Shown here in pieces: positions 1 through 64,000 of a stretch of 64,000 bases of DNA (positions are counted from its first letter, which is position 1; each line of letters starts with the position of its first letter). A model generated the notes under the pieces. That model made no database searches. It was not told the origin of the DNA and was given only the letters and a program-made list of their open reading frames with translations. This DNA is from Agrobacterium vitis. Lineage in GTDB: Bacteria > Pseudomonadota > Alphaproteobacteria > Rhizobiales > Rhizobiaceae. The stretch lies in contig NZ_CP146242.1 of assembly GCF_037039395.1 (NCBI RefSeq), positions 3,297,001 through 3,361,000 of the forward strand, in the 5' to 3' direction. The position numbers and the translations under genes were made by a program.

Positions 1-429
1 TTTGGGTTTCCGGTGCTGATTTCGTCCGATGGCGCCTTGATCGCGGTGGAAATGGCCGCTCACACCGCCAATGCAGGGCGGGTCTATTGTCCGGCCGGCT
101 CGCTCGATGCTTCGGATATCGTCAATGCGATGGTCGATGTCGATGCCAATATGCGCCGCGAAGTGCAGGAAGAAACCGGACTGTCGGTGGATGATGCGGT
201 GATCGATCCGCAATTGCGCGGCTATCGCCGTGGCCGTCGGGTCACGCTGTTTCGGGTGTTTCGCCTGGCCTTGACCACTGAGGCGATTTTCGAGCGAATC
301 GCGGCCCATATGGCTGTTGATGAAGAACAGGAAATTGCCCGCGCCGTGGCCATTCGCTCGGCGGATCGCAAGGCGCATGATTACACGCCAGACATGTATC
401 CCCTGTTGGATTGGATTTTTCCCGGCTAA
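1..429 (+). CDS. Nudix hydrolase family protein, 5' end outside window
   Basis: The reading frame is open from base 1, so the gene starts upstream; a GTG at 13 is only an internal candidate. The protein carries a Nudix box: a Gly-rich start followed by RREVQEETGL, matching the REUXEEXGU core that binds the metal and hydrolyses nucleoside diphosphate-X bonds. Substrate cannot be told. It ends 75 bases before the PhzF gene on the same strand. Host gene, outside the prophage. The alternative of a non-hydrolytic Nudix-fold protein cannot be excluded. Confidence 0.75.
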   Translation, partial: FGFPVLISSDGALIAVEMAAHTANAGRVYCPAGSLDASDIVNAMVDVDANMRREVQEETGLSVDDAVIDPQLRGYRRGRRVTLFRVFRLALTTEAIFERIAAHMAVDEEQEIARAVAIRSADRKAHDYTPDMYPLLDWIFPG

Positions 430-503
430 GCGGCTGGTTCGCCTTGCATGGCTGGCGCTGCTCGTGCAGTTTGCTGGCATTGTAACGGCGACTGGAGGCT
501 TGT

Positions 504-1418
504 TTGGCTCGACACTATTGCATTTACGACGTCTTCACCGACAAGAAGCTGTGCGGCAATCCTTTGGCAATCGTGTTCGATTGCGAGGATCTCGATGACG
601 ATGCGTTGCAGGCGATAGCGCGGGAATTCAATCTCTCGGAAACGGTTTTCGTTTTTCCCTCCGTTAACGTCGCACATGTGGCGCGCATCCGGATTTTCAC
701 CCCCGGTCGCGAGCTTCCCTTTGCCGGCCACCCGACGGTTGGCACGGCGATCGGCCTGGCGGAAAAGGCTCATCAGGACCGCGAGGGTCCGCTCGATCTG
801 GTTTCGGTGATCGACGAAAAGATCGGCCCGGTGCGCTGTGCCGTCAGCCTGAGGCCGGGTGAGGCGAGTTTTGCCGAATTTGACCTGCCGAAAACCTCCA
901 CCCAGATACAGCTGCCACTCGACCGCCAGGGCATCGCCGATGCGCTTGGCCTGAAGCCGAACCAATTGCTTTTCGAAAATCATCTGCCGTCGATCTGGTC
1001 GGCTGGCGTGCCTTTCCTGCTCATTCCGGTCAGCACTCTGGGGGATGTCGAAAGCATCGAATTCGATCCGCAGCTCTGGGAGCGGGCGGCACCTTTCTGC
1101 GACGGCGCGCTGACCTCAGCCTATGTCTATTGCCGTGGCGGTGTTCACCACGCGGCTGACTTTCACGCCCGGAAGTTTTCCCCCGACATGGGCATCGAGG
1201 ACCCGGCCACAGGCTCGGCTGTGGCAGCGCTTTCCGGCGCTATCCAGCATTTCGACGCGCTACCGGAGGGCCACCACCCGCTGCTGATAGAGCAGGGCGT
1301 GGAAATGGGGCGCCCCTCATTCATCCATCTGCATATCGATACCAAGGAAGCCAAAGTTTTCCGCGCCCGCATCGGTGGCACCGCCGTACGCATCGCTTCC
1401 GGCATGCTCGACATTTGA
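504..1418 (+). CDS. PhzF family phenazine biosynthesis-like isomerase/epimerase
   Basis: 304 residues, normal for the PhzF/diaminopimelate-epimerase-like fold. Diagnostic pieces: [19 protein letters not shown] at the N-terminus, NLSETVFVF with the conserved Glu, and [22 protein letters not shown] in the middle; [13 protein letters not shown] lies near the C-terminus. The start is TTG at 504, with GGAGG at 494-498 five bases upstream. Family members are isomerases of uncertain substrate in most bacteria, so no pathway is claimed. It is the last host gene before the tRNA-Lys integration site. Confidence 0.85.
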
Positions 1419-1557
1419 TTTTCCTTGGTTTTTTCGAGTTTTGATTTTTTTTGCTGTTTCATGGCATTTTTTTCGAAACGGTGCTGGACAAGCAGAGGCA
1501 ACCCCTTTATATCCCCGCTCACGGCAGCGATGAAGCACAAACGAAGCGCTGCGGGGC

Positions 1558-1635
<78 letters not shown>

Positions 1636-1684
1636 TTTCAATAATTTAGCAGATTTTTGCGACCAATTTGCGCCGGTTATGCGA

Positions 1685-1728
1685 CCGTGCGACTTGGTCG
1701 CTTTGTCGTACGGTCGCACGGGTTTTTT
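1685..1728 (+). terminator. Inverted repeat with T-tract behind tRNA-Lys; possible terminator or integrase arm sites
   Basis: CCGTGCGAC (1685-1693) and GTCGCACGG (1713-1721) form a 9-bp stem with a 19-base loop, followed by six T, so it can act as the tRNA terminator. Nested copies of the same word (TTGCGACC from 1657, GCGACC 1681-1686, GGTCGC 1696-1701) make this an array of GCGAC motifs close to attL. The same arms recur at 18261-18292, and CGTCGCACG lies close to attR. A protein-binding function (integrase arm sites) is the alternative reading. Confidence 0.45.
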
Positions 1729-1791
1729 CACCCATTGCCTGCTTTAGCGAGAACTGTAGGATAGCGCGATCTTGTATTGCGCTGTGGGGGT

Positions 1792-2073
1792 ATGATGCTG
1801 GGCGGTCGAACGTTTGTCTTGGGTATGGTGATTGTTGGTCTGGCGGGGTGCGTTACCGCGCCCAAGGGCCTTTTCCATCGTGTGAGCGATGGCCAGCGGG
1901 TGGATGCCAATCCGCAGCTTCTTGCAGAGTTTCAGCAGGCGCGGGTGATATGTGATGGGGAGGCGTCCAAAGCCGCGCTCACGTCCACCGAGCGGGACCG
2001 CGCCATACATTCCTTGAATGTGAATTTGGTGTTTGACGCCTGCCTTGCGCAGAAGGGCTATGTCAGGCGGTAA
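1792..2073 (+). CDS. Small prophage lipoprotein
   Basis: About 93 residues. The N-terminus is a lipoprotein signal: hydrophobic stretch FVLGMVIVGLAGC with lipobox LAGC, so the mature protein starts with an acylated Cys and should sit in the envelope. The rest is polar and carries two further Cys. ATG codons at 1792 and 1795 both follow GGGGG; a TTG at 1777 is less likely. Function unknown. In this first prophage position it may be a lysogenic-conversion gene, which is inference. Confidence 0.6.
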   Translation: MMLGGRTFVLGMVIVGLAGCVTAPKGLFHRVSDGQRVDANPQLLAEFQQARVICDGEASKAALTSTERDRAIHSLNVNLVFDACLAQKGYVRR

Positions 2074-2089
2074 AGGATTGGGGGCAATC

Positions 2090-2392
2090 ATGACGGCACG
2101 AGATTATGCAAAATTTGGGACCGGTATCGCGGCGCTACTGCTGTTCGCGGCGTTGGCTCCGTGGTCCTACGGGTTTTATTCGCTGCTTCGCCTGGTGGTG
2201 TGTGCGGCGGCGCTGTACGCGGGCATTCAGCTGCTCGAGCGGGATAGGAATATCGCTATCGGCCTTTTCGTGGTGGCCTTTATATTCAATCCGTTGCTGC
2301 CGCTGCATCTGACCAGAGAGATATGGTCGGTTCTGAATGTAGCGGCAGGTGTGTTTATGGGGTACGTGACGGTCAAGCTCGCGCGGCAATGA
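2090..2392 (+). CDS. Small multi-span membrane protein (DUF6804-like)
   Basis: 100 residues, almost wholly hydrophobic, with three or four membrane segments. The motif FNPLLPLHLTREIW is typical of a family of small membrane proteins I recall as DUF6804; function unknown. Start ATG 2090 is preceded by AGGATTGGGGG. It runs in the direction of the lipoprotein gene (17 bases apart) and converges on the leftward integrase operon, so the pair looks like an accessory cassette expressed in the lysogen. Confidence 0.65.
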   Translation: MTARDYAKFGTGIAALLLFAALAPWSYGFYSLLRLVVCAAALYAGIQLLERDRNIAIGLFVVAFIFNPLLPLHLTREIWSVLNVAAGVFMGYVTVKLARQ

Positions 2393-2404
2393 TGCGTTGG
2401 TTGG

Positions 2405-2737
2405 TCATTCGGGATCTTTGCCATTATCGCCCGGTTTCGGGATATTGATCTGGAGTGGTTTTATGAGCATCATAAGGCGGAAGTGTTCAAGCGCGATCAG
2501 TTCGTCTGCCGTCCAGCCATTTTGATCTCTTGGTGGTAGACCGATCTGTCGGCGGCATTCGTCTGTGACAAGCTCGGCTCCCATTGCTTCCAGAGCATTG
2601 TTGAGGGCGTAATATACTTCTCGGTGCATTTTGGGTGCGATATTGTCCTCCAACTCACGCATGAATAAAGCTATGATTTGGTTGGTGCGGTGGCGACGGA
2701 GGTTGAAAGTAGTTGCGATTTTAGTTGCGGTTTTCAT
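2405..2737 (-). CDS. Hypothetical prophage protein, last gene of left operon
   Basis: 110 residues from ATG 2737 (a TTG at 2740 is possible). Basic N-terminus, no recognised domain. The upstream gene overlaps its start, and the start is preceded by GGGAGAGCATTG, the same ribosome-binding context seen at the two previous junctions. Last member of the leftward chain. Function unknown. Confidence 0.6.
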   Translation of the reverse strand: MKTATKIATTFNLRRHRTNQIIALFMRELEDNIAPKMHREVYYALNNALEAMGAELVTDECRRQIGLPPRDQNGWTADELIALEHFRLMMLIKPLQINIPKPGDNGKDPE

Positions 2738-2942
2738 CAATGCTCTCCCTTAGAAAATAACTCTTCTGACTTGTGTCGTAACTCATGAGACGTGGATGAA
2801 GTTTTTGCACTTTTGAAAAGTCGCTCGATGCAACTTGTGCTGTAACGCCAAATTTTCTTGTGACGTGAGCGCGATTGATGAACCCGAAAATTTCAATACT
2901 TTCGACGATCCACTCAATTCGCAGCCTTTCGAAATATCTCAC
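2721..2942 (-). CDS. Small helix-turn-helix protein
   Basis: 73 residues. The stretch ESIEIFGFINRAHVTRKFGV followed by TAQVASSDFSKVQKLHPRLM reads as a winged-helix fold: helix, turn, recognition helix with serines, then a wing. Start is GTG 2942, inside a GTGA overlap with the stop of the preceding gene. Its place directly after the integrase chain suggests a regulator or directionality factor, but that is inference. Confidence 0.65.
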   Translation of the reverse strand: MRYFERLRIEWIVESIEIFGFINRAHVTRKFGVTAQVASSDFSKVQKLHPRLMSYDTSQKSYFLRESIDENRN

Positions 2943-3163
2943 TTGCTCTCCCCCTCATGCAGAGTATTGTTTGCCTGTGTAGCGAGCGTTTCGGCATATT
3001 CTCTATCCGTAAATACGGCGCCGTTGGCAGGCTGACCGGTCAACTTTTCGAATAGCCTTCCGGTGACATTCAGGACGCCATGACGCTGATCAGCAACAAA
3101 CCAGAATGGCCATTCGTCTGTCCTGTCGCTGGCAGAGCGGGCGTAATACCGATTGTCGTTCAC
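2939..3163 (-). CDS. Hypothetical small protein following integrase
   Basis: 74 residues, GTG start at 3163 overlapping the integrase stop by GTGA. No recognised domain; contains WPFWFVADQRHGVL. It ends in HEGESK, exactly like the integrase, because the coding end doubles as the ribosome-binding and coupling sequence for the next gene. Function unknown. Confidence 0.6.
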   Translation of the reverse strand: MNDNRYYARSASDRTDEWPFWFVADQRHGVLNVTGRLFEKLTGQPANGAVFTDREYAETLATQANNTLHEGESK

Positions 3164-4347
3164 TTGCTCTCTCCCTCATGCCAGCGAACCATTTTCGCCA
3201 TGGCATTGTCGGCCTGTTCTTCCGTCATGGCATTGTAGTGCTTCATAACTTCGTGAATTGTTTGATAGCTATGGCCTGTGATGCTACAAATTTCCTGGGG
3301 GGTGCATCCCGCATTGCTGAGCCAAGTTACAGCTGTATCGCGTAAATCCTGATCGCGCAGGGTTTTGAGGCTCGGCATGGACTTGGTTGCGTGGCGGCGA
3401 AGATCTTCAAATAGATGCCGGTAATAATCCGGTTTGAAAGGCTGCCAGCGTCTTTCATCTAGTATGACATAGGGAGAAATGATGCCGGCCTCCTTGCGGC
3501 GCTGCACGGCGGCATCGAGACGGTTCTTGATGGCTTCGGCTTCTGGCATTGACACTAATGCATTTGTCTTGCTTTGCTTTAGTTTGATCCGTCCGGCTTC
3601 CCGCCCAGCAAAGGTAAACTCCAGTCGATCGTTTTGTCGTTGGCCGGACCATACGGCCAACGTAATCATATCGCCAAGCTCCGGTCTGCCGATGGCGTCG
3701 GCAACATTGACCAAATGGACAATCTCGGCTTTCGTTGCTGCGCGCACACGCGGCGGCGGGGTTTTCATTTTCAACTTATGGGCCGGATTGATCAGCATGG
3801 AGGGCAGGTGGCCGCGATCCATGCCCCATTGCAGGGCGATGCCCAGCACGCGCAGCACGGCATGGGCGGTGTGCAGCCCGCATTCGCTGCGCAGCTTGTC
3901 ATAGAGGCCCAGGCAGATCTGTTTGCTCAACGCCTCGGCCGCCGAATACCAGATATCCGGTGCGCGCTTTTCGATGACGCCGATCTTCTGGCGGTAGTCC
4001 CTGATGGTATTGGGCTGGCGGTCGGCCATGTCGGGGTTTCTGGCGGTGTTCAGCCAGTTTTCCAGAAGGGTTTCCAGCGTGAGGCCGCGCCGCGCTGGAG
4101 CGGCTTCTGTGGCGGCGCGCGGACGGCCCGGCTTTTTGCGGCGGTTCTGGCGGGCTTCCTCCTCCAGCTGGCGCGCAAAGCTTTGCGACCAGGCGTGGCA
4201 TTCGGCTTCTTTCAGCCAGTTGCCCGCCTCGTCTTTCAGATCCTGCCCGGCATGGCCGCGCGCGCGCAACGTCTCCGATGGATTGAAACGCGGACGGCCA
4301 TTGCGCCAAGCGACATAGCGGATTTTCGGGGTGGATGGTTTTACCAT
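3160..4347 (-). CDS. int: Phage integrase (tyrosine recombinase)
   Basis: 395 residues from ATG 4347. N-terminal AT-hook-like basic tract (RRKKPGRPRA), then a core-binding domain (TIRDYRQKIGVIEKRAPDIW) and the catalytic domain: Arg in SGQRQNDRLEF near residue 237, second Arg in DLRDTAVTWL near 334, GHS box, and the nucleophile Tyr in VMKHYNAM near 370. The His usual three residues before the second Arg is Gln here. It should catalyse recombination between attP and tRNA-Lys attB. Located 1.5 kb from attL, within the leftward operon. Confidence 0.93.
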   Translation of the reverse strand: MVKPSTPKIRYVAWRNGRPRFNPSETLRARGHAGQDLKDEAGNWLKEAECHAWSQSFARQLEEEARQNRRKKPGRPRAATEAAPARRGLTLETLLENWLNTARNPDMADRQPNTIRDYRQKIGVIEKRAPDIWYSAAEALSKQICLGLYDKLRSECGLHTAHAVLRVLGIALQWGMDRGHLPSMLINPAHKLKMKTPPPRVRAATKAEIVHLVNVADAIGRPELGDMITLAVWSGQRQNDRLEFTFAGREAGRIKLKQSKTNALVSMPEAEAIKNRLDAAVQRRKEAGIISPYVILDERRWQPFKPDYYRHLFEDLRRHATKSMPSLKTLRDQDLRDTAVTWLSNAGCTPQEICSITGHSYQTIHEVMKHYNAMTEEQADNAMAKMVRWHEGESK

Positions 4348-4349
4348 GA

Positions 4350-4859
4350 CTAGATCCGAAAGATTTCGTGGTTGATGCTGTAGACCGATCCGGGCGCGAT
4401 GCTGCTGCCGCCGGTCGAGACGATCCAGCCGTCTCTCCAATGGGAGAAGATGAAGCTGGCTTCCTTTTTGCCGCATTCGGCCTTTGTGGCGCGGAGGCGG
4501 TCGCCGGGTTTCAGGAGAGGGCGCAAGGCTTCCTTGGCCAAGAGATTTCGTAGATTATTCTCGGCGGCATTCTGTCCGAACTTGTGGAAGCTATCCCACC
4601 GTGCGGCATGCTCTCGGCTTGTTTCCGGCTTGTGGGCGGCGGCGAAGGCCAGCCACTCCATGGCGATGGCCTGTTCTGCCTGTTCGCGTGTGGCGCTGAC
4701 GCATAGGAGTTTGCCGTCGATGATGCTGTGCACCGTGAACAAGCCCCAGTTGTCTTCGCCAATTTGATGTCCGGTGAAGTGAATTTTAGGGTCGAGAATG
4801 CGCGCGGTGAGGCGGCCCGTTCTGCTGATTTCGATTTCGGCTTTGATGGTGGTGGTCAT
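4350..4859 (-). CDS. Hypothetical prophage protein upstream of integrase
   Basis: 169 residues from ATG 4859 (MTTTIKAEIEIS). An in-frame upstream extension exists but lacks a good start. Beta-rich N-terminal half (DNWGLFTVHSIIDGKLLCVSAT) and a short charged middle; the C-terminal part SFIFSHWRDGWIVSTGGSSI resembles a small beta domain. No family recognised. The integrase ATG follows two bases after its stop, so the two are translated together. Confidence 0.65.
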   Translation of the reverse strand: MTTTIKAEIEISRTGRLTARILDPKIHFTGHQIGEDNWGLFTVHSIIDGKLLCVSATREQAEQAIAMEWLAFAAAHKPETSREHAARWDSFHKFGQNAAENNLRNLLAKEALRPLLKPGDRLRATKAECGKKEASFIFSHWRDGWIVSTGGSSIAPGSVYSINHEIFRI

Positions 4860-4869
4860 TTCGTGGCCC

Positions 4870-5037
4870 TCAACCGAATATTTGCAGGCAGGCTGCAAGG
4901 GTGAAGAAGAAAAGGGTGGCGCTTAGGAATATCCTTCCCAAGGCCTTGTCACCGGGTGGGTCCATCGTCTGGCACCCCACGGCAAATTCGAACATGAGCG
5001 CGACGAAATAGAGGATGATCGATATGGCTGTGATCAT
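4870..5037 (-). CDS. 55-residue two-span membrane protein
   Basis: A short gene starting at ATG 5037, overlapping the stop of the upstream gene by ATGA. The product has two hydrophobic segments, IISIILYFVALMFEFAVG-like at the N-terminus and LSATLFFFTLAACLQIF at the C-terminus, separated by a polar loop CQTMDPPGDKALG. The tight overlap and clean membrane topology support a real gene. Function unknown. Confidence 0.6.
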   Translation of the reverse strand: MITAISIILYFVALMFEFAVGCQTMDPPGDKALGRIFLSATLFFFTLAACLQIFG

Positions 5038-5291
5038 TTCCCAGCCCTCACGATTGCCCGGCTTTCCTGTTCGATCAGGCTTTGCCGTTTCAGGTTGGTT
5101 TCCAGCAGCAGCGCGCCGCTGATGAAGAGGGTGAGGCCCATGGCGGCCAGCGCCAGGCCGTCGCGCAGGGACGGCATGTAAAGCGGCACGGGCTTTCGGT
5201 GGGTGCCGTGGTCATAGGCAGGGTGCTGCTGCTGGCACTGGTCGGGCTGGCAGGCGCATTCACGCTCGGTGCGGAAATCACAAGGGGTCAT
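5034..5291 (-). CDS. Small single-span protein with Cys-rich N-terminus
   Basis: 85 residues from ATG 5291. The first 20 residues hold four Cys (CDF...CACQPDQC), possibly a metal site; residues about 46-62 form one membrane span (GLALAAMGLTLFISGALLL) followed by a charged tail. Overlaps the upstream gene by 14 bases and the downstream gene by ATGA. Function unknown. Confidence 0.6.
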   Translation of the reverse strand: MTPCDFRTERECACQPDQCQQQHPAYDHGTHRKPVPLYMPSLRDGLALAAMGLTLFISGALLLETNLKRQSLIEQESRAIVRAGK

Positions 5292-5883
5292 TGGTTGGCC
5301 CCGCTGCGGCTTCCTGAGCGTCCGGCTCATTCTCATAAGGCACGCGCGCCGAAAACGGCTCGAGAGCTTTATCGAGTGCATGACTTTCATTGCTCAAGTC
5401 GTTGTGGGCATCCCAGAATTCGCGGGCGGCAATGACGAGATCGATCACGACCTGCGGCAGGGCAGTCGCTTCCGGTGTAGGGGAGCGCAGATGATGGCAA
5501 CCGGCGATATCGCAAATTGGGCATACTTGAACAACGCCCAACACTTTCAGGGCGGTGGATGGCGCTTCCTCCATTTCCACAACATAAACAGGCGGTGCTT
5601 CGCCGCCGCATTCCACGGCGATGACGGCGCGCGGTTCCATTTCGACGAAATATCGAACGGGGAACGCTCCTTCGTCCCTTGCCCGCATGAAGTCCTTGCC
5701 GACATTGCAACGCCGTCCGACATTATCGATGCAGATCGGCTTAAGCTCTTCGCCCACGCTTCCTTTAAAACCGGTCAGCGCGCGCTGAGCGTGGTCTACC
5801 CAATCGTTGAACGTATCGAACTGGCCGAGAATGATCGGCTGTAGATGCGCCGCCGGTGTGCCTTTATTCCATGGTCTGGACAT
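5278..5883 (-). CDS. Hypothetical protein with possible zinc site
   Basis: 201 residues from ATG 5883, with GGAG six bases upstream. The middle holds CPICDIAGCHHLR, a plausible Cys/His metal-binding cluster. The C-terminal part is acidic. Family not recognised. It is the first gene after a structured leader and intrinsic terminator (5898-6065), so its expression may be set by transcription attenuation. Confidence 0.65.
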   Translation of the reverse strand: MSRPWNKGTPAAHLQPIILGQFDTFNDWVDHAQRALTGFKGSVGEELKPICIDNVGRRCNVGKDFMRARDEGAFPVRYFVEMEPRAVIAVECGGEAPPVYVVEMEEAPSTALKVLGVVQVCPICDIAGCHHLRSPTPEATALPQVVIDLVIAAREFWDAHNDLSNESHALDKALEPFSARVPYENEPDAQEAAAGPTNDPL

Positions 5884-5897
5884 TCTTATCTCCGGAT

Positions 5898-5940
5898 AAA
5901 AAGAGCCCGGCGGCGTACACGATACAGATCGTCGCCGGGC
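5898..5940 (-). terminator. Intrinsic terminator directly upstream of gene start
   Basis: Reading leftward, the arm GCCCGGCG (5940-5933 complement) pairs with CGCCGGGC, with an inner ACGAT/ATCGT stem and ACAG-type loop, followed by a T-rich run at 5903-5897. The run ends only a few bases before the GGAG and ATG of the gene at 5883. It would cut the left operon in two unless read through. Confidence 0.75.
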
Positions 5941-5995
5941 AGGTGGTGCGCTGGCCGGGCAAACGGACAGCGCCTGGGGGTACTGGTGAAGGGAT

Positions 5996-6065
5996 GCAGC
6001 GGGCCGGTGGTCCGCCACCAATCCCCAGATCGTGGATGATCGATGGGGATGAGCCGGCCCGCTGC
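5996..6065. other. Predicted three-way RNA junction in left operon
   Basis: GCAGCGGGCCGG (5996-6007) is perfectly complementary to 6054-6065. Inside are two further hairpins: GGTGG/CCACC (6006-6010 with 6015-6019) and a 10-bp hairpin ATCCCC..ATCG / CGAT GGGGAT (6021-6050). It sits in the only non-coding gap of the left operon (5884-6111), upstream of the terminator at 5898-5940 in the leftward sense. A 63-residue frame across it (5886-6077) has no ribosome-binding site and looks incidental. Confidence 0.55.
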
Positions 6066-6111
6066 TTTCACGGCCACGCCCGGGAGGCGGCGGGGCCGAA
6101 ACCTGCGACGA

Positions 6112-6240
6112 TCAATAGATCGTGTCGTTCTCGTCGATCTTGTGAACCCAGAAGGCCAGGATGAGGCAGACGATGATCACGGCGAAAGCGCAGGCGATGA
6201 TGCCGAGCGTTATGCCAAGGGAAAAGGACAGCCAATCCAT
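6112..6240 (-). CDS. 42-residue single-span membrane protein
   Basis: ATG 6240 overlaps the TGA of the upstream gene (TGATG). The product begins MDWLSFSLGITLGIIACAFA and continues hydrophobic to FWVHK, then an acidic tail ending NDTIY. One long membrane span. Supported by coupling and composition; function unknown. Confidence 0.55.
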   Translation of the reverse strand: MDWLSFSLGITLGIIACAFAVIIVCLILAFWVHKIDENDTIY

Positions 6241-6521
6241 CACTGCACCACGCGCAGGATGGGGCGGCGATCCCGGAAGAGCTGGCGCGTGGTGCAGCCG
6301 TTTTCCTGTTCGCCGTTGATCGTTGCGGCGGTGACGACAAAGTTCACGCTTTCGCTGCGCGCCCGTGACGCGCTGTTGCGCAGTGTGTCGAAGTCCTCGA
6401 ACTGGAGAACGTCCTTTGCAGCCAGAAGGCCCACCAGCTTGTCGGCAAGGTATTTCTGGCGGTTGGACATGTTGTCCAGCTCGATGATGATCTTGCGGGC
6501 TTCTTCATTGCGATTGGTCAT
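6240..6521 (-). CDS. Hypothetical prophage protein
   Basis: 93 residues, ATG 6521 overlapping the upstream gene by ATGA. The N-terminal half (NEEARKIIIELDNMSNRQKY) is helical and charged, likely a short coiled coil. No domain recognised. Part of the tightly coupled left operon. Confidence 0.6.
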   Translation of the reverse strand: MTNRNEEARKIIIELDNMSNRQKYLADKLVGLLAAKDVLQFEDFDTLRNSASRARSESVNFVVTAATINGEQENGCTTRQLFRDRRPILRVVQ

Positions 6522-6787
6522 GGGGTTTTGCCCTGGAGTTTTTCAATGGCCAGTTCACCGGCCACGGTGATGGAGAGAGATTTTCCCTGGCGGCGGATGA
6601 GCCGGAATGCTTCCAGCTTCGATGCGACGCCAAGGCTGATGCGCTTGTTTCCAACCCGCCAGCCGCGCGTGCCTTGCCAGGTGTTGAACTTGAAGAATTG
6701 GAGCGCGCAAAGCGCGTCCTGCTGGGCAGGTGTTAGCGCCTTGCGCGGATTGGTGACGGCCGGGTTTTCGGAAAGAGGGATGCTCAT
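6518..6787 (-). CDS. Hypothetical prophage protein, possible winged helix
   Basis: 89 residues from ATG 6787. The stretch LTPAQQDALCALQFFKFNTW..RVGNKRISLGVASKLEAFRLIRR ends in a phage-like SITVAGELAIEKLQ, resembling a winged-helix arrangement. Overlaps both neighbours by four bases. Function unknown. Confidence 0.6.
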   Translation of the reverse strand: MSIPLSENPAVTNPRKALTPAQQDALCALQFFKFNTWQGTRGWRVGNKRISLGVASKLEAFRLIRRQGKSLSITVAGELAIEKLQGKTP

Positions 6788-6987
6788 GGCCGCACCTCCC
6801 GGCCCATGCAGCGCTCATAGGCGCTGGCTGTGACCACGGCGGGCGGAATGACCTCCGGCCCTGCTGCCACGCCGCCGCAGTTGCCGCAGGCGTGGGCTTC
6901 CATCCAGAAGGACATTTTCTGTACGCAAGACAAACGCTTGTACCGGTCGTGGTCGATCGATACGGAACCGCAGCGGCAGCCGGTCAT
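6784..6987 (-). CDS. Small Cys-rich, zinc-finger-like protein
   Basis: 67 residues with CRCGS near the N-terminus and CGNCGG in the middle plus two more Cys, consistent with a zinc ribbon. ATG 6987 overlaps the upstream stop by ATGA. Function unknown. Confidence 0.55.
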   Translation of the reverse strand: MTGCRCGSVSIDHDRYKRLSCVQKMSFWMEAHACGNCGGVAAGPEVIPPAVVTASAYERCMGREVRP

Positions 6988-7265
6988 GCCCGTGCCTCCG
7001 CGTAAGCCTCATGCAGCGCCAGGCGCTGGGCGGCGATGGTGGGGGGCAGTGTGGTCTGTGCCGGGGTGGCGGTGGCGGTGGCGCCGTAGCTTTTCAGCCA
7101 TTGCTCGATAGCGGGGCGCGACCAGCGCTTGCGGCCGGGCAGGCGCTGGGGCATGCCGTGGCGGTCTGTGAGGGACGAGACGAGACGCAGAAAATAACTC
7201 GACGTGTACCCCAAAGCGGCGGCGATCTCTGCCGCGTCTATTGTCTGCTGATGCAGGGGGATCAT
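6984..7265 (-). CDS. Helix-turn-helix/excisionase-like protein, first gene of left operon
   Basis: 93 residues from ATG 7265, eight bases after GGGAG (a TTG at 7271 is the other option). IDAAEIAAALGYTSSYFLRL is a helix-turn-helix, followed by PGRKRWSRPAIEQWL, the wing and helix typical of MerR/excisionase-like domains. As first gene behind the leftward early promoter it may be the excisionase or an operon regulator; not proven. Confidence 0.65.
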   Translation of the reverse strand: MIPLHQQTIDAAEIAAALGYTSSYFLRLVSSLTDRHGMPQRLPGRKRWSRPAIEQWLKSYGATATATPAQTTLPPTIAAQRLALHEAYAEARA

Positions 7266-7361
7266 TTGCAAAGCTCCCGTTTGCTAAAATGCTTACGGGA
7301 GAAGAATGCACATACTTTCTGCGATTTGCAAATAATAATTTGCATTTTTTTGCAAAAGCAA
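7265..7361 (-). promoter_or_regulatory. Leftward early promoter region with TTTGCAAA operator repeats
   Basis: TTTGCAAA-type words occur at 7265-7272, 7280-7287 (TTTGCTAA), 7325-7332, 7339-7345 (TTTGCAT) and 7349-7356. On the minus strand TTGCTT (7361-7356) and TATTAT (7337-7332), 18 bases apart, form a plausible promoter overlapped by these words. The same words stand in front of the Cro-like gene (8238-8288), so they are probably the CI/Cro operators. Confidence 0.5.
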
Positions 7362-7387
7362 TTTTGGGGCGGTTTGCTAGTCCACAG

Positions 7388-7536
7388 AAAAGAGCGCTCT
7401 TTTTGTCATTCTAGCTGTGGATAAGTTTTTGACACCTGGATGGCGGGTCTTGCCTGACGCTCAAAGAAAGAGCGCTCTTTTTGTCAATCTTCCTGTGGAT
7501 AAACCGAAGAGCAGGAGCGACAAAAAAGAGCGCTCT
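7388..7536. repeat. Three AGAGCGCTCT palindromes between repressor gene and left promoter
   Basis: Perfect palindromes at 7388-7403 (AAAAGAGCGCTCTTTT), 7467-7480 and 7527-7536. The first two are followed by TTTTTGTCA and, some bases later, TGTGGATAA; the third carries the same TTTTTTGTC extension on the other strand. They lie downstream of the repressor gene and upstream of the left operon, separate from the TTTGCAAA words, so a second regulator or a transcript-end function is likely. Confidence 0.6.
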
Positions 7537-7569
7537 AAAATTCAGTGCGCTCTGTTCTTTTTGCGACAT

Positions 7570-8181
7570 TCAGTTGCGGGTGCGAAACCCGCCGATCACA
7601 ACGCCCGCAATGGCGACGTTTTCGTCATCAACGATTTCCGGGGCGGTCGGTTCGCCAGCGGCGGATGCTGAGAGGAGATAGGGGTTTCTCCAGACGCGAA
7701 ATATTGTCTCGGCGGTTCCTCGGCGCAGGTCGTATTTTTGGGCGCAAACGGCGTCGCCATTGCGCGGCTGGGCCTCGCGGTCGATGATGACGATCATGCC
7801 TGGAAGGTAGCCAAGGGCGGAAAGGGCGTTTGTTTTCAACACCCATGCATCCATGGTCGGGGTCTGCTTCACCAGGCTGTCGATAGCGACGTTGACCACG
7901 TCATCCTTGTCCGCGCCGATGCTGTAGCGCGCGGCTTCATTCTCGGAGAAAAACTGGATCTTCGGAATGTTCTTGGTCTCATACGCGGGGATGTGTGTGG
8001 CATCCTCAATCTTGCGAACCGTCTTGGCGGTGAGCGTATGTCCCATGGCGTCGTTTTGCCGAAACCGGGTGAGTGTCGATGGCGTAAGGCCAGCGGCGCG
8101 CGCGATTTCAGTCAGCGACATCTTCGCCGTCTGGGTGATGTGGTCGAGCCACGCTAGTTGCTGATCGCGCAAATCTGTCAT
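7570..8181 (-). CDS. CI-like phage repressor with degenerate S24 domain
   Basis: 203 residues from ATG 8181 (MTDLRDQQLAWLDH); in-frame ATG at 8187 and 8211 are alternatives. N-terminal helix-turn-helix: SLTEIARAAGLTPSTLTRFR, with residue TAKTVRKIEDA following. The C-terminal half resembles the LexA/CI S24 fold (YLPGMIVIIDREAQPRNGDAVCA), but the position of the autoproteolysis Ser appears to be Ala (TNALSALGY). It should maintain lysogeny by binding operators on both sides of its gene. Confidence 0.8.
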   Translation of the reverse strand: MTDLRDQQLAWLDHITQTAKMSLTEIARAAGLTPSTLTRFRQNDAMGHTLTAKTVRKIEDATHIPAYETKNIPKIQFFSENEAARYSIGADKDDVVNVAIDSLVKQTPTMDAWVLKTNALSALGYLPGMIVIIDREAQPRNGDAVCAQKYDLRRGTAETIFRVWRNPYLLSASAAGEPTAPEIVDDENVAIAGVVIGGFRTRN

Positions 8182-8237
8182 GCGCATACTTAAAGCAACG
8201 TGAAGGCCCATGTTCAAAACTCAAAACTGCTATTGAC

Positions 8238-8288
8238 TTTGCAAACTAAATCACGCCGAAATGTGCAAAAGCAAGAGTGATTTGCATA
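8238..8288 (+). promoter_or_regulatory. Rightward operator region in front of Cro-like gene
   Basis: TTTGCAAA at 8238-8245, GTGCAAAA at 8263-8270 and TTTGCATA at 8281-8288 lie in the 119 bases between the divergent repressor and Cro-like starts. The spacing is roughly 20 bases. A TTGAC at 8233-8237 is a possible -35 but no convincing -10 is placed. Confidence 0.45.
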
Positions 8289-8300
8289 TTTGAGGTTTCG

Positions 8301-8522
8301 ATGGACAAATTCTCTGAAATTGATGAACGCCGCGAACGGCTTGGCATCAAGCAAAACGAGATGTGCCGCCTTGCGGATGTCTCGCCCTCGACGCTGACCC
8401 GCGCCCGATCCGGCGGCAAAGACCCGACGCCGCGCATTCTGCGCAAGCTGCGGGTTGCGCTCGATGGGATTTCGCGGGAGCGCGGCGTGGCGCTACGGGA
8501 AGATTTGGAGCGGCGGTCATGA
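8301..8522 (+). CDS. Cro-like helix-turn-helix regulator
   Basis: 73 residues from ATG 8301, preceded by TGAGG. RLGIKQNEMCRLADVSPSTL is an XRE-type helix-turn-helix, followed by TRARSGGKDPTPRILRKLR. Small size, position divergent to the repressor, and first place in the rightward chain fit a Cro function. Its stop overlaps the next start by ATGA. Confidence 0.75.
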   Translation: MDKFSEIDERRERLGIKQNEMCRLADVSPSTLTRARSGGKDPTPRILRKLRVALDGISRERGVALREDLERRS

Positions 8523-8857
8523 ACTGGGCGGACTATCAGCCGGGGCGGCGCGTGGTGTGTGTGGCGGATTACTTTGAAAGCCGCGAACAATGCTCAATTG
8601 TTCCTGAAAAGGGAAAGGTCTATACCATTCGCACAGCCAATATTGGGCGACTGTCCAATGATATCGAAATGATCGGCTTGACCTTCGTGGAATTCACCAG
8701 TCTTGGAGTTCCAACATCGCTATATCAGCCTCCGTCAGGTGAGTGGTGGTTTGCGGCGCGAAATTTTAAGCCGCTCGACGAACGCCGCCTTGACCAGTTC
8801 CGCCACATGCTCACGAAAGCGCCTGCCCCTTGGGGAAGCCGACCGGTGGCGGCATGA
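8519..8857 (+). CDS. Hypothetical prophage protein
   Basis: 112 residues from ATG 8519. Beta-rich with repeated aromatic residues (YQPGRRVVCVADYF, KGKVYTIRTA, PPSGEWWFAARNFKPL), reminiscent of small SH3-like phage proteins. Overlaps both neighbours by ATGA. Function unknown. Confidence 0.65.
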   Translation: MNWADYQPGRRVVCVADYFESREQCSIVPEKGKVYTIRTANIGRLSNDIEMIGLTFVEFTSLGVPTSLYQPPSGEWWFAARNFKPLDERRLDQFRHMLTKAPAPWGSRPVAA

Positions 8858-9123
8858 GCGGCGCTTATCTCATCGCCTACGGTGGCAAGGCTCCGCTGGA
8901 TATCGCGGAAAACCGGGTGTTTCACCAAAGCTTGCTCGACGATCTGGCCTGCGAAGTGGCGCGGCAGGGCTGGGCGGGCGCTGATTTTTCCCATTACGGC
9001 CGTGCGGATAACCGGGTTGCGATTGAAATCGTGCCGGGAACGGAAGCGTTGACGCTGGAACGGCTGGCAGCATTTCGAGAAGAGCAGCGCCGGGCGCGCG
9101 AAGCAGAAAGGCAGGTGGCGTGA
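8854..9123 (+). CDS. Hypothetical prophage protein
   Basis: 89 residues from ATG 8854. Ends in a long charged helix (LERLAAFREEQRRAREAERQ). No domain recognised. Coupled by ATGA upstream and TGATG downstream. Confidence 0.6.
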   Translation: MSGAYLIAYGGKAPLDIAENRVFHQSLLDDLACEVARQGWAGADFSHYGRADNRVAIEIVPGTEALTLERLAAFREEQRRAREAERQVA

Positions 9124-9485
9124 TGTCTTATGAAGCATGGGGTGACGGTGACGACAGCCCGTATGATGCGGCGATTGAAGCCGGTTGGATCAATCCGGAC
9201 GATCAGTCCAAGGCGTTGATCGATGTGATGAACGAGCGCCTACGTCAGCAGAATGAAAAGGGCTGGTCAGCCGAGCATGACGATCAGCACACGGGCGGCG
9301 AACTGGCACGCTTGGCGGCTGCTTATGCGCTCGGAGAATGTGAGGTTGTTCAGCTGCCGGGCTTGTACATTTGCGGCTGGTTCAAGCCGAAAGACCGCCG
9401 GTTTGACCTTGTGCGCGCTGCTGCGCTGCTGTTGGCGGAAATTGAGATTTTCGACCGTGCCGAAGCGCGAAAGGCAGGTGCGTGA
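9123..9485 (+). CDS. Conserved phage protein of the ERxRQ..EGW..EHDD type
   Basis: 120 residues from ATG 9123 (GTG at 9120 also possible). MNERLRQQNEKGWSAEHDDQ, HTGGELARLAAAYAL and WFKPKDRRFDLVRAAALLLAEIE form a pattern common in proteobacterial prophage proteins. Function is not established. TGATG overlaps on both sides. Confidence 0.7.
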   Translation: MSYEAWGDGDDSPYDAAIEAGWINPDDQSKALIDVMNERLRQQNEKGWSAEHDDQHTGGELARLAAAYALGECEVVQLPGLYICGWFKPKDRRFDLVRAAALLLAEIEIFDRAEARKAGA

Positions 9486-10333
9486 TGGCGTTTGAAGAGG
9501 TTGATATTGTTGTCGAGGTGAGTGGATCGGCCCATACGGGTGTGTCCGTTGGGTTGACGAAGATGCGCAAATCCAAGGCCAAGATGAAGGTGAGCATCAA
9601 GAGTGATGCCTGGGAAACGCTCGGGTTTTCACCGGATGATCGTTTCGTGCTGCTGGTTGGCCGCGATAATGATTTCGGGATGATCCGGCTGCAAAAGAAC
9701 AAGACCGGGAAAATCCGGGTTGTGGATCGCGTTGCAGCCCATGGCTCTCGGTTCCTTCAGTTGTCTCTGGGGCATCGCCCGGAATTTGTGGACCGCGCGG
9801 AAAAGGCTGTGGCCTGCCAGTGGGAAAAGATCGACTTCACCACTCTGGAAATCGTCCTGCCCAACTGGGCGGATGAAACCAACCCGGCAAGAAAGGCGCG
9901 TATCCAGGCAAAGCCGCCGTCCGTGCTGGCTGCCGACCGCGAAGCGGAGCGCCAGGCGCGTGAGCTGGCCGAGGCCGAACAGCGTCGCCGCACTATTGAA
10001 CTGCATGAGGTTGCCGAGGAGGCCGCCCGTCAGACGCGGAAATTGCTGTCTGCTCCAGACGTTGAGTTGCGCGCCGATCTCAACCTTACGCCCAAGGAAC
10101 GAGCGCTGCTTTCGGCGCTGGCCGCCAAGAAAGGCGCTGTCGTGTCCAAGGAAGCGCTTCTTCATCTGACCTATGGCAGCAGTGACGACGCGCCTGACGT
10201 GAAGATCCTTGACGTCATGATCTGCAAAATCCGTCCAAAGTTGCCGCTTTCGGTGCGTATCGAAACCCGCTTTGGACAGGGATACGTGCTGATTGGGGCT
10301 TGGAAAGATCTGTTCGAGAAGGCGGTGGCGTGA
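9485..10333 (+). CDS. PhoB/OmpR-type winged-helix protein with novel N-terminus
   Basis: 282 residues. The last about 85 residues are a response-regulator-type DNA-binding domain: LTPKERALLSALAAKKGAVV, then EALLHLTYGSSDDAP and VKILDVMICKIRPKL, ending RFGQGYVLIG. The N-terminal part is not a receiver domain: it has no phospho-Asp pocket and instead a beta-rich segment and a charged helical linker (EAERQARELAEAEQRRRTIE). Probably a phage transcription factor for middle or late genes; target unknown. Coupled by TGATG on both sides. Confidence 0.7.
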   Translation: MAFEEVDIVVEVSGSAHTGVSVGLTKMRKSKAKMKVSIKSDAWETLGFSPDDRFVLLVGRDNDFGMIRLQKNKTGKIRVVDRVAAHGSRFLQLSLGHRPEFVDRAEKAVACQWEKIDFTTLEIVLPNWADETNPARKARIQAKPPSVLAADREAERQARELAEAEQRRRTIELHEVAEEAARQTRKLLSAPDVELRADLNLTPKERALLSALAAKKGAVVSKEALLHLTYGSSDDAPDVKILDVMICKIRPKLPLSVRIETRFGQGYVLIGAWKDLFEKAVA

Positions 10334-10596
10334 TGGATCTGCATCTTGTTGATGAAATCCAGCAGCTATCGGATTGCCGGACGCATCAGGAGCGGGCGGT
10401 GTGGCTGCTGACCTGCCCGCTGATGGTGCTTTCCAAGTATGAAATGACCATTCGCAACCGGCTGCAAATTGCCGGGTTTTTCGATGGTGTTGTGTATCTG
10501 GAATGGGAACTGTCCCGGATGCGCGCACCGCGCGCTCTTGGCGCTATGCCTTTGAATACCTACGCGGAAGTCATGTTGACGATAGCGCGCCCCTGA
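10333..10596 (+). CDS. Hypothetical prophage protein
   Basis: 87 residues from ATG 10333 overlapping the previous stop (TGATG). Helical (CRTHQERAVWLLTCPLMVLS, YEMTIRNRLQIAGFFDG). No domain recognised. Followed by a 50-base gap before the next gene. Confidence 0.6.
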   Translation: MDLHLVDEIQQLSDCRTHQERAVWLLTCPLMVLSKYEMTIRNRLQIAGFFDGVVYLEWELSRMRAPRALGAMPLNTYAEVMLTIARP

Positions 10597-10646
10597 AATT
10601 CCCCGCCGATTTGTATTGCGTACGGCTCTCGCTTTCGAGGTTTGAA

Positions 10647-11225
10647 ATGCGGATGCCTGATGAATTTATCTCCGACCTCGACAAGCGTGTGTATCGGCTT
10701 GGGTTGTCGGAAAGCGTTGTGTTGAGGGAGGCCGGACTTGCTTCACGATATTTTGCCGATATCCGCGCAGGCCGTAGGCCTTTGACCAGAAAGACATATG
10801 AGCGGATGTGTGCTGCAATTTCCGATTTGCAGAAGGCGAAAGCCACGAATGACAGATATGCGGCCAGCCGTGCGCAGGCCGCTGTGGCTGGCAAATCGCT
10901 CGCGCGGCATGATCCGATCACGGCACAATACCGGCTGCTGCTGTGGCTTGTCTGTACGATTGCCGATGTGCCGCCTGGCCCAGTGCTGGCCGCCGATCCG
11001 GCCAAGCGGGCCACGGCGGATGCGGAATGGATGCGGGCCGCCCATCTGCGCCGGATCACCATCTACATTGCCAATGTTGAACTGAATATCAAGCAGGCCG
11101 ATCTTGCCCGCGCTGCCGGCATGTCGCGCGCTGCCATCTGCGGCATGCTGAAAGACATGGAGGATCTGCGCGGCGATGCGCAGGTTCAGACGATGATCGG
11201 CGCGGTTGAGGAGGTGTTTTTGTGA
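10647..11225 (+). CDS. Two-HTH protein with DnaA C-terminal-like domain
   Basis: 192 residues from ATG 10647, six bases after GAGG. The N-terminal domain is XRE-like (YRLGLSESVVLREAGLASRY..IRAGRRPLTRKTYERM). The C-terminal 60 residues, LRRITIYIANVELNIKQADLARAAGMSRAAICGM.. split as RRITIYIANVELNIKQADLA and GMSRAAICGMLKDMEDLR, follow the layout of DnaA domain IV (basic helix, then recognition helix and ..IEDRR). Likely binds the phage origin or a promoter; lacks an AAA+ domain. Confidence 0.65.
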   Translation: MRMPDEFISDLDKRVYRLGLSESVVLREAGLASRYFADIRAGRRPLTRKTYERMCAAISDLQKAKATNDRYAASRAQAAVAGKSLARHDPITAQYRLLLWLVCTIADVPPGPVLAADPAKRATADAEWMRAAHLRRITIYIANVELNIKQADLARAAGMSRAAICGMLKDMEDLRGDAQVQTMIGAVEEVFL

Positions 11226-11437
11226 TGACTGATGATTGGGATCTGTGTCGCAACCGTTCCGCCGCCATGTCTGCCGCCATGGCCGTACCACTTGAAGTTA
11301 ACCAGGCGCTGGCTGTGATTATCCTTTGGAATAGCGGCTTTTTCGATACGCTCGATATCGCCCGCATGCTGACGCTGAAAGAAGATGCAGTATATCGGAC
11401 CATTCATGCTGCCCGTGATGTGAGGGCCGGTCGATGA
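11225..11437 (+). CDS. Small helix-turn-helix protein
   Basis: 70 residues from ATG 11225 (TGATG overlap). FDTLDIARMLTLKEDAVYRT is a sigma-like helix-turn-helix. ATGA overlap with the primase. Probably DNA-binding; role unknown. Confidence 0.6.
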   Translation: MTDDWDLCRNRSAAMSAAMAVPLEVNQALAVIILWNSGFFDTLDIARMLTLKEDAVYRTIHAARDVRAGR

Positions 11438-12555
11438 ACTCCCGCAACAAAGAAACCGAGCAAATCAAGGAAGGCCTGAAAGGCCGGATTGTCGGGCTTT
11501 GCGAGGGTCTGTTGCCGGATGGCAAGCGACATGGGCGGCTCTGGGTGGCCCACAATCCGATTGAAAATGACTATTCCCAGACCCCGGAATTCAAGGTGGC
11601 GTTAACGCGGGATGTTGGTGCGTGGAAGGATTATCGCACCGGTGAAAAGGGCGATGTGATCGGGTTGATCGCCTATCTGAACGCCACAGATTTTCGTGGG
11701 GCGATGGACTGGGCGCGCGATTTCCTTGGGCTGCGACAGATGAGCCGGGAAGAGCGTGACCGCTTTGCCCGCGATACGCAAAAGGCCATGGCGGATGCGG
11801 CGCGGATCTCGGAGGAAAAGCGTCTCCAGCGGATCAAATGGGCCGATGATCTGTTCATGAGCGCGGATGCCTATGGCAGCGGCACGGCGGCGGAAGCCCA
11901 TGCGCTGGCCTATTTCGCGGGCCGGAAAATTCCGCTCGATGACATTCCCAATCTGGCCGCCGACACCTTCCGGTTTCATCCGAGCCTCGAATTCTGGCCT
12001 CGGGCGACCTATCGCAATGAGGGCGGCCGTTCGGTGAAGGTGAAGGCCGGGCCGCGCTTTCCCTGCATTCTATCCGCCATGCGCACGCCCACAGGGCAGG
12101 TGACGGGCGTGCATCACACGTTCCTCGATCCGGTGCGCCCGGAAAAGCTGCCGGTGGCGGCCAACGAAAACGCCAAGATGATGCGGTTTGAATGCGCGGG
12201 CGCGATGATCTGGGTAAGCCATGGGCCGGAAAACCTTCCGGTCTGGGAAGCCCGCCAGCCGCATCCGGCGATCTTTGGCGAGGGGATAGAGGACGCCCTT
12301 TCCCAAGCCCGCGCCAATGGCGACATGGCCCGCGCCGCCGCTGTCGGCTCGCTCTCGATGCTGTCAGGCGCGCCGCTCAAACTGCCCTGCATAGAGTGGG
12401 CCTTGATCTGCCAGGACAATGACTGGGCCAAGCCCCAGGCGCAGAAGCAATTTGCCGATGAAATGGCAAAGCTGGAAAGCTTTGGCAAACCCGTGGTGGC
12501 GAAGAAAAGCCATATCGGCAAGGATTTCAACGATTTGATGCAAGGAGAAGAGTGA
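11434..12555 (+). CDS. Phage DNA primase with Toprim domain
   Basis: 373 residues. N-terminal region with GAWKDYRTGEKGDVIGLIAY, typical of phage primase/DUF7146-type proteins that lack a classical CHC2 zinc finger. Toprim core: IFGEGIEDALSQARANG near residue 279 with the conserved Glu, and ALICQDND near 323 giving the acidic pair. It should synthesise primers for phage replication together with the helicase at 14420. ATG 11434 overlaps the previous stop. Confidence 0.8.
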   Translation: MNSRNKETEQIKEGLKGRIVGLCEGLLPDGKRHGRLWVAHNPIENDYSQTPEFKVALTRDVGAWKDYRTGEKGDVIGLIAYLNATDFRGAMDWARDFLGLRQMSREERDRFARDTQKAMADAARISEEKRLQRIKWADDLFMSADAYGSGTAAEAHALAYFAGRKIPLDDIPNLAADTFRFHPSLEFWPRATYRNEGGRSVKVKAGPRFPCILSAMRTPTGQVTGVHHTFLDPVRPEKLPVAANENAKMMRFECAGAMIWVSHGPENLPVWEARQPHPAIFGEGIEDALSQARANGDMARAAAVGSLSMLSGAPLKLPCIEWALICQDNDWAKPQAQKQFADEMAKLESFGKPVVAKKSHIGKDFNDLMQGEE

Positions 12556-12896
12556 TGGGTGAGCGCCCGGAAAACATGAAGCAGCAACTGAAAGTAGAAG
12601 TTAAAGACGGGATTTTGTCAATTTCTATTGGCATCGCTCTCCTCTCTCATGCTGTCCAGTCACAAGAGAGCTGGCCGGAGAACTTCTATGTCGACGACAT
12701 TCGTGATTTCGCGCGGGAAGTCGCGAGAGAGTTGCGCCGGGAAGAGGAAGACGGCACGACGCCTGTCCATCGTCTCTTTGACAAGGTTGCCGATGCTGTC
12801 TTGGAAAGTGGTGGCGACGGTGTCGACGAAGGAAATGTGGAACGTGGCCTTGAGATCGCCGCTGCGTATTTCAATCGGAAAACTTCGAAGTCATGA
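12555..12896 (+). CDS. Hypothetical prophage protein
   Basis: 113 residues from ATG 12555 (TGATG), SD-like GGAGAAG just before. Acidic protein with [20 protein letters not shown] in the middle. No domain recognised. Overlaps the GapR homologue by ATGA. Confidence 0.6.
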
Positions 12897-13180
12897 CCGG
12901 CGCTGGCCACAATTCCGGCACTGATGCCCATGGCATTGCCCGTGACCAGCTGCGCGCCTTTGTCGAGCGGATCGAGCGGCTCGATAGAGAGATCAAATCC
13001 ATCAACGACGACAAGAAGGATGTGTACGGCGAAGCCAAATCCATGGGCTTCGACACCAAAATCCTGAAACGGGTGATCCATCTGCGGCGAAAGGATGAGC
13101 AAGAGAGGCTCGAGGAAGATCTGATCCTCGACACCTATCTGCACGCCCTCGGCATGATCGAGGAACCGCCGGAAGGCTAA
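12893..13180 (+). CDS. gapR: GapR family (DUF2312) DNA-binding protein
   Basis: 95 residues. [60 protein letters not shown] and DTYLHALGM follow the alphaproteobacterial GapR/DUF2312 family throughout. In Caulobacter, GapR binds overtwisted DNA and supports replication and topoisomerase activity; a phage copy among replication genes may serve the phage origin or interfere with host chromosome biology. That role is inference. Coupled to the previous gene by ATGA. Confidence 0.88.
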
Positions 13181-13199
13181 TTTCAACAGGAGAAAGACC

Positions 13200-14087
13200 A
13201 TGGCGAAGGAAAAAACACCGGAAGAGCTGGCCGCATTGGCGGGGGCGATTGGAAAGGATGAGGACAATGGAACACCCACTGGAAACGAAACGCCGGCGAA
13301 TGCAGGCGGAGCAAGCGATACGGGAGCAAGTGGCGAACAATCTGCGGGCGAAACAGGGTCTGCCGCACCACAGGAAGCAGGCGGTGACATCGACGGTTCC
13401 AGCGGGGCAGACGCCGGAGGCAATGACGGATCGGCTGCTGGACGCGATAGCGGAGGCGAGGGCGCAACAGCTGTGGGACGTAAAGGGCTGGTTTCCGAGG
13501 GGGAAGCCAATGCAGGATCAGGTGGAACCGCTGGCGATCAACGCCACGATCAGGGATCAAGTCCTGATGTTGGAAGTTCAGGCGAGCTTGGAAAACCAAA
13601 TACGGCAGGCAATGCTTCTGCCGACGAACTTGCTGCGCAGATGAGCTACAGCGAATTCGCGGCACTGGAGCCGGAGGCCATGCCGATGATTGCGGCAGCC
13701 GGGGCCTACCAGGCGCTGATTGCTGTCGGCCAGGCGGTTGCCGCAAAGCTTGCCGGGGCTGAGCTGACATGCGGCCCGCATCCGGCCAGCACCTTAATGG
13801 CGCGGGAAATGGCCGGTTTCGTGCGCAAGATCGGTCGGCGCGCTACCGCCGATGTGCTGGCCCAACATCTGAAAATCCGCAAGCTGCGCGACAGTGCCGA
13901 GATTTCCACGCCCGAGCGGATCGCCCTGACGGCCTATATCCAGACCCTGCTTGATCTGGACGCCTTCATTGCTGCCGAGCGGGAAGCGCAGGCCAAGGCG
14001 CAGGAAGAGCGGCAAACGCCCGCGCCGACCCCGATTGAAGACACGATTTTTGAACCGGCGGATGACTTTTTTACGCCGACTTACTGA
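13200..14087 (+). CDS. Prophage protein with low-complexity N-terminus over a nested gene
   Basis: 295 residues from ATG 13200, preceded by CAGGAGA eight bases upstream. Residues 1-22 look ordinary; residues about 23-147 are Gly/Ala/Ser/Asp-rich and disordered-looking; residues 148-295 are a compact helical domain (MSYSEFAALEPEAMPMIAAA onwards). The low-complexity part coincides exactly with a second frame (13267-13644) that looks better coded. ATG 13641 is in frame here and overlaps the stop of that nested gene by ATGA, so a 148-residue short form is likely. Function unknown. Confidence 0.55.
   Translation: MAKEKTPEELAALAGAIGKDEDNGTPTGNETPANAGGASDTGASGEQSAGETGSAAPQEAGGDIDGSSGADAGGNDGSAAGRDSGGEGATAVGRKGLVSEGEANAGSGGTAGDQRHDQGSSPDVGSSGELGKPNTAGNASADELAAQMSYSEFAALEPEAMPMIAAAGAYQALIAVGQAVAAKLAGAELTCGPHPASTLMAREMAGFVRKIGRRATADVLAQHLKIRKLRDSAEISTPERIALTAYIQTLLDLDAFIAAEREAQAKAQEERQTPAPTPIEDTIFEPADDFFTPTY
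13267..13644 (+). CDS. Nested gene in +1 frame (overprinted)
   Basis: 125 residues from ATG 13267 (MEHPLETKRRRMQAEQAIRE), preceded by AAAGGATGAGG. The product is a normal-looking charged helical protein (EAMTDRLLDAIAEARAQQLW, DVKGWFPRGKP). Its codons end mostly in G or C, as in neighbouring genes, whereas the overlapping long frame uses many GGA, GCA and ACA codons here. Its stop overlaps ATG 13641 by ATGA, the junction used throughout this operon. Function unknown. Confidence 0.6.
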   Translation: MEHPLETKRRRMQAEQAIREQVANNLRAKQGLPHHRKQAVTSTVPAGQTPEAMTDRLLDAIAEARAQQLWDVKGWFPRGKPMQDQVEPLAINATIRDQVLMLEVQASLENQIRQAMLLPTNLLRR

Positions 14088-14112
14088 CCTCACCCCAAGC
14101 GAACAGGAGACT

Positions 14113-14349
14113 ATGAGCATGACGGACAAAGTTGACAGCACAAGCGACCAGCGCACCGTAAACAATACGATGCGACACCAGTACAAGGTTCTTTCCGACA
14201 AGGAAAAGGAACAGATGGCAGCAATCAAATCCTGCGGGGAAGAATTGCTGAGCATCATCAATGAGTGCGGTGCAAGCCGCGAACTGTCCATCGCCAAGAC
14301 CAAAACCGAAGAAGCGGTTATGTGGGCAGTGAAACACGTCACGGCCTAA
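14113..14349 (+). CDS. Acb2/Tad1-like cyclic-nucleotide sponge (anti-CBASS/anti-Thoeris candidate)
   Basis: 78 residues from ATG 14113, with AGGAG four bases before. The pattern HQYKVLSDKEKEQMAAIKSC, GEELLSIINECGASRELSIA, KTKTEEAVMWAVKHVTA matches phage proteins I know as the Acb2/Tad1 hairpin family (former DUF7681). Founding members bind signalling nucleotides made by CBASS or Thoeris and block defence. No enzymatic residues are expected. It is the last gene before a strong terminator, at the end of the early operon. Which defence it blocks, and whether it is active, cannot be read from sequence. Confidence 0.7.
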   Translation: MSMTDKVDSTSDQRTVNNTMRHQYKVLSDKEKEQMAAIKSCGEELLSIINECGASRELSIAKTKTEEAVMWAVKHVTA

Positions 14350-14359
14350 AACCCATGCC

Positions 14360-14392
14360 CGGCGCGCTAGAGATCCGGCGCGCCGTTTTTTT
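14360..14392 (+). terminator. Intrinsic terminator of rightward early operon
   Basis: CGGCGCGC (14360-14367) pairs with GCGCGCCG (14378-14385), followed by seven T. It lies just after the Acb2-like gene and before the helicase gene. Confidence 0.85.
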
Positions 14393-14419
14393 ATCTCATG
14401 ACGGTGCGCGGCGGGGCAG

Positions 14420-16294
14420 ATGACCAAGAAACCAAAATTGCAGGGTGGCGTTGCCGGTGCCAGGGCGCATTTTCTCGATGCGCTGGAAGAGGTGGGGGAA
14501 GGCCGGGATATTATCGACCCGGACAAGAACCTTGCCCGCGATGGCATTCGTCCCGGCCAGTGGCCCGGCGCGCCGCATGATGCCATGCCGCCAAAATGCC
14601 CCGTTACGGTACTGGGGATGAAAGGCGAGGTGGTCTATTGCGTCGGCGCGACCGGCGGCTTGCACGAAATCAGCCGGTTCGATTATCCAACGCTGCTAAA
14701 GCTGTTTTCGCCCTACATCAATTATCTGCACTGGGCCTGGCCTGCGTTCGGCAAGGCGGAAGCCGACCCGGAAACCGGGGAGGCGTTGCCGCCGAAGGTG
14801 AAGCGTGTCGAGCGCGACAAGGCTTGGGAAGCTATTATCAGCGAGGCGGGCCGTCGCGGTATCTTCGATCCGCAGGACAATGTGCGCGGTCGGGGCGGCT
14901 GGAAGGATGGAGAACAATTCATCTGGCATTCCGGCCGCCATATCTGGACGGTGCAAACCAAGCAGAAAGACGGCAAGACCGCCGACTGGAATTTGCAGCG
15001 CGCCCCGACCGGCGAATATGGCGGCATGTATTACCGCCAGGACAGTGATATTCTCCAGCCGTGGAAAAGCCCGATTGGCTGGCGCGATAGCCCGGCGCAT
15101 CAGCTGTTGCAGGATTTCGGCACATGGAACTGGCATCGGCCCAGCCTCGATCCGCTGTTTTTGTTGGGCTGGATTGGTTCGTCGCTGATGGGGGCGGCGC
15201 TGAAAACCCGGCCGATCATCTTTATCACCGGCGGACGCGGCACGGGTAAATCCACTCTGCACGATATCATCAAGGCGATTTTCGGTCAGACGCTCTATGC
15301 CACGGCCAACACCACAGCCGCCGGTATCTATCAAAATCTCGGCCAGGACAGCCGCCCGGTAGCGATCGACGAATTCGAGGCCAAGGCCAGCGGCTTTAAG
15401 GAACAGGCGATTATCGAACTGGCGCGCCAGGCCTATTCCGGTGCAAAGCTCTATCGCGGTGGCGCGAACCATGAAGGTGTTGAATTCGAGCTGCGCTCGG
15501 CCTTCATGTTCTCGGCCATCATGCATCCGCCGCTTGCCGTGCAGGACAAGAGCCGCATGGCGATTTTGCAGCTCAAGACGCTGGAAAATGACGGCAAGGG
15601 CGAACCTGTGGTGTCCGATGTGGCCGGGCGGATGCTGCTGCGGCAGATCATGGACGGCTGGCACGATTTTGACATGCATGTGCTGCCCCGCTGGCGTCGG
15701 CTGCTGCATGAGGCTGGTTTCGATGCACGCCAGATCGATACCTATGGCACGCTGCTGGCGACGGCCGAGCTGCTGGTGGGTGAACAAGGCATGATCGATA
15801 TCGGCTTTCCGGCCGACGATCCCGAACACGCCATCGACCTGCTGAAACAGGCGACCGCCATCGAGCGATCCGAACAGACGGAAAAGTGGCAGGATGTGAT
15901 TGGTCATGTCTTGGAGAGCAGCCCAGAGCTTTGGAGAGGCGGTGAAAAAAATTCAGTTCACGACTGGATTTGCGATGCCAAGCAAGGAGTTGATAAATTA
16001 AGTAATGTCAGAAAAGCATTGGGTAATGTTGGCCTGGGGATCACTCAACCTGGCAAACCGTTTGATGGTTTTGGAATAGCCGTTCCCGTGCGCGATAATC
16101 GTCTTTCGAGGATATTTGAGGGCACAGACTATCAAAGTGGCGGCTGGAACCAAGCGCTCAGGCAAGCACCTGATTATCTAGTGACAAAAGACACGCCGAT
16201 GGTGCGGGTCGGAAACGAACCAAAGCGATGCATCGTTTTTGATTTCGATGCGTATGAAGCTTTTGTAACGGGCAGTTCTAGCGTGCTGGATTGA
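14420..16294 (+). CDS. Phage replicative helicase/primase-type ATPase
   Basis: 624 residues. Walker A GGRGTGKST near residue 270, preceded by PIIFITGGRG, and an acidic IDEFEAKASG Walker-B-like segment at about 315, followed by a sensor-like SAFMFSAIMHPPL. This layout is that of phage DNA-dependent ATPases in the primase-helicase class. The last 130 residues (from about 490) are different in composition, with more A/T-ending codons, suggesting recent exchange of the C-terminal part. Start ATG 14420 has only a weak GGGGCAG behind it. Confidence 0.75.
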   Translation: MTKKPKLQGGVAGARAHFLDALEEVGEGRDIIDPDKNLARDGIRPGQWPGAPHDAMPPKCPVTVLGMKGEVVYCVGATGGLHEISRFDYPTLLKLFSPYINYLHWAWPAFGKAEADPETGEALPPKVKRVERDKAWEAIISEAGRRGIFDPQDNVRGRGGWKDGEQFIWHSGRHIWTVQTKQKDGKTADWNLQRAPTGEYGGMYYRQDSDILQPWKSPIGWRDSPAHQLLQDFGTWNWHRPSLDPLFLLGWIGSSLMGAALKTRPIIFITGGRGTGKSTLHDIIKAIFGQTLYATANTTAAGIYQNLGQDSRPVAIDEFEAKASGFKEQAIIELARQAYSGAKLYRGGANHEGVEFELRSAFMFSAIMHPPLAVQDKSRMAILQLKTLENDGKGEPVVSDVAGRMLLRQIMDGWHDFDMHVLPRWRRLLHEAGFDARQIDTYGTLLATAELLVGEQGMIDIGFPADDPEHAIDLLKQATAIERSEQTEKWQDVIGHVLESSPELWRGGEKNSVHDWICDAKQGVDKLSNVRKALGNVGLGITQPGKPFDGFGIAVPVRDNRLSRIFEGTDYQSGGWNQALRQAPDYLVTKDTPMVRVGNEPKRCIVFDFDAYEAFVTGSSSVLD

Positions 16295-16297
16295 AAA

Positions 16298-16322
16298 AGG
16301 CGGGAAATCCCGCCTCTTTTTA
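16298..16322. terminator. Bidirectional terminator between converging genes
   Basis: AGGCGGGA and TCCCGCCT form the stem (16298-16305 with 16308-16315). On the plus strand CTTTTTATT follows, and on the minus strand TTTTTC follows, so it serves both the helicase gene and the leftward gene ending at 16329. Confidence 0.85.
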
Positions 16323-16328
16323 TTATTC

Positions 16329-16496
16329 TTATTCTACCTTGGTTTTTCTATGTTCTTCCAGCAATGGACTAACGCTGATCCCTAAAACATCCATCACATC
16401 TTTTGCGGCTCTGTATCCAGGATACATTTCAGCAATGAGCCGCACATAAGCGATTTTATCTGCAAGCGATGCTTTTTTCAGTGGATGCTCTGTCAT
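16329..16496 (-). CDS. 55-residue hypothetical protein
   Basis: Starts at ATG 16496, overlapping the upstream stop by ATGA; GGGAGCAGGG lies before it. The product (MTEHPLKKASLADKIAYVRL..) is charged and helical, ending LLEEHRKTKVE. No domain recognised. Second gene of the small leftward operon behind the C4-like RNA. Confidence 0.6.
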   Translation of the reverse strand: MTEHPLKKASLADKIAYVRLIAEMYPGYRAAKDVMDVLGISVSPLLEEHRKTKVE

Positions 16497-16732
16497 TGAA
16501 CCCTGCTCCCTTCGACAGTGATGTATTTGGTATTGAGGATTTCAGTCTTGGTCTGCTCGCAAGCCTCGACCTTGTCCAGCATCATCCAGAACAGCGTATT
16601 CAGCTCGCTGACCATTCCGGCAATTGCGTCGGCGTCAGCGTGCTCTGAGACGGTAATTCCCAGGCGGATCAGTGCCCGCAGATCGACAAGCTTGTCTTCC
16701 AGATTGTGCATGGATTGGGTAATTGTGGTCAT
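16493..16732 (-). CDS. Hypothetical prophage protein downstream of C4-like RNA
   Basis: 79 residues from ATG 16732, with GAGGAA just upstream. Helical (MHNLEDKLVDLRALIRLGIT; VSELNTLFWMMLDKVEACEQ). In P1-type C4 systems the gene downstream of the RNA is an antirepressor or inhibitor; by position this could be the regulated gene, which is inference only. Confidence 0.6.
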   Translation of the reverse strand: MTTITQSMHNLEDKLVDLRALIRLGITVSEHADADAIAGMVSELNTLFWMMLDKVEACEQTKTEILNTKYITVEGSRVQ

Positions 16733-16786
16733 CACGGTTCCTCGGTTCGATTTGAACCCTGTCACCAGCTTTCCATTCTGGTGGCC

Positions 16787-16852
16787 GGGCGATAACGGGT
16801 TGGAAAGACCGGGCCGAGGTCCCGGCAAGCCTCACGGCTTCCCATTACGCCC
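16787..16852 (-). ncRNA. C4-like antisense RNA candidate
   Basis: On the minus strand the 66 bases fold as an outer stem (GGGCGTAATGGG with CCCGTTATCGCCC, one bulge and one G-T pair), enclosing AAGCC-GTGA-GGCTT and CCGGG..CCCGG hairpins. This two-hairpin junction and the GTCTTTCCAACC segment resemble the phage P1/P7 C4 RNA. The CTTTCCA segment is complementary to TGGAAAG in two flanking repeats (16765-16781 and 16902-16918). Identification is by memory of the family's shape. Confidence 0.5.
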
Positions 16853-16858
16853 GACCAT

Positions 16859-16881
16859 AAAAAAACGCGCATTGCGCGCGT
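16859..16881 (-). terminator. Intrinsic terminator upstream of C4-like RNA
   Basis: Leftward reading gives CGCGC-AAT-GCGCG followed by seven T (16865-16859). It lies only seven bases upstream of the C4-like structure, so it would end any transcript coming from the right unless read through. Confidence 0.7.
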
Positions 16882-17327
16882 CGGACGCCTCGGTTTACGG
16901 ACCAGCTTTCCATTCTGGACTTCACCTTTTTCGTGAAGCAGTGCGACGATACACGCCCTTCCGTCATCATTCAAGAGGCTTGTCGCAGCCCACGCCCTGT
17001 TCAGATTGCGTCATCAATCCTCATAAAATCGCCGCCGCAATTGACACTTTCCCCCGCCCCGGAGGGATTGAAAGCGGAGCCTGCGCCAAAACTGCGTTTT
17101 GCGAGCGGAGATAGGCGACACGAGATAATCAGCACATTGGCCGCTCGCCGCATTCGGCCTGTTCGCGGCGCATCCTCCCATTTCATTGCCAGCCTTGTGG
17201 CCGCGATCCGCCTGGCGCTGGCGAAAGATAAGGCGCAGGCAACTAACGAGGCCAAGGCCGTGAAATGGTGGCCTCTGGCGGAGTGTTTCGCCACTCGCAG
17301 GGTGCGGGGAAGGATTTGTTACAAGAG
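16882..17327. other. No confident gene; overlapping weak frames on both strands
   Basis: Several frames are open on both strands (for example 16933-17343 plus, 17001-17294 minus) but none has a convincing ribosome-binding site or recognised domain. It carries the second copy of the ACCAGCTTTCCATTCTGG repeat at 16901-16918. It probably holds the promoter of the leftward C4 operon. Confidence 0.4.
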
Positions 17328-17530
17328 TGTAGCAACGTTGTAGCATTCAAATGCTACAGAATTAACCAATAAAATCATGGAGATATGAGTTTGTAGCATT
17401 GTAGCAAGGAAACATATCCCCATACGCGCGCGCGTATGCGTATGAAATTGATGATGATACAATGATACATTTGCTACAAATATGAATTTATTGATAAATT
17501 TTGTATCATTTGTGTAGCATCGTTGTAACA
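17328..17530. repeat. AT-rich cluster of TTGTAGCA repeats; possible origin or regulatory iterons
   Basis: TTGTAGCA or close variants occur at 17327-17334, 17338-17345, 17391-17398, 17399-17406, 17511-17518 and 17523-17530, with inverted copies at 17352-17358 and 17472-17479. TGTAGCAT..ATGCTACA (17339-17358) is an 8-bp inverted repeat with a 4-base loop. In the middle lies an 18-bp perfect palindrome CATACGCGCGCGCGTATG (17421-17438). It stands directly in front of the packaging genes in the lowest-GC part of the prophage. Confidence 0.6.
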
Positions 17531-17565
17531 GGCCACCAACCGAATAAACAAATCGGGTGATAGTG

Positions 17566-18240
17566 ATGGATGACGGAAAAGGCGAGAATTCGGGGCTTTT
17601 TGGGGCACACACGCCGGGCGAAAATCCTGCGGCGGCCAAGGTTGGCGCGGTCAAAGCGGCGGTTGCCGATGCCATGGGCGATCTGGCGGCGCGGCTGACC
17701 GGGCAGGAAGACGAGGCCGAGCAACCATCGTTGATGCTCGATGAGATGGACGAGCAAATGGCGCTGTTCTCCGGGCCGGTGCGCCATGTGGCGAACCAAA
17801 TCGATATCGCCAGACGCGGGAGAGGGAGGCCAAAAGGCAGCCAGAACAAGTCCAGCCGGGAATTTGCCGATGTGTTGCAGCGCATGGGCTACCGTCACCC
17901 TGGCCTCAACCTCGCCGCCATGGCGAACGCCGATCCGGCTGCGCTGGCGCTCGAACTGGCGGGGTTCGAGTGTGGCGAGCATGAACCGCTTGCCGTGTTG
18001 CGGGCGATGGTCGACGCGGGCAGGATCAGCCGTGATCAGGCAATCGGCTTGATGGACAGTGCCATGGGTTATGTCCTCAAGGCCAACGCCGAGCTGTTGC
18101 CGTATTTCGAGAGCAAGGCCCCGACGAAGCTGAATGTTGACAAGAAGTCGGTCATGGGGATCATGGTCATCGGTGAGATGGAAGCACCGAAGGCGGATAA
18201 GAGCGATATCCTCGACCTGACCAAATTCCCTGCGCCGTGA
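17566..18240 (+). CDS. Putative terminase small subunit
   Basis: 224 residues from ATG 17566 (GTG 17557 is in frame upstream). Acidic N-terminal third, then RRGRGRPKGSQNKSSREFAD, a basic DNA-contacting segment common in phage packaging proteins, and a helical C-terminal half. Assignment rests mainly on position directly before the large terminase and the basic motif. It should recognise the packaging site and recruit TerL. Confidence 0.6.
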   Translation: MDDGKGENSGLFGAHTPGENPAAAKVGAVKAAVADAMGDLAARLTGQEDEAEQPSLMLDEMDEQMALFSGPVRHVANQIDIARRGRGRPKGSQNKSSREFADVLQRMGYRHPGLNLAAMANADPAALALELAGFECGEHEPLAVLRAMVDAGRISRDQAIGLMDSAMGYVLKANAELLPYFESKAPTKLNVDKKSVMGIMVIGEMEAPKADKSDILDLTKFPAP

Positions 18241-18260
18241 TAATGAATTCAAGGCGTTAG

Positions 18261-18292
18261 CCGTGCGACATTGGTGCGGTCATGTCGCACGG
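18261..18292. repeat. Perfect 11-bp inverted repeat after terminase small subunit gene
   Basis: CCGTGCGACAT (18261-18271) and ATGTCGCACGG (18282-18292) with a 10-base loop. No T-tract follows. The nine-base core of the arms is identical to the arms at 1685-1721 beside attL. It could be a terminator, a protein-binding site, or part of the packaging site. Confidence 0.6.
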
Positions 18293-18605
18293 TTGTTAAG
18301 CCGTTGATATAATTCGATATCGCAATAATCATAAATCATTAGGGCAGTTTCGACCGGCGGGCATTTCCCCGCCGAGCGCCCGCCGCGTGGTCGCGCCTGG
18401 TGGGGTCCCCCTCGCGTGCGCGTGCAGGCGCGGGCGGCGGCGCTTCAAAAATCCGCGCGCGCCACCCCACCCCGGGCCGGGCGGCTCACACACACCGGGT
18501 CGCCCCGGCCTTTGCCAGTGAACCCATTTGTGGCCGACCTAATCTCTATTTCGACAGAGCGGGCGCGGGCGCGCGGGTTCTGGCGGCTTATGGAGGGCTG
18601 CGGGT
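18293..18605. other. Intergenic region between terminase genes, no gene seen
   Basis: About 310 bases, first AT-rich (18300-18345) then very GC-rich with short G/C runs and AGGAGGG-type sequence just before TerL. It is a natural place for the packaging (cos or pac) site or a late promoter, but no specific signal can be named. Confidence 0.4.
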
Positions 18606-20222
18606 ATGGGTGTAGGCATCACGAATTATCGGCCACCGGGACCGATTGGGGCGGCGTTTTTGAAATCGCGCGGGCCTATCGATACCATTATGGGGCCAGG
18701 TGGATCGGGTAAAACAGTCTGTTCTGTGATGAAAGGCCCGATGATTGCGGCGCAGTACATGCCAGTCTGCAAGGATGGCTGGGTGCGCGTGAAAACGCTC
18801 TGCGTGCGAAATACCTATCGGAGCTTTGCGAAGACGGCCTTGGAAAGCTGGTACGGAAAGTTTCCCATCGGGCATGAATGGCAGGTAAGCCATGAAGGCG
18901 GTCAGGATCGCCCTGTTGTCCATAAGCTGCAATGGATTGCCGACCGTGGCCGGGAAAAGGTCAAGGTCGAATACATCATGGAAACCGGTGCTGTTGGTGA
19001 TAACGATCTTGAGGAGTTTGCTAAAGGTTACGAAATTTCAATGGCATGGGTCAATGAATATGACCTGATGCCGGAAAAAACGTTGCCGCTGTTTCTCGGC
19101 CGTTGTGGCCGTTATCCCCCGATGGAAATGATTGCGCCCTCCGAGCTGGAGCGGGTTTCGAGAGACGGACGGACCCAAATGCGCCGCATGGGTTTGGAGA
19201 TTTCCGACACTGAGCTTGTCGTTCCCCAGATCGCATGGGGGGATATGAACCCGCCTGATGTGGATCATCCAGCCTATACGATCCCCTTCGGGCAGGACGG
19301 CAAGCCCGGAACGATTGTGCAGGATATCACGCCGGGTTGGAACGGATTTTGGCAGCCCGGTGGCTTGTCTCCCCATGCTGAAAACAGGGCGGGCAAACCG
19401 CGAAGCTCGTACCAAAAGGAAGAGGCGACGACCAAAGACAAGGCCGTCGTGCGCCGCATGGTCCATTCGCTGCCTGCCTACGCGAAGGATGGAAAGCCAG
19501 TCTATGAGGATGATTTCTCTGTTGAATTTCATTGCGCCGATCAGGAAATTCAGTTTGTACCCCAGCTTGGCCTAACCATCGGTATAGATGCAGGCGGCTC
19601 GCCAGCAGCGACATTCGGGCAGATGTCTCCGAGCGGACAGAATAGGTTGCTGGCTGAGCTGACGGCAGATCCGGGAACAGGGCCGACGCGATTTGGTCAC
19701 ATGATTTTGTCGCTTATGATGGGGCGCTTTGCCGGAGCGGCTTTTGTGCATGCGTGGGGCGATCCATCGGCGTGGTATGGCGCGGACAGTGCCACCGGGG
19801 AGTTCCACTGGATCAACACATTGCAAAGCGTTGTGCGCTTTCAAATTAATCCAGCACCGTCGAATGAGCCATCAATCCGACAGGAAGCGGTCAAGCATTT
19901 CCTTGGGCTTCGCCTCGATAACAATACGCCCGGCTATATCATCGATCCCAGCTGCAAAGTCGTTCGCGGTGGGTTTGCCGCCCACTACAAGTTTACGAAA
20001 AAAACCTCGTCGAGCCAAACGGACAAGGGGCTTGTCGACAAGAACCCCTATTCTCACCCGCATGACGCGGAGCAATATCGCTGCCTCGGCGTTCTCGGCA
20101 TTGCCGCTCTGACGGCCCATGCGGCTCAATCCACCTTGCCGTCGAATGTCGAAAACCTGCATCGCCATCGGCAAGACCGTTCCACCGGCCCGAAACGGGA
20201 TTTCTCGGTATGGGATGTTTGA
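18606..20222 (+). CDS. terL: Terminase large subunit
   Basis: 538 residues. Walker A GPGGSGKT at residues 30-37, an ATPase region up to about 300, and the nuclease domain starting at LGLTIGIDAGGSPAATFGQ, where Asp near residue 327 should bind metal; a C-terminal HPHDAEQYR gives further acidic and His residues. It drives DNA into the prohead and cuts the concatemer. ATG 18606 follows GGAGGG. The next gene overlaps its end. Confidence 0.88.
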   Translation: MGVGITNYRPPGPIGAAFLKSRGPIDTIMGPGGSGKTVCSVMKGPMIAAQYMPVCKDGWVRVKTLCVRNTYRSFAKTALESWYGKFPIGHEWQVSHEGGQDRPVVHKLQWIADRGREKVKVEYIMETGAVGDNDLEEFAKGYEISMAWVNEYDLMPEKTLPLFLGRCGRYPPMEMIAPSELERVSRDGRTQMRRMGLEISDTELVVPQIAWGDMNPPDVDHPAYTIPFGQDGKPGTIVQDITPGWNGFWQPGGLSPHAENRAGKPRSSYQKEEATTKDKAVVRRMVHSLPAYAKDGKPVYEDDFSVEFHCADQEIQFVPQLGLTIGIDAGGSPAATFGQMSPSGQNRLLAELTADPGTGPTRFGHMILSLMMGRFAGAAFVHAWGDPSAWYGADSATGEFHWINTLQSVVRFQINPAPSNEPSIRQEAVKHFLGLRLDNNTPGYIIDPSCKVVRGGFAAHYKFTKKTSSSQTDKGLVDKNPYSHPHDAEQYRCLGVLGIAALTAHAAQSTLPSNVENLHRHRQDRSTGPKRDFSVWDV

Positions 20223-20713
20223 GGTTCGAAAGTCCTTCGCTGCTGACGGATTGCCTTGACATGGCGGGGCCGTGGTCGGTGACGCGGAAGGTGTTTCTCT
20301 GGCAGCATCAGAACGGCGATAGCATTTCAATTTTCGATGATGACGGGCTGCTGGCGATGGCCTTTCTCGTGAGCCGTGAGGACGGCACTTGGGAATTCGC
20401 GCTGGCCCTACGCGCACGCGCACGCGAGAGGATGCTGGAACTCTGCCGCTTCGCCCACTTAACGCTCGCCCGACTGGCCGACACTGGAGCCGTGATCATC
20501 TGCCATGTGATGGACGGCAACAAGACCGGTTCGCGCATGGCGCGCCTTGTGGGCTTTACGCCCGCCGGCGGGACGCTGTGGAAGTGGAGCGGGAAGCATG
20601 ACAAACGCGGTGAAGGGTCTGTTCGGGGGCAAGCAGGACGATACGGCGAAGAAGAGCCAGCAGCTCCAGCAGGTGGCGAACGACCGGCAATTGCAATCGC
20701 TGAACACCAGTGA
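20210..20713 (+). CDS. GNAT-like phage protein
   Basis: 167 residues, ATG 20210 inside the end of terL. The central segment DDDGLLAMAFLVSREDGTWE, LALRARARERMLELCRFAHL and MARLVGFTPAGGTLWKW follows the strand order of acetyltransferase-like proteins often found between terminase and portal in podoviruses (T7 gp13 region). Its C-terminal 38 residues overlap the next gene in another frame and look unstructured. Acetyltransferase activity is not certain. Confidence 0.6.
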   Translation: MGCLRFESPSLLTDCLDMAGPWSVTRKVFLWQHQNGDSISIFDDDGLLAMAFLVSREDGTWEFALALRARARERMLELCRFAHLTLARLADTGAVIICHVMDGNKTGSRMARLVGFTPAGGTLWKWSGKHDKRGEGSVRGQAGRYGEEEPAAPAGGERPAIAIAEHQ

Positions 20714-20804
20714 CAGCAAGATCCTTGCGACCCGGCGCACGCCGCGTGGCCGCAGGCTGTTCGAAGATGGCGGCTCGACCGGTGCCACGGCGGTTCTGTC
20801 CTGA
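20598..20804 (+). CDS. Small conserved morphogenesis protein
   Basis: 68 residues from ATG 20598, preceded by GCGGGAAGC. Polar sequence KGLFGGKQDDTAKKSQQLQQ and a basic TRRTPRGRRLFEDG, typical of short proteins before portal genes. It overlaps the end of the GNAT-like gene by 116 bases and its stop overlaps the portal ATG. Function unknown. Confidence 0.65.
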   Translation: MTNAVKGLFGGKQDDTAKKSQQLQQVANDRQLQSLNTSDSKILATRRTPRGRRLFEDGGSTGATAVLS

Positions 20805-22405
20805 TGGCGGCCTTTGATCTGAAATCCGTTATCCGGCGCAAGGATAAAATCTGGGGCCAGCGGGCGCCCTGGACGTCGATTTATCAGGAAGCCTATGATT
20901 TTGCCGTGCCGATGCGCCGCCCTGGTGGCGCTGGTAAGCTGAAATACGCTGACAAATTGTTCGATATGACCGCGCCGATGTCGGCCATGTATTTCGCGGG
21001 CAACCTACAGCGCAGCTTGTTTCCGGCGGGTCAGCCTGCCTTTGTGCTCGAAACCGGGCCACTGGCGGCCATGAAGCTTTCCGCCCCGGATCGTAAGCAG
21101 CTCGACCGCATCCTTTACGAGACCTCGACCCTGATCCATCCGTTTTTTCTGGCGGGTGACTGGGATACGGCGGTTCATGAAATGTGCGTCGATCTTTCGG
21201 TGGGAACCGGTGCCATTCTGCCAGTGAAGGGAACGCCCGACAAGCCGGTGATGTTCTGCGCCATTCCGTTCGACCAGTTGGCGATTGGTGTCGATGCCTT
21301 TGGCCGGGTGAATTACGTCAGCTGGAAACAGCAGATCGAATACGAGCAGCTGGTGGGCGCGTTCCCGGATGGGGATTTCCCTGACGATGTGAGGGAAAAG
21401 GCGAAATCCAACGCTTCCGATGAGACGACGCTCTATCAGGATTTCTACGCTGACAGCCTGCCCGGCGGCGGCTGGCATTTCGTCGCCTATGTCGACAAGA
21501 GCGCCGTGCCGATCCGGCATGAACGCTATCGCACCCAGCCGATTGCCGTGCCGCGCTACTATCGTGTGCCAGGTGAAGCTTATGGCCGGGGCGTGATCCT
21601 GACGGCGTTGCCGACCATCAAAACGCTGAACAAGGTGCAGGAACTGGCGCTGAAAACAGCGGCGATTTCGATGCTGGGTATCTGGGCTTACCGGTCGGGC
21701 GGGACGTTTAATCCCAACAATGTGCGAATGGGGCCTGGTGAATTCTGGGCGATGCAATCGACCGGCGGCATGATGGGGCCGGATGTTTCGCGGCTGGATA
21801 CGCCCGGCAACATGAATGTGGCGAATGTGCTGGTGGGCGATCTGCAAAGCCAGATCAAGCAGGCCACGTTTGATAACCGCCTGCCGGAATATCAAGGCAC
21901 GCCGCGTTCTGCCTCGGAAATGACCGGGCGGATGCAGCAAGGGGCAAACATCCATATCGGTGCCTTCGGGCGGCTGGTGAATGAGATCATGCCTGTGATC
22001 GTGCCGCGTGTGGCGGAAATTCTCTCCGGGTTCGGCATTCTGCCGATGGTTGCCAATGTGGACGATCTGCTGATTGCGATCTCGGTGCGCTCGCCCATGA
22101 AGGCGGCCCTGAATGCTGACCGGCTGAATGCCATCGCCAATTACCATGATCTCGTGGCGAATTTCGTCGGGCCGGAAAAGGCGCGGCTCTATGAGAACAT
22201 GGACAAAATCATGGAGCGGATCGGTGAAGGATTGCAGATCGACAAGGATTTGATCCCCGATGAGGACCAGAAAAAGAAGATCGCAGATGAAATCAACAAG
22301 GAACGGCAACAGCAAATGGCTGCAATGTTTGCGCAGGAAGCCGCCAAGCAGGCCCCTAAAGTGCTTGGGGATGCGGCGGCGCAGGATATGAGGGCAGCAG
22401 CATGA
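20804..22405 (+). CDS. Portal protein (podovirus head-to-tail connector)
   Basis: 533 residues. N-terminal WTSIYQEAYDFAVPMRRPGG and KLFDMTAPMSAMYFAGNLQR plus SLFPAGQPAF are the signature of the podovirus head-to-tail connecting protein family; later RYYRVPGEAYGRGVILTALP and QSTGGMMGPDV fit as well. Forms the dodecameric channel for DNA packaging and ejection. ATG overlaps the previous stop; the next gene overlaps by ATGA. Confidence 0.92.
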   Translation: MAAFDLKSVIRRKDKIWGQRAPWTSIYQEAYDFAVPMRRPGGAGKLKYADKLFDMTAPMSAMYFAGNLQRSLFPAGQPAFVLETGPLAAMKLSAPDRKQLDRILYETSTLIHPFFLAGDWDTAVHEMCVDLSVGTGAILPVKGTPDKPVMFCAIPFDQLAIGVDAFGRVNYVSWKQQIEYEQLVGAFPDGDFPDDVREKAKSNASDETTLYQDFYADSLPGGGWHFVAYVDKSAVPIRHERYRTQPIAVPRYYRVPGEAYGRGVILTALPTIKTLNKVQELALKTAAISMLGIWAYRSGGTFNPNNVRMGPGEFWAMQSTGGMMGPDVSRLDTPGNMNVANVLVGDLQSQIKQATFDNRLPEYQGTPRSASEMTGRMQQGANIHIGAFGRLVNEIMPVIVPRVAEILSGFGILPMVANVDDLLIAISVRSPMKAALNADRLNAIANYHDLVANFVGPEKARLYENMDKIMERIGEGLQIDKDLIPDEDQKKKIADEINKERQQQMAAMFAQEAAKQAPKVLGDAAAQDMRAAA

Positions 22406-22785
22406 GCGGGCCTTTCATTGCGGGTCGGGAGGCGCAGCCGCTTGATCTTCTGGAACAGGGTATGGCTGGGAATGGCTGGGACGGGTTGGAAAGCCTGTTC
22501 AACATGGATGGCCCGAAAGACGAATTGAAGCCGGAAGACGAACTGGCCGAATTCATGTGGGGTCTTTCCCAGACCGTACAGGGCCGAAAGATGTTCGAAT
22601 GGATGATGGATATTTCCATTCGCCAGCCCTTGCGCATTACCGGCGCAACCATTGAGCAAAGCGCCCTGATGGGCGCAACGCGCCAAGGCATCAACGGATT
22701 TGCCGAGGTGATCCTGAAGGCGATTGCCGAGGGAAGCCAGATCAATTCCACCCGTAAACAATCCCAGAATGGAGCTGGATCATGA
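22402..22785 (+). CDS. Small virion-region protein (Bbp19-like)
   Basis: 127 residues. LSQTVQGRKMFEWMMDIS and IEQSALMGATRQGINGFAEV follow the pattern of the short podovirus proteins after the portal (Bbp19-like: shrink-wrapped helix pair with a GxR..G motif). Function unknown. Overlaps both neighbours by ATGA. Confidence 0.65.
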   Translation: MSGPFIAGREAQPLDLLEQGMAGNGWDGLESLFNMDGPKDELKPEDELAEFMWGLSQTVQGRKMFEWMMDISIRQPLRITGATIEQSALMGATRQGINGFAEVILKAIAEGSQINSTRKQSQNGAGS

Positions 22786-23735
22786 AGCATCTTTTGCGTG
22801 GCATGCCACAGATTTTCTTTGACGCGGACGGCGCTGGTAGCGGGGGCGGTGACGCTCCGGCCGCCGGTGCGGCCGCAACACCTTCGGCGGGTTCTTCCTC
22901 CTCCCAGAACGCTGCCGATGCAACGCCGGGCGCGCCTCCATCGCCACCCGGTGCAGCAGAAGGGGCGGTGGCGGACGGGTCACCTGCCGCCGCTCCTTCG
23001 ATCTATCGCCCCGAGGGCCTGCCTGATCATATGCTGGGGGCGAACGATCAGCAGACCATCGACAACATGAAAAAGGCGCTCGACGGTTATCGCACGCGGG
23101 ATGCGGATGCGAAAATTCCGGACGATCCGAAGGCGTATAGCGAGTTTTCGGGGGAGGTTCCCGAAAATATCAAAGTCCATCTGGATACGCTGAAAGACGA
23201 TGACCTGTTCAAGCGGGTCAGCGACAAGGCTTTGGAGCATAAGATATCGGTGCCAGCCTTTCAGGCGATGGTGCAGAGTTTCCTTTCTGTCTCGGCTGAA
23301 ATGAATTTGCTGGAACCGCCTATTGACGTGGTGGCCGAACGGCAAGCCCTGGTGCCGGAGAATGCAAAGCATCTACCGGAAGCGCAGCAGAAGATCGCCG
23401 TTGAAAAGCGGATGAATGAAAATTTCGCTTATGTCGACCAGATGGTGGCCATGGGCAAGGATAAGGGCGGGCTTTCCAAGGAAGCCGGTGATTTTGCCAA
23501 GGCCATGCTGGGCGATAGCGCGCGCGGGCATGAATTCATCGAATTCCTTCGGGCGCAAGGTTCTGGCGGTCACAAGGGGCCTGCCATGGGTCTGCCCGGT
23601 GCTGGCGGCGGCAATGATGCGCGGGCGGAACTGTCACGCCGTTCGGCATTGCCGGAAAATACACCCGGTAGCCCGAAATTCGACAAGGCCAGCCATGACG
23701 CGCTGCAAGCGGATTATCAGCGCCTTATCGGCTGA
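22782..23735 (+). CDS. Capsid scaffolding protein
   Basis: 317 residues. Ala/Gly/Ser/Pro-rich N-terminal 65 residues, then a conserved IYRPEGLPDHMLGANDQQTI, a helical acidic middle and a charged C-terminal tail. This composition and the place between portal and capsid genes fit the scaffold that organises the prohead and is then expelled. Overlaps the previous gene by ATGA. Confidence 0.75.
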   Translation: MKHLLRGMPQIFFDADGAGSGGGDAPAAGAAATPSAGSSSSQNAADATPGAPPSPPGAAEGAVADGSPAAAPSIYRPEGLPDHMLGANDQQTIDNMKKALDGYRTRDADAKIPDDPKAYSEFSGEVPENIKVHLDTLKDDDLFKRVSDKALEHKISVPAFQAMVQSFLSVSAEMNLLEPPIDVVAERQALVPENAKHLPEAQQKIAVEKRMNENFAYVDQMVAMGKDKGGLSKEAGDFAKAMLGDSARGHEFIEFLRAQGSGGHKGPAMGLPGAGGGNDARAELSRRSALPENTPGSPKFDKASHDALQADYQRLIG

Positions 23736-23765
23736 CGCACTGAACGGTTCCCGCCCGGTGGCAAC

Positions 23766-23882
23766 ATGCAATTGCTACCGGACGGGAGCGACCTGGACGA
23801 CGCGGCGGCTATCCTTTACCGGACCCGCCGCAAGCTCCGGCTAATCGGCCCTCACGGTGATTTCGTCCATCACAAACATTGA
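23766..23882 (+). CDS. 38-residue ORF between scaffold and capsid genes
   Basis: ATG 23766 preceded by GGTGG. The product (MQLLPDGSDLDDAAAILYRT..) ends HHKH. It fills the gap between two structural genes, but there is no recognised motif and such a short frame may be chance. Confidence 0.4.
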   Translation: MQLLPDGSDLDDAAAILYRTRRKLRLIGPHGDFVHHKH

Positions 23883-23891
23883 GGGTTTCTC

Positions 23892-24836
23892 ATGTCTTCT
23901 GCACCGAATTGGTTTGTAGAAAAAATCCGCGACATGGTGCGCGTGCGCTATATGGCGCTTGGCGGCTATCTCGACGATACGATGATCCGGGGCGACGGCG
24001 GCGCGGGTGTCGTTAAATTCCCGGTTCTTGGCGGCCGCATTCCCATGTATCTGATTTCCCGCGCCTTGCATGATATCGACCCCAGCGAAGTAAATATGGA
24101 CACCATCACGCTGTCCCTGTCCGACTATGAGGCGGCGGCGACGTGGTTCCAGCAGGATCTACGCAAGATGGGGCCAAGCCAGCAGGACGGCATTTCCAAA
24201 CTGCTGACCCAGGCTGTGCGCATGAAGCGCGACACCATCAAGCTGACGGCGCTTAACAATTTCGCCAATGCCACGTCCACCCTGGCCGATACGCCGTCCA
24301 CTGTGGAAACCATCGGTGACGGTACGGCAAGATTTGATGTTGAGGCAGCGGCCTATGTCGGTGACAGCATTGCGGGGACTGGTTCGGATGAGGAATCATT
24401 CTGCGGTATCCCGCAGGTCTGGATGACACAATTGTGCTTCAACAAGCATTTCTCCAATGCCGATTATACCGGCCCTGCTGACCTGCCTTTTGCCAAGGCC
24501 AGCAAGATGAAGAAGAAGACGTTCCAAGGCACGCATTTCGTGACGTTGCCGAACGAATATTTCACCTTCGGCACGGGTGCTTACGGAAGTGGCTCCAATG
24601 GTCTGCCTTTCAACGGCACGGGTTATATCGATACCTTTGCCTGGACCAAGGATAGCATGGGCTGCGAAGTGGAGTGGGATCAGGAGAACATGACCATTGA
24701 TCAGGTTCCGACCCTGAAGGGTTCGCCCTGGTTGGGCAAGGTCCAGCTTTCGGCGGCGGCGGTGGGCATTCTGCCGGAAGGCGTGAAGCGCATTCGCATG
24801 CTGGCGATCAACAAGGCCGTCAAGATCAACGAATAA
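23892..24836 (+). CDS. Major capsid protein
   Basis: 314 residues. WFVEKIRDMVRVRYMALGGY at the N-terminus, LNNFANATSTLADTPSTVET and a compact C-terminal domain; position after the scaffold gene. HK97-type folds are expected for this class. It follows MSSAPNWF with GAGGG before the start. Assignment rests on position and family resemblance to podovirus capsid proteins. Confidence 0.82.
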   Translation: MSSAPNWFVEKIRDMVRVRYMALGGYLDDTMIRGDGGAGVVKFPVLGGRIPMYLISRALHDIDPSEVNMDTITLSLSDYEAAATWFQQDLRKMGPSQQDGISKLLTQAVRMKRDTIKLTALNNFANATSTLADTPSTVETIGDGTARFDVEAAAYVGDSIAGTGSDEESFCGIPQVWMTQLCFNKHFSNADYTGPADLPFAKASKMKKKTFQGTHFVTLPNEYFTFGTGAYGSGSNGLPFNGTGYIDTFAWTKDSMGCEVEWDQENMTIDQVPTLKGSPWLGKVQLSAAAVGILPEGVKRIRMLAINKAVKINE

Positions 24837-24902
24837 GCGCTGATCCTGGCTGGCTTGTCCGGCCCGGATTGCTTCTCTTCTCCATTCAACAGGAACAGGA
24901 CC

Positions 24903-25187
24903 ATGGCTCATATCAAGTATGACCTCGTTTCGGCAGGCCGCCCGGTGATGCTGAGCAACACGCGGATCATCAAGTTTTTGAACTACGCGACCGACCACAC
25001 CAAAGCGGAAGTGTTGACGGCTGGCTTTTTTAATACCAGCCGGGATGATCTGACGCCGCATTCCATCATCAACGCGGTGGTCGATTGCGACGGCACGCCG
25101 GAATATGTGCGGATCAAGGTGGCGACTGTGCCGGCAACCGGCAATGTCACCGTGACGGATGTGACCGGCGACACCACGGCGGACTGA
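24903..25187 (+). CDS. Small virion-associated protein after capsid
   Basis: 94 residues from ATG 24903, preceded by CAGGAACAGGACC. Beta-rich (TRIIKFLNYATDHTKAEVLT; PEYVRIKVATVPATGNVTVT). By position it could be a capsid decoration or head-completion protein; no domain is recognised. Confidence 0.6.
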   Translation: MAHIKYDLVSAGRPVMLSNTRIIKFLNYATDHTKAEVLTAGFFNTSRDDLTPHSIINAVVDCDGTPEYVRIKVATVPATGNVTVTDVTGDTTAD

Positions 25188-25273
25188 TCCGCCGAACTGG
25201 TGGGGCAGATGCACTGAACAAGGGGCCGTGGCGGCTAATCTGCCACGGTCCCTTTCTGTTTCAGGTGGTTGCC

Positions 25274-25930
25274 ATGACAATCGACAAACCGACAATCATC
25301 AATATGACGTTGGCTGATATCGGTGTTGGTCCGGTGTTTTCGGTCGATGACGGATCAGAGCTTTCGGAAAATGTCGCTTTGGTCTGGCAACGGACTGTGG
25401 ATCAAGTTTTCGGGCTGCATGATTGGAGCTTTGCGCTCAAGACCTTCAAAAATCGCTTGCGGGAGGAAGAGCCGGAAAACGGCTGGCGCCACGCCTTCGA
25501 TTTGCCGGGTGTTCGGATCGGCAATCCGCTGAAAATCATGGATCAGGCCGGGGCCAGTCCGCGACCGTTGCGCGAATTTACCATTGAAGAAGGCCTTCTC
25601 TTTGCCAATTGCACCCAAACGTGGTCGCTGTGCAAGTTTCTGGTGTCCCCAGATATCTGGCCGCCGGATTTTCGGGCGGCTTTTGTGGTGGCTTTTGGGG
25701 GCTATCTGGCCGTGCCTGTCTGGCAAGATGAGAATTTGCGGGATGCGCGATTGCAAGAAGCCTTCGGGTCGCCCTCGCAACAGGGCGGCGGCGGCCTGTT
25801 TGGCCGGTTGATGGCGCAGGACAAGACCTCGCGCCCGGTGGGTGAACCGATGGCCGACGATAGTCCGCTGACCACTGTGCGCCCGCAAGGTGCTGGCGGT
25901 GCTGGTGACGCCTGGTATGGGAGGTGGTAA
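25274..25930 (+). CDS. Tail tube protein A (T7 gp11-like)
   Basis: 218 residues from ATG 25274. LADIGVGPVFSVDDGSELSE and ALVWQRTVDQVFGLHDWSFA are typical of podovirus tail tubular protein A (adaptor ring); the middle has FRAAFVVAFGGYLAVPVWQD. It links the portal to the nozzle. Immediately followed by the tail tube B gene. Confidence 0.85.
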   Translation: MTIDKPTIINMTLADIGVGPVFSVDDGSELSENVALVWQRTVDQVFGLHDWSFALKTFKNRLREEEPENGWRHAFDLPGVRIGNPLKIMDQAGASPRPLREFTIEEGLLFANCTQTWSLCKFLVSPDIWPPDFRAAFVVAFGGYLAVPVWQDENLRDARLQEAFGSPSQQGGGGLFGRLMAQDKTSRPVGEPMADDSPLTTVRPQGAGGAGDAWYGRW

Positions 25931-28048
25931 ATGGCGGCGATCAGCGGTCCATTCAAAAGCTCGGCCAATGCCGGACAGCTTTCCGAGGATCTGGCCGGTA
26001 AGGTCAATCTGAAGCAATATTACTCCGGCGCGCTGGTCATGAAGGGGTTCGAACCCATTCCGCAATCCGGCTTTGCCAATCTGCCCGGTAGCTTCGACAT
26101 TGCTGCCCTGCGTTCGGATATCCTGAAAGCCGGGGTGCTCAAGGTGCAGGTGGGCTTGTCCTACACGCTGGTGTTTACGCCCGGCTATGTCGATATCTGG
26201 CGTTATGACCGGGTGAAAGTAGCGGAAATTGCCATTGCGGCGATTACCAGCGCCATGGTGCCGGATCTCGAGTTTTTCGGAGAGGCCAACACATTTGGTA
26301 TTTTTCATCAGGATTTGAACAATGGCAAGGGCTATCGGTTGCTGCGCAACAGCGCCAACGATAGCATTTGGACGCTGAGCGACTGGCCTTGGGAATATAT
26401 CCCCGATGTGGATCTCGGGGGAACCTATGCCAAGACGGATGACGCCTGGCAGATCATGTTGCGCTGGGTGGATGATGTGACCGCACTGACCCTGTCCATC
26501 AAGGTCGATGGGCAGACAACCGGCTCCGTCTCGTTGACCGACAGTTCGGGTGTGGTGGCGGACCCGGATAGTTCAACGGCGGACTGGGCTGGATTTGCCA
26601 CCCGTATCCGCGATGCTATCGCATCGCTGAGCGGGTTTGAAAGCGGAGTGACGGTCTCGGCGGATGCGAAGCAAGGCCGGTTTGCCGTCTATACGGTTGT
26701 ATTCGGCGGGGTGCTGTCCGGCTCGGAATATGATTTCAGCGTGTCGGTGGTCAATACGTCCTCGGCCTCGGCCTTGCCTGTGCATACCCAGATTGGCGAT
26801 ACGGCGGGCGAACAGCTGATTTCTGCGTCGCGCGGCGGGTTTCGCGGCATGGGCATTTATCAGGACCGCGCCATCTACATCGCCGCCAAGGCCAAGCAGG
26901 CCTCCGTGGCGATGAGCCAGACCGGGGAATATTTCAACCTCAACATTGAGAATACAGCCGATACCGGGGCGCGGCTGGAAGCGCTGCGCACCTCCAGTTC
27001 CGAAACCATTCTGCATATGCTTGACAATACCTATCTGGTGATTTTTACCGATCAGGCGGAATGGTTTGCTTCCAACCGCACAGTGGAACGCAACGCTGCG
27101 ATGAACTGGGTTCGCGCTTCCGAAATCGGTTCCAAGAAGAACTGTAAGCCTGTTTCGATTGACGGAATGGTGTTTTTTGTTTCCGCAGACGGCGGTGCGC
27201 TTTACTCGGTCTCCTATGATGCAGTTTCGGAAAGCTACAATCCGACCCGGCAAAACGATCTGAGCAAGGATCTGGTGCGCAATATTGCCAACCAGACGGT
27301 GCAGCGCAAGATTGCCGGATCGACCTCCAGCCGGATTTGGCATCGGCGCGACGATGGCCGGATGGCCTGCATCATCGTCAACAAGATGCTGGCCGACGAA
27401 CAGACGATGATCGCCGCGGCGGAATGGGGCGTGCATGCCGGCGGGACCATCCTCGGCCACTGCGTCGATGGCAGCGAACAGGTTTGGGTGATGGTGAAGC
27501 GCGGAAGCGCTACCCGCATGGAAATTCTGGCGGAAGCCGCCGATACGGTGTTTCAGGCAACGTTGACCGTTTCGACGAATGCCAGTGGCGTGGCTTCCGG
27601 CCTCGGCGTGCTGGAAGGCAAGACCGTGTGGATTGAGGCCAATCGCAATTTCGACGGGCCTTTCACCGTGACTGGCGGGCAGATCACCACGGATTTTCCC
27701 AGCACATCCTTGAAAGTCGGCCTTTGGGAACCGCCGGTTTATGAGAGCATGCCTTATGTACGCGTCAATCAGGACGATACTGTTGTGCGGCGGCCCGGCC
27801 AGGTGAAGGCGGCTGATTTCTACGTGATCGACACCGATAGCATTGCCATCGGTGCGAACGGGCGGCCCGCCCGAAACATCCCGCTGAGCCGGATGACAGA
27901 CGATCTGACTGCGCCCTGGAGCGGCTATACCGGCCATCTGATCATTGCCGGACTGAACGGGGTGAAAACTGGCCCAACATTGACCATCACACAAACGCGG
28001 CCGGGGCGGCTGCGGCTCCGCGATTATGTTCCGAAGGTCAAACTCTGA
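25931..28048 (+). CDS. Tail tube protein B / nozzle (T7 gp12-like)
   Basis: 705 residues, beta-rich throughout. N-terminal ALVMKGFEPIPQSGFANLPG and the later GFRGMGIYQDRAIYIAAKAK, MSQTGEYFNLN are recurrent in podovirus nozzle proteins. It builds the distal tail tube and anchors the spikes. Its stop shares bases with the next ATG. Confidence 0.85.
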   Translation: MAAISGPFKSSANAGQLSEDLAGKVNLKQYYSGALVMKGFEPIPQSGFANLPGSFDIAALRSDILKAGVLKVQVGLSYTLVFTPGYVDIWRYDRVKVAEIAIAAITSAMVPDLEFFGEANTFGIFHQDLNNGKGYRLLRNSANDSIWTLSDWPWEYIPDVDLGGTYAKTDDAWQIMLRWVDDVTALTLSIKVDGQTTGSVSLTDSSGVVADPDSSTADWAGFATRIRDAIASLSGFESGVTVSADAKQGRFAVYTVVFGGVLSGSEYDFSVSVVNTSSASALPVHTQIGDTAGEQLISASRGGFRGMGIYQDRAIYIAAKAKQASVAMSQTGEYFNLNIENTADTGARLEALRTSSSETILHMLDNTYLVIFTDQAEWFASNRTVERNAAMNWVRASEIGSKKNCKPVSIDGMVFFVSADGGALYSVSYDAVSESYNPTRQNDLSKDLVRNIANQTVQRKIAGSTSSRIWHRRDDGRMACIIVNKMLADEQTMIAAAEWGVHAGGTILGHCVDGSEQVWVMVKRGSATRMEILAEAADTVFQATLTVSTNASGVASGLGVLEGKTVWIEANRNFDGPFTVTGGQITTDFPSTSLKVGLWEPPVYESMPYVRVNQDDTVVRRPGQVKAADFYVIDTDSIAIGANGRPARNIPLSRMTDDLTAPWSGYTGHLIIAGLNGVKTGPTLTITQTRPGRLRLRDYVPKVKL

Positions 28049-28635
28049 TGGTGACAGCAGCGCTTTCCGCATTGGGCGGGCTTTTTGGTAGCGGGACGGC
28101 TGCGGCTGGCACGGCTGGAGCGGTTGGCAGTGCTGTCGGCACGGCGGGTACTGTTGGTGGAACCGTTGGGGCTGTCTCCAGTGGTCTTTCCATCAGCTCG
28201 ATTTTGCAGGGGACGGCGGGCGTGCTGAGCGCCGTCTCAGCAGTTTCCGCCGGGAATGCGCAGGCGGAAGGCTATGAGCAAGCGGCCACGGAAGCGCAAT
28301 CAAACCAGCGGCTCACGACGCTGGAAGGGATATCGCGGCGAAGTTCGATCAAGCAGGCGATGGTGGATCAGGTCGGGCAACAGGACGTGGCCTATGCCGC
28401 CTCTGGAACCGATCTTTCTTTCGGAACGCCGACACAAGCCCGCAAGGAAGCCTTCCGGGAAGCCGATCTTGGCACGGCCACGCAGGTGGGAACCGAACAG
28501 ACGACACAAGCGCAGCTGTCCGACCGTGAGAAGTCCTATCGCAAAATGGCCGGAAAGGCCCGCCTCGGCGGTTGGGTCAGTGCCGCTACCAGCCTGTTCA
28601 GCACCGGTTCCAGCATCAAAGCCCGAGGATATTGA
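28048..28635 (+). CDS. Internal virion protein (gp14-like)
   Basis: 195 residues: a Gly/Ala-rich hydrophobic N-terminal half capable of membrane insertion (GTAGTVGGTVGAVSSGLSIS) and a polar helical C-terminal half (QRLTTLEGISRRSSIKQAMV). This composition and place match T7 gp14-type ejection proteins that form a pore in the outer membrane. Confidence 0.7.
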   Translation: MVTAALSALGGLFGSGTAAAGTAGAVGSAVGTAGTVGGTVGAVSSGLSISSILQGTAGVLSAVSAVSAGNAQAEGYEQAATEAQSNQRLTTLEGISRRSSIKQAMVDQVGQQDVAYAASGTDLSFGTPTQARKEAFREADLGTATQVGTEQTTQAQLSDREKSYRKMAGKARLGGWVSAATSLFSTGSSIKARGY

Positions 28636-28637
28636 CC

Positions 28638-31418
28638 ATGGCGAACAGATTGCCCCAGCCGGTTGGATACCGGCCTTTTCGTGTGCAGCCGATTTTGCAG
28701 GAAGGGGTGCTGCCCAGTCCGCGCGATGACGGTGAGCTGGAGCGCAAAGTGGCGGCTGGCCTTGCCCGGATGGCCGATGAATTTGGACAACAGGCGGACC
28801 GGCAAGCTGTGGCGGCCGGGCAAAAGGCGGGTGAAGCGGATGCGAAGGCGGGTGCGCCGGGTGCTTCGACGGTAACGGGTGATGCGGTTGCGCCTGCACA
28901 ATCAGGAACCCGCATTGCCGTTGCACCGGAAAATATTCGCGGTGTGATCTCGGAGGCGGCAACCCGGCATGGGGTCGATCCGAACGCGTTGATGCAAATC
29001 GCATCTGTTGAAAGCGGGTTCGATCCGAACGCGAAAAACCCGAATTCTTCAGCGGGTGGCCTGTTTCAATTTATCGATGGGACGGCCAAGCAATACGGCC
29101 TTGCCGATCGGTTCGACCCGGCACAAGCTGCCGATGCAGCCGCACGGCTGGCGAAGGACAATTCCGCCGCGCTGAAATCGGCGCTTGGCCGCGATCCGAC
29201 TGCGGGCGAGCTTTACCTTGCCCATCAACAGGGCGCGCAAGGGGCTATCAAGCTGCTTTCCAATCCTTCAGCCCGTGCCGCCGATGTGGTGGGTGGCGAG
29301 GCCGTGTCCCTGAATGGCGGCGCGGACGGCATGACGGCTGGCGAATTTGCGGCCAAGTGGACGAGCAAGTTCGGATCAGGCTCCTACAAGTCCATCCCCT
29401 CCGCTTCGTCCGTTGCGCCTGTTTCCGTGACGCCTGCCGCACCGGTGAAAATCGAGCCGGGCAAGGCCGGAACATTCCGGCCCATGGAGGGCGATACGCT
29501 CTATGCGCGGGCTTATAATGTTGCTGGGGAGAAAACCTATATCCAGCAACTCGAATTGACGTTGTTGCAGGATCAGGACGCCGTGTATGACAAATACAAG
29601 GATGATCCTGCCATGCTGCAAAAGGCTTACGGCGAGCTGTTGCAGGCGCATAAGCAGGAGCATCTTTTCCCTGAAATCGAAGCGGATTACACGGCGGCTT
29701 ACAACAAACGGGCCTATGGCCTTGTGCGCCAGGCGCAGGATGCGCAGCAGACGCGGATCAAGCAGCAGGACCGGGGCGACTTTCTCGGGCGCGTTGGAAC
29801 GCTTGAGGATACCAAATCGCGGGCTATGGCCGGTATCGATTTCAAGAGCGATAGCGCGCCGGCGCGGCTGGCGGATTTGCAGGCGACAATTGACGATCAT
29901 TACGACACGGCGGTGGCAAAAGGGGTGATTTCCGCCCCTGATGCGGAGCGGGCGAAGCGCGCCAGCCGTGGCGATATGATGGTGACGTTTTACACCAAGC
30001 AAGCCCAAACCTTGCCTGCCGACGATATCGCTTCCATGCGCAAAAGCATGACGGCCGATTACAGCGCCGGAAAGCTGGACGGTGTTGACGCCGATAGCTG
30101 GGACAAGATCGACGCCGGGATGATAGCCGCCGAGCGGGCGCGGCGAACGCAGGATGAAAAGGCCGACAAGGACCTGACAAAGCGGGGTGAAGACTTCGCC
30201 AGCCGGATTGCGCGGGGCATGCCGGTTTCGCCTGATGAATTCGCGCGGTTCCAGCTGGATGCGGCGACCGCGCCGAAAGGCTCGGAAATCGTCGGATCGA
30301 CGCTGACCCGCATGAAGGTTTCCGACGCGATCCGCACCTTGCCGATTGCGGAGGTGGAAAAACGGCTTCCGTCGCTGCTGGGTGAAAAGGCTACGGCGGA
30401 TGATCGTGATTTTTCCCGCAAGCTGATCGAAAGCCATCGCAAGGAATTGCAGACCGATCCGATTGGTGTTGCCGAGCGCTTCGGGATCTTGCCGCCTTCG
30501 GCTGGATTGCCCATCGATGGCGATGCAGATCCATCCACGGTTTCCGGCGCATTTTCCGAACGGATCAATCAGGCGGAAGCCGTGGCCCGGCATTTTGGCG
30601 TGCAACCGAAATATTTCCGGCCCGGCGAAATCGATCAGATTGAAAAGACCGTGACGACAGACCCGGAACGTGGCGTTTCGATTGCTGCCGGGCTGGTGGA
30701 TGCTGCCGGACGCAATGCCCCGCAGGTGTTGCGCGAACTGGGGCAGGATGCGCCAGCTGTTTCCGGCGCCGGGGAAATCATGGCGCTGGGCGGTAATGTC
30801 AAGGCGGCGCGTGATTTGCTGGCGGGATATGGCAAGACGCCTGACGGCAAGGCCTATCCTGACATGAAGGTGACGGCGCGGGTGCCGCAGGCACAAAAGA
30901 TCGCCGGTGGCGCGCTGGTGTTTTCGCCCGATCAGGTCAACAGCCTAGACGCTCAGGCCGCCGCCATTGCCCGCAAGCGTCTGTATGATGCTGGTATCGA
31001 CCCGAAAACGCCGGATGCCAAGCCGATTTATGAGCGGGCCTTTCAGGAAGCGGCGGGCGCAAGCTTTGCCGGATCGGTGCAATATGGCGGGTTTGCCGGA
31101 TATGACCGGGGGATGTTCTACCGGGAAAAGCAGGTTCTGGTGCCGCCGACCGTGCGGGCGGATCGGTTCGGTACTGTGATCGAAGCGATTTCCGACGCGG
31201 ATCTTGGCGGCGTCAAGGCCAAGAACGGGCGCGCCTGGACGGCGGCGGATTTCCAGAAGGCCATGCCGGTTGCCGTGGACGGCGGCTATGTGTTTGCGCT
31301 CGGTGATCCGGCCTCGTCCACACCACTGTTTATTGCTGGCGAAGATGGCAAGCCGATCCTGCTTGATCTCGGCAATATGGACGCCCTGAAAAAGCGGGTG
31401 CCGGAGGCGTTCAAATGA
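28638..31418 (+). CDS. Internal virion protein with lytic transglycosylase domain
   Basis: 926 residues from ATG 28638. A soluble lytic transglycosylase domain lies near residues 97-190: GVISEAATRHGVDPNALMQI, ASVESGFDPNA (catalytic Glu near 124), SSAGGLFQFIDGTAKQYG. It should open the peptidoglycan during DNA ejection. The long C-terminal part is helical and structural. Overlaps the next gene by ATGA. Confidence 0.85.
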   Translation: MANRLPQPVGYRPFRVQPILQEGVLPSPRDDGELERKVAAGLARMADEFGQQADRQAVAAGQKAGEADAKAGAPGASTVTGDAVAPAQSGTRIAVAPENIRGVISEAATRHGVDPNALMQIASVESGFDPNAKNPNSSAGGLFQFIDGTAKQYGLADRFDPAQAADAAARLAKDNSAALKSALGRDPTAGELYLAHQQGAQGAIKLLSNPSARAADVVGGEAVSLNGGADGMTAGEFAAKWTSKFGSGSYKSIPSASSVAPVSVTPAAPVKIEPGKAGTFRPMEGDTLYARAYNVAGEKTYIQQLELTLLQDQDAVYDKYKDDPAMLQKAYGELLQAHKQEHLFPEIEADYTAAYNKRAYGLVRQAQDAQQTRIKQQDRGDFLGRVGTLEDTKSRAMAGIDFKSDSAPARLADLQATIDDHYDTAVAKGVISAPDAERAKRASRGDMMVTFYTKQAQTLPADDIASMRKSMTADYSAGKLDGVDADSWDKIDAGMIAAERARRTQDEKADKDLTKRGEDFASRIARGMPVSPDEFARFQLDAATAPKGSEIVGSTLTRMKVSDAIRTLPIAEVEKRLPSLLGEKATADDRDFSRKLIESHRKELQTDPIGVAERFGILPPSAGLPIDGDADPSTVSGAFSERINQAEAVARHFGVQPKYFRPGEIDQIEKTVTTDPERGVSIAAGLVDAAGRNAPQVLRELGQDAPAVSGAGEIMALGGNVKAARDLLAGYGKTPDGKAYPDMKVTARVPQAQKIAGGALVFSPDQVNSLDAQAAAIARKRLYDAGIDPKTPDAKPIYERAFQEAAGASFAGSVQYGGFAGYDRGMFYREKQVLVPPTVRADRFGTVIEAISDADLGGVKAKNGRAWTAADFQKAMPVAVDGGYVFALGDPASSTPLFIAGEDGKPILLDLGNMDALKKRVPEAFK

Positions 31419-32992
31419 GGCTGGCAACACTCGACGATCTGCCGAAACAGGTATCAGAAGGGCCGGAAAGCTGGAGCGAAGCCTTTGGCAAGCTGGCGAC
31501 GGCCACGGATATCGTCACCACGACCGTGGACAATATGAATGCCGATGATGCCGGTCTGGAGCGGGCCTATGATGATAGGATTGCCAAGATCCGCGATATT
31601 ACCGGCCAGACGCTGGATAATCCCATGCGGGTGCCGAGCGAAACGGACATGCAGGCGATAACCGCCACCCAGATGCTGCTGGGCGAGGCGGGCGGCGATA
31701 TGGTCAACGGCAACTGGATCAGGCCGGACTACGCCAAATCCAAGGAAGAGGAGTTCAACACCAAGGCGCAAGCCCTGGCCGAACAGTATCCGGCGGTCAA
31801 TGATGTGCTGTCCGGCTCGATTGCCGATGTGAAGAACCGCCAGATGCGGGAAGCCGAGCGGCAACAGCAGCTGGCCGCCAGTTCGCCCGAGCTTGGCGCG
31901 GTTGGCGGGTTTATGGCCCAGATTGTCGGTGGCTTGAAAGGTGCAGCCCGCGATCCGGCGCAATGGCGCATGGCGATGCTGGGGGCTGGCGCCAGCGAAG
32001 GCGCGACGGTTGCCGCGCGGATCGGCCGCACCATGATGATGGAAGCGCTGTTGAATGGTGGGCAGGAAGCAGTCTTGCAGGCGGCAAGCCAGCAGCGCCG
32101 CCGTGACGCCGGGCTGGAATACGGCATGGAAAGCGCGTTGAAAAATATCGGCGTTTCCGCCGTATTCGGTTCGCTGTTTGGCGGAACGGTGCAAGGCGCT
32201 GGCGAACTGGCCCGGATTTACCGGATGGGCGACGGCGGCGCGGAGATCGCGGCGCGGGTGCTCGATGGCAATCCGCAGCCCGGCGATGTCGAGGCGCTAG
32301 CGAAAGCGATGAATGTCGAGCTTTCGCCCGAAAAGCTCGACATGCTGAACCGCTCGTTTGAAGATAAGGTTCTTGACGATGTGATGATTGCGCCCGATGC
32401 GCCACCCGAACAACATCGTGTGCTCGATGCGGCCATGCGCTATGCGGAAGATCCTGACAATCATCCGCCGCCGGAAGTGGTTGAGCGGATGCTTGCCGAT
32501 GAACAGGCCGGGCCGCTGCGCACGCTTTCCGCCGATGAATACGAGCGCGCCTATGGTGGCGACGCCAATGCGATCGATGATATCCGCGATACGTTTTTCG
32601 GTGAAGATGCAGGGCAGGCGGCGCGGCAGATCGATGGGGTCGCCCGCCAGATCGATGAAACCGTTCCGGCGATGGGAGAAGCGGTGCCAGTGGAAGGGCA
32701 GGCCGCGCGGGCGGATGCTGATATCCCGGAAACGTCCATCGAACAGCAGACCATTCGCCCGGTGCAAACCGCCGAGCCAGCGACCCTTGAGGCGATGGGT
32801 GTGGCTGAAAAGCAGGCGGGCGAAATTGTCGAACCGCGTGTGGATCCCAATGGCAACCCGGAAAGCGTTCTGGACTACCTGCCGTTTGAAGACGGCGATG
32901 GAAATCAGAAATGGATTTCGACGCGGGAAGCCCTTGAGCTTGCGTCTGAGCCTCACATTCTTGCCGATATTCTGGAGACCTGCCAGCTATGA
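31415..32992 (+). CDS. Internal virion protein
   Basis: 525 residues. Helical, acidic, with a hydrophobic Gly/Ala-rich middle (GAVGGFMAQIVGGLKGAA; SAVFGSLFGGTVQGAGELA) that could contact membranes during ejection. No enzymatic domain recognised. Coupled to both neighbours by ATGA overlaps, so expressed with them. Confidence 0.7.
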   Translation: MRLATLDDLPKQVSEGPESWSEAFGKLATATDIVTTTVDNMNADDAGLERAYDDRIAKIRDITGQTLDNPMRVPSETDMQAITATQMLLGEAGGDMVNGNWIRPDYAKSKEEEFNTKAQALAEQYPAVNDVLSGSIADVKNRQMREAERQQQLAASSPELGAVGGFMAQIVGGLKGAARDPAQWRMAMLGAGASEGATVAARIGRTMMMEALLNGGQEAVLQAASQQRRRDAGLEYGMESALKNIGVSAVFGSLFGGTVQGAGELARIYRMGDGGAEIAARVLDGNPQPGDVEALAKAMNVELSPEKLDMLNRSFEDKVLDDVMIAPDAPPEQHRVLDAAMRYAEDPDNHPPPEVVERMLADEQAGPLRTLSADEYERAYGGDANAIDDIRDTFFGEDAGQAARQIDGVARQIDETVPAMGEAVPVEGQAARADADIPETSIEQQTIRPVQTAEPATLEAMGVAEKQAGEIVEPRVDPNGNPESVLDYLPFEDGDGNQKWISTREALELASEPHILADILETCQL

Positions 32993-35529
32993 GCCTTCGT
33001 GATTGTTTGAATGCCGCCGTTGCCGCCAAGGAAATCAATTCCCGCCAGGCGGAAGAACTGCACCGTTATTATGAAGCCCGGTTCAAAAAGAAGCGGCCGG
33101 GCATGACAGACCGGGAAGCGGCCTCGGCGGCGCGTGACGAAGTGGTGAAAGCCTTGCGGGATGAAGCGATGGAAAACCGCAGGCAAGTGTTGCTGGCGGA
33201 AGCGCGGCGCAAGGAAATCGCTGATTTCATCGAAACCTACCGTGATGAAAAGGGCAAGCCCGATCAGCTGGACGCTGCTTTGTCGCTGATGATCCACAAC
33301 GGTTACAAAGGCACGTTTTCCATGGTGGGGCGGGCGCATGCCATTACCGCCATGGCGCAACGCGACCTTTCGAATGTCATGTATCATTTCCGACGCTCGA
33401 AAGGGCTTGGCTTGCGCAAGAACACGGTGGACCTGCCTGACCTGATCAAGGCCATGCATGGCGAGCCGGTGGCGAATGTCGAGGCGAAAACCATGGCCGG
33501 GGCGATTACCAACGTGCTGGAAGATCTGCGCCAGCGCTTCAATGCCGCCGGCGGCAATATCGCCAAGCGGGCAGACTGGGGCATTCCCCACAGCCATGAC
33601 AAGACGCGCATTCGCAAACTGGGCGGCTCCATCGATCAGGCGCGGGAAGAGTGGAAGGCCTTCATTGCACCGCTGCTGAATGCCGAGGAAATGACCAATC
33701 CGAACACGGGTGAAGTAATTGGCCCAGACGGCCTGAATTCCTCGCTCGATTATGTGTTCGATAGCATCATGTCGGATGGTTGGGCGCACCGGAAGCCGGA
33801 AAGTCGCCGGTTTGGCAAGGGCAAGGTTGCCAGCCGCTATCAGGATGGCCGGTTCCTGATTTTCAACGATGCTCAAAGCTGGCTGACCTATAACGAGCGC
33901 TTCGGGCAGAAAGACGTGATCCAATCGATTTTCGGCCATATCAATGGTGTTGCCCGCGACATTGCATCCATGGAGCGTTTCGGGCCGAACCCGGATGCAA
34001 CGGTGGAATGGATCAAGCAGGCCATACAGGTTGATATCGGCAAGCGGCAATCCGGCGCGCTGACCATCGAGGGAATGAAGGTGCCGGGTATTTCGGCGTT
34101 GAAAGTGGCTGACTACCGGATCGATAGCCTTTGGCGTTCGCTTCGCGGCCGCGAAACCGTATCCTCGGCCGCCGCGCAGATTTCCGGCGATATCCGCAAT
34201 CTCGCCACCTCGGCCGCATTGGGCGGGACCGGCATTCTGGCGGCGATGACGGACCCGTTTGTATCGCAGGCGGCGCGGCGGCTGGCGGGCCTGCCTGTCA
34301 CCTCGACGCTGATCGATATGGTCAAACGGTTTGCCCGCGATACCGACAAGCGGGCGATGGCACGTCGTGCGGTGATCTGGGATGACTTTCTGTTCGTGGC
34401 GAATGACAAGGCGCGGTTTGTCGATCAGATGTTTTCGAACGAATGGAGCAAGTATATTGTCGACCGGGCGTTGACGTGGAACGCCCTTATTCCGCTTACA
34501 GATGCGCGCAAGCGGGTCGAGGCAAGCGCCTGGCACGAAACGCTTGGCGGCTTTGCCGAGAAAAGCACCGACTGGTTAGACCTGCATCCGCTTTTGAAAA
34601 AGACGATGACAGGTTTTGGCTTTACCGCCGACGACTGGCACAAGATGCGCGCCGGGGTGGATGAGCTGGGCTTTCTCGATCCGGGCGGTGTTTTCGAGAA
34701 AACCGGTGATCGTGGCCTTGCGGAAAAATATGCGGAAATGATTACGCAATGGACGGAACGCAGTGTTCCGGCTGGCGATCCGCGTGTGAAAAGCGTGCTG
34801 ACCGGCAAAGTCGAGCGCGGCACGGTGCTGGGTGAGATTGCCGAATTCGGCTCCCAGTTCATGAGTTTCGGCATGTCGTTCACGGCGCGGCAGTTGGAAG
34901 CGATCTATGTCTATTCCATGCTCGGAAATAGCCGGGCTGGAAAGATCGCACGGGGAGGGCGCTATTTCGCGGCCATGGCCATTCCGTTGACCATGGGGGC
35001 GGCGGCTTACACTCAGATCCTCAATGTGTTGAACGGAAAAGACCCGGAAGACATGTCCAGCCCGGCTTTTTGGGGCAAGGCCTTTGTAAAAGGTGGCGGC
35101 GGTGGCCTGTTTGCCGATTTCGTCGACAAGGCTGAAAATCGTTTCGGTCAGAATTTTGCCCAGACCTTGGGCGGCATTGGTGGGGCTTTCATTGGTGATA
35201 CGCTGGATCTGACCTTGCGCGGCATTCAGGATGTGGTGGGGGCTGGTGCGGATCTGGCGCGCGGCGAGCTGCCGGAAGAGCTCGACCGCAGCAAGGCGGG
35301 CCGTGCTGCGGTGAAATATGTTGGGCGCTATACGCCGCTTCTCTCCTCGCATCCATTTACTCGGGCGGCCTATAAGCGGATGTTCGTCGATCAACTGCAA
35401 TGGTTGCTCGACCCGGAAGCGGAAAAGAGCTTCAAGATGCAAAAGCGCAAAGCCAGCGCCTGGTGGGAGCCCGGTACGTTGACGCCCCAGCGGTTGCCGG
35501 ATCTGGGAACGGTGGCTGGGCCGCAGTGA
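32989..35529 (+). CDS. Large internal virion / ejection protein
   Basis: 846 residues. Helical N-terminal region (EINSRQAEELHRYYEARFKK; EAMENRRQVLLAEARRKEIA), several moderately hydrophobic segments in the C-terminal third (FAAMAIPLTMGAAAYTQILN). Size and position fit T7 gp16-like core proteins. No catalytic motif recognised. Confidence 0.72.
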   Translation: MSLRDCLNAAVAAKEINSRQAEELHRYYEARFKKKRPGMTDREAASAARDEVVKALRDEAMENRRQVLLAEARRKEIADFIETYRDEKGKPDQLDAALSLMIHNGYKGTFSMVGRAHAITAMAQRDLSNVMYHFRRSKGLGLRKNTVDLPDLIKAMHGEPVANVEAKTMAGAITNVLEDLRQRFNAAGGNIAKRADWGIPHSHDKTRIRKLGGSIDQAREEWKAFIAPLLNAEEMTNPNTGEVIGPDGLNSSLDYVFDSIMSDGWAHRKPESRRFGKGKVASRYQDGRFLIFNDAQSWLTYNERFGQKDVIQSIFGHINGVARDIASMERFGPNPDATVEWIKQAIQVDIGKRQSGALTIEGMKVPGISALKVADYRIDSLWRSLRGRETVSSAAAQISGDIRNLATSAALGGTGILAAMTDPFVSQAARRLAGLPVTSTLIDMVKRFARDTDKRAMARRAVIWDDFLFVANDKARFVDQMFSNEWSKYIVDRALTWNALIPLTDARKRVEASAWHETLGGFAEKSTDWLDLHPLLKKTMTGFGFTADDWHKMRAGVDELGFLDPGGVFEKTGDRGLAEKYAEMITQWTERSVPAGDPRVKSVLTGKVERGTVLGEIAEFGSQFMSFGMSFTARQLEAIYVYSMLGNSRAGKIARGGRYFAAMAIPLTMGAAAYTQILNVLNGKDPEDMSSPAFWGKAFVKGGGGGLFADFVDKAENRFGQNFAQTLGGIGGAFIGDTLDLTLRGIQDVVGAGADLARGELPEELDRSKAGRAAVKYVGRYTPLLSSHPFTRAAYKRMFVDQLQWLLDPEAEKSFKMQKRKASAWWEPGTLTPQRLPDLGTVAGPQ

Positions 35530-35586
35530 ACACCCCCTATCATCCATTAGCCTTGCCTGAGATTGATTTTCAGGCGGGGCTTTTCC

Positions 35587-37797
35587 ATGGCGCAACCCTA
35601 TCCGATTTCGCGCGAGACGCGGGAAGAAGCGATTTTCCTTGGGGATGGCGGTTCGAGCTATGGGCCGTTCGGGCTGAAAATCTTCGATAGCGCCGATGTG
35701 TTGATCTACACCAAGGCGACGGGCGAAACTGTCTGGACTGAGCAAGCGGTGACTATCACCAAAGCCAGTGATGAGCCGTTCGACGCATTTTCCATTGCCT
35801 TTGCCGGCAATATTCCCAACACCACGAAAATCAAGGTGATCTCCGCTCGGGTGCATGAACGCACGGCGGGCCTGATGCAAGGCGTGCAGCTGAGCCCCGA
35901 CGCGCTGGAAAAGGAGATCACCAAAATCGGTACGATCTTGCAGGAACTGGCGCGTGACCGCGACCGGGCCCTGAAAACCGATTTTGATGCGGGCGTTGGT
36001 TTGACGGTTTCTTCCTCGGTTGTCGATGGCGAGCTGTTGATGAAGCTCGGCACCATGCTGGTGCCGGGGCCGAGCGCGGATACCATTGAGGCCGTGCAAG
36101 GAAATGCGGAACTGGCCCAAGCGGCACGGGATGCTGCCATCGTTGCAAAAACCCAAGCGGAAGCGGCGCAGGCTATCGTTGAGGCGCTCTCTGTTTTTAC
36201 GGCTGGGGGAACCGGCCAGACAACTCGTTCATTGCTTGCCAAGCTCCGCGATATCGTCTCGGCCAATGATTATGGCACGCTGGCTCAAGCCAAGGCCGCC
36301 GCTGGGGATACAAAGCCGTTGATCACCAGCGACGGTGGACTATGGGCGCCTGCCATCGGCGGCGGCGCATTTATCCGCGCCGACGCCCGAGAAATTCGGT
36401 TGTGCGCGGACCTTGGAATAGCCAATGATGGCAGCCAGGATGCGGCAAACGCGCTTGTAGATGCTATTACCTATTCCCAAAACCGCCGTGTCCCGGTTAA
36501 AGCTGATGGAAAATTTTTAATGTCCGATAGAGTGCCATACTCGGGGACCAAGGATGTGGTTATCCTTGGCAATGGTCGGGCCGTATCGTCATTTGTTTGG
36601 CCTGACACCGTTGCTAATCCCGGTCTCGATTTCACGTTTACTGACCAAATCTGTACTGTTGGATTGCGCAGTTTCCGCATGTATTCAAGCGGAAAAGGCA
36701 CTGGCACCGGCATTAAAATCGTGATGCCTGCGTTATCGTCCTCGCTGTGGCGCGGGCCTGTTATCGAAGATATCGAAATGATGGGTCTCGACGTCTTCAA
36801 CGACTGCTGGAACATCGCGTTGGATATGGAAAACTGCTGGAATTCCTATGTCCACAATTTCTATGATTTTGGCCGGACGCTGACCGCTGGCGATGAGGTT
36901 GTCGGAACGGCTGGTATCCGCACAAAGGGCTGCACGGATAGTTCTTTCGGCTCCATCTGGCTGCACGGCTACGGGATCGGCTGCCAATTTGGCCAGAGCA
37001 CTGGCGATGATGAGGGCATCCGCCTGTTCGATTTCACGATTTTGTCTTGCAATAAGGGCATCGAATATCGGACCGCCGTAGCGGAAGCTGGGTCGCAATT
37101 GCGCAACGGCCACATCAATGCCTATCAGGTGGGAATTGATCTCTACGCAAAGCATGTTGGCTTTGTCGAGCATGTCGATATCTACAAGATCAGCGGGTCA
37201 ACTGCCGATTTCAGGGGGATCAAAATGGAAAACTGCAATGGCATGCAGGTTGACGACATCCTGATGGCAAATACCGGTGCTTCTGGAAACTTCTGGGGTC
37301 TGGAACTGGCGGGCGGCAATGACTACAACAAGTTTACCGGGTTTCGGAAAAGCCCTGGCGCTGGTACCATTGATACGATGGTGGCGTTCAGCGGCACAGG
37401 CAATGATGACAATGTCTTTAAAGATATCGTCAATATCGGTTCTCCAGCGGTGTCGTTCGCGACCGCCAAGAGCAACCATTTGCGCAACGATTTTCAGGGG
37501 ATGCGGCCTGGCGGAGAAGAGGCATTTGCTGCCAATTCCGCAACGCCGTCCGTTAGTAGTTCTATCTGGGGGTATTTCAGTACCGCAAATACAACTGCAA
37601 CGACGATCACAAACTTTACGGATAGCTTTGTCGGTCAGGAATTCACCGTCATGGCGAACGACGCTAACACGACAATCCAGCATAATTCAGGAATGATCCT
37701 TAAGGGCGCGACCAATGCCGTGATGCCGAATGGCGGAATGATCAAATTCAGGCGGTTTACAGGAAGTGTCTTCCGTGAAATTTCGAGGACATTCTGA
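35587..37797 (+). CDS. Tailspike protein with beta-helix, possible depolymerase
   Basis: 736 residues from ATG 35587. The N-terminal 130 residues (MAQPYPISRETREEAIFLGD) resemble the virion-anchoring domain of podovirus fibres, followed by a helical linker (ELAQAARDAAIVAKTQAEAA). From about residue 250 the repeated short strands (IRLCADLGIANDGSQDAANA onward) are typical of a right-handed pectate-lyase-like beta-helix, and the C-terminus is a separate beta domain. Such spikes often degrade capsular or exopolysaccharide; catalytic residues cannot be assigned. Confidence 0.75.
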   Translation: MAQPYPISRETREEAIFLGDGGSSYGPFGLKIFDSADVLIYTKATGETVWTEQAVTITKASDEPFDAFSIAFAGNIPNTTKIKVISARVHERTAGLMQGVQLSPDALEKEITKIGTILQELARDRDRALKTDFDAGVGLTVSSSVVDGELLMKLGTMLVPGPSADTIEAVQGNAELAQAARDAAIVAKTQAEAAQAIVEALSVFTAGGTGQTTRSLLAKLRDIVSANDYGTLAQAKAAAGDTKPLITSDGGLWAPAIGGGAFIRADAREIRLCADLGIANDGSQDAANALVDAITYSQNRRVPVKADGKFLMSDRVPYSGTKDVVILGNGRAVSSFVWPDTVANPGLDFTFTDQICTVGLRSFRMYSSGKGTGTGIKIVMPALSSSLWRGPVIEDIEMMGLDVFNDCWNIALDMENCWNSYVHNFYDFGRTLTAGDEVVGTAGIRTKGCTDSSFGSIWLHGYGIGCQFGQSTGDDEGIRLFDFTILSCNKGIEYRTAVAEAGSQLRNGHINAYQVGIDLYAKHVGFVEHVDIYKISGSTADFRGIKMENCNGMQVDDILMANTGASGNFWGLELAGGNDYNKFTGFRKSPGAGTIDTMVAFSGTGNDDNVFKDIVNIGSPAVSFATAKSNHLRNDFQGMRPGGEEAFAANSATPSVSSSIWGYFSTANTTATTITNFTDSFVGQEFTVMANDANTTIQHNSGMILKGATNAVMPNGGMIKFRRFTGSVFREISRTF

Positions 37798-38132
37798 TGG
37801 TTGATTTTCTGTGGTACATCATCCGTGAACATCTTGTTCGGCAGATAAACCTTAGCGATGTTGATGTCTCCTTTCGGTTCATGACTGTTTTGCAGTTTCT
37901 GTGCTGGTATGGACTTGTGCTCTTTATGCTTTGCCGCTGGGTCATCGCCCTTGCGAAGGGAGCGGTAAGGGTCATCATGCGGTTGTTCAAACCAGCCCGG
38001 TCTACACCCAAAATGAATACGTTGAAAATAGTTCGCGGCTTCGGTGTGGGCATTGTCTTCATCGCGTGGGTGCTGATCGGGGTGAACAGCACGCTTAATA
38101 TGTATGATCGTTTGATTGCTATGTTCGGGTAA
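37797..38132 (+). CDS. Two-span membrane protein, holin candidate
   Basis: 111 residues; ATG 37797 overlaps the tailspike stop. Two membrane segments (FMTVLQFLCWYGLVLFMLC; GFGVGIVFIAWVLIGVNSTL) separated by a basic loop. Its place directly before the endolysin suggests a holin, but basic loop and size are not diagnostic. Confidence 0.6.
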   Translation: MVDFLWYIIREHLVRQINLSDVDVSFRFMTVLQFLCWYGLVLFMLCRWVIALAKGAVRVIMRLFKPARSTPKMNTLKIVRGFGVGIVFIAWVLIGVNSTLNMYDRLIAMFG

Positions 38133-38168
38133 GCGCGCATTTGACGCTATCCGCATCAACCTAAAATG

Positions 38169-38198
38169 GCTCCAGCAAATCAAGCTGGAGCTTTTTTT
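38169..38198 (+). terminator. Terminator-like hairpin carrying the endolysin ribosome-binding site
   Basis: GCTCCAGC (38169-38176) pairs with GCTGGAGC (38184-38191), followed by seven T and directly by the endolysin ATG at 38199. GGAG in the second arm (38187-38190) is the only ribosome-binding site for the endolysin, eight bases before ATG. Confidence 0.75.
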
Positions 38199-39026
38199 AT
38201 GGCGGACGAATTCAAGCGCAGTGTGGCGCAGGTGCTTGGCTCTGAGGGCGGATACTCGAACCGTTCGAAAAAGGATGATCCGGGCGGGGCCACCAATCTG
38301 GGTGTGACGCAAGCGGTCTATGATGTGTATCGGCGGTCGATTGGTGCCAAACCGCAATCCGTCAAGTTCCTTGTGCGGGCGGAAGCCGAGAACATTTATC
38401 GTGGCCGCTACTGGGCTTTGGTCAAGGCCGATCAGCTGCCCGCTGGCGTCTCCTATGTGGTGTTCGACGGTGCAGTGAATTCCGGTCCTGCGCAAAGCGC
38501 CAAGTGGTTGCAGCGCGCGCTTGGCGTGCCGGATGACGGTTTGGTTGGTCCGGCTACAATTGCCGCTGCCAAAGCGCATACGAACCATGATGCGTTGATT
38601 GCCAACATGATACGCCAGCGCCTTGCCTTCATGAAGACGCTTTCGAACTGGGAGGCGAATAAGAACGGCTGGGCCAACCGCCTCAAGCATGTGCTCGATG
38701 TCGGTCAGGCGTGGGCGAGCGGCGATGTCGGTCCGGCTCCGGTCTATCACGAAAACGGCGATGCCAAGGCTCCGGTTTCTGCCGTCAAGGCTGCGCCTTC
38801 CTCTGCGCCTGGTGAAGCCGCCACGGCGGTGGGCGGTGCCAGCGCGGTGCTGGCTCAGACCACCCAGCAGCTTGCGCCATTTTCCAATATCGAGCTGGTT
38901 GGCAAGATCATCGCTTTCCTGACTGTTGCCGGGGCCTTGGTGGCAATCGGCGGCATTGCCTACAGCATCTATGCCAAGCGCAAGGCCAAGGCCGTTGATG
39001 TGGCGGTGAATGGGGCAGCGACATGA
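38199..39026 (+). CDS. Endolysin, GH108 N-acetylmuramidase with C-terminal membrane segment
   Basis: 275 residues. GSEGGYSNRSKKDDPGGATN near residues 14-33 with catalytic Glu16 is the glycoside hydrolase 108 signature; the following LQRALGVPDDGLVGPATIAA is the companion peptidoglycan-binding domain. After an Ala/Pro-rich linker, residues about 230-255 form a membrane span (IIAFLTVAGALVAIGGIAYS) with a basic end. The C-terminal anchor is unusual for this family and could tether the enzyme before lysis. Confidence 0.85.
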   Translation: MADEFKRSVAQVLGSEGGYSNRSKKDDPGGATNLGVTQAVYDVYRRSIGAKPQSVKFLVRAEAENIYRGRYWALVKADQLPAGVSYVVFDGAVNSGPAQSAKWLQRALGVPDDGLVGPATIAAAKAHTNHDALIANMIRQRLAFMKTLSNWEANKNGWANRLKHVLDVGQAWASGDVGPAPVYHENGDAKAPVSAVKAAPSSAPGEAATAVGGASAVLAQTTQQLAPFSNIELVGKIIAFLTVAGALVAIGGIAYSIYAKRKAKAVDVAVNGAAT

Positions 39027-39298
39027 TTACCGAGGCGCTGGCCGTGCTGGTCTTCATCAAGAAGCATTGGCGGGCGGCCGCGCTTGGCGTTCTGACGGGC
39101 GTCGTCTTGCTCGCCATTCTCTTTGCATATGTCAAAGGCCGGGCGGATGGCAAGGCGCTGGCGGCCGACGCGGCGAAACAGGAGCTGATCGAGCAGCTGA
39201 ACGAGCGAGGAACGATCGATGGCGTTATTGAGCAGATGGATGGTGCTGGCCTGTGCCGCGCTCTTGGCCGGATGTGGAACAGTGGGCAGTGTGAATGA
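39023..39298 (+). CDS. Inner-membrane spanin (Rz-like)
   Basis: 91 residues, ATGA overlap with the endolysin. One N-terminal membrane span (AALGVLTGVVLLAILFAYV) and a helical periplasmic part (ALAADAAKQELIEQLNERGT). A lipoprotein gene is embedded in its 3' end in another frame, the classical Rz/Rz1 arrangement for outer-membrane disruption. Confidence 0.75.
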   Translation: MITEALAVLVFIKKHWRAAALGVLTGVVLLAILFAYVKGRADGKALAADAAKQELIEQLNERGTIDGVIEQMDGAGLCRALGRMWNSGQCE

Positions 39299-39437
39299 CG
39301 GTGCTGGCTATGCCGCGCTGACACCCGCGCCGGAAACGGCCGCCTGGATCGTCAACCACGATGAACGCTTTGCCCGCCAGGTGGTGGCGCACAACATGCA
39401 ATGCGGCAAAGACGAGCTTTGCAGGAAAGGGAAGTGA
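39219..39437 (+). CDS. Outer-membrane spanin lipoprotein (Rz1-like)
   Basis: 72 residues from ATG 39219 with GAGGAA upstream. Signal VLACAALLAGC gives a lipobox with Cys at 19; a short Pro-containing mature part follows. It overlaps the Rz-like gene by 80 bases in a different frame. Works with Rz at the last lysis step. Confidence 0.75.
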   Translation: MALLSRWMVLACAALLAGCGTVGSVNDGAGYAALTPAPETAAWIVNHDERFARQVVAHNMQCGKDELCRKGK

Positions 39438-39438
39438 G

Positions 39439-39753
39439 ATGCCTATCAAAAGATTGCAAGCCAATGCGGCGTGGAACACCGGTGTCTCCGGCCGCATTGA
39501 TGCGGGATACCGGATGCTGAAATATTCGGGAAGCCTCGGCGGCGGCACGCTGTCCGTATCTTCGAAGTCTCTCGACCTTTCGCCGGTGGATGGTGTCACG
39601 ATTGAAACGCCCGTGCCGAATGCCAAGCTGACCGTTTCCAAGGTGGACGGCAACAATGACGTGGTGAAGCAGCTCGTGCTTCAAACCTCAGGCGAGATTG
39701 TCGTTACGCTGGCTGGGGCGACAAACCCCGATGTGCTGGTTATTGTGGAGTAA
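39439..39753 (+). CDS. Hypothetical prophage protein
   Basis: 104 residues from ATG 39439, preceded by AAAGGGAAGTGAG. Beta-rich (GTLSVSSKSLDLSPVDGVTI; QLVLQTSGEIVVTLAGATN). No family recognised; placed after the lysis genes, it may be a minor virion protein. Confidence 0.6.
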   Translation: MPIKRLQANAAWNTGVSGRIDAGYRMLKYSGSLGGGTLSVSSKSLDLSPVDGVTIETPVPNAKLTVSKVDGNNDVVKQLVLQTSGEIVVTLAGATNPDVLVIVE

Positions 39754-39756
39754 GTC

Positions 39757-40104
39757 ATGGACGCTTCCGCCCTCATCCTGCGTGAGCTTGCGCAGATCAA
39801 TCGCCGCATCGACGATGTCTCGAAGGAAGGTTCCGAGCGTGGCCGCCGGACATGGGAAAAGTTGAATGAGCAGGATGTGGCGCTGGCGCTGATCAATGTC
39901 CGGGTGGGCGCGGTGGAAGTGTCCATTACCGGCCATACCATGACACTCCAGCAATATCAGGATCTGAAAGCCAAAGCCGCCGGCGCGGGATGGCTCGGGC
40001 AGAAATTGCTCTGGGTTGGTGGCGGTGTATTGGCGGCTGCCGGGTGGCTATATTCGATCTCTGAAACGATTGTCAGCGGGTTGAAATGGTTTATCGGTAA
40101 ATAG
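39757..40104 (+). CDS. Coiled-coil membrane protein, last prophage gene
   Basis: 115 residues. Helical N-terminal half with heptad-like leucines (LRELAQINRRIDDVSKEG), C-terminal membrane segment (LLWVGGGVLAAAGWLYSISE). Resembles the small DUF1515-type proteins of rhizobial phages or hemolysin-XhlA-like holin partners. Function uncertain. Confidence 0.6.
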   Translation: MDASALILRELAQINRRIDDVSKEGSERGRRTWEKLNEQDVALALINVRVGAVEVSITGHTMTLQQYQDLKAKAAGAGWLGQKLLWVGGGVLAAAGWLYSISETIVSGLKWFIGK

Positions 40105-40170
40105 ACTGAAAGAAACATTTCGTCGCACGTTGACACCCACAAGCCATTGTATTAGGTCATTTTTGAAATA

Positions 40171-40218
40171 ACTCTTAATCAGCGGGTCGTAGGTTCGAAC
40201 CCTACATCACCCACCATT
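40171..40218. repeat. attR core (tRNA-Lys 3' half)
   Basis: 48 bases identical to 1588-1635: anticodon loop to just past CCA. It lacks the 5' half of the tRNA, so it is a remnant, not a gene. Right of it the next 260 bases (to 40478) hold no gene; they belong to the host and would follow tRNA-Lys directly in an unlysogenised strain. Confidence 0.95.
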
Positions 40219-40478
40219 CTTTTTATTGAAGTTCAAAATGAACTCATTTGCCTCGGATATCCAGGCAATTCTCCAGGTGTAGAGTTTGTCAAACGACATC
40301 TGGCGGACGCAGTTAAACTCATCCAGACGATTTTTTTCAAAATAAAACTATGATCCGCTTATGTTCTCACATGGCGATTTGTTTTCTCGTTATGTTCGCA
40401 TTTATTCCTCATATTCATCCAAAAATAGCTGTGGATTCCTGTGGATAACTTTTGTCTGGAACTGCTCGTTCCGGCTGA

Positions 40479-41267
40479 TTAAGCCGAGACGGTCAGCCTT
40501 GATTGCGGCAGGACGAAAGGGAGATGGGTCGGCGCGCGGCTGACCGTTCCACTCAGTCCATAGACGGAGGCGATGATGTCGTCGCGGATGACTGTGTGCG
40601 GTGGACCTTCGGCAATCAACTGTCCACCATCCAGCACGATCAGACTGTCGGCGAATTCCGCTGCAAGGTTGAGGTCATGCAGTACCGCAAGAACCATGCC
40701 TCCATCGGCGGCAAAGGTGCGGGCAGTTTCCAGTACGGAAATCTGGTGAGCAAGATCGAGGCTTGACGTTGGCTCATCGAGAAACAGGGCGCGTGGGCCG
40801 TTTTCATCGACTGCTGTCGGCAGTTGAGCCAGGACGCGGGCGAATTGCACCCTTTGTTGTTCGCCGCCGGACAGAGCATGGTAGGGGTGCGCTTCAAATG
40901 TTGAGAGACCCACCCGCGCCAACGCCTGTCTTGCAGCCTGCATCGGGCGGGCGGTTGCTGAGGCCATGGCGCCCATCCGCACCACTTCCAGGGCTGTGAA
41001 CGGGAACGAAAGGCTCGTGCTTTGCGGCAGCACGCCGCGTCTGCGGGCGAGGTGTTGCGGCTTCAGCCGGGTGATATCGTGGCCGTCATACGTGATATGG
41101 CCTTCATCGGCTTTCAGGTCGCCGCAGAGCAGTTTCAGCAAGGTTGACTTGCCCGCGCCGTTTGGACCGATAATGACGGTGAAGCGACCCGGCACGAGGC
41201 GCAGGCTGATCCTGTCCAGCAGCAAGCGTCCGTGGCGGTGCAGCGTCAGATTTTCTGCGGTTATCAT
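40479..41267 (-). CDS. hmuV: Heme ABC transporter ATP-binding protein HmuV
   Basis: 262 residues. Walker A GPNGAGKST, signature LSGGEQQRVQFARVL, Walker B RALFLDEPTSSLD, and a switch His in LHDLN. Membrane-proximal part of the HmuTUV heme importer. Gene follows hmuU after 35 bases. Confidence 0.93.
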   Translation of the reverse strand: MITAENLTLHRHGRLLLDRISLRLVPGRFTVIIGPNGAGKSTLLKLLCGDLKADEGHITYDGHDITRLKPQHLARRRGVLPQSTSLSFPFTALEVVRMGAMASATARPMQAARQALARVGLSTFEAHPYHALSGGEQQRVQFARVLAQLPTAVDENGPRALFLDEPTSSLDLAHQISVLETARTFAADGGMVLAVLHDLNLAAEFADSLIVLDGGQLIAEGPPHTVIRDDIIASVYGLSGTVSRAPTHLPFVLPQSRLTVSA

Positions 41268-41302
41268 GGCACGTATCCCCAGGCATTCTCATTGAGCAGG
41301 TT

Positions 41303-42388
41303 TTAGTCTTGCATCATGCCGCGTCCGCTTCTGCCGAGCAGCAGGAGCAGAAAAACCGGCGCACCGATCAGGGCGGTGACGATGCCGATCGGCAGTTCCG
41401 CCGGTGCAACAATGGTGCGGGCAAGGCTGTCGGCCAGAAGCAGCAGGCTTGCCCCGCCCAGTGCGGAGGCCGGTAAAAGGAAACGGTGCGATGGGCCGAT
41501 GGCCATGCGCAGCAGGTGCGGGACGACGATGCCGATAAAGGCAATCGAACCAGCCACGGCCACAGCGGCCCCGCAGGCGGCGGCGACGATCAGTACGCTG
41601 ACGCGTTTCAGCCGCTCCACTGGAATTCCCATGTGAAAAGCAGCGGCATCGCCCAGCACGAGTGCGTCCAGTCCACGCGCGATGAAGGGGACGGCGGCAA
41701 GCGCACCTAGAATGAAGGGTGCGATTGACGCGGCCTTGGCATAGGTCGCCCCGCCCAGCGATCCCAGGTTCCAGAAGGTGATGTCGCGCAAGGCCCGGTC
41801 GTCGGCCATGAAGATCAGCAGGCCCGTTGCGGCCATGCTGAGGGCGCCGATGGCAATGCCTGATAGCACCAGTGCAATGGTCGAGGTCTGGCCGCCACGG
41901 CTGGCGATGGCATAGAGCAGGGCGGTGTTGAGCAGGGCGCCGCAAAACGCCATGATCGGCAGGAATTCCTCTCCAAGGACCGTTTGCAGCGGTAAAAGCA
42001 GGCCAGGGCCAAGCACGATGGCCGCCACTGCGGCAAGGCTGGCCCCGGAGGTGATGCCGACAATGCCAGGGTCGGCCAACGGGTTGCGAAACAGGCCCTG
42101 CATCATCGCCCCGGAAAGCCCGAGACCTGCGCCCACCAGAACACCCATCAAGGTGCGGGGCAGACGTACGGCCTCCAGCACGATACGGTCTTGCTGCGCC
42201 AGCGCGCTCTTTCCAGAGAAATATGTAACCAGATCGCTCAAGCCGACCCCCGTCGGCCCGCTGATCAGCGAGACGAAGCAGGCTGCCACAAGCAATGTCA
42301 CCAACAGCAACACGGCTGTTATGCCACGGCGCGAGCGGTCGCCCGTCGATGCCAGTGGCACTGTTGATGAGGTTGCGGCTATCGTCAC
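41303..42388 (-). CDS. hmuU: Heme ABC transporter permease HmuU
   Basis: 361 residues with about ten hydrophobic segments of the FecCD/BtuC type; GALLVGAGLGLSGAMMQG-like motif (LVGAGLGLSGAMMQGLFRNP), then DPGIVGITSGASLAAVAA and SGLAFIGIVVPHLLR-like (GSIAFIGIVVPHLLRMAIGP). Forms the inner-membrane channel for heme. ATG overlaps the hmuT stop by ATGA. Confidence 0.92.
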   Translation of the reverse strand: MTIAATSSTVPLASTGDRSRRGITAVLLLVTLLVAACFVSLISGPTGVGLSDLVTYFSGKSALAQQDRIVLEAVRLPRTLMGVLVGAGLGLSGAMMQGLFRNPLADPGIVGITSGASLAAVAAIVLGPGLLLPLQTVLGEEFLPIMAFCGALLNTALLYAIASRGGQTSTIALVLSGIAIGALSMAATGLLIFMADDRALRDITFWNLGSLGGATYAKAASIAPFILGALAAVPFIARGLDALVLGDAAAFHMGIPVERLKRVSVLIVAAACGAAVAVAGSIAFIGIVVPHLLRMAIGPSHRFLLPASALGGASLLLLADSLARTIVAPAELPIGIVTALIGAPVFLLLLLGRSGRGMMQD

Positions 42389-43284
42389 TGGATGGTCGCC
42401 TCTGGATAGAGCTTGGACGCCAGCTCCCTGGCTGCGTCGGCTGTGCGTGGTCCAAAGCCTAGCAGGTAGAGCCCATCCATGCTGAGAAAGGCCTGGGCCT
42501 GGGCTGCCGGACTGGTGGCGAGGGCTGGCAAGGCAAAAACCTGTGCGGCGGACAATTGGGCCGCTCCATGGTCCATGGCGAGGATTACGTCGGGTGCTGC
42601 GGCAATCACGGCTTCATCGCTAAGTGGTTTATAGCCCGTGCTGTCGGCCAGCGCATTGGTGGCGCCGGCAAGCCGGATCATCGCATCGGCGGCTGTGTCC
42701 TTGCCTGCGGCCATGATACGTCCATTGGCGATGGAAAGCACGAACAGAACCCGCTTCTTCTCTGCTGGAAGGTGGGCAAGATCAGTCTTTAGCTTATCCA
42801 ATTGCGTCTCGAACCGGCTTGCCAATGCCTCTGCCTCTGGACCCTTGCCGATTGCGTTGCCCACGGCACGGATACGGGGAGCGACGGTTTCCGCCGAAGG
42901 CTGTTGAGGGATGTTGACCAGCGCCACGCCGCTTTGCGCCAGTACGGCCAGGGCATCGGGCGGGCCGGAGCCCGCTTCCGTCAGGATGAGATCGGGTTTC
43001 TGGGCCAGTATGCCCTCGGCGGACAGGCGGCGCATATAGCCGACATTGGGCTTTGACGATGCTTCAGGAGGATAAAGGCTGGTGGAATCGACCGCAACGA
43101 TCCGTTCCCCGGCACCCAGGTCATAGAGAATTTCGGTGACCGTCCCGCCAATCGAGACGATGCGGCTGGCCTGGGGAAAGCTGTCCGCTGCGAAAGCAGC
43201 TGAGGTCATGGGCCAAGGGAGGTGAGGCGGGAGGGTAACAAGACCGAAAAGTGCAAGCGAGGTCAAAAGAGCAGAAGGTCTCAT
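42385..43284 (-). CDS. hmuT: Periplasmic heme-binding protein HmuT
   Basis: 299 residues from ATG 43284. Cleavable signal peptide (about residues 1-34, ending SAAFA). Class III binding-protein motifs IVSIGGTVTEILYDLGAGER, VAVDSTSLYPPEASSKPNVG (with Tyr as candidate heme ligand) and GYKPLSDEAVIAAAPDVIL. Delivers heme to HmuUV. It faces the divergent monooxygenase gene across a 330-base region. Confidence 0.92.
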   Translation of the reverse strand: MRPSALLTSLALFGLVTLPPHLPWPMTSAAFAADSFPQASRIVSIGGTVTEILYDLGAGERIVAVDSTSLYPPEASSKPNVGYMRRLSAEGILAQKPDLILTEAGSGPPDALAVLAQSGVALVNIPQQPSAETVAPRIRAVGNAIGKGPEAEALASRFETQLDKLKTDLAHLPAEKKRVLFVLSIANGRIMAAGKDTAADAMIRLAGATNALADSTGYKPLSDEAVIAAAPDVILAMDHGAAQLSAAQVFALPALATSPAAQAQAFLSMDGLYLLGFGPRTADAARELASKLYPEATIQ

Positions 43285-43478
43285 CAAGGGTATCGTCCTG
43301 AAGGTTGCCCAAGCAACGCCATTTCATGCGTTTTCAGAGCAGGATTGTGTATCGTAATCGAGCCCCTTCGCGGGCGTCGGGTCCGGTCTTCACGTGACGA
43401 ATGACGACGAACAGCAGAGGGCTGGATTTTAACTTGACTATAATGCACAAGTTTTCATAATGACGCAACAGGACAGGT

Positions 43479-43582
43479 GCGTTACAGCGCCTTGTGTTTT
43501 GTCAAATGCACAAAGATGCTGTAACGCTTTATATCTGCTGCATAATTCCTCAACCCAATTCCGGCTTGAGGAATTATGCAGC
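43479..43582. repeat. RIME-like palindromic element, copy 1
   Basis: Two inverted repeats: GCGTTACAGC (43479-43488) with GCTGTAACGC (43518-43527), and GCTGCATAATTCCTCA (43537-43552) with its perfect complement at 43567-43582. It ends 32 bases before the monooxygenase start, so it is part of that gene's leader. Related copies lie at 44851, 57160 and 60051. Confidence 0.75.
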
Positions 43583-43614
43583 ATTGCTTTTCCAGCCAAC
43601 GTGTGGAGCAGACT

Positions 43615-43956
43615 ATGTATATTGCAATGAACCGATTTCGTGTCGTTCCCGGTTTCGAGGACGTGTTTGAAGCTCAGTGGCGTGATCGTCAGGGCCGGTT
43701 GGCGGAAGTGCCGGGCTATGTCGAGTTTCATATGCTGAAAGGCCCCAAGGGCGAGGATCACTCGCTTTATGTGTCCCATACGGTCTGGGAAAGCCATGAA
43801 ACCTTCGTTGCCTGGACGAAGTCCGAGCAGTTCCGCGCCGCCCATGCCAATGCCGGGCAGAGCAAGGTTCAATATCTTGGCGGTCCGCATTTCGAAGGGT
43901 TTGAAGTGATCCTTCATGAAGACAGCAAGGGTACGCGCAGCTCCAAGGCTGCCTGA
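43615..43956 (+). CDS. IsdG/HmuQ-like heme-degrading monooxygenase
   Basis: 113 residues from ATG 43615. Antibiotic-biosynthesis-monooxygenase fold: MNRFRVVPGFEDVFEAQW, VPGYVEFHMLKG, SLYVSHTVWESHETFVAW. In rhizobia members of this group (HmuQ/HmuD) cleave heme to release iron. Next to hmuTUV and hutX that role is likely. An upstream in-frame start (43576) lies inside the repeat and is less likely. Confidence 0.8.
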   Translation: MYIAMNRFRVVPGFEDVFEAQWRDRQGRLAEVPGYVEFHMLKGPKGEDHSLYVSHTVWESHETFVAWTKSEQFRAAHANAGQSKVQYLGGPHFEGFEVILHEDSKGTRSSKAA

Positions 43957-43963
43957 GACGATC

Positions 43964-44497
43964 ATGGCTGCTGTCGATACTGCCCGCCTTTCACCGCTTG
44001 AGGTTGCCAAAGCGGCGCTTGCCGAAAAACCTGATGGCGTGGTGGAAACCATTGCAACCGAGGCGGGGGTAACGCCCGCCGAGATTCTGGCCATTCTGCC
44101 GCCAGATTGCGTGACCATCGCGCCGTCAGAGGCTTTTGAACCGATCTGGACCCATTTGTCAGGTTGGGGCGATGTTCTGACCATCGTCCACACAAAAGAT
44201 GTTGTGCTGGAAGTGGTCGGCGCCCTGCCGCCGGGCTCCATTGGTCATGGCTGGTTCAACATTCACGGCGATAGTCCGGTTGGCGGCCATATCCGTATCG
44301 ACCATTGCCGCTCCGTCGCCTTTGTCGACCGGATATTTCATGGTCGACGCTCCCTTTCGGTGTGGTTCATGAATGGCGAAGGTGCTGCAATGTTGAAGAT
44401 CTTCGTGCGCAGAGATGTGCAAAAGACCTTGATCGCCGAGCAAGTCACCCTGTTCGAGCAATTGCGCTCCCAATATCGGGGTTCGGTGCCGGGATAG
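43964..44497 (+). CDS. hutX: HutX/HuvX family heme utilisation protein
   Basis: 177 residues from ATG 43964. LSGWGDVLTIVHTKDVVLEV, GHGWFNIHGDSPVGGHIRID and RIFHGRRSLSVWFMN are typical of the HutX/HuvX heme-carrier family. It presumably passes heme to the monooxygenase encoded eight bases upstream. Confidence 0.85.
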   Translation: MAAVDTARLSPLEVAKAALAEKPDGVVETIATEAGVTPAEILAILPPDCVTIAPSEAFEPIWTHLSGWGDVLTIVHTKDVVLEVVGALPPGSIGHGWFNIHGDSPVGGHIRIDHCRSVAFVDRIFHGRRSLSVWFMNGEGAAMLKIFVRRDVQKTLIAEQVTLFEQLRSQYRGSVPG

Positions 44498-44558
44498 GGC
44501 CGGTTAGCGCCAATCTGGCGATCGTATCTTCGCGTCTAAAGCTGTAGAGCTTTACTCA

Positions 44559-44585
44559 GCCGCCGGAACTCTCCGGCGGCTTTTT
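44559..44585 (+). terminator. Intrinsic terminator after hutX
   Basis: GCCGCCGG (44559-44566) and CCGGCGGC (44573-44580) with a 6-base loop, followed by five T. Confidence 0.9.
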
Positions 44586-44850
44586 GCCGTTCCTGTTTGT
44601 TTTGAAGGCGCGGGGAATCGGGTATTTAGACCTGCACGGCGCTGTAATACGGGCTGCCGTCCTGCTTGGTTATGCTGCTGTCTTGTGCATAAGGCAGTTT
44701 GGTCATCGATTGGCCTGAAATATGCGGCAGGCCAGCATGGCAGCGTCGGGAGTTTGTCAGGGGAATCGGCGGAAACCGGTTTTCCCGAAAAGACAAACGA
44801 AAACAAAAAACGATGGTCTGTTTGGGTCAATATAAAACTGACAGACTGTC

Positions 44851-44925
44851 CTGCATAAATCCTGATGCCTGATGCGGTTTAAGGGATTATGCAGCGGGTT
44901 TGGAATGCTACAGCAGGTTTCGTGC
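44851..44925. repeat. RIME-like palindromic element, copy 2 (degenerate)
   Basis: CTGCATAAATCC at 44851 and GGATTATGCAG near 44884 form the outer arms; AATGCTACAGCA follows. It lies in the 478-base gap between hutX and the channel gene, which otherwise shows no gene. Confidence 0.6.
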
Positions 44926-44975
44926 AGCATGTCATCTGCGCGCCGCTGTAATCGATACGGACAAAGGACAGTGAT

Positions 44976-47414
44976 TTGCAGAGCCTGAAGAAATTTCTAG
45001 CGCTATTTCCGATCATCCTGCTGATTGCTGTCGGGATAGGTTCTTCCGGGCCTCATGGTTCTGTTGGGGGCTTTGTCGGGCTGGCGCTGGCGCAGGACAG
45101 TATTTTTGCCGATGACGATCCGGTTGCCAAGGCACCTGCGACGCTCGACCAGTTACAAAAGAAAATCGACTCGCTGGCCGGCGTCCCGCAAAAGGCTGGA
45201 AACAACGACCGCGAGTTGATGGAAGCCAAATCCAGCCTGGACGATACCGTCGGCCAATTGCAGGCCATGAAGCTGCTGATCGGGCCGCGTCAGGATGAGC
45301 TAGCCACTCGCTTGAAGGAGCTCGGCGATCCGCCGAAGGACGGCCAGCCTGCTGAAGCGGCTGACGTGACCCAGCAGCGAAACAAACTCAATGCCCAGAA
45401 AGCACAGATTGCTTCGGTCCTGAACCGGATCGACGAAGTCAGCAAGTCTGCGAGCGATTTGTCTATCAAGGTCACCGCTGCGCGCAGGGAGTTGTTCACA
45501 CGGCAATTGCTGGCTCATACTGACATTTCCGTTGACAGTATGACGGATGCCGCCTTGTCCTACGGCACGGAAGCGAGCCGCTTTACCGATATGCTCGAAG
45601 GGTGGGCGGGCTTCGCCTGGCGCTTCAAGAAAATTTCGCTGGTCTCGGCCATGGTTCTATCGCTCGCCATGGCGCTGGGATTGCGCCTCGTTCTTCAGCG
45701 GATTCTGGGGCCGATCATCGAGCGCGGCAAGCTGGAGGAAAATCCCTCCTATATGAGCCGGTTTTCGGTGGCCTTCTGGGCGACGATCATGCCGTCCTTT
45801 GCCTTCAGCTTCTTCCTGATTTCCAGTTATTTCTTTCTCGATACCTTCAGCGTCATGCGGCCGGACATCGAGCCGATCATCGCGTCGTTTTTCGGCGTGT
45901 TCTGGCTGGTGTTTTTCTCGTCGCGGCTTGCAATCGCCGTGTTCAATCCATGGGCGCCGAAATGGCGGCTCGTGCATGTGTCCGACCGGGGCAGCCGCCA
46001 GCTGGTCGCGGCCTTCGTGGCCATGACGGTGATCAACGGTCTCGATTATGCCCTGTCCAGTATTGCGCAGACATTGGGATCGCCGGTCGAACTCTCGGTG
46101 TTGAAGGGGATGGTGTCGTCAAGCCTGGTTGGCCTCATCCTGCTCTGGGTTTCCTTCATTCGTCCACTTCTGCCGAAATCCGAGGATGAAGCCGCCACGG
46201 GTGGCCGTCCGTGGTCGAAGCGGACAGCCATCGCTCTTCGGGTCTGCGGCGTCTGGCTGATCTTCACCAGCCTGATCGGCTATATCGGCCTGGCCCGCTT
46301 CGTCGCCAGCCAGCTGATTTTGACGGGAGGCGTGGCGGCCACCATGTATATCGGCATCCGTTCAGGCCGGGCTGTGTCCGAGCGTGACCGGTTTGCAGAG
46401 ACGATCGTTGGCCGTTTCCTGCAGCGCCGCTTCAATTTCGGGCCTGTCGCGCTCGACCAGTTCGGTATTGCCGCTGGATTGCTGATCTACGGCTTCGTTT
46501 TCGTGATCGGCGTTCCCCTGATCATGATGTCCTGGGGCTTCCAGCCGCCGGATATCCAGACATGGTTCTATAACCTGTTCATCCAGATCAATGTCGGCGG
46601 CATCAGCATTTCCATCGTCGGCATTTTCAGCGGGATCGCCATTTTCCTGATTGGTGTCGTGCTGACGCGCTGGTTCGAGAAATGGCTGGACGGCAATGTC
46701 ATGGCGCGGTCGCAGGTCGATCCGGGCGTGCGCAATTCGGTCAAAACCTCCGTCGGCTATTTCGGCGCGATTGTCGCCGGTTTCATGGGCCTGTCGGCGG
46801 CCGGTATCAACCTGTCCAGCCTGGCGCTGGTTGCCGGTGCCTTGTCGGTCGGTATCGGTTTCGGTTTGCAGAATATCATTTCCAACTTCGTCTCAGGCCT
46901 GATTCTGCTTTTCGAGCGGCCCTTCAAGGTTGGCGACTGGGTGGCGACGGGGACGAGCGAAGGTTTTGTGCGGCGTATTTCGGTACGCGCCACGGAAATC
47001 GAAACCTTTCAGCGTCAGTCGATTATTGTGCCGAATTCGCAGCTGATCAACGCTTCGGTCGGAAACTGGACCCATCGCAACAAGCTGGGGCGGATCGACA
47101 TGGAGATTGCCGCCAAGGCGGTCAATGATCCGCGCCATGTGATGGGCATGCTGAGAGAAGTGGCAAGCGAGGTACCGGGTGTGTTGCGCACCCCCGAACC
47201 GGTCGTCGTCTTCAAGAAATTCGATGGAGCGGACCTTGAGTTTGAAGTCCGCGTTTTTGTCGGCGATGTCTTGAACGGACTTGCGGTGCGCAACGAGTTG
47301 AGACTGGGGATTTTCGAAAGATTCAAGGCCGAAGGCGTGATTCTGAAGGAAGAAGCCGTGGCGGATGTAGCGGCAGCGGATGAACCGCCGCCACTACCGG
47401 CGCCCGGTTCGTAA
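44976..47414 (+). CDS. Large MscS-family mechanosensitive channel with DUF3772 domain
   Basis: 812 residues from TTG 44976, eight bases after AAAGGA. Signal peptide, then a long periplasmic helical domain (DUF3772-like, LDQLQKKIDSLAGVPQKAGN..). About eight to ten membrane spans, and the MscS pore region FGAIVAGFMGLSAAGINLSS..GALSVGIGFGLQNIISNFVS near residue 600, followed by the beta domain (FKVGDWVATG) with VRRISVRATEIETFQRQSII. Releases solutes on hypo-osmotic shock. Confidence 0.9.
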   Translation: MQSLKKFLALFPIILLIAVGIGSSGPHGSVGGFVGLALAQDSIFADDDPVAKAPATLDQLQKKIDSLAGVPQKAGNNDRELMEAKSSLDDTVGQLQAMKLLIGPRQDELATRLKELGDPPKDGQPAEAADVTQQRNKLNAQKAQIASVLNRIDEVSKSASDLSIKVTAARRELFTRQLLAHTDISVDSMTDAALSYGTEASRFTDMLEGWAGFAWRFKKISLVSAMVLSLAMALGLRLVLQRILGPIIERGKLEENPSYMSRFSVAFWATIMPSFAFSFFLISSYFFLDTFSVMRPDIEPIIASFFGVFWLVFFSSRLAIAVFNPWAPKWRLVHVSDRGSRQLVAAFVAMTVINGLDYALSSIAQTLGSPVELSVLKGMVSSSLVGLILLWVSFIRPLLPKSEDEAATGGRPWSKRTAIALRVCGVWLIFTSLIGYIGLARFVASQLILTGGVAATMYIGIRSGRAVSERDRFAETIVGRFLQRRFNFGPVALDQFGIAAGLLIYGFVFVIGVPLIMMSWGFQPPDIQTWFYNLFIQINVGGISISIVGIFSGIAIFLIGVVLTRWFEKWLDGNVMARSQVDPGVRNSVKTSVGYFGAIVAGFMGLSAAGINLSSLALVAGALSVGIGFGLQNIISNFVSGLILLFERPFKVGDWVATGTSEGFVRRISVRATEIETFQRQSIIVPNSQLINASVGNWTHRNKLGRIDMEIAAKAVNDPRHVMGMLREVASEVPGVLRTPEPVVVFKKFDGADLEFEVRVFVGDVLNGLAVRNELRLGIFERFKAEGVILKEEAVADVAAADEPPPLPAPGS

Positions 47415-47419
47415 CGGCC

Positions 47420-47447
47420 TCGTCGCAGGCAAACCAGCCTGCGACGA
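47420..47447. terminator. Strong hairpin between converging genes
   Basis: TCGTCGCAGGC (47420-47430) and GCCTGCGACGA (47437-47447) pair perfectly with a 6-base loop. No T-tract on the plus strand, so termination is uncertain; it sits between the stops of two converging genes. Confidence 0.55.
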
Positions 47448-47457
47448 ACCGGGTTCG

Positions 47458-48252
47458 TCATATCCGGTGGGTTTCAAACAGCGCGACGTCGAGCATGAAA
47501 GAGCCGTCGGTTTCGATTTCGAAATGCGCTTTTGTCTCAGCGGCGGCATCCTGTTGCAACAGGCGGATGGCGGTGCGCATGGCATCCGGTGTCTTCATGC
47601 GGTCCGTCCAAACCTTGAAATCCATCCGCAACCGGCTGGTCTGACAGGTTTTTATCGCAAAGCCAGCCTGTCCAAGCATGTGCGTCCATTCGCCCAGCGT
47701 ATAGTTCCTGACATGCGAGGTGTCGCGCAGCAGCTCGACTGCTTGCAGATGCGTGTTCAGCAATGGCGATGACGGCGAGACCACATCGATGAAGATTGCT
47801 GGGGCGCCCGGTTTCAGCACGCGCTGGGCCTGCCGCAAACCGGCATGGACGTCGTGCCAGTGATGGGCGGAAAAGCGGCAGGCGAGAAAGTCGAACTGAC
47901 CATCTTCACAGGGCAATTGTTCGGCTGAAGCCCTGATTGTCGCAATATTCGTCAAGCCGCGCTCCGTTGCGGTTTGCGAGACTGCGGCCAGCATATCGGC
48001 GGAAAGATCGATGGCGGTCACGGTTGTCATATACGGTGCGATGGCATAGGCGACATGGCCGCCGCCACAGCCCAGATCGACGCCATGGCTGGCATTGGCG
48101 GTGCGGGCGATGTCGCCCAGGCGAACCAGATCGGCGCCGGAAGCGTGGACAGCGCTTTCCACATAGGCGCTCGCCCTTGGGCCAAAATTCTGCTGCACGT
48201 GGTGGTCGTGATTTTCGCTCACTGTATTTTTCTCGCTGGTTGCTGTTGGCAT
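47458..48252 (-). CDS. SAM-dependent methyltransferase
   Basis: 264 residues. SAM motif I VDLGCGGGHVAYAIAPY, followed by VTAIDLSADMLAAVSQTATE and FLACRFSAHHWHDVHAGLRQ. UbiE-like class I fold; acceptor unknown. Convergent with the channel gene. Confidence 0.85.
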   Translation of the reverse strand: MPTATSEKNTVSENHDHHVQQNFGPRASAYVESAVHASGADLVRLGDIARTANASHGVDLGCGGGHVAYAIAPYMTTVTAIDLSADMLAAVSQTATERGLTNIATIRASAEQLPCEDGQFDFLACRFSAHHWHDVHAGLRQAQRVLKPGAPAIFIDVVSPSSPLLNTHLQAVELLRDTSHVRNYTLGEWTHMLGQAGFAIKTCQTSRLRMDFKVWTDRMKTPDAMRTAIRLLQQDAAAETKAHFEIETDGSFMLDVALFETHRI

Positions 48253-48586
48253 GTGACTGTTCCTGTTAAACTGACTTATCCCGGTTCAGATCATGAAACG
48301 CTTGAAATTCAGCGTTGCAACTCCATGTCTGGAGTGTAGCGCATCGTTCTTTTGTGCCTGGCAATCCGCTCAGGCCCGCTGCATGAGCTGTCCGCATCGT
48401 ATCAAGGCATCGAAGATGTGGAGGCATCCTCGGTGGGTGGAGTTGTGCTTCTCTCGAATAGGCCAAAGGCTTGAAATCGTCGCCATAAGAAGACCAAGGG
48501 GCATGGTGATGTCGCTTGGTGTAAACAGCATGACGCCAACAATATGCTGTTACAAGAGGAGCAGTTATCCTGTTATAAATGCTGCC
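48253..48586. other. Intergenic region with candidate promoter for the MmyB-type regulator
   Basis: No gene supported. TTACAA (48550-48555) and TATAAA (48574-48579), 18 bases apart, form a plausible promoter just before the regulator start. An in-frame extension of the regulator up to 48293 looks non-coding. Confidence 0.4.
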
Positions 48587-49357
48587 ATGCTGGATGTTGA
48601 ACAGAGACGTTTGCTGGGTGAGTTCGTACGTACCCACCGTGAAAAACTGGTGCCGGACCGGATCGGACGGCGCCGCACGCCGGGCCTGAGGCGTGAGGAA
48701 CTGGCCGAACGGGCGGGTATCAGCGCTACATGGTGCGCCTGGATAGAGCAGGGGCGTCAGGTGCAGGCCTCGCCGCAGGCCTTGGCGAGGCTGGCGCGCG
48801 CCCTGGAATTGACCCGGGCCGAACGCGCCTATCTGTTTGAGCTGGCAGCCCGTCGCGACCCTGATGAGGAAGACGGAGACGCCATCGATGATGTGCCTGC
48901 GTCCCTGGTGACGGCAGTCAGCATGGTGCAGCATCCAGCCTATGCGCTTGATCGCAACTGGAATGCCTGTTGTTTCAATTCTGCGGCCGCATCCCTGTTT
49001 CCTGATTGGCTTGGCGAGCACAGCAAGGATAGAAACCTGCTGCGTTACGTATTCCTCAATCCCGGCGCCCGCGAGATCATTGTCGATTGGGAAATACGTG
49101 CGCTGCGGCTGCTGGCCGAGTTTCGCGCCGATTACAGTCATGCATTGCGCGATGCGACGGTCCGTGCGCTGATCGAACAGTTGCAGCGCGACAGTCCGCT
49201 CTTTGCTCAAGGGTGGAGCGAGCAGACGGTGCTGGACCGCGAAGGCGGAGAGCGTGAACTGGTTTCTCCTGATCGGGGCAGGCTGCGATTTCGCCAGTTC
49301 AACTACCGTCCCTGCGACCGTCCGGACTGCAAGCTGGTCTTTCTGATACCGCAATAA
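48587..49357 (+). CDS. XRE-family regulator with MmyB-like C-terminal domain
   Basis: 256 residues from ATG 48587. N-terminal helix-turn-helix RRTPGLRREELAERAGISAT followed by WCAWIEQGRQVQASPQALAR, and a ligand-binding-like second domain (YALDRNWNACCFNSAAASLF; LLRYVFLNPGAREIIVDWEI), as in the MmyB-like regulators of actinobacteria and rhizobia. Ligand unknown. It may control the dehydrogenase gene 230 bases downstream. Confidence 0.85.
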   Translation: MLDVEQRRLLGEFVRTHREKLVPDRIGRRRTPGLRREELAERAGISATWCAWIEQGRQVQASPQALARLARALELTRAERAYLFELAARRDPDEEDGDAIDDVPASLVTAVSMVQHPAYALDRNWNACCFNSAAASLFPDWLGEHSKDRNLLRYVFLNPGAREIIVDWEIRALRLLAEFRADYSHALRDATVRALIEQLQRDSPLFAQGWSEQTVLDREGGERELVSPDRGRLRFRQFNYRPCDRPDCKLVFLIPQ

Positions 49358-49586
49358 AGCATGTCCACGAGAGGAGCCATGAGCAGGTCTTGCTCTGCGT
49401 TTGACGATTTGCGATTGATCAAGGATCGTGACATCAGCAGATTTTATCCGCAGGTCGCGTCAGCCCATGCCCATGTCGCAAACGGGCGGCACAGGGGGGC
49501 GGGTCTTTATCATAGTCGCGGTATCAATCTTGCGGCGTCATCCGGTCGTTTGCGCCTTGCGCTCGCAGCAGAACAGGGGAAATTCC

Positions 49587-52106
49587 ATGTCGATCAAATC
49601 TCATGCACGGGCCGTGGTGATCGGTGGCGGCGTCGTCGGCGTTTCCACGCTCTATCACCTGGCCAGGAAGGGCTGGAGCGATAGCGTGCTGATCGAGCGC
49701 AAGGAACTGACATCCGGCTCGACATGGCATGCCGCCGGTCTGCTGCCGCTGTTCAACATGAGCTATTCGGTTGGCCAGATCCACAAATTCTCGGTGAAGT
49801 TCTATCAGGAACTTCAGGAAGAGACCGGCATGAATGTCGGTTTCAGCAAGGTCTCCAATATCCGTCTCGCCCGCAGCAAGGACCGCTGGGACGAGTTCAT
49901 GTATTATGCCGGGATTGCCGAAACCATTGGCGTCAAGGTCAACATCCTGACGCCTGAACAGGTCAAGGAAATCTGGCCGCTCTGTGAGACCGAAGGCTTG
50001 CTCGGCGCCATCCAGCATCCCGACGACGGCTATATCCAGCCCGCCGACCTGACCCAGGCGCTGGCCAAGGGCGCACGTGACCGTGGCGCGACCATCTATC
50101 GCAACACCACGGTAACGGCGATCGAGCAGCAGGCGGATGGCTTGTGGAAGATCACCACCGACAAGGGTGAGATTACCGCCGAACACGTGATTTCCTGTAC
50201 CGGCAATTTTGCCCGCAAGACCGGTGAAATGGTCGGCATCAACATTCCCGTCATTCCGGTCGAGCACCAATATATCGTCACCGAGCCGCATCCAGCCATT
50301 GTTGAGCGCAAAGCCAAGGGCCTGCCGGAAATGGGCGTGCTGCGCGAGGCCGATAGCGCCTGGTACATGCGCGAGGAAAATGGTGGCCTGTTGCTCGGGC
50401 CTTACGAAGTTGGCGCGCCGGTCTGTTATGTCGATGGTCCGTCCGATGAGAGTGAATATGAGCTGTTCCAGGAAGAACTGGATCGGCTGATGCCGCATAT
50501 CGAGACGGCCATGGTGCGTGTGCCGGCCTTTGGCGAAGTCGGCATCAAAAAAGTCTATAACGGCGCCATCGCCTATACGCCTGACGGTAATCCGATTGTC
50601 GGTCCGGCACCGGGTTTGAAGAATTTCTGGCTGAACGAAGGCCATTCCTTTGGCATCACCGCGGCTGGCGGGGCTGGCTGGCAATTGGCGGAATGGATTG
50701 TCGATGGCGAATCCACCCTCGACATGATGGGCGCCGATCCGCGCCGCTTTGGCCCTTATGCGATAGAAGGCTATCTGATCGCCAAGAACGAAGAAGCCTA
50801 TGCCAATGTCTTCACCATGCATTACCCGGATGAGGAGCGCGCCGCCGCCCGTCCGTTGAAAACCACGCCGGTCTATGACCGGTTGAAGAAGATGGGCGCT
50901 GTCTTCGGCTCCGTCTATGGCTGGGAGCGCGCCAACTGGTTTGCGCCGGAAGGCTATGAAGTGCCCAAGAGTGAGCTTGGCGTTGGCGTCGATGTCATCA
51001 CCAGCCACAATTACGCGCCCCCGACCGAGGATGGCCGCGTGGTGGAGAAATGGTCGTTCCGCCGCTCGAACTATTTCGAGCATGTCGGCAATGAGGTGAA
51101 GCATGTCAATGAGCATGTGGGCGTGCTCGACATGTCGGCTTTCGCCAAGATGGAAGTCTCCGGTCCCGGTGCCCGGGCCTGGCTGGACAGCCTTTTTGCC
51201 AATGCGATCCCAAAGAAGCGTGGCCGTATCGCGCTTTGTCACATGCTGACCCAGCATGGTGGGGTTCGTGCCGAATTCACGGTCTATGAATGGGCTCCGA
51301 ACCGTTTCTATCTGGTGTCGGCTGGCGCTTATGAGGCCCATGATCATGATTATCTGCGCAAGCTGGCTCCGACCGACGGATCGGTCAAGCTTCAGCAGAT
51401 CACCCAGAAGCTCGGCGTATTGGTTCTGGCCGGGCCAAAGTCACGGCAGGTCTTGCAGAAACTGACCCGAACCAGCCTTGATAACAAGGATTTCCCTTGG
51501 CTGACCGGTAAGGAAATCTCGGTTGGCGTGGCGAGTGCTCATGCATTGCGCGTCAACTTTGTTGGGGAACTGGGGTGGGAGTTGCATCACCCCATCGAGA
51601 TGCAGGCCTATATTTTCGACAAGCTGATGGAAGCCGGTGCCGAATTCGACATCAAGCCTTTTGGTATTCGCGCCATGCTGTCGATGTCGGTCGAGAAATC
51701 CTACCGACTGATCCCGCGCGAAATGTCGATCGAATACAATGCCTACGAATCGGCGCTCGACCGTTTCATCAAGCTCGACAAGGACTTTATCGGCAAGGAG
51801 GCTCTGGTTGCCTATAAGGAGAAGGGTCTGAAATGGAATTTCGCCACGCTGCTTGTCGAAGGGGTTGCGGATGTTGACGCTCGCGGCTCGGAAGCGATCT
51901 ATAATGAAGCGGGCGATCTGGTCGGGCGTGCTACCAATGGCACCTATGGTTGGCGCATCGGCAAGTCCATCGCGCTCGCCATGCTGCAACCCGGCTATGC
52001 AACTGAAGGCACCAAGCTGAAGATCAAGATCCTGGGCGATCTCTATGACGCGGTGGTTGTGGGTGAAAGCCCGTTCGATCCTGATAATGCCGCTCTCAGG
52101 GCTTGA
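49587..52106 (+). CDS. Dimethylglycine/sarcosine dehydrogenase-like FAD enzyme
   Basis: 839 residues from ATG 49587, after GGGGAAATTCC. N-terminal FAD domain with VVIGGGVVGVSTLYHLARKG and the covalent-flavin-type STWHAAGLLP, an FAO_M linker (about residues 370-430), then a GcvT folate-binding domain from about 430 and a C-terminal GcvT barrel (DKDFIGKEALVAYKEKGLKW). Likely oxidises N-methylated glycine derivatives, passing the one-carbon unit to tetrahydrofolate. Substrate specificity is not certain. Confidence 0.85.
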   Translation: MSIKSHARAVVIGGGVVGVSTLYHLARKGWSDSVLIERKELTSGSTWHAAGLLPLFNMSYSVGQIHKFSVKFYQELQEETGMNVGFSKVSNIRLARSKDRWDEFMYYAGIAETIGVKVNILTPEQVKEIWPLCETEGLLGAIQHPDDGYIQPADLTQALAKGARDRGATIYRNTTVTAIEQQADGLWKITTDKGEITAEHVISCTGNFARKTGEMVGINIPVIPVEHQYIVTEPHPAIVERKAKGLPEMGVLREADSAWYMREENGGLLLGPYEVGAPVCYVDGPSDESEYELFQEELDRLMPHIETAMVRVPAFGEVGIKKVYNGAIAYTPDGNPIVGPAPGLKNFWLNEGHSFGITAAGGAGWQLAEWIVDGESTLDMMGADPRRFGPYAIEGYLIAKNEEAYANVFTMHYPDEERAAARPLKTTPVYDRLKKMGAVFGSVYGWERANWFAPEGYEVPKSELGVGVDVITSHNYAPPTEDGRVVEKWSFRRSNYFEHVGNEVKHVNEHVGVLDMSAFAKMEVSGPGARAWLDSLFANAIPKKRGRIALCHMLTQHGGVRAEFTVYEWAPNRFYLVSAGAYEAHDHDYLRKLAPTDGSVKLQQITQKLGVLVLAGPKSRQVLQKLTRTSLDNKDFPWLTGKEISVGVASAHALRVNFVGELGWELHHPIEMQAYIFDKLMEAGAEFDIKPFGIRAMLSMSVEKSYRLIPREMSIEYNAYESALDRFIKLDKDFIGKEALVAYKEKGLKWNFATLLVEGVADVDARGSEAIYNEAGDLVGRATNGTYGWRIGKSIALAMLQPGYATEGTKLKIKILGDLYDAVVVGESPFDPDNAALRA

Positions 52107-52230
52107 GATTGGCAAACTGGAGCCAAATATTGCTTGATCAGGTGTTTGGAAATATTTGCTGTTTTCTAAACAGGGGCTGTATTGCAATGTTTGAAACTGG
52201 CCGTCGATAAACGACGTGCTGAATCTATCC

Positions 52231-52261
52231 AAAAAGGCGGCCTGTTGCGGGCCGCCTTTTT
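52231..52261. terminator. Bidirectional intrinsic terminator
   Basis: GGCGGCC (52236-52242) and GGCCGCC (52250-52256) with AAAAA before and TTTTT after, so it can work on both strands. It ends the dehydrogenase transcript. Confidence 0.9.
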
Positions 52262-52362
52262 GTTCTTATTAATCATAGAAGGTATAACACCCCGTTTCGA
52301 TTAATATTTCAGCAATCGGTCATGTCTATATTGCGGCAAGATCTCTTGTTCAAAGGCGTGTC

Positions 52363-53196
52363 ATGACCTATCTTGGCGTTTCAGGAATGCAATATTCCGG
52401 CGAAAAATTTCCGGACGCACGTATTATCGTCGCAGAAGACTCCAATGTCTTTTCGTCCATGATCACACAGCGTTTGAAGGAGATTTTCAATATTGATGCG
52501 GAAATCTGCCGCACCTATGAAGATCTGATGGCCGCAAATGAGCTTTCTGATGAGCCCGTTACATTGGCGATTTCCAATATCAACCTGCCGGGCGCCGAAA
52601 ATGGCGAGGCTTTGGAATATCTGACCGATCTGAACATTCCAACTGTCGTCTTTACCAGCACATTTCACGAGAAAACCCGTGAAAAGCTTTTGGCCAAGGA
52701 CATTGTCGACTATATCCTCAAGGACAATATCTTTGCGGTTGAAATGCTGATCGAGTCCGTCTGCCGCTTTCTCACCAATCACAATCACCACGTGCTGATC
52801 GTCGACGATAGCCCGACGGCGCGCGCTTTGCTGTCAAGCCGCTTGAAGCGTTACAATTTCCGCGTCAGCACGGCGGATAACGGTGCTACGGCCCTGCAAC
52901 TCCTTAAGAGCAATGCCGATATCGGTCTGGTCGTGACCGACTATAACATGCCTGATATCGATGGATTTGAACTGACACGGCGCATCCGGGCTGTGCGCGG
53001 CTCGCATGAACTGCGGATCATCGGCGTGTCGTCCTCGTCGGACCGTTTGCTGTCTGCGCGTTTTCTGAAGGTTGGCGGCAATGATTTCATGCTGCGCCCA
53101 TTCATCGACGAAGAATTCTACTGCCGGGTCAATCAGAACCTCGATACGCTGGTGCAGATCCGCGCCGGGCGCAAGAGAAACCAGGCGGCAGCCTGA
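52363..53196 (+). CDS. Double receiver-domain response regulator
   Basis: 277 residues. Receiver 1 (about 20-130: IIVAEDSNVFSSMITQRLKE; NINLPGAENGEALEYL; TSTFHE) has Asn where the phospho-acceptor Asp should be. Receiver 2 (about 145-265) is intact: VLIVDDSPTARALLSSRLKR, TDYNMPDIDGFEL, SSSSDR. No output domain. Closely related to the N-terminal 250 residues of the regulator at 53857, so both may serve one pathway. Confidence 0.85.
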   Translation: MTYLGVSGMQYSGEKFPDARIIVAEDSNVFSSMITQRLKEIFNIDAEICRTYEDLMAANELSDEPVTLAISNINLPGAENGEALEYLTDLNIPTVVFTSTFHEKTREKLLAKDIVDYILKDNIFAVEMLIESVCRFLTNHNHHVLIVDDSPTARALLSSRLKRYNFRVSTADNGATALQLLKSNADIGLVVTDYNMPDIDGFELTRRIRAVRGSHELRIIGVSSSSDRLLSARFLKVGGNDFMLRPFIDEEFYCRVNQNLDTLVQIRAGRKRNQAAA

Positions 53197-53262
53197 TCGT
53201 CCCGCATGGCCCCTTAAATCCAGCCGGGTTTAAGGAAAATATCCCGCAGAGTTGACGTGTTC

Positions 53263-53288
53263 CAGCATCGCGGAAAACCGCGATGCTG
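53263..53288. terminator. Perfect hairpin downstream of regulator gene
   Basis: CAGCATCGCGG (53263-53273) pairs with CCGCGATGCTG (53278-53288) around AAAA. No T-tract. Possibly the end of the upstream transcript. Confidence 0.4.
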
Positions 53289-53504
53289 TCAGGGCAGGGC
53301 GGAATGCGTCCTCCGTCCAGCCCTCAAAACATGATTGAGACCGGGCTTGGCTGATTAGACGCGACGGACGGCTGGTTTGATAAACCGAGCATTCAGGGCG
53401 GTCCGCTGAATGGACAGAAATTAAAATTACGCGGAAATTTCTAACCCTTATATCGCGTCTTTGCGTCAGAATGGCCTTCTGAGAGTTGAACGTAAGCGTA
53501 TGAG

Positions 53505-53609
53505 TTAGAGCATCGGACCGAAAAGTGGGAACCGGTTTTCGGACAAATCCAATGCGGAAACAAAAGTTAGAGCATTGTGCCGAATCCAATTTTCTGGACG
53601 ATGCTCTAA
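53505..53609. repeat. Rhizobial palindromic intergenic repeat
   Basis: Outer arms TTAGAGCATCG (53505-53515) and CGATGCTCTAA (53599-53609), with an inner CCGAAAA..TTTTCGG pair. The internal GAAAAGTGGGAACCGG is a sequence I know from dispersed repeats in Rhizobiales. It lies in the 660-base gap (53197-53856) that otherwise holds no gene. Confidence 0.7.
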
Positions 53610-53856
53610 GGCAATCGGGCCGATAAGGTTTTTATACTTTTTCGCCGCTGCTATCGGCGCGCTTGGTTTGCCGACCCTTTTCCTATCGGTGGCCTGAGAA
53701 TGCCGCCTGTATTTTGATTTTCGCCGCGTGCTGCGGTGCCATCGATTTTTCTCCCCCCAAATTTAGAGAATGCACGTTCGTGCTCCAAGGGAGCGCGGGC
53801 AGGGTGAAGGAGGCAGTGATGCCGCCGTCTGGAGAGGCGATAATCTTGGAGATGGT

Positions 53857-55227
53857 ATGGAGCAGCAAATGGCGTTTTGCGCGCAGTCAGTTGCCACCGG
53901 GATGAGCGAAGCCCTTGGGACGGCCGCAAAGCTGCGGGTGTTGTTGATCGAGGATTCCCGGTCGATTTCCCGGCTTTTGCAGCATCGGATGATCACCTCC
54001 CTTGGCGTTGAGGTGATCTGTTGTCTCACCGCTGCCGAATGCCATGACGTTTTATCGCAGGACAACTGCCATTTCGATGTCGCAATTGTCGATCTCAATC
54101 TGCCGGGGGCGATGGATGGCGAATTGCTGGACCGGGTCGTTGCTCTCGGTATTCCCGCCGTGGTGTTTACCGCCACCTTCAGCCTCGATTTACGCGATAA
54201 GATCGTAGCGCGTGGCGTGGCCGATTATATCGTCAAGGACAATGAGCGTGCCCTGGATATGGTGCTTCAATCGGTCGAGCGCCTGCTCGACAACCGGAAT
54301 TTCAAGGTTCTGGTGGTTGATGATGTCGCCTACGCACGGCAAGGCCTGGTCGATATCCTGCTGCTCCAGGGGTTCCAGGTATTTCAGGCCAGAACCGGCA
54401 GGCAGGCCCTCGATCTTTTGGCGGCAGAGAAAGACATTTCGCTTGTTCTGACCGACTACCATATGCCGGATATGGACGGCTACAATCTGACCCGGTCGAT
54501 CCGGCAGATCTATTCCAGCGACGATCTGCGGGTTATCGGTATTTCGTCCTCGGCGGATCGGTTGCTTTCGGCCAGTTTCCTGAAGGCTGGGGCCTGCGAT
54601 TTCGTCTACCGGCCCTATGTCACCGAAGAATTGCAGTGCCGGATCAACCTGCATGTGCGGGCGCTGTTACAGATCCACCAATTGCGCACCGCCGCCTTCA
54701 AGGACTACCTGACAGGGCTGTTCAACAGGCGCTATTTTTTCAGTGAAGGACCGTCTCTGGTAGAGCAATGCCTGCTGAATGCGAGGCCCTGTAGCGTGGC
54801 CATCCTCGACGTCGATCATTTCAAGAAGCTGAACGATACCTATGGCCACGAAGCGGGCGACCGGGTGCTCAAACAGATTGCGGATCGCATGACGGTTTAT
54901 GCCCATGGATCGCCGGTGCTGCTGGGACGGCTCGGCGGCGAGGAATTCGGGATTCTCTTGCCGGGATTTAACAGCCAGCAGGCTGCGGCCTTTTGCGATG
55001 GATTGCGTGTCGATCTCTCACACAGACAGGTGATGCTGAACACCGGTAACGTGACGGTCACGGTTTCCATCGGGGTGGCGGAAGTAGGTGGGCGCGAAGT
55101 TTTCGACAACTATCTGCATGCGGCCGATCAATATCTCTATCTGGCCAAGCAATGCGGCCGAAACCGTGTCTATTGCGACCATTCCGTTGCGCCTTCAAAG
55201 GCCGTAACGCTCCCCTTTGAAGCGTGA
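53857..55227 (+). CDS. REC-REC-GGDEF diguanylate cyclase (PleD-like)
   Basis: 456 residues from ATG 53857 (preceded by GGAG; an in-frame start at 53770 is possible). Two receivers, both with Asp: VLLIEDSRSISRLLQHRMIT/VDLNLPGAMDG and VLVVDDVAYARQGLVDILLL/TDYHMPDMDGY, then GGDEF domain: LTGLFNRRYFF, VDHFKKLNDTYGHEAGDRVL, and active motif GGEEF near residue 358. The RxxD inhibitory site before the motif is absent. It should make c-di-GMP when phosphorylated. PleD of Caulobacter has the same domain order. Confidence 0.88.
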   Translation: MEQQMAFCAQSVATGMSEALGTAAKLRVLLIEDSRSISRLLQHRMITSLGVEVICCLTAAECHDVLSQDNCHFDVAIVDLNLPGAMDGELLDRVVALGIPAVVFTATFSLDLRDKIVARGVADYIVKDNERALDMVLQSVERLLDNRNFKVLVVDDVAYARQGLVDILLLQGFQVFQARTGRQALDLLAAEKDISLVLTDYHMPDMDGYNLTRSIRQIYSSDDLRVIGISSSADRLLSASFLKAGACDFVYRPYVTEELQCRINLHVRALLQIHQLRTAAFKDYLTGLFNRRYFFSEGPSLVEQCLLNARPCSVAILDVDHFKKLNDTYGHEAGDRVLKQIADRMTVYAHGSPVLLGRLGGEEFGILLPGFNSQQAAAFCDGLRVDLSHRQVMLNTGNVTVTVSIGVAEVGGREVFDNYLHAADQYLYLAKQCGRNRVYCDHSVAPSKAVTLPFEA

Positions 55228-55422
55228 TGCGACGATTTTCAGGTGTGTGAATTTGTTCTTTTACAAAAGATTTCTCCTATAGCGGTGGCCGGTGCAAGGA
55301 GGCGTGCTATATAGGCGCCTCTGTTGCTCACAGTCCGTTTCCGGGAGTGGAGACCGGTGGGGCGCATGGGAAGGTCCGTGTTGTCGCATTGTCTCGACAG
55401 TCAAGGAGGCGGACGTTCAGGA

Positions 55423-56361
55423 ATGTCTGCACGAATGGCGTCTATCGTATCGATCAAGTCCCTCACCAAGACCTATTCCACCGGTTTTTCGGCATTGAAG
55501 GATGTGTCGCTGGAGATCGAGGAGGGCGAGATCCTCGCTCTGCTCGGCCCCAATGGCGCGGGCAAGACCACGCTGATTTCCATCATCTGCGGCATCGTCA
55601 ATCCCACATCCGGAACGGTGGTCGTCGATGGTTACGATGTCGTTCAGGATTTTCGCCAAACCCGGGCGCTGATCGGCCTCGTGCCGCAGGAACTGACCAC
55701 GGATCAGTTCGAGACCGTGTGGAACACCGTGGCCTTTTCGCGCGGTCTGCATGGGCGCAAGGCCGATCCCGCCTATCTTGAGGGAATATTGAAATCCCTG
55801 TCGCTCTGGGAAAAGCGCGATGCGGTGCTGCGGGAGCTTTCCGGCGGCATGAAGCGCCGTGTGCTGATTGCCAAGGCGCTGTCCCATGAACCGCGCGTGC
55901 TGTTTCTGGATGAACCGACGGCGGGGGTCGATGTCGCGCTCCGCCGCGATATGTGGAACCTGGTGCGCGATCTGCGCAGCCGGGGCGTCACCATCATTCT
56001 CACCACCCATTATATCGAAGAGGCCGAGGAGATCGCCGACCGTATCGGCATCATCAACCAGGGCGAGGTCTTGCTGGTGGAGGACAAGGTGGCGCTGATG
56101 CGCAAGCTTGGCCGCAAGCAGATGATCCTGGATCTGGCCGAACCGCTGAAAAGCCTGCCGGGACGGCTGGACGAATGGCACCTCAGCCTTGCTGGCGAAG
56201 GCCGCCAGATCGTCTACGATTATGAGCCGCAGGCAACGCCCGGCGCCTTGATGGCGCTTCTGACGGCTTTGGAAACCTCGAGCATCGCTGTGGTTGACAT
56301 TTCCACCAGGCAAACCTCGCTCGAGGATATTTTCGTTTCGCTGACCGGGGGGAAATCATGA
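55423..56361 (+). CDS. ABC transporter ATP-binding protein (exporter, YadG/NodI-like)
   Basis: 312 residues from ATG 55423 (ATG 55435 possible). Walker [11 protein letters not shown], signature [15 protein letters not shown], Walker [13 protein letters not shown], switch His in [11 protein letters not shown]-terminal extension of about 80 residues. Coupled to the permease by ATGA. Type of ABC-2 exporter such as YadGH or NodIJ; substrate unknown. Confidence 0.88.
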
Positions 56362-57119
56362 ATTATACCGCAGTCTGGGCCATTTACCGGGCCGAAATGC
56401 AGCGTATGCGCCGCACCCTGATGCAGAGCCTGATTTCTCCTGTCGTGTCGACCGCGCTTTATTTCATCGTGTTCGGTGCGGCGATCGGCACGAAAATGCA
56501 GACCGGGACTGAGGTGGGCTATGGTGGGTTCATTACGCCGGGACTGATCATGCTGACGCTGATTTCGCAATGCATATCCAATGGCGCCAATGGCATCTAT
56601 TTTCCCAAATTCACCGGCACCATCTATGAAATTCTTTCGGCGCCGATTGCCTTGGGCGAGGTTCTGCTGGGCTATGTCGGGGCGGCGACCACCAAGGGGA
56701 TGATTGTCGGCCTGATCATTCTGGCCACATCGACGCTATTCGTCGATATCCGGGTGGATCATCCGGTGCTGATGCTGCTGTTCATGGCTTTGACGGCGAT
56801 GTCCTTCAGCATGGCGGGTTTCATCATCGGCATATGGGCAAAGAATTTTGAGCAATTGAGCATGGTGCCAATGCTGGTCATCCCGCCGCTGACCTTTCTG
56901 GGTGGGACATTCTACTCGATCAACGCTCTGCCGCCTGTCTGGCAGATGATCAGCCACTTAAACCCGGTCTTCTACCTGGTGAGCGGCTTCCGTTGGAGCT
57001 TCTTCGGTGAGGCGGATATCAATCCACTGATCAGTCTGGCCATGATCGGCCTGTTCCTGACCCTCTGCCTTGCAGTGCTGTCCTGGATGTTCCGCACCGG
57101 CTACAAGCTGAAGGCCTAG
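56358..57119 (+). CDS. ABC-2 type transporter permease (YadH/NodJ-like)
   Basis: 253 residues with six membrane spans. [40 protein letters not shown] and a late [20 protein letters not shown] follow the ABC-2 permease pattern. Works with the ATPase encoded four bases upstream. Confidence 0.88.
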
Positions 57120-57159
57120 AATTTATCTTGGGAAAAGCGGAGCCCGACTTTCCTGAGGC

Positions 57160-57246
57160 AAAAGCACAAAGGATGCTGTAACTAACTCTGCATATCCGCT
57201 GCATAGTTTTCTCCTTAAACCGTAACTGGCTTAAGGAATTATGCAG
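57160..57246. repeat. RIME-like palindromic element, copy 3
   Basis: GCTGCATAGTTTTCTCCTTAA and ..TTAAGGAATTATGCAG form the arms (57198 to 57246), preceded by AAAGCACAAAGGATGCTGTAAC, the same flanking words as copies 1 and 4. Immediately followed by the leftward gene ending at 57251. Confidence 0.65.
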
Positions 57247-57250
57247 TCGC

Positions 57251-57499
57251 TTAGTGATCTGCCATGGGGATGGGCTGTGTGGCGGCGCCGATGATATCCC
57301 TCATACAGTTCACCTCCTCGATTGGTATCCATCCTCTGGTATAGCCGAGACTGATTGCATTCGACGCAATTGCCAATTGCTGACGCAAATGATGAACATC
57401 GTCCAGGAGCGTGGCAATGGCGGCTCTTGCATCGCCGTCGTGCCATTCAATAAGATGAGCAATCCGGTCGGCTTCTAGCGATTCAGGCTTTGAACACAT
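57251..57499 (-). CDS. Small hypothetical protein
   Basis: 82 residues from ATG 57499, nine bases after AGGAG. Acidic helical protein (LEADRIAHLIEWHDGDARAA, IATLLDDVHHLRQQLAIASN). No domain recognised. Confidence 0.6.
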   Translation of the reverse strand: MCSKPESLEADRIAHLIEWHDGDARAAIATLLDDVHHLRQQLAIASNAISLGYTRGWIPIEEVNCMRDIIGAATQPIPMADH

Positions 57500-57785
57500 A
57501 TCGAAGATCTCCTGTGAAAGCAGACTTTCAGCGTATCAAAACGCCACATTGTTCTTGTTATGTTCTTGACTGTGAGGAGTCAAGGATGATGTTTGGCTCC
57601 ATCGTTTCTGCACAGGGCATGCCGAACTGGAGACAAATTTTAGACTTTCCGTCTCATCATGCCTGCGAAATCCGGCTCGAATATAATTTCAGAAATTTTA
57701 GAACGGGGTTTTTCGGAAATTCCTCTTGCGCTTCTTTTCGATCCGTTCTAAATGCCCGTCACCACACGCTTTTAAGTTATGGAAT

Positions 57786-57859
57786 GGCCTCGTGGCGGAG
57801 TGGTTACGCAGAGGACTGCAAATCCTTGCACCCCGGTTCGATTCCGGGCGAGGCCTCCA
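57786..57859 (+). tRNA. tRNA-Cys (anticodon GCA)
   Basis: Acceptor stem GGCCTCG (57786-57792) pairs with CGAGGCC (57849-57855), then T and encoded CCA. Anticodon loop CTGCAAA gives GCA; T arm CCCGGTTCGATTCCGGG. Confidence 0.96.
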
Positions 57860-58357
57860 TTCCCTTCTTCTCCCATATGTAAATCTCTGATTTGCCGACG
57901 TTATTTTCAGCGTATGGCAGTTTTTCGCTTGCGGCTCCGCCAAGCGGTTTTGAGCGTGTGGCAGATTTAGTTCCCCAGTGACTAAACGATGGCTTCTCAA
58001 TGGTTTCTGTAAATCGCGCAAAAGGCTTGGTGTCGATTACGATTCCGACTGCTGCGCGCTGGAGTGCTGGATAAGGCTCGTTTTGTAGTACGAGCGCCTC
58101 TTCGGGGTTCAAAGAGATGATGCCGATTCCAGGAGAGATTGGGCGCATTTGCAGGATGAGAGCCGAATTTCACCAGTTCGCTCTCTGCAGATCAAGTATA
58201 TTTTTCGTGTAAAGACGCGGTTTATCAGCCCAGGTGAGGCGTTTTGTCAGGATTGGTTTGTTAAGTTTTGTAAAAGCTATGTAATTAAAAATTGAATGAA
58301 AATAGAAATTCAATTTTTAATTGCATTGCTCAAGCATATCTCACCAAGAGGGTCGAA
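57860..58357. other. No gene supported between tRNA-Cys and SyrA/ExoX-like gene
   Basis: The open frame on the minus strand (57804-58148) is antisense to the tRNA and is an artefact. The last 100 bases are AT-rich and should hold the promoter of the gene at 58358. Confidence 0.4.
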
Positions 58358-58675
58358 ATGAAAAATGCAATAAATTCATTATTTAAGTTTGAGAAGAGGT
58401 ATTTTGATTTTCAAAAATTGATCTATGCACCTCGCGCTTTTTTTATAATGTTTTTATTAATAATTTCGTTCGCCGTCTACACATTTTCGTCGTTGCAATT
58501 CACTTTGGACAATTTTTTTAAAGTCATATTCTTTTCGCTATTTATTCAATTTTTTTATTTTACGCTAATTGTCTGTGCTGTGATGCAGAAGGTGAATGAT
58601 TCGCGTCCCAAGGATGACGTGAAGTTTAAAGCGCGAAGGATTCTTGATCATAAAACCGATAATGGTTTGTCATAG
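58358..58675 (+). CDS. SyrA/ExoX-like small membrane protein
   Basis: 105 residues from ATG 58358 preceded by AAGAGGG. LIYAPRAFFIMFLLIISFAV and the second span FFSLFIQFFYFTLIVCAVMQ follow the YAPRxF..two-span layout of the rhizobial exopolysaccharide production repressors (ExoX/SyrA). Those proteins act at the membrane to reduce polysaccharide synthesis or its gene expression. The gene is strikingly AT-rich compared with its neighbours, pointing to transfer or relaxed selection. Confidence 0.6.
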   Translation: MKNAINSLFKFEKRYFDFQKLIYAPRAFFIMFLLIISFAVYTFSSLQFTLDNFFKVIFFSLFIQFFYFTLIVCAVMQKVNDSRPKDDVKFKARRILDHKTDNGLS

Positions 58676-58755
58676 GCAATGACGTTGATTGAGTGGATTC
58701 CGCTTCTGGATGAGGCCGCTGCGGAGGCAGTCAGGGGAAGCGTTTAAGCCCTGCG

Positions 58756-58945
58756 CGTCCTTCCTCGCAACGACCCCTACACGATGAATCGGCCTTGACC
58801 GCCGATCTAACGGTACTCGCTATCCAACATGACTGGTATGGCTATCGTCGCATCACTGCGATCGGCATCAGGCGGCTTGGATCGTGAACATCAACGGCCG
58901 GCAAGATGCAATCGGATTGGCAAGGCGTGTGGATTGGTGGTGTTC
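58756..58945 (+). pseudogene. IS3-family transposase (orfB) remnant
   Basis: One frame reads HDESALTADLTVLAIQHDWY, GYRRITA; after a frameshift follows AAWIVNING, and in a third frame RCNRIGKACGLVV, corresponding to the IS3 orfB pattern YGYRRITALLR..GW.VN..RV.RIWRREGLKV. No ends or direct repeats recognised. A decayed insertion sequence fragment. Confidence 0.7.
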
Positions 58946-59027
58946 ATGTGCTGTAACAAACCATCTGTATGCGTATCTGTTGGGACCGGCGACTGTTCAA
59001 ATCAGCGCCGGCATGTAACAATGGCGT

Positions 59028-59276
59028 ATGACGCACGGTGATCTCAACTATATCTTGCAGACGCTTTACGATGCCGGTGGCCGGGACGTGAATGCGAAGG
59101 ATTTGCCTTGGTCGACAGGGATGACGCCTGCGATCCTGCAAGCATTGAACATGCTCTATATGACACGCTCGGAGCGGGGAGAGGATAAGCTGTTTTCGCT
59201 GACCAGGTCAGGCTATGGAGCCATAGGGCAGGAGCCGCCGGTGCTATTTCCATTTTTGCGCAAATTATTTCGATAG
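59028..59276 (+). CDS. Small hypothetical protein
   Basis: 82 residues (MTHGDLNYILQTLYDAGGRD..). Looks like a small winged-helix-type domain (DLPWSTGMTPAILQALNMLY, LFSLTRSGYGAIG). Weak ribosome-binding site. May be real; function unknown. Confidence 0.5.
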   Translation: MTHGDLNYILQTLYDAGGRDVNAKDLPWSTGMTPAILQALNMLYMTRSERGEDKLFSLTRSGYGAIGQEPPVLFPFLRKLFR

Positions 59277-59365
59277 AGCGATTTATACTGTCGCATGTCT
59301 CGTTCAACTGAACGATAACATCCATGCGCAAAAAGACGGACTGGCATTTTCAATGAACCTCCGTC

Positions 59366-59881
59366 TTAAATCTCGGCATCCTGGTGTTCGAATTGCCAGG
59401 TCAAGGCTTCTGATCCGTGGCGCAGCGTCATGATGGCGGGGCTTGTTGTTGCCTCGTCAGGAGCGCCGATCAGCAATGGCCAGCGCCGCAGGAAGCGGAT
59501 GAGCATGCCTTCGCCGCAATCGTTGACGGACAGGATGATGTCACCGACATATTTTTCCTTCGGCTCATCACCCAAGATTGCGGCAAGTGATGCTGTCAGC
59601 CGATAGTGATTGGAGAACGTTATATGCATGTATTGTGAGCAGAAGGCCAATTCCTTGATTGAACTTCCAACGATGTCTCTTGGTTTTATCATGGTCGCGC
59701 CGTCTGCAACGTTAATTTCATGTGATATGGGCGTGGGAGGCACAATTCGCAGCAAATTCGATATGGTGAATTTCACGCAGTGTGTATCCGCAGCACTTTC
59801 CATCAAATTTGATGTTATCGTGCCGTCATAATACGCTGAACCTGCTGCCTGATCTCGGTATTGATTTAATTCAGTCCCCAC
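59366..59881 (-). CDS. Hypothetical protein
   Basis: 171 residues if started at GTG 59881; ATG 59803 would give 145. Beta-rich middle (YMHITFSNHYRLTASLAAIL) and a conserved-looking GEGMLIRFLRRWPLLIG. Family not recognised. Confidence 0.5.
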   Translation of the reverse strand: MGTELNQYRDQAAGSAYYDGTITSNLMESAADTHCVKFTISNLLRIVPPTPISHEINVADGATMIKPRDIVGSSIKELAFCSQYMHITFSNHYRLTASLAAILGDEPKEKYVGDIILSVNDCGEGMLIRFLRRWPLLIGAPDEATTSPAIMTLRHGSEALTWQFEHQDAEI

Positions 59882-60050
59882 GAATTGACTCGTAATCTAG
59901 AATTCAAAAAAATACACTGAATTACTAGGGGTAGATTGACCAATATTGGGTTGATTTGTGCTCAATGCGGATTGCATTGCGGCAGGTCTCATGTTTCCAC
60001 ATGCAATATTATCAGACTATGAACGGTTCAGATCCGGGTTGGAAAAGCGA

Positions 60051-60139
60051 CTGCATAATGCCTTGAATCGAGCTCGATTTAAGGAGGAAATTATGCAGCA
60101 GATTTAAAGTGTTAAAGCGACCTTTGTGCGTTTTATAAA
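60051..60139. repeat. RIME-like palindromic element, copy 4 (opposite orientation)
   Basis: CTGCATAATGCCTTGAATCG (60051-60070) and CGATTTAAGGAGGAAATTA.. to TATGCAG (60074-60099) form the arms, followed by GTTAAAGCGACCTTTGTGCG and AAAACGCAC, the words seen in reverse in the other copies. It lies in the 565-base gap 59882-60446; an open frame at 60178-60450 there lacks support. Confidence 0.75.
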
Positions 60140-60446
60140 ACGCACTGCGCTGTATAGGCCTTGCGGGTCTTGTTCCATTGCAGGAAGAGATTTTAGAGGC
60201 TCTTGCCCGACATGGCTTGAAAGCTGCGTTGCCGCCGATTAAACACGCTATAGCAAATGGTGTGATCCCTATGGGATGGCACCCTTGGCAATGGCAGCTC
60301 TCAGGTTCTACGGCGTTGTTTTCGGTCATCGGAGGCGCGGCGAGCGGTGATATGGAGCCGCTTCGGAACATGTCGGGGCGGCGGCTTTGGATTGTTTGCC
60401 GGCGGTGTCCCGCGGCAAACGCAACCGGTGTAAAATGGGCAACGAT

Positions 60447-61100
60447 ATGATCGATTTTGAAGCAGCGCGGGCGAAAATGGTGGACGGCCAAATTCGAACG
60501 ACGGATGTAACCTCTCATTCCGTGCTTTCGGCTTTTCTGTCCGTACCGCGGGAAGCCTTTGTGCCGGACAATCTGAAAGCCCTGGCTTATATCGATGAAG
60601 ATATTCAGGTCGCTCCCGGTCGCTATCTGATGGATCCGTCGCCGCTTGCCAAGCTTTTGCAACTGGCGGAAATTGGCCGCAGTGAACTGGTTTTGGAAAT
60701 CGGAGCGGGCACCGGTTATGTCTCGGCTTTGCTCGGACGTCTGGCCGGGGCGGTTTTTGCCGTTGAAAGCGATGAGCAACTGGCCAGCGCTGCCAAGTCC
60801 AATCTTGAAAAGCTGGGTGCCGCGAATGTCACGGTCGTTCAATGTCCGCTGGAGGCTGGCTATGCCAAGGAAGCTCCTTACGATCTGATTTTCCTGAGTG
60901 GGTCGGTCGAGGAAGTGCCACCGGCACTGTTCGATCAATTGCGTGACGGTGGTCGTTTGATTGGCGTCGTCGGTAGCGGCCGCGCCGTCCGCGCACATGT
61001 CTTCGTCAAGGCCGGTGGGTCGGTTTCGACAAGCTCACTGTTCAATGCTTCGATCAAGCCGCTTCCTGGCTTTGAAAAAGCGCGCGAATTCGTATTCTGA
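60447..61100 (+). CDS. Protein-L-isoaspartate O-methyltransferase family protein
   Basis: 217 residues from ATG 60447. MVDGQIRTTDVTSHSVLSAF, VPREAFVPDNLKALAYIDED and SAM motif VLEIGAGTGYVSALLGRLAG match the Pcm family. Repairs isoaspartyl residues or has diverged. The order Pcm-like, tolC, popZ is, as I recall, conserved in Rhizobiaceae. Confidence 0.88.
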   Translation: MIDFEAARAKMVDGQIRTTDVTSHSVLSAFLSVPREAFVPDNLKALAYIDEDIQVAPGRYLMDPSPLAKLLQLAEIGRSELVLEIGAGTGYVSALLGRLAGAVFAVESDEQLASAAKSNLEKLGAANVTVVQCPLEAGYAKEAPYDLIFLSGSVEEVPPALFDQLRDGGRLIGVVGSGRAVRAHVFVKAGGSVSTSSLFNASIKPLPGFEKAREFVF

Positions 61101-61152
61101 TCATCGATACGAGGTTTACGAACGGTCATGTGAATGATCGTTCGTATTGGAT

Positions 61153-61240
61153 TTTTGAATATCTCAAGCCCTTGGCGCATTTGAGATATTCAAAATGCCT
61201 TCAAGGCGAGGATGTGGCTCCCACCTTCAAGCCTTGGTAT
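61153..61240. repeat. Hairpin repeat upstream of tolC (copy 1 of 2)
   Basis: TTTTGAATATCTCAA (61153-61167) pairs perfectly with TTGAGATATTCAAAA (61181-61195), loop of 13. After it follow CCTTCAAG, GATG, CTTC and GCCTTGGTAT in the same order as in the copy at 63156-63242. Confidence 0.7.
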
Positions 61241-61716
61241 TCTTGCAAGCCTTGTATTCTAGGCATGGCTTCTGCATCCATTTTCCTAAAATGGTTGCAA
61301 TTTTTATGTATGGCTATTTTGGTTGTGGATGACCGAGTGGCTGTTTCTTGTTTTAAAGTTGTTTTCGTTCAATTCTTTATATCAGTGATTTTTTTGCAGC
61401 ATGAAATGCAAGCTGTCAGGCTCTTGTCAAAACTCTGTAAATCTGCGGGCTCAGCCTATGAATTCTCCCAGGATGATTTGTGGTCAGCTTCACGCAATCT
61501 AGGCCCTTAGAATAAGGGCTGTCGCAGTTTGATGGTGAGTTTATTGCCATCTTGTCAGCAATGCGGGGGAAGGGTGAGAGCCGTTTCCAATATTGGTGAC
61601 AAGTTGGAGAGAATCGGCTTCACATGAGAGTGCTGGTAAAATTCAGGCGGTCCTCCGGGGCCGGCCCCTCCATGATGGAATGGGCCTTGGCTTAATTAAA
61701 GTTGGGAGATGTATCC
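61241..61716. other. Leader region of tolC, no gene supported
   Basis: The frame at 61130-61510 looks incidental. AT-rich at 61290-61420. Presumably holds the tolC promoter; no specific site can be named. Confidence 0.4.
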
Positions 61717-63120
61717 TTGTCGAGCCTTCGTAACGTGGCCTATGCCGCAGCATTTCTTCCGCTGTTTTTTCAACCTGCCGTGCTGCATGCCGAAACCATT
61801 TTCGGCGCCATGGAAAAGGCTTATAAGAACAATCCTGATCTGAACTCGGTGCGTGCCGCCCTGAGGGCAACGGATGAGAGCGTGACGATTGCCAAGGCTG
61901 GCTACAGGCCGCAACTGGGCTTTTCCGTCTCCGGCACGCAGTCTTCCTTTGGCAATTTCAACGGCACTGCCATCGGCACTCTACCAGCGGATAGATATTC
62001 GGCGGATTATTATAAATCCGACGTGCAACTGACATTAACCCAGCAGATTTTCGATGGATTCCAGACGCTCAACAATGTGCGCTCTTCAGAAGCGGGCGTG
62101 CTTTCCAATCGGGAAAGCATGAAGGCGGATGAGATCCAGATCCTGCTCGGTGCAGCCCAGGCCTATGCCGATGTGGCGCGGGACCAGCAGATTGTCGGTA
62201 TCCGCCGCCAGAACCTGAGCTTCCTTCAGGAACAGCTGAAAGCTGCCAATGCGCGGCTGGAGGTGGGCGAAGGCACCAAAACCGATGTCAGCCAGGCAGA
62301 GGCGCAACTGGCGGGTGCCGACAGTCTGCTGGCCTCCGCTATCGCCCAACTGAGACAGAGCGAAGCATCCTATATGCAGGTGGTTGGCGAGATGCCGAAG
62401 GATGTGCGCCAACCGGTGCGCGCCACCAAGGCGATGCCGACCAATCTGGACAAGGCCGTTGCTTTGGGCATCAGGGAGCATCCCAGCGTGCTTGCCGCTC
62501 TGCATGCGGTAACCTCGGCGCAATATCAGGTGAAATCGGCCGAAGGCAGCCTGCTTCCGGGCGTCAGTCTTCAGGGCAGCCTTGATCGCCACAATACGGA
62601 TAATCCAAGCGAGTCGACCGACCGCGATTATTCTGCGGCATCGATTACAGCGCAGGTGAAAATTCCGCTCTATCAGGGCGGTTCGGAATATGGCCAGATC
62701 CGCAAAGCCAAGGAAACCGTTGGTGCGCAGGAACTGAAAGTCGATTACGCCCGATTGAGCGTGCGAAAGCAGATCATGACCGCTTTTGCCCAGATGCAAG
62801 CCGCAACTGCGGCCATCACCTCGGGCCGCAAGCAGGTTACCGCCGCAAAGCTCGCCTTGCAGGGCGTTATCGAGGAACGCAATGTCGGCCAGAAGATCAC
62901 CCTTGACGTTTTAAACTCGCAGCAGACCGCACTCGACGCGCAGGAAAGCCTCGTGAACGCACAGCGCAATGAAGTGGTGGCCAGCTACTCATTGCTGGCG
63001 GCAACTGGCACTTTGACGGTCAGGAGCCAGGGATTGCAGGTGGCGGAATATAAGGCAGAAGAGCATTACGATGCCGTCAAGGACAAGTGGTTCGGATTGC
63101 GGGCTGCCAACGGCAAGTAA
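61717..63120 (+). CDS. tolC: TolC family outer membrane protein
   Basis: 467 residues from TTG 61717, eight bases after GGGAG. Signal peptide ending LHAET; TolC features: IFGAMEKAYKNNPDLNSVRA, AGYRPQLGFSVSG, a heptad-rich helical region (LQEQLKAANARLEVGEGTKT DVSQAEAQLAG), repeated in the second half (QGVIEERNVGQKITLDVLNS QQTALDAQ). Forms the outer-membrane duct for tripartite efflux and type I secretion. Confidence 0.93.
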   Translation: MSSLRNVAYAAAFLPLFFQPAVLHAETIFGAMEKAYKNNPDLNSVRAALRATDESVTIAKAGYRPQLGFSVSGTQSSFGNFNGTAIGTLPADRYSADYYKSDVQLTLTQQIFDGFQTLNNVRSSEAGVLSNRESMKADEIQILLGAAQAYADVARDQQIVGIRRQNLSFLQEQLKAANARLEVGEGTKTDVSQAEAQLAGADSLLASAIAQLRQSEASYMQVVGEMPKDVRQPVRATKAMPTNLDKAVALGIREHPSVLAALHAVTSAQYQVKSAEGSLLPGVSLQGSLDRHNTDNPSESTDRDYSAASITAQVKIPLYQGGSEYGQIRKAKETVGAQELKVDYARLSVRKQIMTAFAQMQAATAAITSGRKQVTAAKLALQGVIEERNVGQKITLDVLNSQQTALDAQESLVNAQRNEVVASYSLLAATGTLTVRSQGLQVAEYKAEEHYDAVKDKWFGLRAANGK

Positions 63121-63155
63121 GCCATGGGTCATTAAAAATGGCTGTTGGTATACCC

Positions 63156-63242
63156 TTTGCAAATATCTCAAGCGAGTGATGAGTTTGAGATATTTGCAAT
63201 ACCTTCAAGCCGACGATGCGTGGTCGTCTTCTCGCCTTGGTA
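63156..63242. repeat. Hairpin repeat downstream of tolC (copy 2 of 2)
   Basis: TTGCAAATATCTCAA (63157-63171) pairs perfectly with TTGAGATATTTGCAA (63185-63199), again with a 13-base loop, followed by CCTTCAAG, GATG, CTTC, GCCTTGGTAT. The differing stem bases are compensated on the other arm. Confidence 0.7.
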
Positions 63243-63424
63243 TGAGGTCTCTCATTGCGGATAATTCGGCCCGGCTGGCGAAACAATCCTCGATTGAACC
63301 CATAAAGCTGTGTATTTTGGGCTTTAAGCTTTTGAAGGCGATTTCCTCGAGCAAAGGGGTATCCTAAGGTCGAGCGAATCACATGGCAAAAGCCGATGGG
63401 GTTTGAAGCCAAATGGGGAATGTA

Positions 63425-64000
63425 ATGGCCCAGCCGAATGTATCGCGTGAACCGTCCATGGAAGAGATCCTGGCCTCCATTCGCCGGATTATCGAAAGCA
63501 ATGAGCCGGCACCCGCCCGGTCTTTCGATGATGCCTATGGTTATGACAGTGAAGTGGACGAACTGGATATTGCCGGTAATGCATTTTCCGTCGAGGCTGT
63601 GCCGATGGATCTGCCGGTTGCGGCCAACCAGTCCGGTCCGGCTCAGTTGGCGGCATCTGCTGCAAACCGTTTCTCCGAGGATGCAGGCGATCAGGGCCGT
63701 GACCATTTGAGCCGTGAGCCTGGTCTTGGCGGACAGCAGATAGCAGATGGCGCAAGGCATACGGCAAAGCCGGTGTCGCTTGCCGATCTGGCAGCCCGGG
63801 TGCGTGCCACGTCCGAGCGGCGCGAAGAGCCCGGCGCTGCCGAGTTTCCTTCTGAATTTCCTCCCGCTTTCTCCAAGCAAGAGCCGCAATCGCGCGATGG
63901 TCGTGGGGTCTCTTCCTACATGTCTGACACCATTGGTGGTTTTCGCGAGATTGCTACGGAGCAAGCGGGGCCTTTGGGGCAGGTCCGGCCTCTGGCAAAG
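63425..64000 (+). CDS. popZ: PopZ (DUF2497) polar organising protein, 3' end outside window
   Basis: 192 codons in window, no stop. N-terminal EPSMEEILASIRRIIESNEP is the PopZ/DUF2497 signature; then a long Pro/Ala/Glu/Asp-rich disordered region as in the family. In rhizobia PopZ marks the growing pole and organises chromosome segregation. GGGGA precedes ATG 63425. Confidence 0.85.
   Translation, partial: MAQPNVSREPSMEEILASIRRIIESNEPAPARSFDDAYGYDSEVDELDIAGNAFSVEAVPMDLPVAANQSGPAQLAASAANRFSEDAGDQGRDHLSREPGLGGQQIADGARHTAKPVSLADLAARVRATSERREEPGAAEFPSEFPPAFSKQEPQSRDGRGVSSYMSDTIGGFREIATEQAGPLGQVRPLAK

Follow-up and report, generated by a model that had tools for sequence, protein, structure and literature searches.

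The window, a stretch of 64,000 nucleotides of Agrobacterium vitis DNA, carries a prophage in which a small gene for an Acb2-type protein stands directly before a primase-like gene. In our judgement it is highly likely that this gene encodes a sponge for cyclic oligonucleotides and that the place just ahead of the primase serves as an exchange slot for sponge families, presumably following the signals of the hosts. Acb2, Tad1, Tad2 and Acb4, the four sponge families named in the part of the literature drawn on here (PMC11722364), have all entered this slot. Their swapping at one locus lends independent support to the sponge reading.

The acb2-type gene and its product

As read from its genes, the prophage is 38.6 kb long, podovirus-like and inserted in tRNA-Lys. 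Its 51-nt attachment repeats are 98% identical and, together with the integrase and with PHROG matches of podovirus-like connector, head, tail and internal-virion genes, they agree with the podovirus prophage of the original prediction (Table 1). The early module contains, in this order, the toprim primase, the GapR-like protein, the acidic protein, the acb2-type gene, a GC hairpin with its T run and the primase-like gene, whose best match is phrog_21086 (annotated as unknown, E 2.4e-50). The gene had been described as the last of the early operon, which the sequence does not bear out: the same-strand primase-like gene begins 70 bp further on. A megablast-type comparison of 12.8 kb of the prophage with 50,697 phage records gave zero matches.

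Table 1. Features of the prophage and of the region before the primase, in window coordinates.
Feature	Position	Strand	Remarks
Attachment repeat, left	1588..1638	+	overlaps 3' end of tRNA-Lys (1558-1633)
Tyrosine integrase	3160..4476	-	phrog_1, E 3.7e-25; PF00589
CI-like repressor	7570..8217	-	phrog_4, E 1.5e-6; HTH_26 over cut-off, Peptidase_S24 just under
Toprim primase, early module	11434..12555	+	phrog_510, E 2e-22; PF13362, 27.8 bits (cut-off 27.2)
GapR-like DNA-binding protein, early module	12893..13180	+	PF10073, 105.4 bits
Low-complexity acidic protein, 5' side of slot	13200..14087	+	no family match
Ribosome-binding site AGGAG	14105..14109	+	common to the Tad2-bearing relative
acb2-type gene	14119..14349	+	76 aa from the better-placed ATG (AGGAG spacing and relatives); PF24729, 67.9 bits
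Segment replaced by a Tad2 gene in L090	14122..14343	+	flank identity ~97% (ending at 14121, resuming at 14344)
GC hairpin, then seven T	14360..14392	+	stem kept in relatives with some compensatory changes; T run in few
Primase/helicase-like gene, 3' side of slot	14420..16294	+	phrog_35358 (DNA primase), E 2.4e-35
Podovirus-type head-tail connector	20804..22405	+	phrog_332, E 8.3e-61
Transglycosylase-containing, internal-virion-like protein	28572..31418	+	phrog_4067, E 1.6e-30; phrog_342, E 3e-15
Attachment repeat, right	40171..40221	+	

The open reading frame (14113-14349, plus strand) has 78 residues and an in-frame ATG at 14113, which lies 3 nt from the AGGAG motif, versus 9 nt for the ATG at 14119. 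In an alignment of 204 sequences, the window protein counted in and some entries being domain pieces without a start, position 3 is a methionine in 118 of the 119 sequences having a letter there, and 13 of the 204 have a residue at position 1. Because of this spacing and of the methionine in the relatives, a start at 14119 is likelier; the 78-residue product reported earlier exists as a frame, but the likelier product has 76 residues. It contains SRELSIAKTKTEEAVMWAVKH, so that the motif noted earlier is present, though with IAKTK and not LAKTK. The frame is not a chance one, since 2022 of 2025 candidate proteins of a database search (the best 120 listed) matched it at E <= 1e-3. PADLOC returned no match for the protein, PHROG 1454 (annotated as of unknown function) matched it at 1.5e-7, and in the host genome its gene is the sole PF24729 match.

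Within Pfam the protein matches a single family, PF24729 (Acb2_Tad1_hairpin), at 67.9 bits against a cut-off of 27, over residues 24-77 and profile positions 2-57 of 58. The original prediction had placed it in the Acb2/Tad1 family, had proposed a profile search as a check and had named the lack of a match as a refutation; the match found exceeds the curated cut-off and bears the placement out. The structure model (mean pLDDT 82) has helices at residues 12-15, 29-52 and 56-77 and zero strands, a helical hairpin as had been anticipated. Confidence is near or under 50 at residues 1-20. In the parts of two papers drawn on here, Acb2 consists of two long helices in antiparallel arrangement, preceded by a short N-terminal element but by no beta domain of its own at that end (PMC12043709, PMC10419184). 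The model of the window protein has this architecture, and the N-terminal beta domain that precedes the hairpin in Tad1 is absent from it. As modelled, the protein is thus of the Acb2 type rather than the Tad1 type, because nothing confidently folded precedes the hairpin. As it lacks the N-terminal sheet of Tad1, its ligands are more likely to be cyclic di- or trinucleotides than gcADPR.

Most residues of the putative ligand site that can be aligned are conserved. In the profile alignment, the solved Acb2 chain 8h2j_A has Y11 and K26 at the positions of Y24 and K39; Y11, K26 and R67 are presumably the residues with ligand roles in Pseudomonas phage Acb2. The 15-residue spacing of Y24 and K39 equals that of Y8 and K23 in T4 Vs.4, which contact cGAMP (PMC10097602). 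K74 aligns with Vs.4 R79 and T63 with T68, so that Y24, K39 and K74 are, by sequence alignment, the counterparts of the Tyr/Lys/basic dinucleotide contacts Y8, K23 and R79. Y24 and K74 are conserved in all 204 sequences, K39 in 203 and T63 in 200. At the positions of two other Vs.4 contacts, H11 and F82, stand L27 and T77; the Pseudomonas phage Acb2 chain likewise aligns with L at the H11 position, hence these two were not used as diagnostic. The best PDB fold matches are Vs.4 and Acb2, and most of the top viral ones are named Acb2/Tad1 hairpin; identity to Acb2/Vs.4 in the structural alignments is 18-32%, and Foldseek and VIA-align comparisons of so short a helical hairpin are too weak to carry the case alone. 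The likeness to Acb2 of Pseudomonas phages and to Vs.4 comprises these ligand-site features and a hairpin domain over nearly the whole profile, whereas the window protein differs, besides its L and T, in a longer N-terminus with a nearly invariant D-x-R-T-x-N-N-x-x-R-H-x-Y.

In this stretch, which lies before the Pfam domain (14119-14190), D12, R14, T15, N17, N18, R21 and H22 are kept in >90% of the aligned sequences; most of it is modelled at low confidence.

The position before the primase

The closest relative found, L090, was also the sole locus found with the primase as single query. Its identity to the window is 96.9% in the 511-bp block ending at 14121 and 96.7% in the 1559-bp block that begins at 14344, and it has a 173-aa gene where the window has acb2: the exchange runs from start codon to stop codon. 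The ribosome-binding site, ATGAGCATG and the stop-codon region are common to both. The L090 gene belongs to Tad2 by sequence and by fold, as it matches PF11195 at 90 bits (cut-off 25) and the solved Tad2 8kbi at E 7.4e-19, and 24 of 24 Foldseek PDB matches of the whole model at E <= 1e-3 are of the Tad2 family. G057, which belongs to the same genus as the host, shows this arrangement too.

The Tad2 of this clade (L090:4408-4929) has a conserved N-terminal extension of ~75 residues, confidently modelled as an alpha/beta domain. Elsewhere this domain seems to be fused to Acb4, since PHROG 9467 matches both the L090 extension and the Acb4 of L235.

Several Acb2-bearing relatives had been found because they carry Acb2. 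The slot was surveyed with a primase profile, to avoid choosing loci by their sponge; five of its 11 members had first been reached via Acb2 searches. The best 80 of 90 loci of the viral scan and at least 18 loci of the genome scan, with L090 counted once, made 98; the window and 14 genome regions (13 via the primase, L212 via Tad2) brought these to 113, and removal of 15 at 97% identity (L212 included) left 98 non-redundant loci. Identity was counted to the window's primase, and the slot was taken to be the 750 bp that precede the primase. At primase identity of at least 50%, a sponge occupies the slot in 18 of 27 loci (Acb2 in 7, Tad2 in 6, Tad1 in 3 and Acb4 in 3, one locus having two) and lies anywhere in the locus in 21. 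The slot count is 13 of 22 once the window is dropped along with four loci that sponge searches had reached first. At 40-50% identity a sponge is in the slot in 0/29 loci and anywhere in 9/29, and below 40% in 2/42 and 9/42, so that under 50% the slot is used in just 2 of 71. The 27 loci hold 19 sponge genes in slots versus 4 elsewhere among ~394 genes, an enrichment with p 1e-14 to 2e-8 when each locus is taken to have 2 to 4 slot genes, and 4e-10 to 6e-6 in the 22-locus subset; as the loci are related, both values overstate independence. Hosts are named for three genome loci in this identity class, all Rhizobium.

Sponge labels came from profiles built from the window, L090, L229 and L235, and Pfam or PDB matches confirmed them for Tad2 in L090 and L238, for Acb4 in L235, L225 and L304, and for Tad1 in L229. 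The L235 slot gene matches PF13876, the Acb4 family (PMC11722364), at 111 bits against a cut-off of 27, and PDB 9e4w at E 1.6e-5. That of L229 matches solved Tad1 chains (8y6v, gp184, E 7.2e-20; 7uav, E 9.5e-17, residues 31-149), with 22.5 bits to PF24729, under the cut-off of 27; the slot genes of L266 and L305, also below it, group with L229.

We examined nine related pairs with different occupants, the Tad1/Acb4 pair having been added later, and found all six pairings of the four families (Table 2). The downstream block starts 56 to 77 nt before the primase in 9/9 pairs, so the GC hairpin travels together with the primase. The upstream blocks stop 299 to 653 nt short of the primase, and gene-precise exchange is therefore seen in the window/L090 pair only.

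Table 2. Related pairs with different slot occupants and the identity (%) of their flanks.
Pair	Upstream	Downstream
window Acb2 / L090 Tad2	96.9	96.7
L233 Tad2 / L235 Acb4	94.1	94.9
L233 Tad2 / L234 Acb2	89.4	92.3
L234 Acb2 / L235 Acb4	87.8	92.4
L231 Tad2 / L266 Tad1	89.6	90.3
L229 Tad1 / L231 Tad2	79.4	88.3
L227 Acb2 / L304 Acb4	85.8	93.9
L229 Tad1 / L234 Acb2	82.8	87.7
L229 Tad1 / L235 Acb4	86.1	86.3

Close proximity of Acb2 and Tad2 is uncommon overall, Tad2 being present in 2 of 80 Acb2 viral loci and Acb2 in 2 of 80 Tad2 loci, with one contig shared. An Acb2 + Tad2 tandem occupies the slot in L048 (4860-5779; same contig as L138 and L241), and in its sister L017/L251, whose nearby flank blocks are 90-92% identical to it, Acb2 stands by itself. 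In another phage group, L180 (4986-5761) and L191, whose flanks are 97% identical, differ by an extra Acb2-like gene directly after Tad2.

According to the ORF lists, five of the 27 loci have no small slot gene: in L224, L230, L246 and L127 the acidic protein is followed directly by the primase, and L126 has an Acb2 farther upstream. The slot genes of L228 (94 aa) and L237 (90 aa) gave zero Pfam or PHROG family matches, and that of L242 (136 aa) matches DUF2158 and no sponge. The L238 relative of the L236 slot gene matches PHROG 1454, the window protein's PHROG, at 9.9e-6 and PF24729 at just 12.7 bits. Unclassified small genes also stand beside a sponge, for example in L225, L227 and L305. We regard the slot genes without a classification as candidates for new sponges.

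The GC hairpin after the gene had been called a strong terminator. The hairpin and its seven T are indeed there, but a run of at least 5 T follows it in just 4 of 27 loci and its single-sequence z-scores are modest (-0.5 to -3.2), so that it may have a role other than transcription termination. The hairpin (14360-14385) is kept in 26 aligned loci, with 92% of cells paired and both-side changes at 3 of 7 stem pairs.

Gene content also varies at another place, between the genes of the toprim primase and the GapR-like protein (window 12552-12896; L090:2727-3290), where the window has an unknown 114-aa gene and L090 a dATP/dGTP pyrophosphohydrolase (PF04447, 114 bits). In G309 (Acb2) and G316 (Tad2) the sponge is located at this part instead of the slot.

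Proposed function and competing readings

The window gene very probably encodes a functional sponge of the Acb2 type and is co-expressed with the early genes. The members of PF24729 studied in the work drawn on bind cyclic nucleotides (PMC10097602, PMC12043709, PMC10419184). During lytic growth the gene would be expressed together with the early genes, and its product would assemble as a hexamer that binds cyclic di- and/or trinucleotides from CBASS-like enzymes of the host; with the signal bound, host effectors would stay off. The phage clade would swap sponge families at the slot, presumably following the signals of the hosts met. Ligand binding by the window protein, the identity of the ligand and a drive for swapping by host signalling are what we infer from the data.

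We regard a Tad1-like sponge with gcADPR as main ligand and Thoeris as target as very unlikely. PF24729 spans both Acb2 and Tad1, the hairpin half of the fold is common to Tad1 and the window protein (Tad1 chains being weak profile matches, E 0.3), and Thoeris-type markers are present in the genus, yet an N-terminal beta sheet is part of Tad1, in which conserved loops outside the hairpin are described as contributing to the gcADPR pocket (PMC12043709). The window protein has ~23 residues before the hairpin domain, strand-free and of low confidence, whereas the true Tad1 in the slot of L229 is longer (matches to solved Tad1 chains, E 7e-20 to 1e-16), with relatives in L266 and L305. The neighbourhood of the GapR-like and primase genes could suggest instead a hairpin protein that is no longer a sponge, such as a small DNA-replication accessory happening to precede the primase; to our knowledge few PF24729 members have been tested, and the nearly invariant D12, R14, N17, N18, R21 and H22 have no role in the portions of the literature consulted. 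That the relatives' slot takes Tad2 and Acb4, for which no sequence relationship with the window protein was detected, besides Tad1 with its hairpin in common, makes such a protein highly improbable, and the loci without a small slot gene show that the primase does not need one.

The slot may also be a general landing site for small accessory genes, the excess of sponges being a sampling accident of related phages. We find this unlikely, as four families share one position and sponge genes are concentrated there (19 versus 4 in the same 27 loci) at the p values given above for both sets of loci, although the loci are related and their counts not independent, the slot genes of L228, L237 and L242 match no sponge, and in L225, L227 and L305, for example, the sponge has unclassified small genes beside it. 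The preferred reading, an Acb2-type sponge in an exchange slot, has a bolder extension that we put forward tentatively and hold to be somewhat doubtful: the slot would be a dedicated, recombination-accessible sponge socket tracking host signalling, the occupants in L228, L237 and L242 would be new sponges, and the N-terminal motif would add a ligand contact.

Known systems and defences of the genus

Tad2 (PF11195) and Acb4 (PF13876) resemble the window protein as published nucleotide-signal sponges found in the same slot of sister phages, but differ in sequence, and the clade Tad2 in its N-terminal extension. Anti-CBASS genes are reported to cluster in variable regions, as counter-defence islands (PMC11722364); here, in contrast, a single fixed position, in most cases with one gene in it, takes four sponge families, and in the closest pair the exchange is precise to the gene. 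Among the open-licence PubMed Central papers listed, titles and abstract openings describe no shared slot for these families. Taken alone, the window protein merely adds to a large family already known, and the locus is more useful: one slot with four sponge families and similar flanks offers naturally swapped pairs in which the selection of each sponge by host signals can be studied, and position in the slot supports a function for family members and can guide the search for undiscovered sponges. Panoptes is triggered by phage sponges (PMC12657218, PMC12657230), and phages may escape this bind in part by exchanging one sponge family for another.

Among 63 genomes of the genus, the host counted, marker domains (known from domain matches alone) were found as follows: SMODS in 13 (12 over the cut-off), ThsB_TIR in 6, STALD in 1, SAVED in 5 and mCpol in 0, with any marker in 19. 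The expectation that relatives of the host carry CBASS or Thoeris holds for a minority, SMODS or ThsB_TIR being present in 17 of 63; in the host genome itself no CBASS, Thoeris or Panoptes marker was detected. PF24729 occurs in 5 of the 63 genomes and Tad2 in 1, and the before-primase module holds 3 of the 5 PF24729 genes and the one Tad2.

The host has one TIR_2 protein of 591 aa (L223:910-2685; host C2 near 3,071,732), which is not a ThsB_TIR match and has a weak PADLOC match; its gene adjoins a 342-aa ORF resembling a transposase by eye. In L125 (G005:C4) a divergent PF24729 match (60.4 bits) lies ~80 kb from SMODS and SAVED genes on the same contig.
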